From an uncultured Pedosphaera sp. (GTDB lineage Bacteria; Verrucomicrobiota; Verrucomicrobiia; Limisphaerales; Pedosphaeraceae), in contig CAIXFN010000053.1 of assembly GCA_903918755.1 (NCBI GenBank), positions 1 through 40,200 on the forward strand: a stretch of DNA of 40,200 nt, written 5' to 3'. The notes under the pieces are model-generated. The model did no database searches and had not been told where the DNA came from. It worked only from the letters and a program-made list of their open reading frames with translations. The translations under genes were made by a program, and so were the position numbers. Positions 1 through 40,200 of the stretch are shown here, one piece after another. Numbering within the stretch: position 1 is the first letter of the stretch; every line of letters begins with the position of its first letter.

Positions 1-52
1 CCTTCGCTCCGCCTCACCCCGGAGGGGTGGCGGCGGGGAGAAGAAAGACAAA
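1..52. repeat. Possible edge of a dispersed palindromic repeat
   Basis: This short left-edge stretch has a 6-bp hairpin, CACCCC/GGGGTG with loop GGA, followed by a G-rich run ending GGCGGGGAGAAG. The order CTCCGCC, hairpin, GGCGGGGAGA resembles the element at 24967-25017 and, less closely, those at 28911 and 30089. It may also act as the end of the minus-strand gene that stops at 53. The assignment to the repeat family is by eye and weak. Confidence 0.3.
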
Positions 53-793
53 TTACAGAAAGAGTTTTACACCGGCCAAAGAACGGTATTGATCGAAAAG
101 GTGATCCACGCTGTCACGTTCTCGTTGACCATTTTCCACCCAGCGGAGGAGGCGAGCTTTCTGAGCCCGTCCCAGTGCGCGGATCTTCGGCAAAAGATCT
201 TTTGCTGCATGGAATTGTGCGGCTCCCTCCTTCGCGGGCACGTTGCATCTTGAACACTCGGTGCGGAGGTTCGCGGGATCATTCGGCTTATGAAGGAAGT
301 TTGCCGCGAAATACCCGAGGGAGAGGCGTGCCTTCTTGGTTTGGTCATCGGGATAGCATTCGCCAGCGCCGATGCCGCAGATCACGCAACGAAAGTTGTC
401 GGACTCGAAGATCTCACGGCGTAATTCGGCTGAGATCGTGTCCTTGGCGAACTTCACCTTGCCGCGCCAAATCGGCTTTCCAATTTTGTCCAAACGAAAC
501 TCATTCTGCTTGAGGCCGGCCAAATCGCGGCAGGATATCACCGTCCAGCCGTATTTGCGCAGTGCCCGAAAACGACGGTTGAAATGCTCTTGAGCGCTGA
601 CGCGGTTCGACGATCCAATCGCTTTCCGGAGTTTGCGCAGCGTGAGGATGTCGCCGATTTTGGCATTGTATTTCAGCCATGCAGCAAGCCGGGGCTCGGT
701 GCCGAATTTCGCTTTGGGCTTGTCCGGCCAGTACCGAGTTTTCCACCAAAGCTTGCCGGAGGGTGCGTAGGCTTCTGCTGGGTATGGAGACAT
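53..793 (-). CDS. HNH-type endonuclease domain protein of the restriction locus
   Basis: A 246-residue protein whose C-terminal half is an HNH/zinc-ribbon module: RREIFESDNFRCVICG near residues 125-140 (C136, C139), then NLRTECSRCN near 175-184 (N175, C180, C183, N184). The N-terminal 115 residues are basic and unassigned, perhaps a DNA-recognition part. Where such proteins usually have the metal-binding or general-base histidine (RL..GH), this one reads RLSLGYFAAN, so that histidine appears to be Tyr161. It starts with ATG, 11 bp after the stop of the NaeI-like gene and on the same strand, so the two are probably co-transcribed. A second nuclease, nicking or repair role in a restriction-modification system is inference. 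Whether it is active is doubtful, given the missing His. Confidence 0.7.
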   Translation of the reverse strand: MSPYPAEAYAPSGKLWWKTRYWPDKPKAKFGTEPRLAAWLKYNAKIGDILTLRKLRKAIGSSNRVSAQEHFNRRFRALRKYGWTVISCRDLAGLKQNEFRLDKIGKPIWRGKVKFAKDTISAELRREIFESDNFRCVICGIGAGECYPDDQTKKARLSLGYFAANFLHKPNDPANLRTECSRCNVPAKEGAAQFHAAKDLLPKIRALGRAQKARLLRWVENGQRERDSVDHLFDQYRSLAGVKLFL

Positions 794-804
794 AGGCGGC
801 GGGT

Positions 805-1728
805 TTAGATACCGGGAAGATCGGGTGCGGTGCCAGGGGTATCAGTTGGCGTTGCAACTCGCCAATACCGTTCATCGATCGCCGCTACCCCAAAGCCTGG
901 GGCGTTTGCTGGGGCGAGTCGAACTGATACTGATTCGCCGTGGACGGGAACGGGCATACCAAGGGCTCGGGCGATGTCGGCATGGGATGTATACTGGACC
1001 AAGATCACGATTCCCTCTGGCTTGAGGGCCGTTCGGGCACCGCCGTTCGCGCGGACGCATTTCATGTAATCGTCCCGTTGTGCGACCGTGGCAACTACCG
1101 CCCTTCCGACGACTCTGCCGAGGGCAGATCGGAAAAGTTCGTTGATTCGCTTCTGGCTAGAATTCAGGCTCATGATTCGATTGACTGTTGCGTTGTCAAG
1201 TTGGAGCAAAGCGTTTGGCGGCAAAGGCGCGCGGTTGAAAATCCAGGTGATGGCCGAATGGTCGTCCAACATGAACGTGGGCTTGCGTTCTCCGATGGCG
1301 TCGCTGTTGAAAAGGTCGGCGATGATGGACACCAGCCCCATGCTCCAATTCGAACGCTCGTCATCAGCCCCAACTAAGAGGCATAAACGATCTTGCTTCT
1401 CCGGTGGAATCATCCAAGCGCAGGCGGATTGCGAGTACTTGCAATCCACTTCAACCCCGGCGATTTGGAAATCCATTTCAGCACCGTCTTGAAAATCAAA
1501 TTCTCTGTGGAGATTGATTGCAAAGATTCCTCCAATTCCATCGCGCTCAGTTTTGAAAAGTTGATCCCAACGATAACGGCCTGTCCGTTGCCCATCGTAT
1601 AGTTGGTCGAGTGTGTCGCGAAAAACCTTCCCTGTCCGGATACCCATGGGGTCCAGTCTTCGAATCGCAGTTTTGACGGCTACCAACTCGGAATCCGCGT
1701 GAATCTTGCCAGGCATGATTCCGATCAT
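805..1728 (-). CDS. NaeI-like type IIE restriction endonuclease
   Basis: The protein matches NaeI (recognises GCCGGC, needs two sites, has an endonuclease and a DNA-binding/topo-like domain) along its whole length. Shared blocks include RDTLDQLYDGQRTGR, INLHREF, AGVEVDCK, WMIPPE, RINELF and ARTALKPEGI. ATG 1728 is preferred over an upstream TTG (1782): it makes the N-terminus as long as NaeI's, gives 307 residues against about 317, and leaves a 16-bp palindrome upstream rather than inside the gene. Numbering here counts from the TTG. NaeI active-site residues D86, D95 and K97 correspond to D104, D113 and K115, all present. Glu70 corresponds to Ala88 (codon GCA), so one catalytic acid seems to be lost. 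The comparison uses my recollection of the NaeI sequence. No cognate cytosine methyltransferase is in the window; it may lie to the left. Confidence 0.87.
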   Translation of the reverse strand: MIGIMPGKIHADSELVAVKTAIRRLDPMGIRTGKVFRDTLDQLYDGQRTGRYRWDQLFKTERDGIGGIFAINLHREFDFQDGAEMDFQIAGVEVDCKYSQSACAWMIPPEKQDRLCLLVGADDERSNWSMGLVSIIADLFNSDAIGERKPTFMLDDHSAITWIFNRAPLPPNALLQLDNATVNRIMSLNSSQKRINELFRSALGRVVGRAVVATVAQRDDYMKCVRANGGARTALKPEGIVILVQYTSHADIARALGMPVPVHGESVSVRLAPANAPGFGVAAIDERYWRVATPTDTPGTAPDLPGI

Positions 1729-1751
1729 GGCATTTGCAAAGAGCAGCTTCC

Positions 1752-1767
1752 ACAGACCATGGTCTGT
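1752..1767. promoter_or_regulatory. 16-bp perfect palindrome, likely controller operator
   Basis: ACAGACCATGGTCTGT is a perfect palindrome, 23 bp upstream of the preferred ATG of the NaeI-like gene and in the gap shared with the divergent XRE gene. Controller proteins of type II restriction systems bind short dyads in this position. Binding by the protein at 1844 is inferred. Confidence 0.55.
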
Positions 1768-1793
1768 AAGGCCTCGGAGCAAAAAGGGATGAA

Positions 1794-1810
1794 TGTTCGT
1801 ATAAAGAACA
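1794..1810. promoter_or_regulatory. Dyad TGTTC-N7-GAACA around a -10-like TATAAA
   Basis: The arms TGTTC (1794-1798) and GAACA (1806-1810) flank GTATAAA. TATAAA (1800-1805) could be the -10 box for the XRE gene at 1844, and its complement reads TATAC, so the element may serve both directions. No good -35 box is visible at 17-18 bp. An operator overlapping the promoter would fit autoregulation. Confidence 0.4.
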
Positions 1811-1843
1811 CTTTTAGATCGCCATTCTGATAATTAGGGATCA

Positions 1844-2146
1844 ATGACAGCAGGTGAAAAACTGCAGCGAAGCCGTAATATTATTGGCAAGCGCCTGAAA
1901 GAGGCACGCCAACTGCATTTCCCGCCACTGACTCAAGACCAACTTTCCGGGAAGCTTGCCTCCAAAGGGCTGGAGTTGGACCGCGTCGCGATCGCCAAGA
2001 TTGAGACCGGGATTCGGTGCGTTTTCGATTACGAGGTCAAGGCTCTCGCTGCGGCACTGAAGGTGGATGTCAAGTGGCTGCTGGGAATTGCGGGCAGCCC
2101 AGGCCCCAGCAAACGGCTTGTCGGCGAAGGCAAACGGAGGTTATGA
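1844..2146 (+). CDS. XRE-family helix-turn-helix controller protein
   Basis: A 100-residue single-domain protein. The HTH spans about residues 12-82: IGKRLKEAR (helix 1), LTQDQLSGKLA (helices 2-3), VAIAKIETG (recognition helix end) and ALAAALKV with KWLLG. Size and fold match controller (C) proteins, which delay restriction-gene expression. It is divergent from the NaeI-like gene and shares a 115-bp gap holding two dyads. The start codon ATG 1844 follows a weak AGGG-type site. Its stop overlaps the start of the next gene in ATGA, with CGGAGG upstream, so the two are translationally coupled. A plain XRE repressor unrelated to restriction is possible, but the location argues against it. Confidence 0.8.
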   Translation: MTAGEKLQRSRNIIGKRLKEARQLHFPPLTQDQLSGKLASKGLELDRVAIAKIETGIRCVFDYEVKALAAALKVDVKWLLGIAGSPGPSKRLVGEGKRRL

Positions 2147-2793
2147 ATTTCGACACTGCGGCTTACCTCCGCAAATCGACCGGGCGAGCAAAGTCCGATG
2201 TTGCCAACAAACTCGTCAGCATGTTTCTGCACGAGGTCAGTCGCAAATTGTCCAGCACGGTTGAATTGACAGTTGGCAGTCCAAAATATTCCGCTGATGT
2301 TTTGGCTGCGTTTGGCCTAAATTGCTGCTATTGTGGACGCGTGCTCGAGCACGACCGCACGGCCGTAGAGCACTTGGACGGAATGAACCGCTTTCGTGCC
2401 GGCCTGCACATACCTGGCAACGTCGTTGTATCATGCAAAAAGTGCAATAACGAGAAACGCCGAGATGATCAACTTCGCGAACTCAAACTTGCTGATACTG
2501 GATGGGAGTCTTTTCTCTGCCATGATTGGACGAAATGTGATGCAGCTTGTAAGACTTGCACATATTGGAAAAGTCTCTGGCCCGAGGAAGACACAAGAAT
2601 TTCAAGTTTAAGCCTAGCCCGAACTCGTCTCTTGGCATTTCGCGGGCAACACCGGGAAGCGATTGAACTAAGCCGGAGAATTCAGCCAGCGCTTCATGAG
2701 GAATTGGAAAAAATTTACCGCGAATGTCAAATTTTTGCGACATCCAGAATAAAAGGTTCTGTTGATCAGGTGATTTCAAGCCTGACAGCTTGA
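2143..2793 (+). CDS. HNH endonuclease-type protein coupled to the controller
   Basis: A 216-residue protein. The HNH/zinc ribbon lies at about residues 60-105: CCYCG (C61, C64), VEHLDG with H77, then GNVVVSCKKCN (N93, C98, C101, N102). The core histidine and asparagines are present, unlike in the other HNH protein of the locus. The C-terminal 110 residues are unassigned and contain further cysteines (CHDWTKCDAACKTC), perhaps a second metal site. ATG 2143 overlaps the controller stop in ATGA and follows GGAGG (2136-2140), a good ribosome site. An alternative open frame from 2017 runs inside the controller gene and is unlikely to be the start. It could be an accessory restriction nuclease or an independent defence nuclease; sequence alone does not decide. 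Confidence 0.75.
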   Translation: MNFDTAAYLRKSTGRAKSDVANKLVSMFLHEVSRKLSSTVELTVGSPKYSADVLAAFGLNCCYCGRVLEHDRTAVEHLDGMNRFRAGLHIPGNVVVSCKKCNNEKRRDDQLRELKLADTGWESFLCHDWTKCDAACKTCTYWKSLWPEEDTRISSLSLARTRLLAFRGQHREAIELSRRIQPALHEELEKIYRECQIFATSRIKGSVDQVISSLTA

Positions 2794-4182
2794 CTCAAAC
2801 CCAAAGCCTCCCCGGAATTGTGGCCGTTACATCAAAGGTCAAAGGGGGCAAACCATAGTTTGGTTTGAAAACGACAAGCGGTTATCGCAATCAAGAGCCC
2901 ATTGTTTATTATTATTTGCCAAAAGTTCTTTTGGATGATCTGTATTTGCCTGTCTCCCAACGTGTTACCACGCAAATGCCGCTAAATTCATCCCGTAGGA
3001 ATTCAAACCGCCCCAATTCGTGCTAAATGTGCATGGGAGCCGATCCGGTTTCGGCGCCTGCCGTGCGGCTGCCCGGCACGGCATGAATTTTGACCCCCTG
3101 GAACCAAGGTTCCGCCCGGCCCGCTCTTTGACATATTAAATAGACGTCTGCATCCGTGAGGCGAAACCAGGCAGTCGCACGATCGTGGTCATCGCCGCGT
3201 GCCGTCCCAACCGGCGCGCGGCCAACCGCCGCCGCCCGTCGGCCCAATCTGCCAATACCCCGTTCCTTGGGTAGGACCGTTATCGATAATCCTGACTTTC
3301 CTCTGTCTTTAAGCTCCGCCGGAGCGGAAGTCCTCGCCATCCGAGCCCGATGAATCCAGGTTCCACACACTTAATCCAGTTTCAATCCTTCGCCAAAGGC
3401 CGTAGCGCGACGATCCCCGGTCCCGCCCCCGTGTTAACCGGCCTGCATTCCCTTGGGCCCCAAAGCCTTCGCGACCTCCCTGCCCTGCGTAGCTTTCAGC
3501 GAAGCATGGGTTGCGAGCTTCTGTTAATAATTCCGCTCCTTTCCGAGTCCAGGTTCCGGACACTTAATCCAGTTTCGATGTACGGCGACCCGAATACACC
3601 TGACCTGCTCCACCCGCCCATGAATCGCTTCCATTTTGCGATGTTTGCGCCTTTTGCGGCTATTCAATTCCCGGCCCTCCCGCCCCAGTCCAAGCTCCGG
3701 ACACTTAATCCAGTTTCGTTTCGCGGCGACCGGAATTCAGCTTGCCACATTTGTTCACAGTTTGATCAGTTCCCATCTGCTCTCGGCGCCCGCTGTGGTC
3801 AATCAACCTCCGGCCACCCCGACCAGTCCAGCCTCCGGACACTTAGTCCAGTTTCGAACTTGGTTCGGCTGGGACTCACGTTGCTTGAGCCAGCAATCTT
3901 CCCCGCCCGCCCAAATTCATGGCGCGCGGGATCAGGAGTCCCGAAGCGGCGGAATTCCCCGAAACTTCACTTTCCCGTCGCCAGCCTGTCCGTTACCATG
4001 GAGCTGTGAAATGGCTGGCTGATTACCACATGCACATCCCGCCTCGCCAACCAGCCCTTCAGGCCCGTGCTTGAATTTTGCGCCAGGTTGAGGGATTAAT
4101 GGGAGCCAACAACTTAACGAAACCCAACGCGATTGAACTGTTCCACAACCCGACCTGTCTCAGCTTCTACCAACGCACGCCT
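2794..4182. other. 1.4-kb gene-free region with hairpins and a repeat array
   Basis: No convincing gene is seen. It holds a hairpin AAACCA/TGGTTT at 2850-2866, an 8-bp hairpin TGCCGTGC/GCACGGCA at 3059-3083 followed by an A/T-rich tail, a GGAACC-AA-GGTTCC palindrome at 3100-3113 and the four-unit repeat array described separately. Open frames here have no domain signature; one running through the array merely translates the repeats. The last part (4078-4182) reads open into the following gene but looks like 5' leader. Confidence 0.6.
3355..3855 (+). repeat. Four direct repeats with conserved 29-bp core
   Basis: A 29-bp core (TCCAGGTTCCGGACACTTAA followed by TCCAGTTTC) occurs at 3355-3383, 3548-3576, 3689-3717 and 3827-3855. 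Start-to-start distances are 193, 141 and 138. Copies 2 and 3 are near identical; copy 1 has CACACA for CGGACA; copy 4 has TTAGTCC for TTAATCC. Conservation spills over on both sides: units 2 and 3 share CGGCGACC-GAAT downstream, and both end in CAAT..CCCGGCC..CCCG.CCAG before the next core. The interiors are unrelated. The units are too long and uneven for CRISPR. Vestigial transposase-binding sites of an IS end are one explanation. Confidence 0.8.
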
Positions 4183-4995
4183 ATGAAAAAGAGTCTGCTT
4201 CTCCTAACCGCCGCCGCGCTCGCTTTGCTGGCGACCGGCACCGCTTCCGCTCAGGAATGGGCCACCACCAAACTCAAAGCCTCCCGCCGTCACGGGGAAT
4301 GGGTGAAGGTGAAACACGATTCCCGGGAGGTCGAGGCGTTTGTCACCTATCCCGAAGTTAAGGATAAAGTGCCCGCCGTGATCGTGATTCACGAGATTTT
4401 TGGGCTGTCCGACTGGGCCCGGCTTGCGGCTGACGAAGTGGCCGAAGCGGGTTACATTGCGATTGCCCCCGATTTGCTGTCCGGTGCGGGACCAAACGGC
4501 GGTGGCACCAGTTCCTTCGCGGGTGGTGAAGTCGGCAAGGCCATCCGGGACCTCAAACCGGACCAAAAGACCGCGGATTTGAACGCGATTCTCGATTATG
4601 TCGCCAAGTTGCCGTCCTGTAACGGTAAAGTCGTGGTGATGGGTTTTTGCTGGGGTGGCAGTGAAACCTTCCGGTTCGCCACCGAGAACAAGGATATCAA
4701 GGCGGCGCTGCCGTTTTATGGTTCCGGCCCGACGGATGCCACCGCGATCGCCCGGATCAAGTGCCCGGTGTACGGTTTCTATGGGGGTAACGATAACCGT
4801 GTGACCTCCACGGTCGCGAAGAGCACCGATCTGATGCTGGCGGCGGGCAAGGTCTATGAACCGGTGATTTATGAAGGCGCCGGACATGGCTTCATGCGCG
4901 GCGGCGAACCCGAGGCGCCGAATGCCACGGCAGCCGACAAAAAAGCACGCACGGAAGCGTGGGATCGGATCAAAAAGATCCTGAAGGGCCTGTAA
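4183..4995 (+). CDS. Exported dienelactone hydrolase family protein
   Basis: A 270-residue alpha/beta-hydrolase. The start ATG 4183 gives a textbook signal peptide (MKKSLLLLTAAALALL, cleavage after ASA), so the protein is periplasmic or outer; the frame is open further upstream, but that part does not look like protein. Family signs are HEIFGLSDWAR, the cysteine nucleophile elbow GFCWGG (dienelactone hydrolases use Cys), YGGNDNRV (acid Asp) and GAGHGFMR (His). The catalytic Cys-Asp-His set is therefore complete. The true substrate is unknown; exported members are common in this phylum and need not act on dienelactone. It converges with the next gene across a strong hairpin and stands alone. 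Confidence 0.85.
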   Translation: MKKSLLLLTAAALALLATGTASAQEWATTKLKASRRHGEWVKVKHDSREVEAFVTYPEVKDKVPAVIVIHEIFGLSDWARLAADEVAEAGYIAIAPDLLSGAGPNGGGTSSFAGGEVGKAIRDLKPDQKTADLNAILDYVAKLPSCNGKVVVMGFCWGGSETFRFATENKDIKAALPFYGSGPTDATAIARIKCPVYGFYGGNDNRVTSTVAKSTDLMLAAGKVYEPVIYEGAGHGFMRGGEPEAPNATAADKKARTEAWDRIKKILKGL

Positions 4996-5005
4996 GCCAT
5001 CTCCT

Positions 5006-5038
5006 CCCCCTGTCGCCCCGGAAAGGCGCGGCAGGGGG
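5006..5038. terminator. Strong hairpin between convergent genes
   Basis: CCCCCTG (5006-5012) pairs perfectly with CAGGGGG (5032-5038), with more pairing inside (CGC/GCG). It lies 11 bp past one stop and 10 bp before the stop of the opposite gene. There is no long T-run, so it probably stops transcription in both directions by stem strength alone. Confidence 0.65.
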
Positions 5039-5047
5039 AAATACAGT

Positions 5048-5935
5048 TCAAAAAGCCCGCAGCGTATCAAGGACGGCCCGGACCCGCGGCACTTCATGCG
5101 TCCGGAACAAATCGGTTTTGCCCAGGGCCGCGAGCACCGCAAAAAACGGTTCCGCGGAGCGCACCTCATCCCCAAAATACTCGAAGGCGTGCGGCAGGGC
5201 GTGGCAGGTCGGATAACCCAACTCCCTCAGCCGGAACGTGTTCAGGAAGGTGGTCATCTGGTGGCGCACCCGGGTCGCGCTGTCTTTCAGGTTGCGATAA
5301 TAAAAGCCCAGTCCCGGATCCAGGAAGATTTTGGTCACCCCCTGTTTTTCTGCTCGTTCAATTTGGCGCGCAAAATAATCGCGCATCGCGTTCGTGGGAT
5401 CGCCCGTGAAAACCAGGTCGCCCACCGCCCGGACATGTTCCCCCTGCACATGGCAAATAATGACGGCGGCATCATGCGCCGCAACGAGGCGGAACATCTC
5501 GTCCACGTCCCCGGCAGCGGTGAGATTCAGAACGTTGGCGCCCGCTTCCAGGCAGGCGCGGGTCACGGCGGGCTCGTAGGTTTCCACGGACACCAGGATG
5601 TCCGCCGCCCGCAGACCGCGAATGACCGGCAGCATCCGATTATTCTGCGCCGAGGCATCCACCCGCGTGGCGTGATCGAGGGTGGATTCCGCGCCCACGT
5701 CCACGATGTCCGCCCCCTGCGCACTCAAGACTTTGCCCCGTTGGATCGCCTGCTCGGCATGGAGACACACACTCTCGCGATACCAGGAATCCGGCGAGAG
5801 ATTGATCACTCCCATCACGGCGGGGCGGGTGTTGAAGGGAAAGAATTTGCCGCCAATGGCGAATTCCCGCACCGCGGCCGTGGCGGCGCCCCGATGTTCC
5901 GCGAGCAGGTCCGCCAGATATTCGAGTGAAAGCAT
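5048..5935 (-). CDS. Dihydropteroate synthase-like pterin-binding protein, atypical
   Basis: A 295-residue TIM-barrel protein of the pterin-binding (DHPS) family. VMGVINLSPDSWYRES stands where folate synthases have GI(L/I)N(V/I)TPDSF.DGG, and DIVDVGAEST where they have DIIDVGGESTRPGA. Later blocks, LVSVETYEP, ANVLNLTAA and KIFLDPGLGFYY, also fit the fold (beta strands with Asp-Pro-Gly). The altered first two loops, where pterin and pABA bind, suggest it is not an ordinary FolP. It may use another pterin or be a methyltransferase-like relative. ATG 5935 (MLSLEYLADLL) is preferred because the 16 residues before it are Pro/Arg-rich. It is monocistronic and faces the hydrolase gene. Confidence 0.75.
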   Translation of the reverse strand: MLSLEYLADLLAEHRGAATAAVREFAIGGKFFPFNTRPAVMGVINLSPDSWYRESVCLHAEQAIQRGKVLSAQGADIVDVGAESTLDHATRVDASAQNNRMLPVIRGLRAADILVSVETYEPAVTRACLEAGANVLNLTAAGDVDEMFRLVAAHDAAVIICHVQGEHVRAVGDLVFTGDPTNAMRDYFARQIERAEKQGVTKIFLDPGLGFYYRNLKDSATRVRHQMTTFLNTFRLRELGYPTCHALPHAFEYFGDEVRSAEPFFAVLAALGKTDLFRTHEVPRVRAVLDTLRAF

Positions 5936-6239
5936 GTGGGATTTTGGCGCGCGCGGAGCCCGGTGCGGGTCGCCGCAACGCATGTCCGGAGTTAAGAGCA
6001 GGGCGGCGGAATGTCAAGGGCGGGCATAAATCAACAGTTTTTGCCGCCCTTGGCTCGCGGGTTGACGGGCGGGCGCCTTCAATCGGGCATACACCACACG
6101 CGCCCTTGCTGTGCCCTTAGACGCACACTTTTCAGGCCCGCCGAATTGGCTATGGTGCTTGTCAAACAACCGGACTGATGGAATAAGCGATTGCAATCAT
6201 GGGTCTTTTGGGTAATCTGCAAGTTCAAAATTTAGTGGA
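5936..6239. other. Divergent intergenic region
   Basis: 304 bp between the DHPS-like gene and the long operon to the right. Apart from the promoter candidate at 6159-6187 nothing is evident. A GC-rich stretch and TTGACG at 6062 lack a partner -10 box at the proper distance. Confidence 0.5.
6159..6187 (+). promoter_or_regulatory. Candidate promoter of the SPFH operon
   Basis: TTGTCA (6159-6164), 17 bp, then AATAAG (6182-6187; 4 of 6 to TATAAT). It is 53 bp upstream of the ATG at 6240. This is plausible for a housekeeping sigma factor, but promoter consensus in this phylum is not well defined. Confidence 0.4.
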
Positions 6240-7202
6240 ATGCGACAATTTGTAACCATCGCGGGCAATGCCTTCATGGAACTGGTGCGGCAACCGGTTT
6301 TCTTATTGCTCATGACCAGTTCAGCGGTGTTCGAGATTTTTCTCGCCACACCGTTGTATTTCGCTTTCGGGGATGAACCGAAGCTGGTGAAAAACAGCGT
6401 TTTGGCGGTGATGCTGCTCGTGGGGCTGTTCGGGGCAGTCATCACGGCCTCGGTTTCCCTGGCGCGGGAAATCCGGACGGGCACCGCTCTGGCCGTGTTG
6501 TCCAAACCCGTGGGCCGCGCCGGTTTCCTGCTGGCTAAATACATGGGCCTGGTGCTGGCACTTTCCCTCCTCACCTTTGTCAATATGGTGGCGGCCCTGT
6601 TGGCCAGTCGGATGGCCTTCGACGCCTACGGCTCGGTGGATCTCTTCGCCGTGGCGGTTTTTGCCGGCGCGATGGTGTTGGCGTATCTGCTGGGCGGATT
6701 CAGCAATTTTTTCCTGCGCCGGCCGTTCGTGTCGGATGCGGTCTTCGGCGTGGTGTTGATGGTGGTGCTGGCGTTCCTGGTCATCAGTTCCTTCGATAAG
6801 GAAGGCAAAGCCCAGGAATTTGCCAAGGGCGTGGATTGGCGGATGATTCCGGCATCGGTGCTGGTTTTGTTCGCGTTGTGGATTTTGGCGGGTTTGGCTC
6901 TGGCGTGTGCCACGCGGTTGGACATCATCCCCACGCTGGCGGTTTGCTCCGGGATGTTTTTGCTGGGCATGATGTCGCAGTATCTCTTTGGGGAAAAGGC
7001 TGCGGCGGGCACCTGGTGGGCGTCCGTGCTTTACACGGTCACCCCAAATTGGCAGCTTTTTTGGCTCGCTGACGTGCTGGACACCGGGAAATCAGATTTT
7101 CACTGGGGCTACGTGGCCAAGGCGCTGGCGTATGCCGTCTGCTATATCGGCGCGGTGCTGTCGGTGGCGGTCGTGTTGTTTGAAGACCGGGAATTAAGTT
7201 AG
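6240..7202 (+). CDS. ABC-2 type transporter permease
   Basis: A 320-residue inner-membrane protein with about six hydrophobic segments (roughly residues 18-40, 50-75, 95-115, 130-155, 160-180, 205-240 and a last one near 295-313). The segment LAREIRTGTALAVLSKPVGRAGFLLAKYMG is characteristic of ABC-2 permeases that export lipids, polysaccharides or proteins: an amphipathic coupling stretch before a helix. It opens the operon; the matching ATPase is five genes downstream (13316), next to a second permease (14561), so the two permeases may form a heterodimer. The substrate is unknown. The start ATG 6240 has GTGGA just upstream. The next gene starts 9 bp later. Confidence 0.8.
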   Translation: MRQFVTIAGNAFMELVRQPVFLLLMTSSAVFEIFLATPLYFAFGDEPKLVKNSVLAVMLLVGLFGAVITASVSLAREIRTGTALAVLSKPVGRAGFLLAKYMGLVLALSLLTFVNMVAALLASRMAFDAYGSVDLFAVAVFAGAMVLAYLLGGFSNFFLRRPFVSDAVFGVVLMVVLAFLVISSFDKEGKAQEFAKGVDWRMIPASVLVLFALWILAGLALACATRLDIIPTLAVCSGMFLLGMMSQYLFGEKAAAGTWWASVLYTVTPNWQLFWLADVLDTGKSDFHWGYVAKALAYAVCYIGAVLSVAVVLFEDRELS

Positions 7203-7210
7203 GCCTGATA

Positions 7211-9100
7211 ATGGAACGGAACATACAGAAAAACGGACTGATCAACCTGGCGCTGCTGGCAGTCGGGGCGATCAGCGCGTACTTGGTGGCGCATAACGGC
7301 AATTCCCTGGCCGGCCAGGTGGGTGCCTGCTTGATGGGGGTGGGTGTGCTGGTGGCCGCCATCAGCTGGTTCCAAGCGCGCCTCGAGGAGCGCGAACGGC
7401 TCGAAAAACTGGAGTTCGATGAACTCAGCCGTTCGGCCACCAATTCGGCCCTGTTCACCGCTTCGGAAACCGAAATCCTGCCCGCGCAACGGTCCCGGGA
7501 GCAATTTGAGCGCATCATCGTGCCGGTCTTCACCGGGTTGCTGGTGCTCGCGCAAATCCTGCTCGCCGTCTATTTCTGGCGCCAGTTGGCCGGCGGGAAC
7601 AAGGTCGTTCCTCGGGATCTCCAGTTCGGCATGGCCTTTTTTGCGGTCGTGGCCCTGGTTCTTTTTGTGGTCGGACGGTTTTCCGCGGTCATCGCCCGGT
7701 TGGAGAAAATTCGCCTGCTGCAGCCGAGCGCGACGTATTTGCTGCTCAGCGCCTTCGTGAGCAGCTTTATCACGGCGGGCTATTTTGGCGTCTGGTTCGG
7801 CTATCCCCAGTCGGACCTCTATCTGGCGCGCGGTTTTTGCGTAGTGCTGGGCCTGGTGGCAACCGAGACCTTGCTGAACCTGATTTTGGAAATTTACCGG
7901 CCGCGGATGAAGGGCAAGATCGAACGCCCCGTCTATGACAGCCGCTTGGTCGGCCTCTTGGGGCAGCCCGAAGCCCTGGTCACCACCGCCGCCCAAACCT
8001 TGGATTACCAATTTGGTTTCAAGGTATCCGAGACGTGGTTTTACCGGTTTTTCGAACGCGCCCTGGGCTGGCTGCTCCTGATTCAATTCGGCCTGGTGCT
8101 GGTCTCCTCCTGTCTCGTGGTGGTGGATCCCGGCGAGCAGGCCCTCCTCGAACGCTTTGGTCAACTGGCCAACAACCGCTTGCCGCTCGGTCCCGGCCTC
8201 CATTTGAAATTCCCCTGGCCGGTGGATCAAGTTTACCGCTATCCCACGGATCGCATTCAAAGTTTCATTATTGGCTCGGAACCGGATCCGAAAATCGAGG
8301 GCGGTAAAGTCATCCTCTGGGCCGCTCCGCATTTGTCGGAACAAAACTTCCTCGTGGCCAACCGCGATCTCGATGCCGTGGATGCCACCAACGCCGCCCC
8401 CGCCGGCGCCACTCAGCATCCGCCGCCCGGCAGCCTGCTTTCCACCAGCATTCCTGTCCAATTTCAGATCACCAACCTCGTCGAATGGGCCTATAACAAC
8501 GAGGAGCCGGTGGAATTGATCAAATACATCGCCAACCGGGAGGTGATTCGTTACCTCGTCGGCATGGATCTGAATGATGTCATGTCCATCAGCCGCTGGG
8601 ATGCCGCGAACACGCTCCGGGAACGGATCCAAAAAGGCGTGAACGAGCACCAGATGGGCGCGCAAATTGTCTTCGTGGGCTTGCAGGACATTCACCCGCC
8701 CACCAAGGTCGCCCCCGACTACGAAAAACGGGTGGGCGCGACCATCACGCGGGAGACGGTCATCCTGGCCTCCCGTGCGGCGGCTTATTACACCAATGTG
8801 ATGGCGTCCGCCCGGGCCTCGAATATTCTCAGCGTCGCCCAGACGGATCGGCTCCGCCGGAATGTGGACCTGCAGGCGCAGGAAGCGGTCTTTACCAACC
8901 AGTTGCCGGCCTATGCCGCCTCGCCTTCCGTCTTCATTCAGCGGGCCTACCTCGCCACCCTGTCGCATGCGCTGGCCAATTCGCGCACCTATCTGCTGCT
9001 GGGTACCAACTCGCAGGAAACCATGATCCTGAACCTGGAAGACAAAGTGCGGAAAGATATCTTTGATTCCATTGCCGTGCCCTCGCCCAAGAGCAAGTAA
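7211..9100 (+). CDS. Polytopic SPFH (HflK-like) membrane protein
   Basis: 629 residues. About seven hydrophobic helices precede the SPFH domain (approx. 10-28, 34-54, 102-124, 138-160, 174-195, 205-226, 284-304). A conserved-looking linker (YRPRMKGKIERP, DYQFGFKVSETWFYRF) leads to the last helix. The SPFH/Band 7 domain starts at about residue 300 (VVDPGEQALLERFGQL, GPGLHLKFPWPVDQVYRYP) and is followed by an Ala-rich helical part. Classical HflK has a single helix, so the N-terminal membrane block is an addition. Such proteins assemble into membrane cages that organise proteases or transporters. It is the first of three consecutive SPFH genes, with 24 bp to the next, so a hetero-oligomer is likely. 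No strong ribosome site is visible. Confidence 0.85.
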   Translation: MERNIQKNGLINLALLAVGAISAYLVAHNGNSLAGQVGACLMGVGVLVAAISWFQARLEERERLEKLEFDELSRSATNSALFTASETEILPAQRSREQFERIIVPVFTGLLVLAQILLAVYFWRQLAGGNKVVPRDLQFGMAFFAVVALVLFVVGRFSAVIARLEKIRLLQPSATYLLLSAFVSSFITAGYFGVWFGYPQSDLYLARGFCVVLGLVATETLLNLILEIYRPRMKGKIERPVYDSRLVGLLGQPEALVTTAAQTLDYQFGFKVSETWFYRFFERALGWLLLIQFGLVLVSSCLVVVDPGEQALLERFGQLANNRLPLGPGLHLKFPWPVDQVYRYPTDRIQSFIIGSEPDPKIEGGKVILWAAPHLSEQNFLVANRDLDAVDATNAAPAGATQHPPPGSLLSTSIPVQFQITNLVEWAYNNEEPVELIKYIANREVIRYLVGMDLNDVMSISRWDAANTLRERIQKGVNEHQMGAQIVFVGLQDIHPPTKVAPDYEKRVGATITRETVILASRAAAYYTNVMASARASNILSVAQTDRLRRNVDLQAQEAVFTNQLPAYAASPSVFIQRAYLATLSHALANSRTYLLLGTNSQETMILNLEDKVRKDIFDSIAVPSPKSK

Positions 9101-9124
9101 ATCCGATTTTTTGAACAGTTTGCC

Positions 9125-10033
9125 ATGAAACGAAACCTCCTCACGATCATCACCGGCGCCGTCCTGCTGGTCATTTTCATCCTTTTGTTGTTCACCTTCC
9201 AGGTCCGGCAATCCGAAGTCGCCGTGGTCACCTTATTCGGCCGCCCGGTCCGTTCGGAAAAGGATCCCGGCCTCAAATTCCGGTTTCCCTGGCCGGTCCA
9301 TTCCGTCCACAAGTTCGACCAGCGCATCCAGAACTTTGAGGACAAATGGGACGAAGTCCAGACCTCCGACAGTTATATCGTGGTGGCCGGCGTCTATGTC
9401 GGCTGGCGCATCAGCGATCCCCAGGCGTTTTTGCCGCGCTTCGCCAACGGCTCCATTCCGGAAGCCGAACGGGTCCTCGAGGGCCTGATCCGCAGCGCCA
9501 AGGCCGCCGTGATCGGCAAACACCCGTTGTCGGATCTGGTAACCACGGACGAGCGCCAATTGAAGTTTGCCGAGATCGAGGCCAAAATCCTCGAGTTGGT
9601 ACAGGCGCAGGTCCAATCCAAGAATTATGGTCTGGAATTGAAATATCTCGGCTTCAAGAAGCTCGAATTTCCAGCCAGCGTTTCCCAGGAAGTCTTCAAG
9701 CGCATGCAATCCGAACGCGCCCTCCTCATCAGCCAGACCCAATCCGAGGGCGAATCGGTCGCCAGCAACATCGTGACCACCGCCAATGCCAAGAGCGCGG
9801 AAAAGATTTACAACGCGGAAGCCGAAGCCACGCAGATCCGCGCCCTGGGTATCAAGGAGTCCGCGGCTTCCTTTGCCGTCTTCCAAAAGAATCCGGAACT
9901 GGCGAAGTTTCTGGCCAATTTGAAAGCCCTGGAATTGTCGCTCGGAGAACACTCGACCCTGATTTTCGATCAGTATAACGAGCCGTTTACCCTGTTCCAA
10001 AATTACACCACCAACTCCGTTCCCCGGAAATAG
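9125..10033 (+). CDS. HflC-like SPFH protein
   Basis: 302 residues: one N-terminal membrane helix (about 7-25, LTIITGAVLLVIFILLLFTF), then an SPFH domain (VRQSEVAVVTLFGRPV, DPGLKFRFPWPVHSVHKFDQR) and a long helical C-terminus (SERALLISQTQSEGESVASN, KIYNAEAEA) as in HflC and prohibitins. The length is close to E. coli HflC (about 334). Its partners are presumably the SPFH proteins encoded on either side; the gap to the next gene is only 4 bp. In well-studied bacteria the HflK/C cage surrounds the FtsH protease. No FtsH gene is in this window, and here the neighbours are a metal ATPase and ABC transporter parts. Confidence 0.85.
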   Translation: MKRNLLTIITGAVLLVIFILLLFTFQVRQSEVAVVTLFGRPVRSEKDPGLKFRFPWPVHSVHKFDQRIQNFEDKWDEVQTSDSYIVVAGVYVGWRISDPQAFLPRFANGSIPEAERVLEGLIRSAKAAVIGKHPLSDLVTTDERQLKFAEIEAKILELVQAQVQSKNYGLELKYLGFKKLEFPASVSQEVFKRMQSERALLISQTQSEGESVASNIVTTANAKSAEKIYNAEAEATQIRALGIKESAASFAVFQKNPELAKFLANLKALELSLGEHSTLIFDQYNEPFTLFQNYTTNSVPRK

Positions 10034-10037
10034 CGGC

Positions 10038-11246
10038 ATGAGCGAACCACACGATCATTCGCATCCCGGTCACTCACACGGGCACGATCATGACCACGAC
10101 CATGATCATGATCATGGCCACGATCATGGCCACGATCACGGGCATAAGCATTCCCCGCCGCCCCCCGGCACCCCGCCGCCGCCCTCCGGCCCCGGTGGAT
10201 CCGGTTCCGGGGACGACGCTGGCTCGCAGGCTCTGGCGGAGGCGCTCGGCAGCAGTTTCTTCATTGTCCGGGTCCTGATGGTGGGCTTGGTCGCCTTGTT
10301 TTTCGCGAAATGCTTCTTCATTGTCGGGCCCCAGGAAAAGGCGGTGGTGCTGCGCTTTGGCAAGGCCCAGGGCGTGGGGAACGCGGCGTTGCTCACGGCC
10401 GGCTGGCATTTTGCCCTGCCGTTTCCCATCGATGAGGTGAAGCGCATCCCCATCCAGGAAATTCAAAAGGTGGAATCCACCACGGGCTGGTATTTTGTCC
10501 CCCCGGAAATGGTGGCCATGAACGTGGATCCCGCCGGCAGTGCCTCCCTCAATCCGGCGCAGGATGGCTACGTGATCACCGGGGATACCAACATCCTCCA
10601 CACCAAGGCCACCCTTTCCTACCGGATCAACGATCCCATCCGCTTCGAATTCGACTTCGTGAACGCTTCGAACGCCTTGCAGGGCCTGCTCGATAACGCC
10701 CTGCTGTCCGTGGCGGCCCACTATCAAGTGGACAAAATTCTCCGGGATGATGTCGCCGGCTTCCGGGAGCGCGTGCAGGCGCGCGTCGCCCAATTGGTAC
10801 GGGATTACGATCTCGGTATCACCGTGGAACAATGCCAGGTGGAAAGCCGGCCGCCGCTGTTCCTGAAGGCGTCCTTTGAAAGTGTCAATACCGCCCTCTC
10901 CACCCGCGACAAAATGCGGAATGATGCCAAAAGCTATGAAAACCGGATCATGAGCCGCGCGGACTCCGAAGCCTCCAGCCGCCTCAGCAGCGCCCAGGCG
11001 GAACGGTTCCGGATGGTGAAACAGGTCCAGGCCGACGCCCAGCAATTCTCCGACATTTTGCCGCTCTACGAGGGCAATCCCGACCTCTATCACCATTTGC
11101 TCCTCGCCGAAAAAATCGGCCAGGTACTGACCAACGTGCAGGACAAGTGGTACTTGCCGCAGCGCACCGATGGCAAATCCCGCGAACTGCGGTTACAATT
11201 GAGCCGCGAGCCGTTGAAACCCGCGGCCGCAATGTCGAACAATTAA
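10038..11246 (+). CDS. HflK-like SPFH protein with His-rich N-terminus
   Basis: 402 residues. The first 40 are a metal-binding-type tail of repeated HD/HG/HGHD units with about 18 histidines, then a Pro/Gly linker (PPPPGTPPPPSGPGG), a single membrane helix (about 75-96) and an SPFH domain (VGPQEKAVVLRFGKAQG, WHFALPFPIDEVKRIP) with a helical C-terminus (ENRIMSRADSEASSRLSSAQAERF). The His tail should lie on the cytoplasmic side if topology is N-in as in HflK. The next gene, a P1B ATPase, has the same kind of tail, so this protein may gather or sense divalent metal for the pump. That link is inference from adjacency (15-bp gap) and shared composition. Confidence 0.83.
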   Translation: MSEPHDHSHPGHSHGHDHDHDHDHDHGHDHGHDHGHKHSPPPPGTPPPPSGPGGSGSGDDAGSQALAEALGSSFFIVRVLMVGLVALFFAKCFFIVGPQEKAVVLRFGKAQGVGNAALLTAGWHFALPFPIDEVKRIPIQEIQKVESTTGWYFVPPEMVAMNVDPAGSASLNPAQDGYVITGDTNILHTKATLSYRINDPIRFEFDFVNASNALQGLLDNALLSVAAHYQVDKILRDDVAGFRERVQARVAQLVRDYDLGITVEQCQVESRPPLFLKASFESVNTALSTRDKMRNDAKSYENRIMSRADSEASSRLSSAQAERFRMVKQVQADAQQFSDILPLYEGNPDLYHHLLLAEKIGQVLTNVQDKWYLPQRTDGKSRELRLQLSREPLKPAAAMSNN

Positions 11247-11261
11247 ACGGAGCCCATTTGT

Positions 11262-13280
11262 ATGCAAGTTACGTCTTTGTTGAGCCAGCACGAGCATGAC
11301 CACGATCACGGCGGTGCGGATTGTTCCGTCTGCGGCCATGATCACGCGCCGGTCCGCCTTTGGCAGACGCTGATCGGGGTGGTGTTTGTCCTAAACGCCT
11401 ATGTCGTCGATTGGTTGTTCCAGTCCGCTGAGCGCGTGTCCAGCGCCAGTGCCCTGCTGGGTGCCGTCATCCTAGGCTACCCCATCGTGGTCACCTCCGT
11501 GAAAGACCTGTGGAAGGGGATTCTTAGCATTAACGAACTCGTGGGCATCGCCATCATCGCCTCCTTTGCTTCGGGCGAATACAAAACCGCCGGGGTTGTG
11601 GCGTTTTTCATGCTGATGGGCGAAATCATCGAAACCCGTACCGCCGAAGGCGCGCGGGAATCGATCGAGTCCCTCATCAAGCTGACTCCGACCAAGGCCC
11701 GCCGTATTGTCGGCAAAGGCGAGCAGGAAGTCGCCGCGAAGGATCTCGCCGTGGGTGATGTGATCCGCATCCGGCCCGGTGACAATGTGGCCGCCGACGG
11801 CGTCATCGTGAATGGTCAGGGTTCTTTCAACCAGGCCACCATCACCGGCGAATCCCTGCCGGTGGACAAGAAACCGGGCGACGACGTTTTCGCCGGCACG
11901 CAGAATTTGACGGGCGTTTTGGAAGTGCGGGTCAGCCGTGCCGGCCAGGACACCACGCTGGGCAAGGTGCGCGAACTCATCCTGGCGGCGGAAAAGACCA
12001 AGCTTCCGCTCATGCGGATCATCGACCAGTACATGAGCTTTTACACCCCGCTCGTCCTGGTCATTGCTGCGCTGGTATGGGCCTTCACCCATGATTTCAA
12101 CCGCGTGATCTCGGTCATCGTGGTTTCCTGCCCCTGCGCCTTTATTTTGGCGACGCCCACCGCGATGGTGGCCGCTCTTTCCGCCGCCGCCCGCCTCGGG
12201 ATCCTGATCAAAAACGTCGGCGACATCGAAGCCGCCGCCCGCATCAACGCCCTCGTGATCGACAAGACCGGAACGCTGACCACCGGTAAACTGGCCGTGA
12301 GCCGCCTGGCTCCCTTGGGCGAAACCGCCCCGGCCGAATTGTTGCGGCTGGCCGCCTCGGCGGAAAAGTACAGCAACCATCCCACGGCCAAGGCCCTCGC
12401 CATCCTGGCGGACGAAGCCGGCGTGCCCCTCGCGGAACCCAAGAACTTCGCGGAAACCGCCGGTCGGGGCATCAAGGCCGAGGTGGACGGCAAAGCCATC
12501 ATCGTGGGACGCGCCCAGTGGTTGAAGGACAACGGCGTGACGGAGGATTTCCTCAAAGCGGTGGACCTGAATGAGACCGAGGGCTTCAGCCTGTTGTTCA
12601 TTGCCCGCGAAGGCAAGTGCATCGGTTGGGTGGGACTGCAGGATCAAACCCGCCCCGAAGCCCGCGAGGCGCTGGCCGAACTTAAGGCCATCGGGGTGCG
12701 GCGCATCGCGATGGTTTCCGGCGACCGCCAGCCGGTGGCCGTCCGGGTGGCCCGGGAAATCGGTTGCGAAGAAGTCGTGGGTGATTGCCTCCCGCAAAAC
12801 AAGGTGGAATTTGTCCGCGCGGTCAAACTCAAAGGGTATCGCGTCGCGGTCGTCGGTGATGGCGTCAATGACGCTCCCGCCCTGGCCGCCGGCGACATCG
12901 GCATCGCGATGGGCGCGGCCGGCAGCGAAGTGGCAATTCACAGCGCGACCATTGCGCTCATGAACAATGACCTGCGCCGGTTACCCTTCCTCATCAGCCT
13001 CTCGCGCAGCACCCGCGCTGTGATCAATCAGAACCTGCTCTTCGGGATTTTATTCATCCTGGGCGGCTGGTCGTTCTTCTCCATCGGCCCCGTGAGCAGC
13101 CCGATCATCGCCGCGATCCTGCACATGACGGGTTCGTTTATTGTGATTTTCAACAGTGCCCGCCTGGTCCGCAAGGGCGAGGAACTGGAACATTACGCCC
13201 CCGCCGTGGCGGAAACCGGCGGTACCGCCACCGGCAGCACCCCGTCCGGTGGCGCGCAACTCACTCCCAAGCTGGCCTGA
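11262..13280 (+). CDS. P1B-type heavy-metal translocating ATPase
   Basis: A 672-residue inner-membrane metal pump. The N-terminus has no GMTCxxC domain but a short His/Cys tail (HEHDHDH, C21xxC24, GHDHAP). Actuator loop TGES is near 195, the CPC ion-site motif is C290-P-C292 in helix 4, the phosphorylation site DKTGTLT has D334, the P1B signature SNHPTAKAL is near 370, and GDGVNDAP is near 530. Helices 7 and 8 read NQNLLFGILFILGG and AAILHMTGSFIVIFNSARL. They lack the Lys and Asp typical of Zn/Cd pumps, and only partly resemble the N/Y and MxxSS of Cu pumps, so the metal cannot be assigned. The family exports metal from the cytoplasm. It sits between SPFH and ABC genes in one operon. Confidence 0.93.
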   Translation: MQVTSLLSQHEHDHDHGGADCSVCGHDHAPVRLWQTLIGVVFVLNAYVVDWLFQSAERVSSASALLGAVILGYPIVVTSVKDLWKGILSINELVGIAIIASFASGEYKTAGVVAFFMLMGEIIETRTAEGARESIESLIKLTPTKARRIVGKGEQEVAAKDLAVGDVIRIRPGDNVAADGVIVNGQGSFNQATITGESLPVDKKPGDDVFAGTQNLTGVLEVRVSRAGQDTTLGKVRELILAAEKTKLPLMRIIDQYMSFYTPLVLVIAALVWAFTHDFNRVISVIVVSCPCAFILATPTAMVAALSAAARLGILIKNVGDIEAAARINALVIDKTGTLTTGKLAVSRLAPLGETAPAELLRLAASAEKYSNHPTAKALAILADEAGVPLAEPKNFAETAGRGIKAEVDGKAIIVGRAQWLKDNGVTEDFLKAVDLNETEGFSLLFIAREGKCIGWVGLQDQTRPEAREALAELKAIGVRRIAMVSGDRQPVAVRVAREIGCEEVVGDCLPQNKVEFVRAVKLKGYRVAVVGDGVNDAPALAAGDIGIAMGAAGSEVAIHSATIALMNNDLRRLPFLISLSRSTRAVINQNLLFGILFILGGWSFFSIGPVSSPIIAAILHMTGSFIVIFNSARLVRKGEELEHYAPAVAETGGTATGSTPSGGAQLTPKLA

Positions 13281-13315
13281 CGATCTGACCCCCGTTTCCT
13301 AAAATCGCCCCGCCC

Positions 13316-14533
13316 ATGAGCCTTACCGAAACTCTTTCGCCACCCGCCGCCTCCCGGTCCGCCCCGGCGGAAAACGTTATCGTGGTGCAGGGCCTCACCA
13401 AGCTCTTCAAGGATTTTTGGGGTCGCTCCAAGGCGCGCGCCGTGGATAACGTCAATTTTGAAGTGCGACGCGGGGAAGTGTTCGGACTGTTGGGGCCCAA
13501 CGGCTCGGGCAAGTCCACCACCGTCAAGATGTTGCTGGGGCTGTTGCATCCCACGAAGGGCCGGATCGAGGTCTTCGGCCATTCGCCCCGGCACGTGGCC
13601 ACGAAGTCGCGCATCGGCTATCTGCCGGAGGAGTCCTATCTCTACCGGTATTTGAATTCCCACGAAACTCTGGCCTTTTTTGGCGACCTGTTCCGGTTGC
13701 CCAGCGGTGAACGGGATAAGCGGGCCGAGCAGTTGTTGGAGATGGTCGGGTTGAGTCAGACCCGGACGCGCGCCGTCGGTGAATTTTCCAAGGGCATGCA
13801 GCGTCGCATCGGTCTGGCCCAGGCGCTCATCAATGATCCGGACCTGGTCATTCTCGACGAACCCACCGCGGGCCTGGACCCGATTGGTTGCCGGGAAGTG
13901 AAGGACTTGATCCTGGCCCTGGCGCGCCGCGGCAAGACCGTGATTCTCAGCAGCCATTTGCTTTCGGACGTCGAAGACGTTTGCGACCGCGTGGTGATTT
14001 ATTACGGGGGCAAAATCCAGGCCATGGGCACCTTGAAAGAGTTGCTCGCCACGCCCGACGTCGTCCGCATCACCAGCCCCGTCCTGCGCCGTGAGACCAT
14101 GGAACGGGTTCTGGCTGTCATCCGGCAGGATGTGGCGCAGGACAAGGTGCGGATCGACAATCCCACCCAAAACCTCGAGAGCTATTTCCTGGAAGTGGTG
14201 CAAAAGGCCCGGGCCGCCGCGGAAGCCACCTCGGGCGCGACGTCCGGCCATCGCGTGGCGGAGTATTTGCGTGGGGAGGCGGAAGCGAAACCTTCCACCG
14301 AGCGGGTTCTGGAAAGATTGACCGCCCCGATCGCGGCCACCTCGCCCGCCCCCGTTGTCACCGAAGTGGGGTCGGCGGTGGATAGCAAAAAGCTCGCTGC
14401 CTTGACCAAGACCGAGACCACCCCGTCCGCCGCCTCCGCTCCGGCAGCGAACCCGGCCGAAACCACCGCGCCGAAAGTGGATTTGAACAAGGCGAATGAA
14501 AAACTTTCCTCGCTCTTGGGGAAACCGAAATAG
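13316..14533 (+). CDS. ABC transporter ATP-binding protein with long C-terminal tail
   Basis: 405 residues. Walker A GPNGSGKST is at 60-68, the signature SKGMQRR near 159, Walker B LVILDEP near 178 followed by TAGLDP, and the switch His in LSSHLLSDVED near 219. These are all the parts of an active ATPase of the ABC-2 drug/lipid/polysaccharide class. From about residue 300 the protein runs into an Ala/Thr/Pro-rich, probably unstructured tail (KTETTPSAASAPAANPAETT) not needed for ATPase activity, ending in a Lys-rich patch. It presumably energises the permease encoded immediately downstream (27-bp gap) and perhaps the one at 6240. Confidence 0.92.
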   Translation: MSLTETLSPPAASRSAPAENVIVVQGLTKLFKDFWGRSKARAVDNVNFEVRRGEVFGLLGPNGSGKSTTVKMLLGLLHPTKGRIEVFGHSPRHVATKSRIGYLPEESYLYRYLNSHETLAFFGDLFRLPSGERDKRAEQLLEMVGLSQTRTRAVGEFSKGMQRRIGLAQALINDPDLVILDEPTAGLDPIGCREVKDLILALARRGKTVILSSHLLSDVEDVCDRVVIYYGGKIQAMGTLKELLATPDVVRITSPVLRRETMERVLAVIRQDVAQDKVRIDNPTQNLESYFLEVVQKARAAAEATSGATSGHRVAEYLRGEAEAKPSTERVLERLTAPIAATSPAPVVTEVGSAVDSKKLAALTKTETTPSAASAPAANPAETTAPKVDLNKANEKLSSLLGKPK

Positions 14534-14560
14534 GGCACCCGCCGCCGTTGCTGTTGAATC

Positions 14561-15946
14561 ATGCGACCGATTTTCGCGCTCATCTCGCTTACCTGGAAGG
14601 CGGCTTTCCGTTACCGCCTATTCTGGGTGCTGACCGTCCTGCTCCTGGGCGCGGTGGTGCTGTTGCCCGCTCTGGTGAAGGATGATGGCACGGTCGAAGG
14701 CTTCACCCAGATTTTGCTGACTTATACCCTCAGCGCGGTCACGGGTATTCTCGGGATGTGCGCGCTCTGGCTTTCCTGCGGCACCCTGGCGCGGGACATC
14801 GAAGATTGCCAGATCCAGATGGTGGCCGTGAAACCCATCGCCCGCTGGCAAATCTGGCTGGGCAAGTGGTTGGGCTTGTTGACGTTGAACGCCACGCTGC
14901 TGGCCCTTTCCGGTGCGGGGATTTATGCGCTGCTGGAAATCCGCTCCAAGAAACTTCCGGCGGACCAACAGGCCCGCTTGCGGGAAGAGATTCTGGTGGC
15001 CCGCGCCTCCGTGAAGGAAGCCAGTCACGACGCCGAAATCGAAGCCGAAATGGAGCGCCGCTTCAACGAGCGGATGAAGAAGAACCTGATGCAAAACCTG
15101 AACCTCGACACCATCCGCGCCCAGTTGCGCGAGCAGGTGCGGGCGGAAGGGCAGGCCATCGGGCCCGGCGATTACCGGCGCTGGATCATGCATATCGGTT
15201 CCGCCCGGGAGCAACTCAAGGATCGCCCCCTCTTCGTCCGCGTGAAGTTCAATACCCTCGACAACAGCGAATACGGAACTTTTGGCGCGGTTTTCCGGAT
15301 CGGCACGGAACAGAAAACGCGGCTTTACCAGACCGATGTCATGAGCCTGGCGCCCAACACGTTTCATGAATTCCCCGTTCCGCCGGGCCTCATTGACGAC
15401 AATGGCGACCTGATCATCGAATACGCCAACCCGAATTCGGTTGCCCTCATTTTCCCCTTGGAAGACAGCATGGAGGTTCTTTATCGCGAGGGCGGTTTTG
15501 GCCTGAACTACTGCCGCGGTCTGGGCATCATCCTTTGCTGGATCACCCTCTTGAGCACGCTGGGTTTGGCCGCGGCCAGCCTGCTCTCCTTCCCGGTGGC
15601 CGCGTTTTTCTCGCTGGCCATCTTGCTCATGGGCTTCTCGAGCGGCACCCTGGCCAACGTGGTGAGCGAAGGCACTTTGATGGGTTTCAATGAGGAAACC
15701 AGCCAGATGGGCCATTCCAAAATCGATGTCGTGGCCGTGCCCTTTTTCAAGGCGCTGCTCAACTTGATTCAGTTGGTCCAACAATTCGCCCCGATTGACG
15801 CCCTCAGCACGGGCCGCGTGATTTCCTGGGGGCAATTCGGTCTGGCCGTCGGTCAGATTGTCTTCCTCATGGGCGGCCTCATGGCGGCCACGGGAATTTA
15901 TTTGTTCCAGCGACGGGAACTGGCCACCGCCCAGGGGACTCACTAA
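14561..15946 (+). CDS. ABC-2 type permease with large soluble insertion
   Basis: 461 residues. Three or four membrane helices lie at the N-terminus (about 15-35, 50-75, 105-125), with the ABC-2 coupling stretch LARDIEDCQIQMVAVKPIARWQ. A soluble insertion spans about residues 130-315. It begins with a charged coiled coil (REEILVARASVKEASHDAEI, EAEMERRFNERMKKN) and continues as a beta-rich part. Three or four more helices follow from about 320 to the end. The insertion should face the periplasm and may contact substrate or a partner. The next gene starts 3 bp after the stop, so it is almost certainly co-translated. Confidence 0.83.
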   Translation: MRPIFALISLTWKAAFRYRLFWVLTVLLLGAVVLLPALVKDDGTVEGFTQILLTYTLSAVTGILGMCALWLSCGTLARDIEDCQIQMVAVKPIARWQIWLGKWLGLLTLNATLLALSGAGIYALLEIRSKKLPADQQARLREEILVARASVKEASHDAEIEAEMERRFNERMKKNLMQNLNLDTIRAQLREQVRAEGQAIGPGDYRRWIMHIGSAREQLKDRPLFVRVKFNTLDNSEYGTFGAVFRIGTEQKTRLYQTDVMSLAPNTFHEFPVPPGLIDDNGDLIIEYANPNSVALIFPLEDSMEVLYREGGFGLNYCRGLGIILCWITLLSTLGLAAASLLSFPVAAFFSLAILLMGFSSGTLANVVSEGTLMGFNEETSQMGHSKIDVVAVPFFKALLNLIQLVQQFAPIDALSTGRVISWGQFGLAVGQIVFLMGGLMAATGIYLFQRRELATAQGTH

Positions 15947-15949
15947 GCG

Positions 15950-17527
15950 ATGCCCTCCAAAATTAAAAAAGCCCTCCTGCTTGGACTTTCCATCCTGCTC
16001 CTCGTCGTGGGTTCGCAGGCCGAGTGGATGCTCAATCACGAGCGGGAAGTTCTCGGGCTTTCCCGGTTTTCCGATTTGAAAGGGGCGCCCCCGGTGTTGG
16101 CCCTCACCACCATGGCCCTGGGCGGCTTTCGGGGTTTGATTTCCAACGCCCTGTGGATGCGGGCCACGGATTTGCAGGAAGAGGGCAAGTTCTTTGAAAT
16201 GGTGCAACTCGCGGATTGGATCACCAAACTTGAACCGCATTTCACCCACGTCTGGCTCGTACAGAGCTGGAACATGGCCTACAATATTTCCGTCAAGTTC
16301 AAGGACTACAAGGACCGCTGGCGCTGGGTCCAGCGCGGCATTGAGCTGCTGCGGGACGACGGTCTCCGTTACAACCCGCACGATGTGTTGATGCACCGCG
16401 AGCTGGCCTGGTTCTTCCAGCATAAGATGGGCGCGGACATGGACGACGCCCATATTTATTACAAGCTGCACTGGGCCATGAACATGAACGAGATTTTTGG
16501 CACCAACAACCTCACCGGCCCGCCGGGGTTGCCCAAGCCCGATTGGGAGCAATTGCTCCACCCTTCCAACACCAATTGGCAATTCCGGGTCAATCTCCTC
16601 ACCAACAAGTACAAGCTCAATCCGGTCAAGATGAAGGAAATCGATGACCGATATGGCCCTCTGGAGTGGCGCCTGCCCGAAGCCCACGCCATTTACTGGG
16701 CGGTGCTTGGGCTGGAGATGGCGGCGCTCAACGAGCGCAAAATCAATCCCGAGGATCTGATCACCCTCCGCCGCGTGGTTTACCAATCCATGCAGACCGC
16801 TTTTCAACGCGGCCGCTTGATTGCGGCCAACCCCGAGCGGAAAGCTTTCGAGTTCGGTCCCAATCTGGAAATTATTCCCAAGGTCAATTCCGCCTATGAT
16901 CAGGCCAAAGTGGATGACCCGAAGAATCGGGATCACATTGAAACGGCCCAGCGCAATTTCCTGCGGGACGTCGTCTTTTATCTCTACATGTACAACCAGA
17001 TCAACGATGCCGGACGCTGGTTCAAACATCTGGGTGAGGCTTATCCGGAAAAGCAATTGCTGGACGGCCGGCCAACGACGCTGCCGGGTCATCTCGAACT
17101 GTATGACTATGTGATCGGTCGTCTCGAAGAGGAAGTGGGCTCAACCGGCCGCAACACGGCCGAAATGATTCTCGAAGGACTGGAAGCCACGGCCATGCGC
17201 AGCCTGGCTGTCGGGGAAATGGACCGCTACCTCGGGTATGATGGCATGGCGGAACGCTTCTGGGAGCGCTACATGGCGAAAATTCCCGAGGGCGATGCCG
17301 CGGAGCGGATCCGCCTGGAATCCCTGCCTGAAATCCGCCGCATCGTGCTCAACCGCCTGGTCGCCTCCAAGACCCTGTCCGCCGAGGCCACTGGTCAGTT
17401 GCTCCAGGCCTTCCGCATCGCCCCCCCAAAAGCCGAGACTACCAACAGTCCCGCCGGCGACCTTAATCCCGCATTCAAGACCGGGACGGGAACGAATGCG
17501 CCAGCGGAATCGCCGCCGGCAAAATAA
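15950..17527 (+). CDS. Membrane-anchored protein of unknown function, last gene of SPFH operon
   Basis: 525 residues. One N-terminal hydrophobic anchor (KALLLGLSILLLVVGSQAEW) is followed by a helix-rich soluble part with many Trp/Tyr residues: ALGGFRGLISNALWMRATDL, VQLADWITKLEPHFTHVW, SWNMAYNISVKF, RWRWVQRGIELLRDDGLRYN and HRELAWFFQHKMG. The regular helix lengths suggest a TPR-like or similar alpha-solenoid scaffold; I do not recognise a named domain. I recall similar hypothetical proteins in related bacteria, but could not check. The C-terminal 40 residues are Ala/Pro/Thr-rich. A 3-bp gap to the permease points to function in the same membrane complex, probably on the periplasmic side. Confidence 0.7.
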   Translation: MPSKIKKALLLGLSILLLVVGSQAEWMLNHEREVLGLSRFSDLKGAPPVLALTTMALGGFRGLISNALWMRATDLQEEGKFFEMVQLADWITKLEPHFTHVWLVQSWNMAYNISVKFKDYKDRWRWVQRGIELLRDDGLRYNPHDVLMHRELAWFFQHKMGADMDDAHIYYKLHWAMNMNEIFGTNNLTGPPGLPKPDWEQLLHPSNTNWQFRVNLLTNKYKLNPVKMKEIDDRYGPLEWRLPEAHAIYWAVLGLEMAALNERKINPEDLITLRRVVYQSMQTAFQRGRLIAANPERKAFEFGPNLEIIPKVNSAYDQAKVDDPKNRDHIETAQRNFLRDVVFYLYMYNQINDAGRWFKHLGEAYPEKQLLDGRPTTLPGHLELYDYVIGRLEEEVGSTGRNTAEMILEGLEATAMRSLAVGEMDRYLGYDGMAERFWERYMAKIPEGDAAERIRLESLPEIRRIVLNRLVASKTLSAEATGQLLQAFRIAPPKAETTNSPAGDLNPAFKTGTGTNAPAESPPAK

Positions 17528-17574
17528 ACTCGGGTGGGGCTGAAGATTTTCCTCGGGTAAATCGTCTGGTGTTC

Positions 17575-17603
17575 TTGACGCGCGCCCCGCCGCGGCGTAA
17601 AAC
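17575..17603 (+). promoter_or_regulatory. Promoter of the oxidoreductase/isomerase pair
   Basis: TTGACG (17575-17580), an exact 17-bp spacer, then TAAAAC (17598-17603). This is the best -35/-10 pair seen in the window. It lies 30 bp upstream of the ATG at 17633 and shows that the Gfo/Idh gene has its own transcription start, separate from the SPFH operon. Confidence 0.55.
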
Positions 17604-17620
17604 TGGCAGCACTTGCCAGT
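17602..17620 (+). promoter_or_regulatory. Operator-like or terminator-like dyad ACTGGCA-N5-TGCCAGT
   Basis: Perfect 7-bp arms (17602-17608 and 17614-17620) around GCACT begin at the end of the -10 box, the classic position for a repressor operator. A T-run (ATTTTTT) follows, so the same sequence could also end the upstream operon as an intrinsic terminator or act as an attenuator. The two readings cannot be separated from the sequence alone. Confidence 0.5.
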
Positions 17621-17632
17621 GGTAGATTTTTT

Positions 17633-18946
17633 ATGAATACGAACACTGAATCCAAATTCCCTTCCCGCCGCGATTTCCTTAAAACCTCCGCCGTCATCGG
17701 TGGCGCTTTGGCAGCTCCGGCCATCCTGCCCGGGGGCCTGTTCGGCGCCCAAAACAGCGACACTTTAAAAATCGGCTTGATTGGTTGCGGCGGCCGCGGC
17801 TCCGGTGCCGCCGGTCAGGCGCTGACGGCCGATAAGAACACCGTCTTGACCGCCGTGGGTGACGTGTTTCGGCCCCAGTTGGACGGCTGCTTGGCCGCTC
17901 TCCGCCGCGATGCCGATTATGGCAGCCGGGTCAAAGTGGATCCCGATCATTGTTTCGTCGGCTTGGATGCCTTCCAGAAGGTCATCGACAGCGGCGTGGA
18001 TGTCGTCATTCTCGCGACCCCTCCCGGTTTCCGCCCGCAGCATCTCCGCGCCGCCGTGAGCGCTGGTAAACACGTTTTCTGCGAAAAGCCCGTCGCCACC
18101 GACGCCCCCGGCATCCGCTCCGTCCTCGAATCCGTCGAACTCGCCAAACAGAAGAAACTGGCCCTCGTCGCCGGCTTTTGCTGGCGCTACAACCTGGCCG
18201 AACGCGCCCTCTTCCAGCGCGTGCTGGATGGTGACATCGGCGACGTGCGCGTGGTTTACGGCAGTTACTACACCTCCCCGGTCAAACCCATGCCCCCGGC
18301 CAGCGACCGCAAGGAAGGCATGACCGACGTGGAATGGCAGTTGCGCAATTGGTATAATTTTGTCTGGCTCTGCGGCGATAGTCTCGTGGAACAGGCTATT
18401 CACGCCGTGGATTGGATGTGCTGGGCGAACAAAGATGTCCCCCCCACCAAGGCGGTCGCGGTCGGCGGACGCCAGATCCCTGCGTTGGGTGGCCACATCT
18501 ACGATCATTTTGAGGTGAATTACGAATATGCCAATGGCTCCCGCGGCTTCCTCGGATGCCGCCAGCAGCCCAATTGCTATTCGGACAACACCGCCACCAT
18601 CTTCGGCACCAAGGGCGAAGCGCACGAACTGGGCTTCAAAGGCATGCCCTTCATCAAGGGTGAAAAGAGCTGGCGCTATTCCGGTGAACGTCCGGACATG
18701 TACCAGGTTGAGCACGACGAAATGTTTGCCTCCATCCGCAAGGGCGAACCCATCAACAACGGCATCCGGCTCGCCCACAGCACCCTCACCGGCATCATGG
18801 GCCGTATGGCGGCTTACACCGGTCAGGAAATCACCTGGGAACAGGCGCTGAATTCCAAGGAATCTCTCGTCCCGGCCGACCTCACCTGGCAGACCCCGCT
18901 GCCGTTCCCCTCGCTCGCCATTCCCGGCAAGACCCGGTTCATCTAA
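17633..18946 (+). CDS. Tat-exported Gfo/Idh/MocA family oxidoreductase
   Basis: 437 residues. The N-terminal Tat-type signal is SRRDFLKTSAVIGGALAAPA. A Rossmann NAD(P)-binding motif IGLIGCGGRGSG lies near residues 45-56, and the family hallmark EKP (HVFCEKPVATD) near 145 supplies the catalytic Lys. The C-terminal alpha/beta substrate domain includes AGFCWRYN and WYNFVWLCGDSLVEQAIHAVDW. Exported members of this family are abundant in planctomycetes and verrucomicrobia and oxidise or epimerise sugars, probably with a tightly bound cofactor loaded in the cytoplasm. It is followed after 53 bp by a Tat-type sugar isomerase, so both may act on the same sugar. The exact substrate is unknown. Confidence 0.9.
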   Translation: MNTNTESKFPSRRDFLKTSAVIGGALAAPAILPGGLFGAQNSDTLKIGLIGCGGRGSGAAGQALTADKNTVLTAVGDVFRPQLDGCLAALRRDADYGSRVKVDPDHCFVGLDAFQKVIDSGVDVVILATPPGFRPQHLRAAVSAGKHVFCEKPVATDAPGIRSVLESVELAKQKKLALVAGFCWRYNLAERALFQRVLDGDIGDVRVVYGSYYTSPVKPMPPASDRKEGMTDVEWQLRNWYNFVWLCGDSLVEQAIHAVDWMCWANKDVPPTKAVAVGGRQIPALGGHIYDHFEVNYEYANGSRGFLGCRQQPNCYSDNTATIFGTKGEAHELGFKGMPFIKGEKSWRYSGERPDMYQVEHDEMFASIRKGEPINNGIRLAHSTLTGIMGRMAAYTGQEITWEQALNSKESLVPADLTWQTPLPFPSLAIPGKTRFI

Positions 18947-18999
18947 GCGGTCACTAGGTACCCTTAACGTTTAACTCCGCGCGGGAAAAGATCATCGGC

Positions 19000-19923
19000 A
19001 TGAATACGAACCACAATCGACGGGACTTTCTGAAATGGGGCGGTGGAGCGATGGCGGCGGCGGCGCTGATGCCCGGGAGCTTGTTGGCGCAGGATGCGCC
19101 GGCGGCCGCCCCGGTGCGCCGCAAGAAGGCCATCATGTTCGGCACCGTCGGAGGCTCCGGTTCCCTCGTCGAAAAATTCAAGATGATCAAGGCCGCCGGC
19201 TTTCAGGGCGTGGAAGCCAACAGCGCCATGGACCGGGATGAAGTGCTCAAGGCCCGGGATGCCTCCGGTCTCGAGATTCCCAGTGTCTGTGATTCGGTCC
19301 ATTGGGCCAAAACCCTCACCGATCCGAATCCCGCCACCCGCGAAATCGGCTTGGAAGGTCTGAAGACCGCGCTGGAGGATTGCCATGCTTATGGCGGTTC
19401 CTCCGTCCTCCTCGTGCCAGGGACCGTCAATGGGCAGGTCTCTTATGCCGACGCCTACACCCGTTCACAGGCGGAAATTCGCAAGGCCATCCCCCTCGCG
19501 GAAAAGCTCGGCGTGAAGATCGCCATCGAAAACGTCTGGAACCAATTCCTGCTCAGCCCCTTGGAAGCCGCGCGTTATGTGGATGACTTCCAGAGCCCGG
19601 CGGTGGGCTGGCACTTTGACATCGGCAATGTGATCAACTACGGCTGGCCGGAACAGTGGATCCGCATCCTCGGTCCCCGCATCCAGAAACTGCACGTCAA
19701 GGAATTCAGCCGTAAACGCCGCGACAACGAAGGCCTTTGGAAGGGTTTTGCCGTGGAATACGGCGAGGGCGACAACAATTGGCCCGCCATCGTGAAGGCA
19801 TTGAAGGACATCAATTACACCGGTTGGGAAATCGCCGAGCCCGCCTGGTGGCCCGAAGGGGTGGATTTGCCCACCCGCCTGCATCAGGTCGTCCAGAAGA
19901 TGGACCAGTTGCTCGGGAGCTGA
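19000..19923 (+). CDS. Tat-exported sugar phosphate isomerase/epimerase-like protein
   Basis: 307 residues. The Tat-type signal NRRDFLKWGGGAMAAAALMP is followed by a xylose-isomerase-like TIM barrel: GFQGVEANSAMDRDEVLKAR, SVLLVPGT, KIAIENVWNQFLL (metal-ligand Glu), GWHFDIGNVINYG (Asp/His), KLHVKEFSR and GWEIAEPAWW (late Glu). The metal-binding set Glu-Asp-His-Glu seems complete, so it should be active as an isomerase or epimerase. It sits 53 bp after the oxidoreductase gene with no terminator between, and both probably share the promoter at 17575. The sugar is not identifiable. Confidence 0.87.
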   Translation: MNTNHNRRDFLKWGGGAMAAAALMPGSLLAQDAPAAAPVRRKKAIMFGTVGGSGSLVEKFKMIKAAGFQGVEANSAMDRDEVLKARDASGLEIPSVCDSVHWAKTLTDPNPATREIGLEGLKTALEDCHAYGGSSVLLVPGTVNGQVSYADAYTRSQAEIRKAIPLAEKLGVKIAIENVWNQFLLSPLEAARYVDDFQSPAVGWHFDIGNVINYGWPEQWIRILGPRIQKLHVKEFSRKRRDNEGLWKGFAVEYGEGDNNWPAIVKALKDINYTGWEIAEPAWWPEGVDLPTRLHQVVQKMDQLLGS

Positions 19924-20091
19924 TTCCGCTCGTTTGCGCTCTGGGGCGAGATGGGTTACCGTGGCGGGTAAGCCATGACCGCCCCCGCCTTTATTGCCCA
20001 TGGGTAAGGGGCCCGGATCTGAAGGATCGTGCGGCATTCGCCTCCAGGCAAATGCCGGGTTTGGCCAGTAACTCAAATTATTGCCCATCCT

Positions 20092-21684
20092 ATGCCTGCG
20101 AGTCCTACCCCCTCCCGCAGTCGGTCGCTTATTCCCTCCCCTGCAAAAATCCTCGCCTGCGTGGCCGCCACCGCATGCCTGGGATTTGCTGTACCCGCAC
20201 CGGCGGCAAATCTGGACGCCATTGGCGTCACCCTGCTGCGCGCCACCACCACTAATTTGAACGGTGCGGGCATCCGCGTGGCCCAGGCCGAAGCGGGTAG
20301 TCCCGCCTGGGAGGTGAATCCCACCGCCGCCGCCCTGACCGCCGGCGCCTTTACCTACTATTCATCCAGCGGTAGCGCCGCGACCTACCCGAACGCCCTG
20401 GGCTCCGAGTCCCCGCACGCGGATGGCGTGGGCGCCCGATTGTACGGTCCGGGAACGGGTGTGGCCACGAATGTCCTGCACGTGGACAACTACGAAGCGT
20501 CCTACTTTGTCAGCACCGTCGTCTTCGGGCAGCAGGCCATCAGCGCTCCGCTTGTTAATCAAAGCTTTGCGGGCTCCACCAGCCAGCAATCCTCCTTCGA
20601 TTCGCCTTACGACAACTACGCCGCCACGCACGGCACCCTGTTTGTCTCAGCGGCCGGCGATTCCGGTCCCGTCGTCCCGCCCTCGACCTGCTACAACGGC
20701 ATCAGCGTGGGCGCCTACCAGGGCGCCTCCAGCACCGGGCCCACTCCCGACAATGGCCGTGCCAAGCCCGATCTCACCGCGCCCGAGGATGCCACCAGCG
20801 ATTCCTGCCCGCTGGTCACGGGCGCCGCCGCGCTGTTGCTCCAGGCCGCGGCGCGCGGGGACGCCGGTCCCTCCACCGCGACCGCGGCCGCCGACTCGCG
20901 CACCATCAAGGCCCTCCTGCTTAACGGGGCCATCAAGCCGGCCGATTGGACGCACCCCGGCGCGTCCCCTCTGGATGTGCGTTATGGAGCGGGAATTCTC
21001 AATGTCTTCAACTCCTACCAGCAGCTCGCTGGCGGCCTGCATTCCTTTACCACGACCACCTCGGTCAGCTCTGGCGCCGCCCATCCTCCGCCTTCGGTCT
21101 CCGGAAATGTGAACACGAACAGTGGGTGGGATTTTAACACCATCTCCAGTTCCATCCTGAACGACGGCGTGAACCACTATTTTTTCAACCTGACCAATGC
21201 CCCCGCCAATGGCGGGTTTACCGGCACCATCACGCTGGTGTGGCAACGTCAGTCCGGCCAGAGCGGCATCAATGACTTGAACCTGTATCTCTATACTGCC
21301 GCCGGAACCCTGGTGCAGGCCAGCGTCAGTGCCGTGGACAACGTGGAGCACATTTTCGTGACTAAACTGCCGCCCGGAAGATACGATTTGCAGGTGCTGA
21401 AAAGCGGCGGTTTGGGCGGCAAGTCAGTCAGCACCAGCGAGACCTACGGGCTGGCTTTTGAGTTTTTCACGGAAACGCTGGGCTGTGCCCGCTCCGGCAA
21501 TGGCAACATAATCCTCACTTGGCCGGTCTATCCCGCCGGATTTGTGGTCCAAACCACTGCCAGTCTGAAAGCCCCGGCCAGTTGGAGCACCTTAAATGTC
21601 ACCCCGGTCATCAGCAACCGGCAAAACGTCCTCACCCTCAACGCCACCACCGGCAATCAGTTTTTCCGGCTGGCACGGCCTTGA
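20092..21684 (+). CDS. Secreted subtilase-like (S8) protein with altered catalytic residues
   Basis: 530 residues from ATG 20092, which precedes a signal peptide (AKILACVAATACLGFAVPAPA). The core follows the subtilisin order. GAGIRVAQAEAG has Glu67 where active enzymes have Asp (V.DTG). SPHADGVGARLYG has H109. SAAGDSG has Asp190 for the oxyanion Asn. ATSDSCPLVTGAAALL has Ser236 in the GTS.A.P position. Two key positions are therefore changed, and activity is uncertain. A beta-sandwich follows (about 330-430, NDLNLYLYTAAG, PPGRYDLQVLKSG, like bacterial pre-peptidase C-terminal domains). The end (NIILTWPVYPAGFVVQTTAS ... QFFRLARP) matches a C-terminal module I associate with many verrucomicrobial exported proteins, possibly a sorting or anchoring domain. 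Confidence 0.75.
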   Translation: MPASPTPSRSRSLIPSPAKILACVAATACLGFAVPAPAANLDAIGVTLLRATTTNLNGAGIRVAQAEAGSPAWEVNPTAAALTAGAFTYYSSSGSAATYPNALGSESPHADGVGARLYGPGTGVATNVLHVDNYEASYFVSTVVFGQQAISAPLVNQSFAGSTSQQSSFDSPYDNYAATHGTLFVSAAGDSGPVVPPSTCYNGISVGAYQGASSTGPTPDNGRAKPDLTAPEDATSDSCPLVTGAAALLLQAAARGDAGPSTATAAADSRTIKALLLNGAIKPADWTHPGASPLDVRYGAGILNVFNSYQQLAGGLHSFTTTTSVSSGAAHPPPSVSGNVNTNSGWDFNTISSSILNDGVNHYFFNLTNAPANGGFTGTITLVWQRQSGQSGINDLNLYLYTAAGTLVQASVSAVDNVEHIFVTKLPPGRYDLQVLKSGGLGGKSVSTSETYGLAFEFFTETLGCARSGNGNIILTWPVYPAGFVVQTTASLKAPASWSTLNVTPVISNRQNVLTLNATTGNQFFRLARP

Positions 21685-21863
21685 ATCAACGCCAAATCCC
21701 GGACCTCTTCCCGGACCAAGGCACACAGTTGGTGATAGGTTTCTTCCTTTTCGCCGCGGTGACAGACACCGCCCCAAGGGAACAGATCTGGGCAAAAGCC
21801 CACGTAAACGCCATCGTCCTTGTCCCATTGAACGAATTCCAAAAACTGGTCTTCGGCCTTCAT
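21657..21863 (-). CDS. hicB: HicB-like antitoxin
   Basis: A 68-residue single-domain protein: LEFVQWDKDDGVYVGFCPDLFPWGGVCHRG then EETYHQLCALVREEVRDL. The pattern of a strand, a VGFCPDL-type turn and a following helix is that of HicB antitoxins (partial RNase H fold), here without a separate DNA-binding domain. Its ATG overlaps the stop of the upstream hicA-like gene in ATGA, the usual toxin-antitoxin order and coupling. Its 3' end overlaps the end of the convergent S8 gene by about 28 bp. Confidence 0.7.
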   Translation of the reverse strand: MKAEDQFLEFVQWDKDDGVYVGFCPDLFPWGGVCHRGEKEETYHQLCALVREEVRDLALIQGRASRKN

Positions 21864-22084
21864 TTGTTTGCCTCTAGCATCGCATTTCGCACCTGCTTCT
21901 CCTGGTAGTGCTTGGCGTCGTCGCCGTCAGCGCCATTCAGCATCACGGAGCCCGCAAATTTTGGATGTCGAAACTTCCGATGTAAACCGATGCCGCCGGG
22001 AACATGTTGGAAGACGGATTCCGCCAAATCTGATACCCATTGACGTATTTTTCTCCGCGTCGAGTTCCAAATGAATACCACCAA
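21860..22084 (-). CDS. hicA: HicA-like toxin (mRNA interferase), divergent N-terminus
   Basis: About 74 residues from a TTG start. The second half, GLHRKFRHPKFAGSVMLNG then DDAKHYQEKQVRNAM, fits HicA, including the catalytic His in the G(S)H position before the FRHP strand. HicA is a double-stranded-RNA-binding-fold ribonuclease that cleaves mRNA. The N-terminal 15 residues are unusual and no ATG is available in frame, so the true start is uncertain or the gene may be slightly damaged. It is coupled to hicB by a 4-bp overlap. Confidence 0.55.
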   Translation of the reverse strand: MVVFIWNSTRRKIRQWVSDLAESVFQHVPGGIGLHRKFRHPKFAGSVMLNGADGDDAKHYQEKQVRNAMLEANK

Positions 22085-22123
22085 CTCACGATGCGGTCAA
22101 ACGAAGCTGCTTTGCAATTAGCC

Positions 22124-22275
22124 TGAAATCACCGCCAATGCCCGCCACGGAAAACGACACCTCCAACAGGAAGCAGCCGGCTCGCCACGGGCCAACCAGC
22201 GTACCGAGCGCAGGAAGAGCAGGCTGACCTGCAAACTACTGGCCACGGCCAACCACGACAGAAAAAGCGACCGGC
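22124..22275 (-). pseudogene. Remnant of a small membrane-protein gene (copy at 23911)
   Basis: The segment starting CTGAAATCACCGCCAATG (22123-22140) repeats 23905-23922, and further matches continue (for example CCAACCAGCGTACCGAGCGC against CCACCCAGCGGAGCGAACGC, then GGCTGAC). Read on the minus strand it gives SWLAVASSLQVSLLFLRSVRW, like the C-terminal half of the intact protein (SWLFLLIVSPFFLRSLRW). The N-terminal half is missing, so it is a truncated, diverged paralogue. Confidence 0.65.
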
Positions 22276-22408
22276 TGCGTGGACGGAATGCTGAAACGTT
22301 AATTTGACCTGAATTGGATGAGGGAAAAGGGGCCAGCCGCATTGGCGGGCAACCTAATCTTGGGATCGCCGGCGATGAACCGCGCGGCGACTTGGTGCGG
22401 TGGTGTTT

Positions 22409-22438
22409 TTGTGGCTGGCGAAAGGTCTGAACTATAAT
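22409..22438 (+). promoter_or_regulatory. Promoter of the GH30-like gene
   Basis: TTGTGG (22409-22414), 18 bp, then a perfect TATAAT (22433-22438). A start site near 22445 leaves too little room for a TTG start at 22450 and supports a start codon further downstream. Confidence 0.55.
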
Positions 22439-22491
22439 ATGCTCAAACCTTGAGCCGCTGCGCGAATGATCTGGGCCGAAAACTATTCGTT

Positions 22492-23856
22492 GTGCTGAAC
22501 TCGCTGGTTTCGAAAGGAATGTTCTGGCTGACGCTTTTTTCCGCTGCCATGGCGCGCGGACAGCCCGCGAGTCCACCTGTGACCTTGACTGTTGACCGCA
22601 ATCCGGCCCAAACGTTGGCGGGATTTGGCTGCAGTCTGGTGGATCTGAACGACACCCAGATCCCGCTTCCCCTCCAGGCGGAACTGTTCACCCGGGTATT
22701 TGGTGACCTGCGGATGAACGTGCTACGGCTTTGGGTGCAATCCGGCCCCACTCGAACTCTGGCGCAAATGAAATCTGAGTTTTACCGGGCCTATGTGGAC
22801 AGCGGAATAATTGCCGCCGCCAAAAAGCAGGGTGTGAATAACTTGTTGCTGGCCCCGGCGCGTGGTGAGGGTTCTCCCCCTGAACCCATGTCGGAATATG
22901 CCGGCAAGCTAGCGGAGTTCATTCACGACGTGGAAGCCGAACGTGGGATCAAGATTGACGTCACGGGAATCGCCAATGAACCTGCTGGGTTCCAGCCAGC
23001 ACAACTGACGGAAGCGGTGCGCCAACTGCGTCGGCAACTGGACGCGCGCGAGCTTCCGGATGTGGGGATTATAGCCCCTGAGGCAGCCAGCGCCGATGAC
23101 TGGGCCTTGCGGTGCATCGCCAGCCTCCAGGCTGACCCTGCGGCGTGGGCGGCCCTCCGGGGCATTGCCACCCATAGTTACAACATGGCCGCGACTTCCG
23201 CCTTTGCCAAAATCATCGCCGGCACTGGCAGGCAGTATTGGATGACCGAAGCCGCGGATAACGGCAATGAGTGCGCCGCTGACGCCAGCCTCGCCGCCTC
23301 CACGGCCGCCCGCTTCCTCAATGACCTAAACTGCGGGGTGACGCACTGGCTTTACTTCATCGGCTTTCATGATAGTCCCGACGTGACCAACGACGCGGAC
23401 AACGCTACCAAACTCATGGTTTATGACCGCAAAGGACAACGCATTTTCCGTCCCTTGAAATACGATTATTTTTGCCAATTGCGTTCGGCACTTCCGAATG
23501 GCTCCCGCATCTTTCCGCTCAAAGCCCAACCCGGAGGCGACTTGGTGTTCACCTATGGTCAAAAGCCATTTTTGAATGCTGTTGCGGCGCAGCGTCCGGA
23601 TGGCCGTTGGTCCTTGGCCATGGTCAATCTCACCGGTGTCAGACCAGACACCGCGATTAGCAAGTGGCATCCGGCAACTTCCTTGCAAGTCAAATGGGAC
23701 GTGGCGGGTTTGGCGGGTGAGCCAACCGTGTCGCTGAGCATCTACCGCTCGGATGCCGAACGACGCTTTGCTTCCGATGGCAACGCCATTATGCATGGTG
23801 GCACGTTGACTCTGGATTTACGGCCCGGAGAACTGATTACACTAATCCAGGAATAA
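22492..23856 (+). CDS. Secreted GH30-like glycoside hydrolase
   Basis: About 454 residues with a (beta/alpha)8 catalytic domain and a C-terminal beta-domain, the GH30 plan in clan GH-A. QTLAGFGCSLVDLND is the usual N-terminal strand, GIANEPAGFQP holds the acid/base Glu (NEP motif), and QYWMTEAADNGNE holds the nucleophile Glu (TE motif). The domain after about 320 (GDLVFTYGQKPF, LTLDLRPGELITLIQ) is the side beta-sandwich. The start is uncertain: GTG 22492 gives a proper signal peptide with a Lys before the hydrophobic LFSAAMA run; ATG 22519 would lack the positive charge. Likely substrates are beta-linked glucans, xylans or glucosides, not decidable here. It has its own promoter. Confidence 0.78.
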   Translation: MLNSLVSKGMFWLTLFSAAMARGQPASPPVTLTVDRNPAQTLAGFGCSLVDLNDTQIPLPLQAELFTRVFGDLRMNVLRLWVQSGPTRTLAQMKSEFYRAYVDSGIIAAAKKQGVNNLLLAPARGEGSPPEPMSEYAGKLAEFIHDVEAERGIKIDVTGIANEPAGFQPAQLTEAVRQLRRQLDARELPDVGIIAPEAASADDWALRCIASLQADPAAWAALRGIATHSYNMAATSAFAKIIAGTGRQYWMTEAADNGNECAADASLAASTAARFLNDLNCGVTHWLYFIGFHDSPDVTNDADNATKLMVYDRKGQRIFRPLKYDYFCQLRSALPNGSRIFPLKAQPGGDLVFTYGQKPFLNAVAAQRPDGRWSLAMVNLTGVRPDTAISKWHPATSLQVKWDVAGLAGEPTVSLSIYRSDAERRFASDGNAIMHGGTLTLDLRPGELITLIQE

Positions 23857-23888
23857 TCCGCCAAAATCCCGGCGTATGTCTTGCCAGC

Positions 23889-23903
23889 CTCAGGAGTCCT
23901 GAG
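23889..23903. terminator. Palindrome CTCAGGA-G-TCCTGAG between convergent genes
   Basis: Perfect 7-bp arms with a single central base lie 33 bp after the GH30-like stop and just before the end of the opposite gene. No T-run follows. The core CCTCAGGA...TCCTGAG recurs in the dispersed repeats at 24905, 25054 and 30032, so it may be part of that family as well as a terminator. Confidence 0.4.
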
Positions 23904-23910
23904 ACTGAAA

Positions 23911-24228
23911 TCACCGCCAATGGCAGCCGCCGAACACGAGCCCCCCAAACGCCAGCATCCAGCCCGTCAATGCCACCCAGCGGAGCGAACGCAGAAAGAA
24001 CGGGCTGACAATCAGCAGAAAGAGCCAACTCCCCAGGCAAGCCACCGCCAACAGCCATTCCCCAACATGAACTACCGGTTGCCACCCGGCCGGGATTGGC
24101 GGTGGATTAAAGGCGGCGAGTTGCCGCTGAAAAAAGAGCCCCGCGACAATTTGCAGCGCTACCATGGCTTCCATCGCCAGGAAGAGCATCCGCCAGCGGT
24201 CGGTCACTCGCTGATCAACGGACTTCAT
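23911..24228 (-). CDS. Small membrane protein paired with a cytochrome P460-like protein
   Basis: 105 residues with about three hydrophobic helices (WRMLFLAMEAMVALQIVAGL, EWLLAVACLGSWLFLLIVS, WVALTGWMLAFGGLVFG). No named domain is recognised. ATG 24228 overlaps the stop of the upstream cytochrome gene in ATGA, so the pair is translationally coupled and the protein probably sits in the inner membrane near that cytochrome. A truncated second copy lies at 22124. Confidence 0.65.
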   Translation of the reverse strand: MKSVDQRVTDRWRMLFLAMEAMVALQIVAGLFFQRQLAAFNPPPIPAGWQPVVHVGEWLLAVACLGSWLFLLIVSPFFLRSLRWVALTGWMLAFGGLVFGGCHWR

Positions 24229-24845
24229 TTCTTGGCCTCTTTGGCGGAATGATTCCAATTGCCGAAGACAAAATCCGTGGCCCGGGCCGCTTGGTGACAC
24301 TGCGCGCAGGCGGCGATGGGGCCGCTCTCAATCTTCGCCGGATTCTCAAAATAGAAATATTCCCAGTCCCCGTGCTCCGCATCGAATCCCGCGGTCCGCT
24401 TGACCATGCCCCCCACGCCATTGTTGACCGGAACGACATAGTTCCCGGTCCGGGAATCGCGAAAACCACCCAATTGCTTCCGTTTCACAATGACGGAACC
24501 CACCGGATAAATCCTGCTCCCGTTCGTAAAAGCCCGTTCCGCCAGCTCATTCATATGGATCAGGATGGCGGCATTGGCATGCGGACCATGCTGAAGCCGC
24601 GCCGCCTCCACCTCATTTTGGCTGGCTCCCCGGCACAACGCTGCCAGTTCCGGATTCACCTGCACGGCATTGGTGGTGATCTGATGAAAAGATAGGTAAC
24701 CCGCGGCAATGTCTGCCACCTTCGGTTCACCCGTTGGCGGCGGCAACGTCTGGGCCGGGGATCGGCAAATCGCGGCGAGACCGCCAAAGCCCACGAGCAG
24801 ACCAGTCAACCAAATCTGTCTCCACGCTTTCATTGACTCCACCAT
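24225..24845 (-). CDS. Exported cytochrome P460-like c-type haem protein
   Basis: 206 residues from ATG 24845 (an equally possible ATG is 24833). The N-terminal hydrophobic stretch IWLTGLLVGFGGLAAIC is an export signal. A single haem site C-x-x-C-H (CAQCH) lies near the C-terminus (GPIAACAQCHQAARATDFVF), and the preceding beta-rich domain (GSRIYPVGSVIVKRKQLGGF, GVGGMVKRTAGFDAEHGDWE, YFYFENPAKI) has the P460/cytochrome c'-beta pattern. Such proteins oxidise hydroxylamine or bind NO, or only carry electrons. The crosslinking Lys of true P460 cannot be assigned by eye. It is coupled to a small membrane protein downstream. Confidence 0.75.
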   Translation of the reverse strand: MVESMKAWRQIWLTGLLVGFGGLAAICRSPAQTLPPPTGEPKVADIAAGYLSFHQITTNAVQVNPELAALCRGASQNEVEAARLQHGPHANAAILIHMNELAERAFTNGSRIYPVGSVIVKRKQLGGFRDSRTGNYVVPVNNGVGGMVKRTAGFDAEHGDWEYFYFENPAKIESGPIAACAQCHQAARATDFVFGNWNHSAKEAKK

Positions 24846-25367
24846 ACCCTTTGCGGGCCCAGCTTTCAAATCCCGGTTTCCTCGCACCTGCTGCGGCCAA
24901 CTAGCCTCAGGACTCTTGGGAGCATGGAACTTGTGTGGCCCGCAACGATGGCGGACCAGCGCATTTCTCCCTCGCCGCCATTCAGCATGGCGAAGAAGGG
25001 CGGGGAGAGGTGGTGCCATCCATCAACGCCCCAAGATCAAAGGGGCTGGATCATGAGTCCTGAGGCTGCACCAAAAACGGACGCAAATAATCCGACCTCC
25101 TATCCCCAACACCAAAGGTGTTGTGCCAGCTAGCCCAACGGTTGGCGCGAGGCACGAGCGCCTACCTTGGGTTCCCATCATTACATTCCGCCAACCCCGC
25201 AGGTGGTTGTGGTAAACTCGGCCCTGAGCCAAACACCAAACTGCCCGTGCCGTCGCCGATGTCCGGAATCGGGCTGATCCGCCCAAAGCTTGGGGGCTCC
25301 ACAGCGGAAATGCCAGTCTCCGGACTCCTGTGACCGGGGAACTTGTATGGCCCGAAACGATGCCAGT
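24846..25367. repeat. Repeat-rich intergenic region
   Basis: 522 bp without a gene, holding several members of a dispersed repeat family. GGAAC-TTGTGTGG-CCCGCAACGATG is at 24926-24950 and recurs as a near copy at 25338-25362 (and at 30054). A hairpin CGCCAT/ATGGCG at 24976-24992 is followed by GGGCGGGGAGAGGTGG. A 7-bp hairpin CAACACC/GGTGTTG is at 25107-25123. A long imperfect inverted repeat has arms 25134-25148 and 25158-25171 (CCCAACGGTTGGCGC against GCGCCTACCTTGGG). Open frames across it are by-products of the repeats. Confidence 0.75.
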
Positions 25368-25766
25368 TCAGTCCTTGTCCTTTAAACAGTCCCGTAAATC
25401 GAAAATCAATGCAAAGGCGGCGTCATGGATCCGCTGTGCATGCAAATCCAACCATTCGTCCACGGCCGCCGCTCGGTCTGGTCCATTCCAGGTTTTCCTT
25501 CCCAGCCGATATTGTGCCGCAATTTCAAACAGTCCGAACCGTTCCAATTCCTGGCTCATGCGAATGAAGGCTTCATCCGACAGGCCCTCGTAATATTGCC
25601 AGACGCCGGATCGCGCCGGCGCCCATTCGTAAATCCGGCAAAACAACCAAAACTCGTCTGGCAATGGTCGCGCCATTTCCCGCACGCTGACGAGATGATA
25701 AATCAGGCTCAGTTCTTTTTCAGCAAAGACTCGATCAACGTAGGAACTCGCAAACCGCGTGTTCAT
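25368..25766 (-). CDS. DUF4375 (DMP19)-like, possible immunity protein
   Basis: 132 residues, soluble and mostly helical: GVWQYYEGLSDEAFIRMSQE, LERFGLFEIAAQYRLG, then a second helical part ending in acidic/basic residues. The G-x-x-Q-x-Y/F pattern followed by a helix of the type LE.FGL.E.A is like DUF4375, often found among immunity proteins of polymorphic toxins. The match is only moderate. ATG 25766 overlaps the SUKH gene stop in ATGA, so the two are co-translated. Confidence 0.5.
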   Translation of the reverse strand: MNTRFASSYVDRVFAEKELSLIYHLVSVREMARPLPDEFWLFCRIYEWAPARSGVWQYYEGLSDEAFIRMSQELERFGLFEIAAQYRLGRKTWNGPDRAAAVDEWLDLHAQRIHDAAFALIFDLRDCLKDKD

Positions 25767-26236
25767 TCCACTTTCCATAGGTCTAACCCGTCCAACCAAG
25801 CTTGCAGCCAAGTCTCCAAATCAAGATTCTCGCGCCGAAATTGCTCTGTTCCTGGAACGTTCGGATCGTGTCGAATGATCGGCAATGATGGGGTGGAACA
25901 ATCCACGCAACTCCGGATCTCGCAGCCCCAATCCAAAATGGGAAGCAGTCTGTAGGGCCAGTAAAAGGACGGATCCTCCGAATCGCCTTGCCTGAACAAA
26001 GTGTAGAGGTAAACAACGGATTCGTTTGGAAAATGCTCCGTCCCGGAGTTCAGGCCATAAAATCCGGATCTTGGACCAAATCCTCCATTGCCGATTTCAG
26101 TATATAAAAGGCGCAACTGTGCCGGAATGGGAAAGCCCAGTGCGCACTCCGTATCTCCCACGGCGACCTCGCTTATCGGCGGATTCACCCGCTGTTTGCG
26201 CGCGGCTTCTTTCAGCTTTTGAAGGTCGAGCGGCAT
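25763..26236 (-). CDS. SMI1/KNR4 (SUKH) family immunity-type protein
   Basis: 157 residues. The SUKH signature is clear: ISEVAVGDTECALGFPIPAQ (the helix with 'E..LGf.lP..lr..y'), LRLLYTEIGNGGFGPRSGFYG, then a beta-rich middle and LDLETWLQAWLDG at the end. In bacteria these proteins usually neutralise a cognate toxin domain of a neighbouring secreted polymorphic toxin. No toxin gene is present here; the gene lies between a DUF4375-like and a WapI-like gene, all on one strand. It may be an acquired orphan immunity gene. Confidence 0.8.
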   Translation of the reverse strand: MPLDLQKLKEAARKQRVNPPISEVAVGDTECALGFPIPAQLRLLYTEIGNGGFGPRSGFYGLNSGTEHFPNESVVYLYTLFRQGDSEDPSFYWPYRLLPILDWGCEIRSCVDCSTPSLPIIRHDPNVPGTEQFRRENLDLETWLQAWLDGLDLWKVE

Positions 26237-26293
26237 GATTGTCCGAATATTGTTATTTTACCGGCCGGGTAGAACCTCCGCTTGTTGAACTGG

Positions 26294-26818
26294 CTAGTCG
26301 ATGTTCCTCTGCACCCAGTCCACACGAGTAGCACTCAATATTTGGGAAGGATCGAACTCAAACCCAAATTCCACCGAGTGCCAAGACTTTGAATTCTCCC
26401 GTTGCACTTCCTAGCCGGTAGCCCCCTCAATCAGCATATGGCCACGGGAATCAACGGAGCGCACCACAAGCCGGAGCTCCTTCGGTGAAATTGATTCGAG
26501 CACAGCCTCACCACGTCGGTTCTTCTCCAATTCCAACAGACTGAGGCAAAAGCCTCGAAATGCGGCTGCCATAACCCAGAGATCGTTGTGACCTGTGAAC
26601 CCGGCGGCAGAAACACGAATCGATAGATATGCGTCCCCCCTCGACGGCAAGTCGGCAGTCTCTTGGTTCACAAGTTCTATTTCAACGAAATCTTGATGGT
26701 TCTCAAATCGCATCATGGCCAATTCATTTTGAAGATGGATTGTCTCCAATAGCCTGTCAGCAGCAAAGTAAAGGGCGCCGAACAGGCGTGTCTCTTGCGG
26801 ATCAGACATTTTTGGCAT
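26294..26818 (-). pseudogene. WapI-like immunity gene interrupted by an in-frame TAG
   Basis: From ATG 26818 (or 26809) the frame encodes 135 residues: AYLSIRVSAAGFTGHNDLWV, LLELEKNRRGEAVLESISPK, ELRLVVRSVDSRGHMLIEG. This is the pattern of WapI-type immunity proteins. It stops at a TAG (26411-26413) right after EGATG. The same frame then continues without another stop for 38 codons (EVQRENSKSWHSVEFGFEFD ...) to TAG at 26294-26296, and the continuation reads like the missing C-terminal strand of the family. The simplest view is a nonsense mutation in a 174-codon gene. The truncated product may still be made. It is the first of three consecutive immunity-type genes. Confidence 0.6.
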
Positions 26819-26873
26819 GAGGCAGAGGCCCCCCCTTGGGCGCTCAAGCGACAGCCGTCCCCCACCACCCCCC

Positions 26874-27557
26874 TCACCGCCGCAATTGCCGCTTGAGCTC
26901 AACCGCGGGATAAATAAACCGAAACGCCACCGCCGGAAACTCCCGGGGTTCGTATTCCGGATTCGTGCTTTCCAGGCGAATCGTTTTCCCTTCCGGGCCA
27001 ATCCGCCGGAAGCGTTTGAGCAGCACCCCATGGTCATCCGCCAGCCGGGCGACCACGATGTCCCCATTCCGGGGTTCGTTGTTCGGCGAGAAAATGACGA
27101 TGTCTCCGGCGAAGATTTCCTTTTCCATGGAATCCCCCTCCACGATGAGGGCAAATGCATTGGCGTCCCGGCAGGTGCTTTCCACACTCTGGTCCAATTG
27201 ATTTGCCAGGTCGGCGTAATCATGCGCCGTCCCCGCCGCCCCCCAGCTCACGACTGGCACGAGGCGGATCGGAATGGTTTGCGGCAGATATTCCACCACA
27301 TTCTTCGGTAGCGGCGCCAGAGCCGGCGGTAATCCCCCGGCGGTGACCCCGTTGGCCCGCTCCAGCAGCCGCGCGGTAGTCTCCACATTGCGCAGGGACT
27401 GCATGACCCGCTCTGAGGTGCCCTGATAGCCGTGGGCGATTTTGCGCATGGTCTCTGGCTTCAATCCGGCCCGGCGACCCAGCTCTCGCGCATCAATGCC
27501 CAACCGCTGGCAAATACCTGCAATCTCCGCAATCTGGAGGGAATTCCCGGTGGGCAT
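26874..27557 (-). CDS. Phage-type repressor: HTH plus S24 (LexA/CI-like) peptidase
   Basis: 227 residues. The N-terminal HTH (about 10-45: LGIDARELGRRAGLKPETMRK) is followed by a linker and an S24 autoprotease domain. The likely self-cleavage site is Ala108-Gly109 in VPVVSWGAAG, the catalytic Ser143 lies in VEGDSMEKEI and the catalytic Lys181 in VLLKRF. All parts for RecA-stimulated self-cleavage are present, so it should respond to DNA damage. It is divergent from an HTH gene at 27723 across a 165-bp gap full of GTCTT/AAGAC half-sites. Together with the Gam gene at 28353 this resembles the control region of a Mu-like transposable phage. Confidence 0.88.
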   Translation of the reverse strand: MPTGNSLQIAEIAGICQRLGIDARELGRRAGLKPETMRKIAHGYQGTSERVMQSLRNVETTARLLERANGVTAGGLPPALAPLPKNVVEYLPQTIPIRLVPVVSWGAAGTAHDYADLANQLDQSVESTCRDANAFALIVEGDSMEKEIFAGDIVIFSPNNEPRNGDIVVARLADDHGVLLKRFRRIGPEGKTIRLESTNPEYEPREFPAVAFRFIYPAVELKRQLRR

Positions 27558-27722
27558 AAAAAATTGTCTAAAAAGGGGTTGACTGTCTTCAAAAGACGTA
27601 ATAACGTCTCACTAAGACAAATGACCGTTGTCAAGCTAAGCCGGTAACCGGCCCGCAGTCAAGTCTTAAGTCCCGATCCTATGATCGGGGAAGTAGGTGC
27701 TGGAACAACCAAGGAATTTGCC
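27558..27722. promoter_or_regulatory. Divergent control region with operator half-sites
   Basis: GTCTT/AAGAC half-sites cluster here: TTGTCT near 27564, GTCTT 27585-27589 with AAGAC 27593-27597 (3-bp spacing), dyad AGACGT-AATA-ACGTCT 27594-27609, AAGACAA 27614-27620, and GTCTTAAGTC near 27663. A rightward promoter TTGACT (27579-27584), 17 bp, TAACGT (27602-27607) runs through them, so a bound repressor would block it. The leftward promoter is less clear. Confidence 0.55.
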
Positions 27723-28292
27723 ATGATCAGTCTCGACCTGCCCGCGGCGGCATTGCCGCAGCCAAACTCCGCCCTCCGAGCCATTGGGGAGCGCGCCCGC
27801 GCCGCCATGCAAAAGGAGCCCCTGATGACCCTGCGCGACGCCCTGCGCCTACTCGCCGACTTCCATCTCACGCAACGGGATCTCCTCGCCCGGATCGAGA
27901 ACCTGGAATTGCCCTGGGCATGGAACATCGCCTCCTCCGATGCGCGCCTGCGTGCCGTGCGCCTGCTCCCGGCCGGCGTGCGGGATTTGCGCCAATGCCT
28001 GGCCACCGGCGTCTCCCCCGGCACGCGACCCGCCCCCGCCTTTGCCACCGTGATCGGGCTGGTGCTTCCCCCCTCCGGCCGGAGCACCCTGAGCACGCCT
28101 GAAGCGGCCGGGATCCTGAATTGCGGCAGCATGCACATCCTCCACCTGCTCCAGCAGGGAGCGCTGCAGCTCGCCCCCGGTTGCGTTTATCACCGGGGCC
28201 GCACCGGGGCTGCCCGGATCACCCGGGCCAGCCTGGAAACCTTTCTCCGTGATCGTGTCTTGGTAAGACACATTGCCGCCGAAGAAACCTAA
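27723..28292 (+). CDS. Phage-type HTH protein, divergent from the repressor
   Basis: 189 residues from ATG 27723 (an upstream ATG at 27681 is less likely because it would sit inside the operator region). The C-terminal part, STLSTPEAAGILNCGSMHIL ... RGRTGAARITRASLETFLRD, is a winged HTH of the excisionase/MerR type. The N-terminal 120 residues are helical and unassigned (MTLRDALRLLADFHLTQRDL). Opposite to the repressor and upstream of Gam, it may be an early regulator comparable to Mu Ner, though it is longer and of a different HTH type. Confidence 0.65.
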   Translation: MISLDLPAAALPQPNSALRAIGERARAAMQKEPLMTLRDALRLLADFHLTQRDLLARIENLELPWAWNIASSDARLRAVRLLPAGVRDLRQCLATGVSPGTRPAPAFATVIGLVLPPSGRSTLSTPEAAGILNCGSMHILHLLQQGALQLAPGCVYHRGRTGAARITRASLETFLRDRVLVRHIAAEET

Positions 28293-28352
28293 GCCTGCCG
28301 ACTTTCCCGAAATTAACCGAGTTCAAATCTGCTGAAATACCCATCAACAACC

Positions 28353-28901
28353 ATGAAAACCAATCCTTCCCTCAAAATCATTCCCGCCGAACCACGAACC
28401 CGCACCCAGGTGGAAAACCTGGTGGCCGAAATGGCGTCCGCCAAGAACAACGAACGCCTCATCGCCGCCTCCATGGACGCCGAAATCCTGGCGATCCGCG
28501 AGAAATACCAACCCAATCTGGAGTCCCTCACCTCCCGGATGGACGCATTGAGCGCCGCCGTCCAGGTTTGGGCGGAGGCGCACCCAGAGGAATTCGGCCG
28601 TCTGAAATCCATCGAGTTCCCGGCCGGGGTCATCGGCTTTCGCACCGGCTCGCCCAAACTCAAAACCCTGCCCAAATGGACCTTTGATCGTGTGCTCGAC
28701 GCCCTGCGACGCATCGATGCCTGGCGCGGCTACATCCGCGTGAAAGAGGAGGTCGACAAGGAAGCCCTGCTCGGCGCCAAACTGCCTGCCACTGAACTGC
28801 GCGGCATGGGCTTGCAAATCCTGCAGGAGGAATCCTTCTACCTCACCCCCCGTCTCGCCGAAACCCCCACCCGCCAGGTCACCGGACGCCGCGCCGCGTA
28901 G
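28353..28901 (+). CDS. gam: Host-nuclease inhibitor Gam family protein
   Basis: 182 residues. A long N-terminal coiled coil (TRTQVENLVAEMASAKNNER ... LAIREKYQPNLESLTSRMDA) is followed by a compact domain (FGRLKSIEFPAGVIGFRTGS, PKLKTLPKWTFDRVLDAL). This is the plan of Mu Gam, a Ku-like protein that binds DNA ends and blocks exonucleases. The length is close to Mu Gam (about 174). It follows the HTH gene by 60 bp. No MuA/MuB transposase genes follow; instead a dispersed repeat and chromosomal genes begin, so the element is probably a fragment. Confidence 0.8.
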   Translation: MKTNPSLKIIPAEPRTRTQVENLVAEMASAKNNERLIAASMDAEILAIREKYQPNLESLTSRMDALSAAVQVWAEAHPEEFGRLKSIEFPAGVIGFRTGSPKLKTLPKWTFDRVLDALRRIDAWRGYIRVKEEVDKEALLGAKLPATELRGMGLQILQEESFYLTPRLAETPTRQVTGRRAA

Positions 28902-28910
28902 TCTCTTCCG

Positions 28911-29005
28911 CCCTCTCCACCATTCACAATGGAGGAGAGGAGGGCCGGGGAGAGGAGGTCCCACCAATCTCCCTCGTCCCCCAAGTTCCCTCGTCCGGGA
29001 TCAAG
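28911..29005. repeat. Dispersed palindromic repeat, copy A
   Basis: CTCTCCACCATT (28913-28924) pairs with AATGGAGGAGAG (28928-28939) over 12 bp with one mismatch and loop CAC. GGGCCGGGGAGAGGAGG follows, and then, further on, GGGATCAAGGAGCCGGG. The same order occurs at 30098-30195 and, degenerate, at 24967-25055. Confidence 0.75.
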
Positions 29006-29017
29006 GAGCCGGGTGGC

Positions 29018-29920
29018 TTACGCTACCAACCGCACCAGCGGGGTGCCATCCAGCCGCTTGCTGAGATCAATTGGATCACCCACCGACACTTGCCGGGGAT
29101 CGACCTGGTAAGCCCACACGTTGAAATAGGTCAGTTTGGCTTCCCCGTATATCGTCGCAAAGGCGCCGTCCACCGCATCGGCGCCATGCGCCACTTTGAC
29201 GCGGCCGATACGCGGAACGTTAAAGCGCGGATCGAACGTCAGCCAGTCCTGACCCAGCCAGACTTCGCAGTAGGCATGAAAATCCATCGGGCTGCCGGGA
29301 TCCAGGTAACCGATATCCGGCAGGTGACCGGTGACGTACCGCGCCGGCAAATTGAAGGCCCGGCACAGCGCGATGGCCGCATGGGCGAAATCCCGGCACA
29401 CCCCGTGCCGCCGACCGATCACTTCGGAAGCGGACAAATCCGGCCGGCCGGAGCCGTAACGGTATTCGATGTTATTGTGGACCCAATCGCAAATGGCCTG
29501 CACGCGCGGCAATCCGTGGGTGACGTGACCGAAATTGTTCCAGGCAAAATCCATCAGTTTGTCCGAATCACAATACCGGCTGGGCAGGGTGTAGCGCAGC
29601 AGGTCGGAGTGCAGCTGGCTCACGGTTTGCAGCGGTCCCAGCACTTCCCGTGTGTCCGGCAGGGAGGACACCGCCACCAAAGCATCGTGTCGGATCTCGT
29701 TCCGCCCCGGCATCAGGGTGGAACGATAGGTAATGTTGCCGTGATAATCTTGAAACTCATACGCCGGTTGGCCAATGCCAAACGAAAGTTTTTCCTGCAT
29801 CACCAGCACTCGGCCCTCCAGCCGGGGGCGCAGCACAAACAGCGCCGGCGTGGGTACGGGGGTTTCGTACGCCACCTGGCAGCCGACGCGCACGGTCAGA
29901 TTTAAGGGGGTCCAGTTCAT
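29018..29920 (-). CDS. Transglutaminase-like (cysteine protease fold) protein
   Basis: 300 residues. An N-terminal beta domain (about 1-110) precedes a transglutaminase core with Cys in RRHGVCRDFAHAAIALCRAF, His in MDFHAYCEVWL and Asp in WLTFDPRFNVP. The catalytic Cys-His-Asp triad is complete. Bacterial relatives are cytoplasmic peptidases or amidases rather than crosslinking enzymes; there is no signal peptide. A familiar motif of this group (Y.TGHLPDIGY.DPGSPMDFHA) is present. It stands alone on the minus strand, bounded on both sides by copies of the palindromic repeat. Confidence 0.87.
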   Translation of the reverse strand: MNWTPLNLTVRVGCQVAYETPVPTPALFVLRPRLEGRVLVMQEKLSFGIGQPAYEFQDYHGNITYRSTLMPGRNEIRHDALVAVSSLPDTREVLGPLQTVSQLHSDLLRYTLPSRYCDSDKLMDFAWNNFGHVTHGLPRVQAICDWVHNNIEYRYGSGRPDLSASEVIGRRHGVCRDFAHAAIALCRAFNLPARYVTGHLPDIGYLDPGSPMDFHAYCEVWLGQDWLTFDPRFNVPRIGRVKVAHGADAVDGAFATIYGEAKLTYFNVWAYQVDPRQVSVGDPIDLSKRLDGTPLVRLVA

Positions 29921-30205
29921 GGCACGGGTTGGGTTCTCAGGCTCAATTCAAACGCCTGCGAGTTTGGGACTCTTGCCGCACCCAGGCAATGGGGGATTTC
30001 CCCGATTCAGCGTCTCAGCGTCTCCGGGGGAGCCTCAGGACACCTGAGGCCATGGAAATTACATGACCCGAAACGATTCGCCGATCCGCCCTCTTCCCCC
30101 TCTCCCACCATTCACAATGGAGGAGAGGGCCGGGCAGAGGAGGTGTCAGCAAACTTCCACTTCCTGGAATCTTCCGAGTTCAGGATCAATCCTGGAGCTG
30201 TGGCA
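29921..30205. repeat. Dispersed palindromic repeat, copy B
   Basis: An 8-bp perfect hairpin GCCTCAGG/CCTGAGGC is at 30032-30050, and GGAAA-TTACATGA-CCCGAAACGATT at 30054-30078 (relative of 24926 and 25338). An inverted repeat CTCTCCCACCATT/AATGGAGGAGAG around CAC is near 30100-30128, followed by GGCCGGGCAGAGGAGG and GGATCAATCCTGGAGC. All four blocks also occur, in the same order, in the 24900-25060 copy. Confidence 0.75.
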
Positions 30206-31540
30206 TCAACTCGCCGGCGGTCGCACCACGTACAAGTCCCCGCCTTCCAGATGCCGTAGGATCATATCCACTGTGCGTGCAATGGCGCCCGTGTTTTCGT
30301 TTACCACCCGCGCGGCGTTGCGTCCCAGTTCCTCGCGCCGGGCCGGATTCGCCAGCAACTCGGCCAGCGTGCGCTCGAGTTCCGCCGCATCCGCCACCTG
30401 GGCCACTCCTTTGCCAGCGGCCAGAATGCGCACCACATCGCTGAAATTCTGCATGTTGGGACCGAACACCGTCGGCTTGCCCAACGCCGCCGGTTCGATC
30501 GGGTTCTGCCCGCCCTTGGCGGTCAGGCTCTTGCCCACGAACACCACGGTGGCCCGCGCATAAAAGCTGACCAGCTCGCCGGTGGTGTTCACCAGCAGGC
30601 AATGCAGCGAATCCGCCGCTAACTTGGTGGTGGGACGAATCTCCGAGCGCAGGAAAAAACGCACGCCGGCCGCCCGCAGTTCTCGCTCCACCTCCCGGGC
30701 GCGCTCGAAATGCCGGGGCACGAGCACCAGGAACAGATTGGGAAACTTCCGGCGCAGGCGGAGGAACATTTCCGCCAGAATTTTCTCCTCCCCATCGTGC
30801 GTGCTGCCCGCCACTAGGACGGGCACCTCCGGTCCCACTCCCAGTTGCGCCAGGAGCGGATTCACATCCAGGGACTTCCGGCCCCCCGCGAGGGCGGCAT
30901 CAAATTTCAGATTGCCCACCACCGTCACCGCGTCCGGGTGACAACCCAGTTCCCGCAAACGCCCGGCATCCCGTTCGTTCTGCGCACCCACGGCCGTAAA
31001 CGATCCAAACAGCTCGCGGAATAAAAAACCGAACCGTTTGTAACGCGGATAAGAGCGGTCGGAAAGTCGGGCATTGACCAGGAAGAGCGGAGTGCGGAGC
31101 GAACGCGCGCGCCAGATGAAATTCGGCCAGATTTCCGACTCCGTCAAAATCATTGCATCCGGGCGGATCAACGTGAGGGCGCGCGACACGAAACGATGCC
31201 GGTCAATCGGGTAATATATTTTGGAAACGCTCGGCGGCAGGCGCTTCACCAATTCCGCCATGCCGGTCGTCGTGGTCGTGGAAACCACCATTTTGACATT
31301 GGGCAATTGCGGCATCAGGACATTGAGCAGGTGCACGCAGACATTAGTTTCCCCCACGCTCACGGCATGCAGCCAGATCACATGCCGGTTCGTGATGGCC
31401 TGTTTGAACTTGGTGTCGTATTGCCCGAAACGCTGGCGGAAGTTCTTCTTCCAGTCGCCCCGGCGCCAGAGGCGCCAGAAGTAATAGGGCGAAGTGATCA
31501 GGAAAAAAATCCAAAAACAAAAATTGTACAACGACCGCAT
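30206..31540 (-). CDS. waaA: 3-deoxy-D-manno-octulosonic acid (Kdo) transferase
   Basis: 444 residues from ATG 31540. The enzyme transfers Kdo from CMP-Kdo to lipid A precursor at the inner membrane. A membrane-anchoring N-terminus (FCFWIFFLITSPYYFWRL) precedes the GT-B glycosyltransferase: HAVSVGETN (conserved SVGE), VSTTTTTGMA, LTESEIWPNFIW (E.E.WPN), VAGSTHDGEE, and GKSLTAKGGQNPIEPAALGK then GPNMQNF, the sugar-nucleotide site. All are diagnostic of WaaA/KdtA. The length is slightly over E. coli WaaA (425). The gene implies an LPS outer membrane. No other LPS genes are adjacent. Confidence 0.95.
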   Translation of the reverse strand: MRSLYNFCFWIFFLITSPYYFWRLWRRGDWKKNFRQRFGQYDTKFKQAITNRHVIWLHAVSVGETNVCVHLLNVLMPQLPNVKMVVSTTTTTGMAELVKRLPPSVSKIYYPIDRHRFVSRALTLIRPDAMILTESEIWPNFIWRARSLRTPLFLVNARLSDRSYPRYKRFGFLFRELFGSFTAVGAQNERDAGRLRELGCHPDAVTVVGNLKFDAALAGGRKSLDVNPLLAQLGVGPEVPVLVAGSTHDGEEKILAEMFLRLRRKFPNLFLVLVPRHFERAREVERELRAAGVRFFLRSEIRPTTKLAADSLHCLLVNTTGELVSFYARATVVFVGKSLTAKGGQNPIEPAALGKPTVFGPNMQNFSDVVRILAAGKGVAQVADAAELERTLAELLANPARREELGRNAARVVNENTGAIARTVDMILRHLEGGDLYVVRPPAS

Positions 31541-31674
31541 CACAAATTAGTTACTACGCCCCGGGACCTGGCGTAGGCCCGATTCCCTCCGCAACGGCGC
31601 GGATCCAGTTTCAGCGTCTGCCGGGGGAATATGTCACAGGATTGCCACAAAGGGCGAGTGATTACTTCTGAAAC

Positions 31675-31697
31675 CGAAAAAAACCGGGTTAACCCCG
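31675..31697 (-). terminator. Weak terminator-like palindrome at the antiporter stop
   Basis: GGGTTAACCC (31686-31695) overlaps the TAA stop of the antiporter gene and is followed, on the minus strand, by seven T residues (31683-31677). The stem is short (about 3 bp with a 4-nt loop, slightly more with flanks), so efficiency is doubtful. Confidence 0.3.
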
Positions 31698-33119
31698 AAA
31701 AAACAGCCACCACACCACCACCAGCACCGGCACCATGAAGGGTAGGGTGTACCGGCCCAGGTAACCAAAGAAGGACGGCATTTTGACTTTCTGGTGCTCC
31801 GCGATGGACTTCACCATGAAATTGGGACCGTTACCAATGTAGGTGTTGGCTCCGAAAAAAACCGCCCCCACGCTGATGGCCACGATGTAAGCATTGAACC
31901 GCGCGTTGCCCAGCAGGTAGGCAATGCCGATCTCATCCGGTGTCACGCTGCCCGCCGCCAGTTGCGCGGCATGAAATTTTTGCAGCGTCGCAAAGGTGGC
32001 CCGGATTTCGTCCGCCTGTGCCCCGGCCAGATGCGCTAATTCCGGCATCCCCGCATGCGCCCGGATCAAATCAGCCACCTGGGTGATCACCGCGGGATCC
32101 ACAAACCGCCCGATCAAAGTCTTCAGGAAACACAGATAGGTGGGCGCATTGTCCAGCAGGCTCGAGAGGGTTCCCGCACCCCAAAAAAAGAACGAGGAAC
32201 TATTGAGCTCCAGCTTGGCGGCGTTCCCTTGGAGCCAGTCCAGCGCCGGCATCATCGTCGTGAATATCCCGATGAACAGGATGGCCACCTCCTGGATTGG
32301 ATGAAAATCGAAATGGTTCGCCGCATGCACCGATTTGCGCGTGGTAAAATACGAGCCCAAGGCCGCCCCTAGCATCAATCCCTCGCGGAGGAAAGCGGGC
32401 CGTTCCAGAAAGACCGAACCGATGATGATGCCCAGGAAAACCAGGTTTCCCCAACCCTCGCAGCGCCATTGATTGGTCGCTGTCTCCAGCACTGGCGCGG
32501 GCGGCGACTTCCGGTAGTGCCAGGTGTCCACCGCCAGGAACATCACCAGCAACATCACCATCGCTACTCCCCACATCGGCAGGCAATGTTCGGCCACCCA
32601 CCAGAACGGAATTCCCTGCAGGTAACCCAGGAAGAGCGGGGGATCGCCAATCGGCGTCAGGCACCCTCCCACATTTGAGACCAGCAGGATGAAGAACATC
32701 ACGTGATGCGCCGCAATTCGGTAATGGTTCATGCGCAACCACGGCCGGATCAACAACATCGAGGCCCCGGTGGTGCCTAGAAAGTTGGCGGCGATGGCCC
32801 CCACCAGCAAAAACAGTGCATTGCCCAGCGGCCGCGCGGGCCCCTTGACCTGGATGTGAATGCCCCCCGCGACCACAAAGAGCGCGCCAATCAACGCGAT
32901 GAAACTCACATATTCATGCACCGCCTCCCCGATCCGCGCTCCGGCATGCAAACCCGCCGCATAATAGATCACGACCACGGCCCCCAGGCCGATCGCCACC
33001 TTGGGATAATGCCGCAGCCACCAGTTCGGGCACAGCAACGGCGCCATGGCGATCATGCCCAGCAAAAGGACAAAGGGCAGGATCCAACCGGGATTCACCG
33101 CAATGAGTTCAGCGATCAC
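31689..33119 (-). CDS. NhaD-like sodium:proton antiporter (ion transporter superfamily)
   Basis: 476 residues and about 12 membrane helices across the protein. Two discontinuous-helix signatures of the ion-transporter/NhaD group are visible: GTTGASMLLIRP and VSNVGGCLTPIGDPPLFLGY near residues 115-170, and in the C-terminal half GAGTLSSLLDNAPTYLCFL and GAVFFGANTYIGNGPNFMV. The repeated G-x-P/N-x-P elements form the ion site in such carriers. It most likely exchanges Na+ for H+ across the inner membrane. It is followed by waaA (148 bp) and preceded by a GH43-like gene on the same strand, with no functional link evident. Confidence 0.85.
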   Translation of the reverse strand: MIAELIAVNPGWILPFVLLLGMIAMAPLLCPNWWLRHYPKVAIGLGAVVVIYYAAGLHAGARIGEAVHEYVSFIALIGALFVVAGGIHIQVKGPARPLGNALFLLVGAIAANFLGTTGASMLLIRPWLRMNHYRIAAHHVMFFILLVSNVGGCLTPIGDPPLFLGYLQGIPFWWVAEHCLPMWGVAMVMLLVMFLAVDTWHYRKSPPAPVLETATNQWRCEGWGNLVFLGIIIGSVFLERPAFLREGLMLGAALGSYFTTRKSVHAANHFDFHPIQEVAILFIGIFTTMMPALDWLQGNAAKLELNSSSFFFWGAGTLSSLLDNAPTYLCFLKTLIGRFVDPAVITQVADLIRAHAGMPELAHLAGAQADEIRATFATLQKFHAAQLAAGSVTPDEIGIAYLLGNARFNAYIVAISVGAVFFGANTYIGNGPNFMVKSIAEHQKVKMPSFFGYLGRYTLPFMVPVLVVVWWLFFRG

Positions 33120-33179
33120 CGGGTAAAAATACGGGGCACGGAGGGCTCCGGCAAGCCCCCTTCCTTTTCGCTCCGCCCC

Positions 33180-35177
33180 CTATTTCTCCAGCTCCCGCTC
33201 CGGTTTCAAATCCATGAACACCGGCTGCCGGGGATCTCCGGGCACGAGCTTGCCGCCCGCCACCGCGAGTTCCACCACCTCGATCGCGGTGCGCCGGGTG
33301 TTGCCAAAATAAAACCACCAGGCCCGATCTCCACTCACCACCACGTCCCCGTGACTCCCCAACAGGTTGCCATCTTGCGGTTGCCAGTTCGCGCAATCGC
33401 TCGAACTCCAGACCCGCATCCCGTTGTTCCAACAGTCGGCCACCAGCCAATACTTGCCTTGCCAGTGAAACACCTTCGGTCCTTCCCCGGTGTAATCCGT
33501 CACCGCGCTTCCCCGCGTTTCCCAATGCACCAGGTCCACACTGTCGGCGTGGCACAGGGATTTTGCCGCCCGTTCGTCCTTGTACCACATCCGCCAGCCG
33601 CCGCCGGGCTTCTCGATCACACACGCATCAATCACCCGGTCGGACTTCAGATCCACCCGTCCAAGCGTGTCCCATTTCACCCCGTCGGTGCTCGTGAGAT
33701 GCACAATTTCCCGCGGATGGTTCCAATCATCGAAAATGCCCGGCACATAACTCAGGAACATATGATAGCGACCGTTCACCCAGATGACTTCCGGCGCCCA
33801 ATACGTGGAGTCGTCCGGATGCTCGTCCTGCCCGTACCGAATATCGGCCGTGCCCCGGTAAGTCCACGTCGCGCCGCCATCGCTCGATTCCGCCATGCCG
33901 ATTCGCGAACCATGCACCCACTTGACCCCGGGCGCATTGGTCGCGGTGGCCCGCCGGGCCGTGTAATACATGAACCATTTTCCCGTCTCCGCATTGAAAC
34001 ACAGGACGGGATCGGTCGGCGCATCAAAGACCGGATCGCGAAACAGCGGCCGGGTCGCCACTTTTCCAGCCGGCAAGGTCGTTGGCGTCGGCGCCGGAGC
34101 GGCGGCGGGCGAGTCGGACGCTTCCTGCAAATCCCGATCCATCGCCGCGCCATCAAACGGCACGACGATCACCTTGCTGCCATGCGTGTCGTTGCCGCGC
34201 TCCTGGTCCTTGGGCACATCCAGCACCGCAAAAGTGAAATGGGTTACGTGCCCGTTCGCCAGGACCACTCCCGGACGTTCCATCTTGTCCCAGTGATTCA
34301 AAGTGCCATCCGAGTAGCGCAGGAAGTCCTTCGTGGGATCATACGCCAGGCCGCGGAACTTCCAGTTGCTGATGCCATCGGGTGACGTGAGATGAAACGC
34401 TTTGCGCAGGCTCCAACTGTTGACCACGATGTGATACCTTCCGCCGCTGAACCATACCACCGGATCTTCCAGGTCCTTGAGGGGCAAGCCCTCAATTTTG
34501 GGGTAAATGCCCGGACTCAAAACTTCGTAAGGCCCCAGGATGCCATTCTTACTGAGCCAGATGGCACCGGAACGCGGCACGATCATGAAGTCACCATCCG
34601 GCCGTAGCAGCACACACAGGTTGGACATATGCGGCCTCCGGCCCGTGCCGTTCGTCGCCACCTTGATCGCCCCGAGGTAATCCCAGGGACCGTCCAGCGT
34701 TTTGGCTACAAAGACCTCCCCGGGCCGGGTTTCACTCACCACCACCGCATACCGGCCATCGGGCAGCGTCAGCGCGGTGACATTGTGTCCTTTGCCCTTT
34801 TGATTGTCCGGCCAGCACAACCCCAAATCGCGATACGGCCCGAAGATACTATCGCTCACCGCATGGACCGCCGCGGAGCCAAACCAGCCATTATGCCCCC
34901 GCGCCTGATCCCAGCGACTGGCGAAGAGATGGAATTTCCCGTCCGGTGCCGCGAGGATCTGCCCATCCCAATAACACCATTGGGTCATCGTGACATCCTC
35001 CAACCCGTTTTGCGGATCGCGCGGAAACACCCCCGGCGCCCCCCACACATTGGACACCAGCGGACTCCGGATGGGCATCGGCAGAAAATAATCAATCAAC
35101 GTCTTTTCCGCCGCCGTGGCCGACACCACATTACACGCAAACGCCAAAACTGCGCCGAGCAGGCCGAGTGGTTTCAT
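33180..35177 (-). CDS. Exported protein with two GH43-like five-bladed beta-propellers
   Basis: 665 residues. ATG 35177 gives a signal peptide (GLLGAVLAFACNVVSATAA). Two similar halves are joined by a Pro/Thr-rich linker near residue 330 (SPAAAPAPTPTTLP). Half one has WCYWDGQILAAPDGKFHLFA, HNVTALTLPDGRYAVVVSET and LKDLEDPVVWFSGGRYHIVV. Half two has RDPVFDAPTDPVLCFNAETG, STYWAPEVIWVNGRYHMFLS, DACVIEKPGGGWRMWYKDER and GPKVFHWQGKYWLVADCW. Repeated D-P-V, P-E-V/W and G.Y..W strands are typical of GH43/GH62/GH32-type propellers acting on arabinan, xylan or fructan side chains. Which half is catalytic is not decidable by eye. It probably acts in the periplasm or outside. Confidence 0.75.
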   Translation of the reverse strand: MKPLGLLGAVLAFACNVVSATAAEKTLIDYFLPMPIRSPLVSNVWGAPGVFPRDPQNGLEDVTMTQWCYWDGQILAAPDGKFHLFASRWDQARGHNGWFGSAAVHAVSDSIFGPYRDLGLCWPDNQKGKGHNVTALTLPDGRYAVVVSETRPGEVFVAKTLDGPWDYLGAIKVATNGTGRRPHMSNLCVLLRPDGDFMIVPRSGAIWLSKNGILGPYEVLSPGIYPKIEGLPLKDLEDPVVWFSGGRYHIVVNSWSLRKAFHLTSPDGISNWKFRGLAYDPTKDFLRYSDGTLNHWDKMERPGVVLANGHVTHFTFAVLDVPKDQERGNDTHGSKVIVVPFDGAAMDRDLQEASDSPAAAPAPTPTTLPAGKVATRPLFRDPVFDAPTDPVLCFNAETGKWFMYYTARRATATNAPGVKWVHGSRIGMAESSDGGATWTYRGTADIRYGQDEHPDDSTYWAPEVIWVNGRYHMFLSYVPGIFDDWNHPREIVHLTSTDGVKWDTLGRVDLKSDRVIDACVIEKPGGGWRMWYKDERAAKSLCHADSVDLVHWETRGSAVTDYTGEGPKVFHWQGKYWLVADCWNNGMRVWSSSDCANWQPQDGNLLGSHGDVVVSGDRAWWFYFGNTRRTAIEVVELAVAGGKLVPGDPRQPVFMDLKPERELEK

Positions 35178-35533
35178 GTCATCGAGCAAAGCACGAACCC
35201 CCGTCCTCCGCAACGCGATTCCGCGCCTCTTGGTACGGAGTTCCGCATTTATGCGGCCGGGTCACCCGCCAACCAGCCACCACCCGCATGCCCCCAGTTC
35301 CTCCTCACTCAATCCCACCTCACCGCCACACTCTTTTACCCCCCCACCGCGCCCACCCATCACCCTATTTTGCCTTGCCTTCCGCAACCCATGTTCAGCC
35401 CTGCGCAACCGCATAAAATTACCTTGTGAAAATCGCATTCCAGCCCGATAAACCGGGGCGTTCAGTGAATTCGACCCCGCTGGCTCGCGTCTCACTTGAA
35501 TATGCCTTTGACCGGTTGCTAAATCTTATTGCG
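35178..35533. other. Gap between divergent genes
   Basis: 356 bp with a long pyrimidine-rich stretch (about 35270-35380, many CCACC/CACCC runs). TAAAAT at 35414-35419 is a possible -10 box for the gene to the right, but no -35 partner stands at the right distance. The open frame from 35426 into the next gene is treated as leader. Nothing else is seen. Confidence 0.5.
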
Positions 35534-38500
35534 ATGACCACATTGATCCAATCCATCAGGGACGCCGTTGGCCGGGAACTGGCCTGCCGGCTGACATTGG
35601 GAGCGCTCTTGTTCGTGCCTGGCGCAGTGATCGCCGCCGACACCGGCGGCAATCTGGAATACAACCGGGACATCCGCCCCATTCTGGCCGAAAATTGCTT
35701 TGCCTGCCATGGGCCGGATTCCGCCGCCCGCAAAGCGGGGCTCCGCTTGGACCGCTTCGACGATGCGACCGCGCCCCGCAAGGACAAGCAACCCGCCATT
35801 GTGCCGGGCAAACCCGATGCCAGCGCACTGGTGTGCCGCATCATGGCCGCCAAGCCGGACGACGTCATGCCCCCGGCCCAGACCCACAAGTGCCTGACCC
35901 CCGCGGAAAAATCTACCCTCACGGCTTGGATCACCGCCGGTGCCAAATACCAGGCGCATTGGTCCCTCATCGCCCCCCACCAGGCCACGCTGCCCACCGT
36001 GCGCGATACCCGGTGGCCCCGCAACGCCATTGATCATTTTATTCTCGCGCGCTTGGAGCGGGAAGGTTTGTCACCCGCGCCCGAGGCCGATCGTCGGACC
36101 CTGATCCGCCGCGTCACCCTGGACTTGACCGGTCTGCCCCCGACCACCGCCGAAGTGGAAGCCTTTGTTTCCGATTCCGCCCCGGATGCCTACGAACGCG
36201 TGGTGGACCGCCTCCTGGCCTCCCCGCGCTGGGGTGAGCACCGCGCCCGTTACTGGCTGGATGCCGCCCGCTACGCCGACTCCAACGGCATTCACTTTGA
36301 TAATTTCCGCGAAATGTGGGCCTACCGCGATTGGGTGATCAAGGCGTTCAATCGCAACGAACCCTTCGACCAGTTCACCATCGAACAACTCGCCGGTGAC
36401 TTGCTCCCGAACCGGACTCTGGACAACCAGGTGGCCAGCGGCTTCAACCGCTGCAACATGACCAGCAACGAGGGCGGGGCGATTGACGAAGAATATCTGG
36501 TGCTCTACGCGCGGGATCGCACCGAGGCCACGAGCCAGGTTTGGCTGGGCACCACGGCCGGTTGCTCGGTTTGCCATGATCACAAGTTCGATCCGCTGCC
36601 CCAGAAGGATTTTTATTCCATGGCGGCGTTCTTCAACAACACCACCCAGCGCGCCATGGATGGCAACGTCAAGGACACGCCCCCGGTCGTCGTGGTACCG
36701 CAGGAAGCGGATCGTCCCCGCTGGGAAAAAGTCACTGGCGAGGTTCAGGAAGCCAAAAAGCGTGTCGAAAACCGGCGCGAAGGCGGGCACCAGGATTTCG
36801 CCGCCTGGGTCGCCACCGCCAAGCCCGACGTGTTCGCGAAGCAGGCGCCGACGGATGTGCCACTGCTGCAAATCCCGTTGGCTGACCACAAGGAAAAATC
36901 TCTCGCCGTCAGTGTGAAGGGCGAATGCCGCGATCTCGCCTTGGCCGAAAAGGCCGAGTGGCAGGCAGGCGCGGCGGGTGACCAGGCCTTCACCATCGGC
37001 AAGTCCGGCGTGGAAGTGCCCGGGGTGGGGGATCTGGAAAGCGACCAGGCCTTTTCCTACGGCGCCTGGGTGCGCTTGGACCAGGTCCGCGACGGCGCTC
37101 TCTTCGCCCGCATGGATGATCAGCACGATTACCGCGGCTGGGATCTGTGGTTGGAAGGCGGCCGCCCCGGGGCGCATATCATCAGCAAATGGCAGGATGA
37201 CGCCTTGAAAGTCGTGTCGAACAAGGCCATCGAAGCCAAACGCTGGACCCATGTGTTCGTCACTTATGATGGCTCTCGCAAAGCCGGGGGGGTAAAAGTT
37301 TATTTGGACGGCGAATCTCAGGCCGTGGGCGTGCAGGCCGACCAGTTGCAAGGTTCGATCCGCACCACGGTTCCCTTCAAGATCGGCCAGCGACACGCTT
37401 CCTCCCCGGTCACCGGGGCTGCCCTGCAGGATTTGCGGATTTACGGACGCGCCCTCACGGCCGGCGAGGTCAAATCCCTGGCCCGCGACTCCCGGATGGC
37501 CGCCTTGCTCACCAAGGCGGCGGACCAGCGCACGGACAAGGAAAAGGATGAATTGTATCGCGCCTGGCTCAACGGTTTCGATGCCGAATTCCAGGCCGCC
37601 AACACCCGCTTGGCCGCGTTGCAGCAGGAGGAAAATGAGATCAAACGCCGCGGCACTGCTGCCCTGGTCATGCAGGAAAAGTCGGAATCCGCCCTGGCCT
37701 ACATTCTCTTCCGCGGTGATTACGATAAGCGCCGCGACAAGGTGGAACCCAACACCCCGGCGTCCCTCCCGCCCCTGCCCAAAGACTTTCCGCGCAACCG
37801 CCTCGGCTTTGCCCGTTGGCTCCTGCTGCCTGAGCATCCCCTCACCGCGCGCGTGAACGTCAACCGCTTCTGGCAGGAACTCTTCGGCACCGGCATCGTC
37901 AAGAGCTCCGGAGACTTCGGCGTGGCCGGCGAATTGCCCTCTCACCAGGATTTGCTCGACTGGCTGGCCGTCAATTTCCGCCAAAACGGCTGGGACATCA
38001 AACGCCTGTTCAAACAAATCGTGTTGTCCGCCACCTACCGGCAGTCCTCCGTGGTCTCCCCGGCCAGCGAAGCCCGCGATCCCCAGAATCGCCTGCTCTC
38101 CCATGGCCCGCGTTATCGCATGGACGCCGAAATGGTGCGTGACTACGCCCTGGCCGTCAGTGGTCTGCTCTCCCCGCGCATCGGGGGGCCGAGCGTGCGC
38201 CCCTACCAACCCGAAGGCGTCTGGGAAGCGGTCGCCATGCCGGAGAGTAACACCCGCAATTACAAGCCCGATACCGGCGAGAGCCTCTACCGCCGCAGCC
38301 TTTACACCTTCTGGAAACGCGCCGCTCCCCCGGCTTCCCTGGAGGTGTTCAACGCCCCCAGTCGCGAGACTTGCATCGTCCGCCGCGAACGCACCGACAC
38401 CCCCTTGCAGGCATTGGTGACCTTGAACGATCCACAATTTGTCGAAGCCGCCCGGAATCTGGCGCAATGCACCCTACAAAACGGCGGCGCCACCGCCACC

Positions 38501-38743
38501 GACCGCCTCGACTTCATGGCCCGCCGGTTGCTCGCCCGTCCCTTGCGGCCCGCGGAGCAGCGCATCCTGACTGGCGCGGTCACCGATCTCCTCGATCAAT
38601 ACCACGCCAACCCCAAGGCGGCGGAAGAATTGCTCACCGTGGGTGAGTCCAAGGCCGACCCGGCGCTCGATCAGCCCCTGCTGGCGGCCTACACCATGGT
38701 GGCAAATGAAATGCTGAATCTGGACGAGGTTTTGAACAAATGA
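35534..38743 (+). CDS. Planctomycete-type cytochrome/DUF1549/LamG/DUF1553 protein
   Basis: 1069 residues from ATG 35534, whose signal sequence is CRLTLGALLFVPGAVIAA. Domains in order: a planctomycete cytochrome c-like domain with one haem site (C55FAC58H59; RDIRPILAENCFACHG); DUF1549 (WPRNAIDHFILARLEREGLS ... RYADSNG, about 150-370, including SNEGGAIDEEY and VCHDHKFDPL); a LamG/concanavalin domain (about 500-650, AFSYGAWVRLDQ, WTHVFVTYDGS, VKVYLDGE, DLRIYGRAL); and DUF1553 (about 760-1010, TARVNVNRFWQELFGTGIV, YRRSLYTFWKR). This multi-domain type is a hallmark of planctomycetes and verrucomicrobia and is thought to serve polysaccharide breakdown or electron transfer at the cell surface. Its stop overlaps the next start (ATGA), as usual for the DUF1501 partner. 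Confidence 0.93.
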   Translation: MTTLIQSIRDAVGRELACRLTLGALLFVPGAVIAADTGGNLEYNRDIRPILAENCFACHGPDSAARKAGLRLDRFDDATAPRKDKQPAIVPGKPDASALVCRIMAAKPDDVMPPAQTHKCLTPAEKSTLTAWITAGAKYQAHWSLIAPHQATLPTVRDTRWPRNAIDHFILARLEREGLSPAPEADRRTLIRRVTLDLTGLPPTTAEVEAFVSDSAPDAYERVVDRLLASPRWGEHRARYWLDAARYADSNGIHFDNFREMWAYRDWVIKAFNRNEPFDQFTIEQLAGDLLPNRTLDNQVASGFNRCNMTSNEGGAIDEEYLVLYARDRTEATSQVWLGTTAGCSVCHDHKFDPLPQKDFYSMAAFFNNTTQRAMDGNVKDTPPVVVVPQEADRPRWEKVTGEVQEAKKRVENRREGGHQDFAAWVATAKPDVFAKQAPTDVPLLQIPLADHKEKSLAVSVKGECRDLALAEKAEWQAGAAGDQAFTIGKSGVEVPGVGDLESDQAFSYGAWVRLDQVRDGALFARMDDQHDYRGWDLWLEGGRPGAHIISKWQDDALKVVSNKAIEAKRWTHVFVTYDGSRKAGGVKVYLDGESQAVGVQADQLQGSIRTTVPFKIGQRHASSPVTGAALQDLRIYGRALTAGEVKSLARDSRMAALLTKAADQRTDKEKDELYRAWLNGFDAEFQAANTRLAALQQEENEIKRRGTAALVMQEKSESALAYILFRGDYDKRRDKVEPNTPASLPPLPKDFPRNRLGFARWLLLPEHPLTARVNVNRFWQELFGTGIVKSSGDFGVAGELPSHQDLLDWLAVNFRQNGWDIKRLFKQIVLSATYRQSSVVSPASEARDPQNRLLSHGPRYRMDAEMVRDYALAVSGLLSPRIGGPSVRPYQPEGVWEAVAMPESNTRNYKPDTGESLYRRSLYTFWKRAAPPASLEVFNAPSRETCIVRRERTDTPLQALVTLNDPQFVEAARNLAQCTLQNGGATATDRLDFMARRLLARPLRPAEQRILTGAVTDLLDQYHANPKAAEELLTVGESKADPALDQPLLAAYTMVANEMLNLDEVLNK

Positions 38744-40107
38744 GCGACATGAACGATCCCATTCTCTCCCATCCGTTGGTCCAGGACTATGTCCGGGCCG
38801 AGACCCGGCGCCAGTTTTTCCGCCGCAGCGCCAGTTTCATGGGCACCGCCGCACTGGGCATGCTGGCGCCCCGCCTGCTCATGGGTGCGGAAAAAGCCGC
38901 CCCTTCTGCCGCCGCCGGCTTGGGCAATTTCGTCGCCCCCCACTTCGCGCCGCGCGCCAAGCAGGTGATCTACCTGCACATGGTCGGCGGCCCGCCGCAG
39001 TTGGACATGTACGACTACAAGCCCGTCATGAACGACTGGTACGACAAAGACCTGCCGGAATCTGTCCGCAACGGCCAGCGTCTCACCACCATGACCTCCG
39101 GGCAGTCGCGCTTTCCCATTGCCCCCTCCAAATACAAATTCGCCCAACACGGCAAGTCGGGCATGTGGGTCAGTGAATTGCTGCCCTGGACGTCGAAAAT
39201 GGTCGATGACATGTGCTTCGTCCGTTCCATGCACACCGAGGCCATCAATCATGAGCCGGCCATCTGTTACATGCAGACCGGCAACCAGATCACCGGCCGG
39301 CCGTGCCTCGGTTCCTGGGTTTCCTACGGCCTCGGTTCCATGAACCAGGACCTCCCCACCTTCGTTGTCCTCGTGGCCAAACCCTCCAACACCGAGCAAT
39401 TGCAGGCCATTTCCGGCCGGCTCTGGTCGTCGGGCTTCCTCCCGGGCCAGCATGCCGGGGTTTCCTTCCGGTCCTCGGGCGACCCGATCCTGTTCATCAA
39501 CAACCCCTCCGGCGTGTCCTCCGCGGTGCGGCGCAAAACCCTCGACGGCCTGCGGAAATTGAACGAAATGACTTTCCGCCAGGTCGGCGACCAGGAAACC
39601 CACACCCGGATTCAGCAATACGAACTGGCCTTCCGGATGCAGTCCAGCGTCCCCGAGCTCACGAACACGTCCAACGAACCCGCATCCACTTACGCGCTCT
39701 ACGGTGACGACGCGAAGAAAGCCGGGACCTTCGCCAATACCGTTTTGCTTGCCCGCCGCATGGTGGAGCGCGGCGTCCGTTTCGTGCAGGTGTACCACAA
39801 CAATTGGGATACCCACTCGAACGTCGCGGGTCGGTTGCCCAGCCAGTGCAAGGACATTGACCAGGCCTGCTACGGGCTGGTGCAGGATCTCAAGCAGCGC
39901 GGCTTGCTCGACTCCACCCTCATCATCTGGGGCGGCGAATTCGGCCGCACCATTTATTCCCAGGGCGGTCTTTCCCATGAAAACTACGGGCGTGATCATC
40001 ATCCCCGCTGCTTCACCATGTGGATGGCCGGCGGCGGTTCCCGTCCCGGGACCATCTACCAGCCTGTTGAAATAATCGTCAAAAAGCGCGATAATTGTAT
40101 CGCCTAA
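38740..40107 (+). pseudogene. DUF1501 (sulfatase-like) protein with lost C-terminus
   Basis: The frame encodes 455 residues. A Tat-type signal (TRRQFFRRSASFMGTAALGM) precedes the DUF1501 domain of the alkaline-phosphatase/sulfatase superfamily: YLHMVGGPPQLDMYDYKP, SKMVDDMCFVRSMHTEAINH, NNWDTHSN, LIIWGGEFGRTIYSQG, GRDHHPRCFTMWMAGGGSRP. Family members then continue for about 60-70 residues with a GETD..GY, DLHATLLHLLG and H.V type ending. Here the sequence changes after PGTIYQ (about 40062) to PVEIIVKKRDNCIA and stops, and the base composition drops in GC. The gene was probably cut by an insertion, so the last 15 residues are foreign. It is translationally coupled to the DUF1553 gene. Confidence 0.8.
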
Positions 40108-40200
40108 TACTATAAGTAAGCTAATATGTTGATGTGTTTGAAACGCATTGTTTGCCGCCTCAGGAACTCTTCGTTGCGACTTCCCAGCTAGTGCGCCCCG
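40063..40200. mobile_element. Probable end of an inserted element, truncated by the window
   Basis: From about 40063 the sequence is AT-richer than the rest and no longer matches DUF1501. It contains a dyad GCGATA-ATTG-TATCGC (40088-40103) and no gene. The breakpoint in a conserved family suggests an insertion sequence or similar element whose body lies to the right. The family cannot be told from this fragment. Confidence 0.5.

Follow-up and report, generated by a model that had tools for sequence, protein, structure and literature searches.

Linked but unequal histidine-rich tails on an SPFH protein and the adjacent P1B-type ATPase in a conserved operon of Verrucomicrobiota

An operon conserved in Verrucomicrobiota, in which three HflK/HflC-like SPFH genes are followed by a heavy-metal P1B-type ATPase, carries histidine-rich N-terminal tails on its last two products, SPFH3 and the ATPase. 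The tails are linked, as originally predicted. However, judged from the sequences, they are not a symmetric pair: the ATPase tail is widespread in the clade, whereas the SPFH3 tail is sporadic and appears as a repeated addition, so far, in the sample read, just where the ATPase is tailed. In the window, a 40,200-nucleotide stretch of DNA from an uncultured Pedosphaera sp., the two genes form the end of the four-gene core SPFH1-SPFH2-SPFH3-P1B ATPase (Table 1). The whole reading that we favor, with confidence that stands at an even balance, is a transition-metal pump like HmtA, scaffolded by SPFH proteins, with two cytosolic tails that would buffer and accept metal or else sense it.

Table 1. 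Features of the conserved block in the window
Feature	Position	Strand	Details or basis
ABC-2 type permease, opens conserved block	6240..7202	+	Pfam; gene-order comparison
SPFH1, 629 aa: SPFH domain preceded by a hydrophobic N-terminal half	7211..9100	+	Pfam; gene order
SPFH2, HflC-like	9125..10033	+	TIGR01932 119.7 bits, below cut-off 134.4
SPFH3 gene	10038..11246	+	402 aa; HflK-like
SPFH3 N-terminal tail	10038..10223	+	62 aa before conserved core; 17 His
SPFH3 first helix, residues 61-92	10218..10313	+	AlphaFold model; HflK alignment
SPFH3 Band_7/SPFH domain, residues 94-286, HflK-like	10317..10895	+	Pfam PF01145
Heavy-metal P1B-type ATPase gene	11262..13280	+	672 aa; TIGR01525
P1B ATPase N-terminal His/Cys tail	11262..11357	+	32 aa, 6 His, 2 Cys; homologous tails share a CxxCGHDHEH core
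CSVCGHDH core of ATPase tail	11322..11345	+	C-x(1,2)-C...H count; per-position counts
CPC metal-site motif, residues 290-292	12129..12137	+	alignment of 24 relatives
His621, last TM helix	13122..13124	+	alignment of 24 relatives
ABC transporter ATPase, downstream block member	13316..14533	+	Pfam; gene order
Second ABC-2 type permease, downstream block member	14561..15946	+	Pfam; gene order
Conserved protein without Pfam match, closes conserved block	15950..17527	+	gene order

All histidines of the SPFH3 tail lie within its first 38 residues (10038-10151), close to the predicted 18 or so in 40, and are followed by a Pro/Gly-rich linker. In the AlphaFold model, the tail has no secondary structure and low confidence (ten-residue means 43-48). 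A single membrane span, read from the sequence, is assigned to the first helix. SPFH3 is a member of the Band_7 family (PF01145, 66.1 bits; Pfam cut-off 23.6), and HflK is its nearest solved relative: sequence comparison with 7vhp gave E=9e-28, and the top matches of a fold search were HflK chains (9cz2, 7vhq; best E=6.7e-21, TM-score 0.41/0.57). Its score against the HflK model TIGR01933 fell just below the curated cut-off (155.6 against 159.4 bits), so that, on these profiles, it is HflK-like without being classed as HflK. The E. coli HflK/HflC-FtsH structures (7vhp, 7wi3, 9cz2) share the SPFH fold after one N-terminal helix, whereas the window has three SPFH paralogues alongside a metal pump; the one FtsH-type peptidase found in the genome is on another contig. 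To our knowledge, E. coli HflK has no His tract.

The SPFH3 start codon is supported by its own family, given that all eight members keep the start 3-4 nt past the SPFH2 stop and a tail with at least nine His. Additionally, coding matches to H[DG]H[DG]H[DG]H are confined to two places in the 7.19-Mb genome (118 contigs), with none for a reversed control, and this rarity argues that the tail, one of the two, is more than chance; the second place is a nickel-insertion protein on another contig (Pfam Ni_insertion, 455.9 bits). A His-rich start is absent from the nine other Band_7 proteins found in the genome, namely SPFH1, SPFH2 and seven from other loci, which have at most 3 His in 60 residues.

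The ATPase tail, MQVTSLLSQHEHDHDHGGADCSVCGHDHAPVR, has the His/Cys composition that had been predicted; the range first delimited ended at 11340 and cut the CSVCGHDH motif. Per-position counts give CxxCGHDHEH as the core of homologous tails. A His tract at the start is absent from the other P-type ATPases read in the genome (the start codon of L119 is unsure), and Pfam returned no HMA domain in the ATPase, in which only the 32 tail residues would be available. The protein belongs to the P1B heavy-metal family (TIGR01525, 534.6 bits; curated cut-off 346.25). Profile scores gave no substrate: the Cd-family model TIGR01512, a broad model from which for that reason no substrate can be assigned, lies above its curated cut-off (462.5 against 313.5 bits), and the P1B-1 copper model TIGR01511 misses narrowly, by 0.2 bits (396.8 against 397). 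P1B-1 copper ATPases have Met at the last-helix site, where the window ATPase has His; by this residue and the TIGR01511 score, the protein is not classed as P1B-1. His621 is invariant across the 24 aligned relatives and aligns with the HEGST His of sCoaT; the site reads LHN in all five plasmid-borne relatives, and CPC reads CPG in one of the 24 (L062).

It is likewise not classed as P1B-4, the CoaT type. CoaT pumps carry SPC in TM6 and, in the last helix, HEGxT, whereas the window ATPase has CPC and HMTGS and shares only the His. The two resemble each other in the lack of an HMA domain, the metal-ligand-rich N-tail and the equivalent place of the last-helix His (sCoaT, PDB 7qbz). Removal of the first 33 residues of sCoaT is reported to have barely altered in vitro activity, which counts against the role proposed below for the tails, and the function of the N-tail of P1B-4 pumps was left open (PMC8880997).

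The gene order is well conserved. In 71 of 75 order-level stretches the ATPase gene comes after SPFH3, the four exceptions comprising three that stop at a contig edge and one different operon, and it does so in 26 of 29 further stretches from the phylum. The four-gene order also occurs on four annotated proteobacterial plasmids, from Klebsiella, Rhizobium, Paraburkholderia and Burkholderia. In a 41-row tree, the SPFH-linked ATPases fall on one side of a branch (SH-aLRT 91, not starred) against 11 other ATPases.

The tails were compared across 200 operons: 126 at order level, 26 and 40 from the phylum, 3 new ones and 5 from plasmids. The first two sets are the 152 loci (71 + 55 order-level, 26 others) kept from 184, after 24 duplicates, 7 loci without a readable ATPase and 1 with undetermined bases in a tail were dropped. 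Five of eight new loci gave no ATPase tail and were left uncounted, as was the plasmid relative H61; L308 was counted, since the open frame ahead of its SPFH3 core lacks His even though no start codon was found. Starts were set at the first ATG overlapping the upstream gene by at most 45 nt, or else at GTG/TTG, a rule that may misplace some of them.

At order level, 73 operons have the ATPase tail only, 41 have both tails, 12 have neither and none has the SPFH3 tail only. Of the 126 order-level operons, 114 thus have an ATPase tail with at least 4 His. Such a tail also occurs in 3 of 5 plasmid relatives, in just 4 of the 26 further phylum operons and in 29 of the 40 picked from other parts of the phylum, where some tails repeat the CxCGHDH unit; these 40 are a non-random pick that includes two chosen for a His tract already visible. 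The His-rich SPFH3 tail, apart from the 41 order-level cases, was found in 1 of the 40 and in L306. As 85 of the 126 order-level operons lack it, and none of the 5 plasmid relatives has it, this tail is not essential. With thresholds set after the tails had been inspected (at least 5 His for SPFH3, at least 4 for the ATPase), all 43 operons of the 200 with a His-rich SPFH3 also have the ATPase tail, and none of the 49 with a His-poor ATPase tail has a His-rich SPFH3. Under a single threshold for both proteins, the ATPase tail falls below it in 2 of 41 operons with a His-rich SPFH3 (5 His in any 20 residues) or in 3 of 32 (6 His). Furthermore, in each of two lineages, a single genome holds two operon copies, one with both tails and the other with neither. 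The original prediction was thus borne out in the linkage of the tails but not in treating them as an equal pair; operons lacking both tails, one of the outcomes named in advance as refuting it, do exist, but tails scattered at random on just one of the two proteins are not the pattern observed.

On phylogenetic contrasts, the two tails show correlated His counts (r=0.28, sign-flip p=0.0006), and the correlation persists without the window's own family. The shared variance is only about 8-13%. Control contrasts were flat for non-His length (r=0.015) and for the ATPase C-tail (r=0.028), while Glu and Arg counts also gave weak correlations (p about 0.03). The binary tail states were not significant on independent pairs, which were too few; a Fisher test of 41/73 against 0/12 gave p=0.009 with kinship ignored. 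One explanation for the link is that metal-rich habitats, or repeats prone to expansion, favor His tracts on many metal proteins across the genome, the two tails being joined only through sharing that genome. Tracts of H[DG]H[DG]H[DG]H outside the operon are indeed commoner in genomes with a His-rich SPFH3 (14/23 against 13/47, p=0.01). However, this raw association vanishes on phylogenetic contrasts (r=0.07, p=0.63), the tail-tail link stays when genome-wide tracts are held fixed (r=0.36, p=0.001, n=70), the paired operon copies differ within one genome, and the window's own genome has just one further gene with such a tract. We consider this explanation improbable.

The original prediction had cautioned that His tracts may arise by slippage. 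Perfect recent repeats would leave like neighboring codons, yet 130 of 246 neighboring His codons were alike across 25 SPFH3 tails holding 8 or more His, against 122.6 +- 7.1 after shuffling, and the array that Tandem Repeats Finder returned is imperfect (69-84% matches). That slippage explains the tract fully was rejected; recent slippage is not supported by the codon pattern, and older expansions may have contributed, so that the caution is weakened rather than removed. A broader alternative is that the ATPase tail is functional for metal while the SPFH3 His tract represents drift in a disordered, weakly constrained tail with no role at the pump. In its favor, SPFH3 tails are highly variable in length and content, the tree carries no fewer than 20 changes of the His-rich state, compared with 7 for the ATPase tail, and most order-level operons lack it, with the binary comparison falling short of significance. 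Nevertheless, the own-family tails all keep their His although the spacer residues vary (Asp, Gly, Ser, Glu), the codons are mixed, the SPFH3 counts follow the ATPase N-tail and not its C-tail, and a His-rich SPFH3 beside an untailed ATPase was not found among the 200 operons. We hold drift to be unlikely, though it deserves real weight.

The comparison with a studied locus bears on the direction of transport. In Pseudomonas aeruginosa, the set PA2434-PA2439 is reported to encode the P1B ATPase HmtA (PA2435) with the HflK/HflC-type proteins PA2437-PA2439 and to be upregulated when Zn is depleted (PMC4542158, PMC11761036). The PA2439 promoter is reported to be bound by Zur (PMC8531726). HmtA is reported as an importer of Zn/Cu (PMC8456098), while one NanoString study describes hmtA without Zn repression and suggests mainly a Cu importer (PMC8531726). 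No transport role is assigned to the SPFH genes of this locus in the parts of these papers available (PMC4542158, PMC11761036, PMC8531726). The window ATPase shows the HmtA-type make-up, being encoded with three HflK/C-type SPFH genes, and the P. aeruginosa cluster is Zn-responsive (PMC4542158, PMC11761036, PMC8531726); the window block differs in adding two ABC-2 permeases, an ABC ATPase, a conserved protein and the His-rich SPFH3. The proposed kinship with HmtA is drawn from gene content and the plasmid relatives. By this analogy, import is more likely than export.

P1B exporters take up their load from the cytosol. A fixed metallochaperone, in which the SPFH scaffold collects cytosolic metal and passes it on to the pump for export, would accordingly fit tails that HflK and P1B topology would both place in the cytosol and whose His counts co-vary; also in its favor, one source states that P1B-4 ATPases have no known zinc or cadmium chaperones (PMC8880997). 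The transfer from scaffold to pump that was originally proposed presupposes export in this way and fares poorly: the best-studied set of like make-up is reported to contain an importer, HmtA (PMC4542158, PMC11761036), under Zur control. Moreover, most often only the ATPase is tailed (73 of 126 order-level operons), which implies that SPFH3 is not a required donor. We regard the metallochaperone as distinctly unlikely.

In the reading that we prefer, the four-gene core would encode an HmtA-like transition-metal pump together with its SPFH scaffold. SPFH3 would adopt the HflK topology, with a cytosolic N-terminus and a periplasmic SPFH domain, and both tails would consequently be cytosolic. SPFH1-3 may form an HflK/C-like ring or cage surrounding the pump, which would gather many SPFH3 tails at its cytosolic mouth. 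These tails and that of the pump could bind Zn(II) or a similar ion; with metal bound, they would buffer and accept it locally, or would sense it and throttle the pump in a replete cytosol. If HmtA is an importer, as reported, metal may pass from the pump to the tails, or the tails may just sense it. Most likely, then, the two tails would together make up a single layer on the cytosolic side of the pump that binds metal, either buffering or sensing it. The tails might instead serve pH sensing or contact with nucleic acids or the membrane surface, with metal incidental, and alternating His/Asp might buffer protons. However, Cys pairs stand beside His (C-x(1,2)-C...H) in 101 of 126 order-level ATPase tails, the ligand set expected for metals, and the protein that bears this tail also has the CPC metal-site motif and, in its last helix, the invariant His; such other purposes seem very improbable. 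A bolder extension of the metal-binding layer, which we hold to be rather unlikely, is that the SPFH cage acts as a metal-responsive gate, with the many His tails and the CxxCGHDH tail forming a shared cytosolic metal site for loading, unloading or switching the pump; if true, it would be a scaffold-borne regulatory domain evolving together with the pump's own tail.

SPFH proteins are membrane organizers, and SPFH-linked metal pumps across Verrucomicrobiota and proteobacterial plasmids may name a likely client for those of bacteria. Among the literature matches listed, and in the parts of them available, the operon is not described for Verrucomicrobiota, and none of them describes a His-rich tail for an SPFH protein partnered with a P1B pump. 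The tails offer a testable handle in the natural operon pairs, with and without both tails, that occur within one genome.

The third of the three HflK/HflC-like proteins encoded in the window (SPFH3) and the P1B ATPase encoded directly after it both begin with a histidine-rich tail ahead of the conserved core, as the original prediction had described. Residues 1–38 of SPFH3 hold 17 His, within a region of 62 residues before the core, and residues 1–32 of the ATPase hold 6 His and 2 Cys; the two ORFs lie on the forward strand, 15 nt apart. The twin tails are confirmed and are not an artefact. The closest solved relative of SPFH3 is Escherichia coli HflK (E=9e-28), and a fold search gives 9cz2. 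In the AlphaFold model (mean pLDDT 76.9, pTM 0.52), the tail is unstructured and of low confidence, and a helix at residues 61–92 precedes the SPFH domain. If SPFH3 has the topology of HflK, its N-terminus would face the cytosol and its SPFH domain the periplasm, which would place both tails on the cytosolic side. No His-rich start was found in the nine other Band_7 proteins found in the genome (SPFH1, SPFH2, and seven elsewhere), nor a His tract at the start of its other P-type ATPases read, one of which has an unsure start codon.

Coordinates of the SPFH and pump genes in the window
Feature	Position	Strand	Remark
SPFH1	7211-9100		long hydrophobic N-terminal half precedes SPFH domain
SPFH3	10038-11246	+	ORF
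P1B ATPase	11262-13280	+	ORF

The concern that such tracts arise by slippage was weakened. Across 25 SPFH3 tails having 8 or more His, neighboring His codons were alike in 130 of 246 cases, near the shuffled expectation of 122.6 ± 7.1. Because codons are mixed and His is kept while the spacer residues vary, the tails point to selection on His rather than recent repeat expansion. The coding pattern H[DG]H[DG]H[DG]H occurs at only two places in the genome (7.19 Mb, 118 contigs): one is the SPFH3 tail, the other a nickel-insertion protein (Pfam Ni_insertion; G000:C76:141647-141679, locus L115).

The two genes belong to an eight-gene block comprising an ABC-2 permease, SPFH1, SPFH2, SPFH3, the P1B ATPase, an ABC ATPase, a second ABC-2 permease, and a conserved protein. 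Among named relatives, the nearest comes from an uncultured Pedosphaera genome, and most others bear the title Verrucomicrobia, with subdivision 3 or Limisphaerales given for many. Three loci in records titled Akkermansia muciniphila (L175, L216, and L217) have operons resembling those of subdivision 3, and these records are possibly mislabelled metagenome bins. Within the order, SPFH3 was matched in all 78 genomes searched, including its own, although the weakest matches may represent other SPFH proteins. The ATPase directly follows SPFH3 in 71 of 75 fetched order-level stretches; of the remaining four, three are cut off by the end of the contig and one does not represent this operon. An SPFH3 profile matched 148 of 240 genomes of the phylum at E≤0.001, other SPFH families included, and the ATPase lies directly downstream in 26 of the 29 loci read from that search. 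In one locus (L246), the ABC ATPase directly follows SPFH3 and the P1B pump is absent from the fetched stretch.

Of 184 loci, 152 were kept; the others were duplicates (24), lacked an ATPase that could be read (7), or had undetermined bases (1). Those kept comprise 126 order-level loci (71 from genome searches and 55 named, the latter assigned by likeness and titles) and 26 others. A tail was called His-rich at ≥4 His for the ATPase and ≥5 His for SPFH3. In the comparison of homologous operons suggested with the original prediction, the ATPase tail was, at order level, His-rich in 114 and the SPFH3 tail in 41, with 73 operons carrying the ATPase tail only, 41 both, 12 neither, and none the SPFH3 tail only. 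His-rich ATPase and SPFH3 tails occurred, respectively, in 4 and 0 of the 26 other loci, in 29 and 1 (L305) of 40 further loci drawn from elsewhere in the phylum, and in 3 and 0 of 5 plasmid relatives. Therefore, a His-rich tail is more frequent on the ATPase than on SPFH3, where it is an addition within this order and at least once outside it. Repeated CxCGHDH-like units with up to 20 His make up the ATPase tails of L274, L280, and L284. In L062, whose tails are His-poor, the metal-site CPC of the ATPase is replaced by CPG.

The His counts of the two tails co-vary on independent contrasts over a tree of core proteins (r=0.28, sign-flip p=0.0006, n=126), with 62 concordant and 39 discordant among 125 contrasts (p=0.028), and the link persists without the window's own family (r=0.29). 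Controls were flat for non-His length (r=0.015) and for the ATPase C-terminal tail (r=0.028, n=110). Among 11 other residues tested, weaker links appeared for Glu, with r=0.25 (p=0.027), and for Arg, with r=0.21 (p=0.034), and the other nine gave none at p<0.05. By raw counts, His tracts elsewhere in the genome accompany a His-rich SPFH3 (14/23 with versus 13/47 without, p=0.01), but this association disappears on contrasts, and the tail–tail link remains after controlling for such tracts (r=0.36, p=0.001, n=70). For binary tail states, independent pairs were too few for significance. The most direct control is given by genomes with two operons. In G075 (loci L037 and L064), both tails are His-rich in one copy (23 and 16) and neither is in the other (2 and 1 His), and two genomes of one genus, G271 (L232, L306) and G288 (L233, L305), each combine a both-tailed copy (10 and 7; 13 and 8) with a tailless one, as if the copies were specialised. 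Among the four other two-copy genomes read, neither copy has a His-rich tail in G123 and G203, and in G312 and G306 the ATPase tail of one copy has 7 or 5 His beside an SPFH3 that is not His-rich. An SPFH3 tail alone was never seen among the operons and two-copy genomes read.

Beyond the phylum, the four genes recur in the window's order on a Klebsiella aerogenes plasmid, as HflK-HflC-HflK-P-type ATPase, and likewise on plasmids of Rhizobium tumorigenes, Paraburkholderia sprentiae, and Burkholderia ubonensis. The Klebsiella ATPase shares 39% identity with that of the window over 558 positions, and the first HflK of its operon is also large (568 aa), comparable to SPFH1. All five plasmid-borne pumps have LHN, with His at the last-helix metal-site position as in the window's ATPase, where other P1B classes have Met or Asp and the CopA-like pump of the same genome has Met. 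CPC was seen in two plasmid pumps and was also read in the Klebsiella ATPase translation. The SPFH-linked pumps, 41 of the 52 ATPases placed in a tree, all fall to the same side of one branch (SH-aLRT 91, not starred); the other 11 are pumps of the window's own genome and of plasmids, some on long branches.

Such a set of a P1B ATPase and SPFH genes has been described in Pseudomonas aeruginosa (PA2434-PA2439), where the ATPase is HmtA (PA2435) and the HflK/HflC-type genes are PA2437-PA2439, with raised expression under Zn depletion (PMC4542158, PMC11761036). In two further reports, the PA2439 promoter is bound by Zur, although no Zn repression of hmtA itself was seen (PMC8531726), and PaFlo5-7 are three SPFH genes of one operon (PMC13086221), which, judging from locus numbers, would be the hmtA locus. 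The SPFH-linked pump with His tails is not a new kind of system; it is probably a variant of the one known from P. aeruginosa, in this case with a His tail on the SPFH scaffold that is specific to certain lineages and tied to the pump.

The best reading is a scaffolded pump with the tails as buffer or sensor: the ATPase's own tail would buffer or sense metal at the cytosolic mouth, and a ring of SPFH3 tails may assist it in some lineages. If the pump imports, as HmtA reportedly does, metal would travel from the pump to the tails, whereas the scaffold-to-pump transfer originally proposed requires export. The original interpretation is partly supported. The metal-ligand-rich N-tail of sCoaT counsels caution for the window's tails, since loss of 33 residues had minor in vitro effects, with an in vivo role still possible according to the authors (PMC8880997). 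His-rich C-terminal tails also occur in the ATPases of L071 and L090, and a number of other pumps share a shorter C-tail of the KHDHGSH-like kind.
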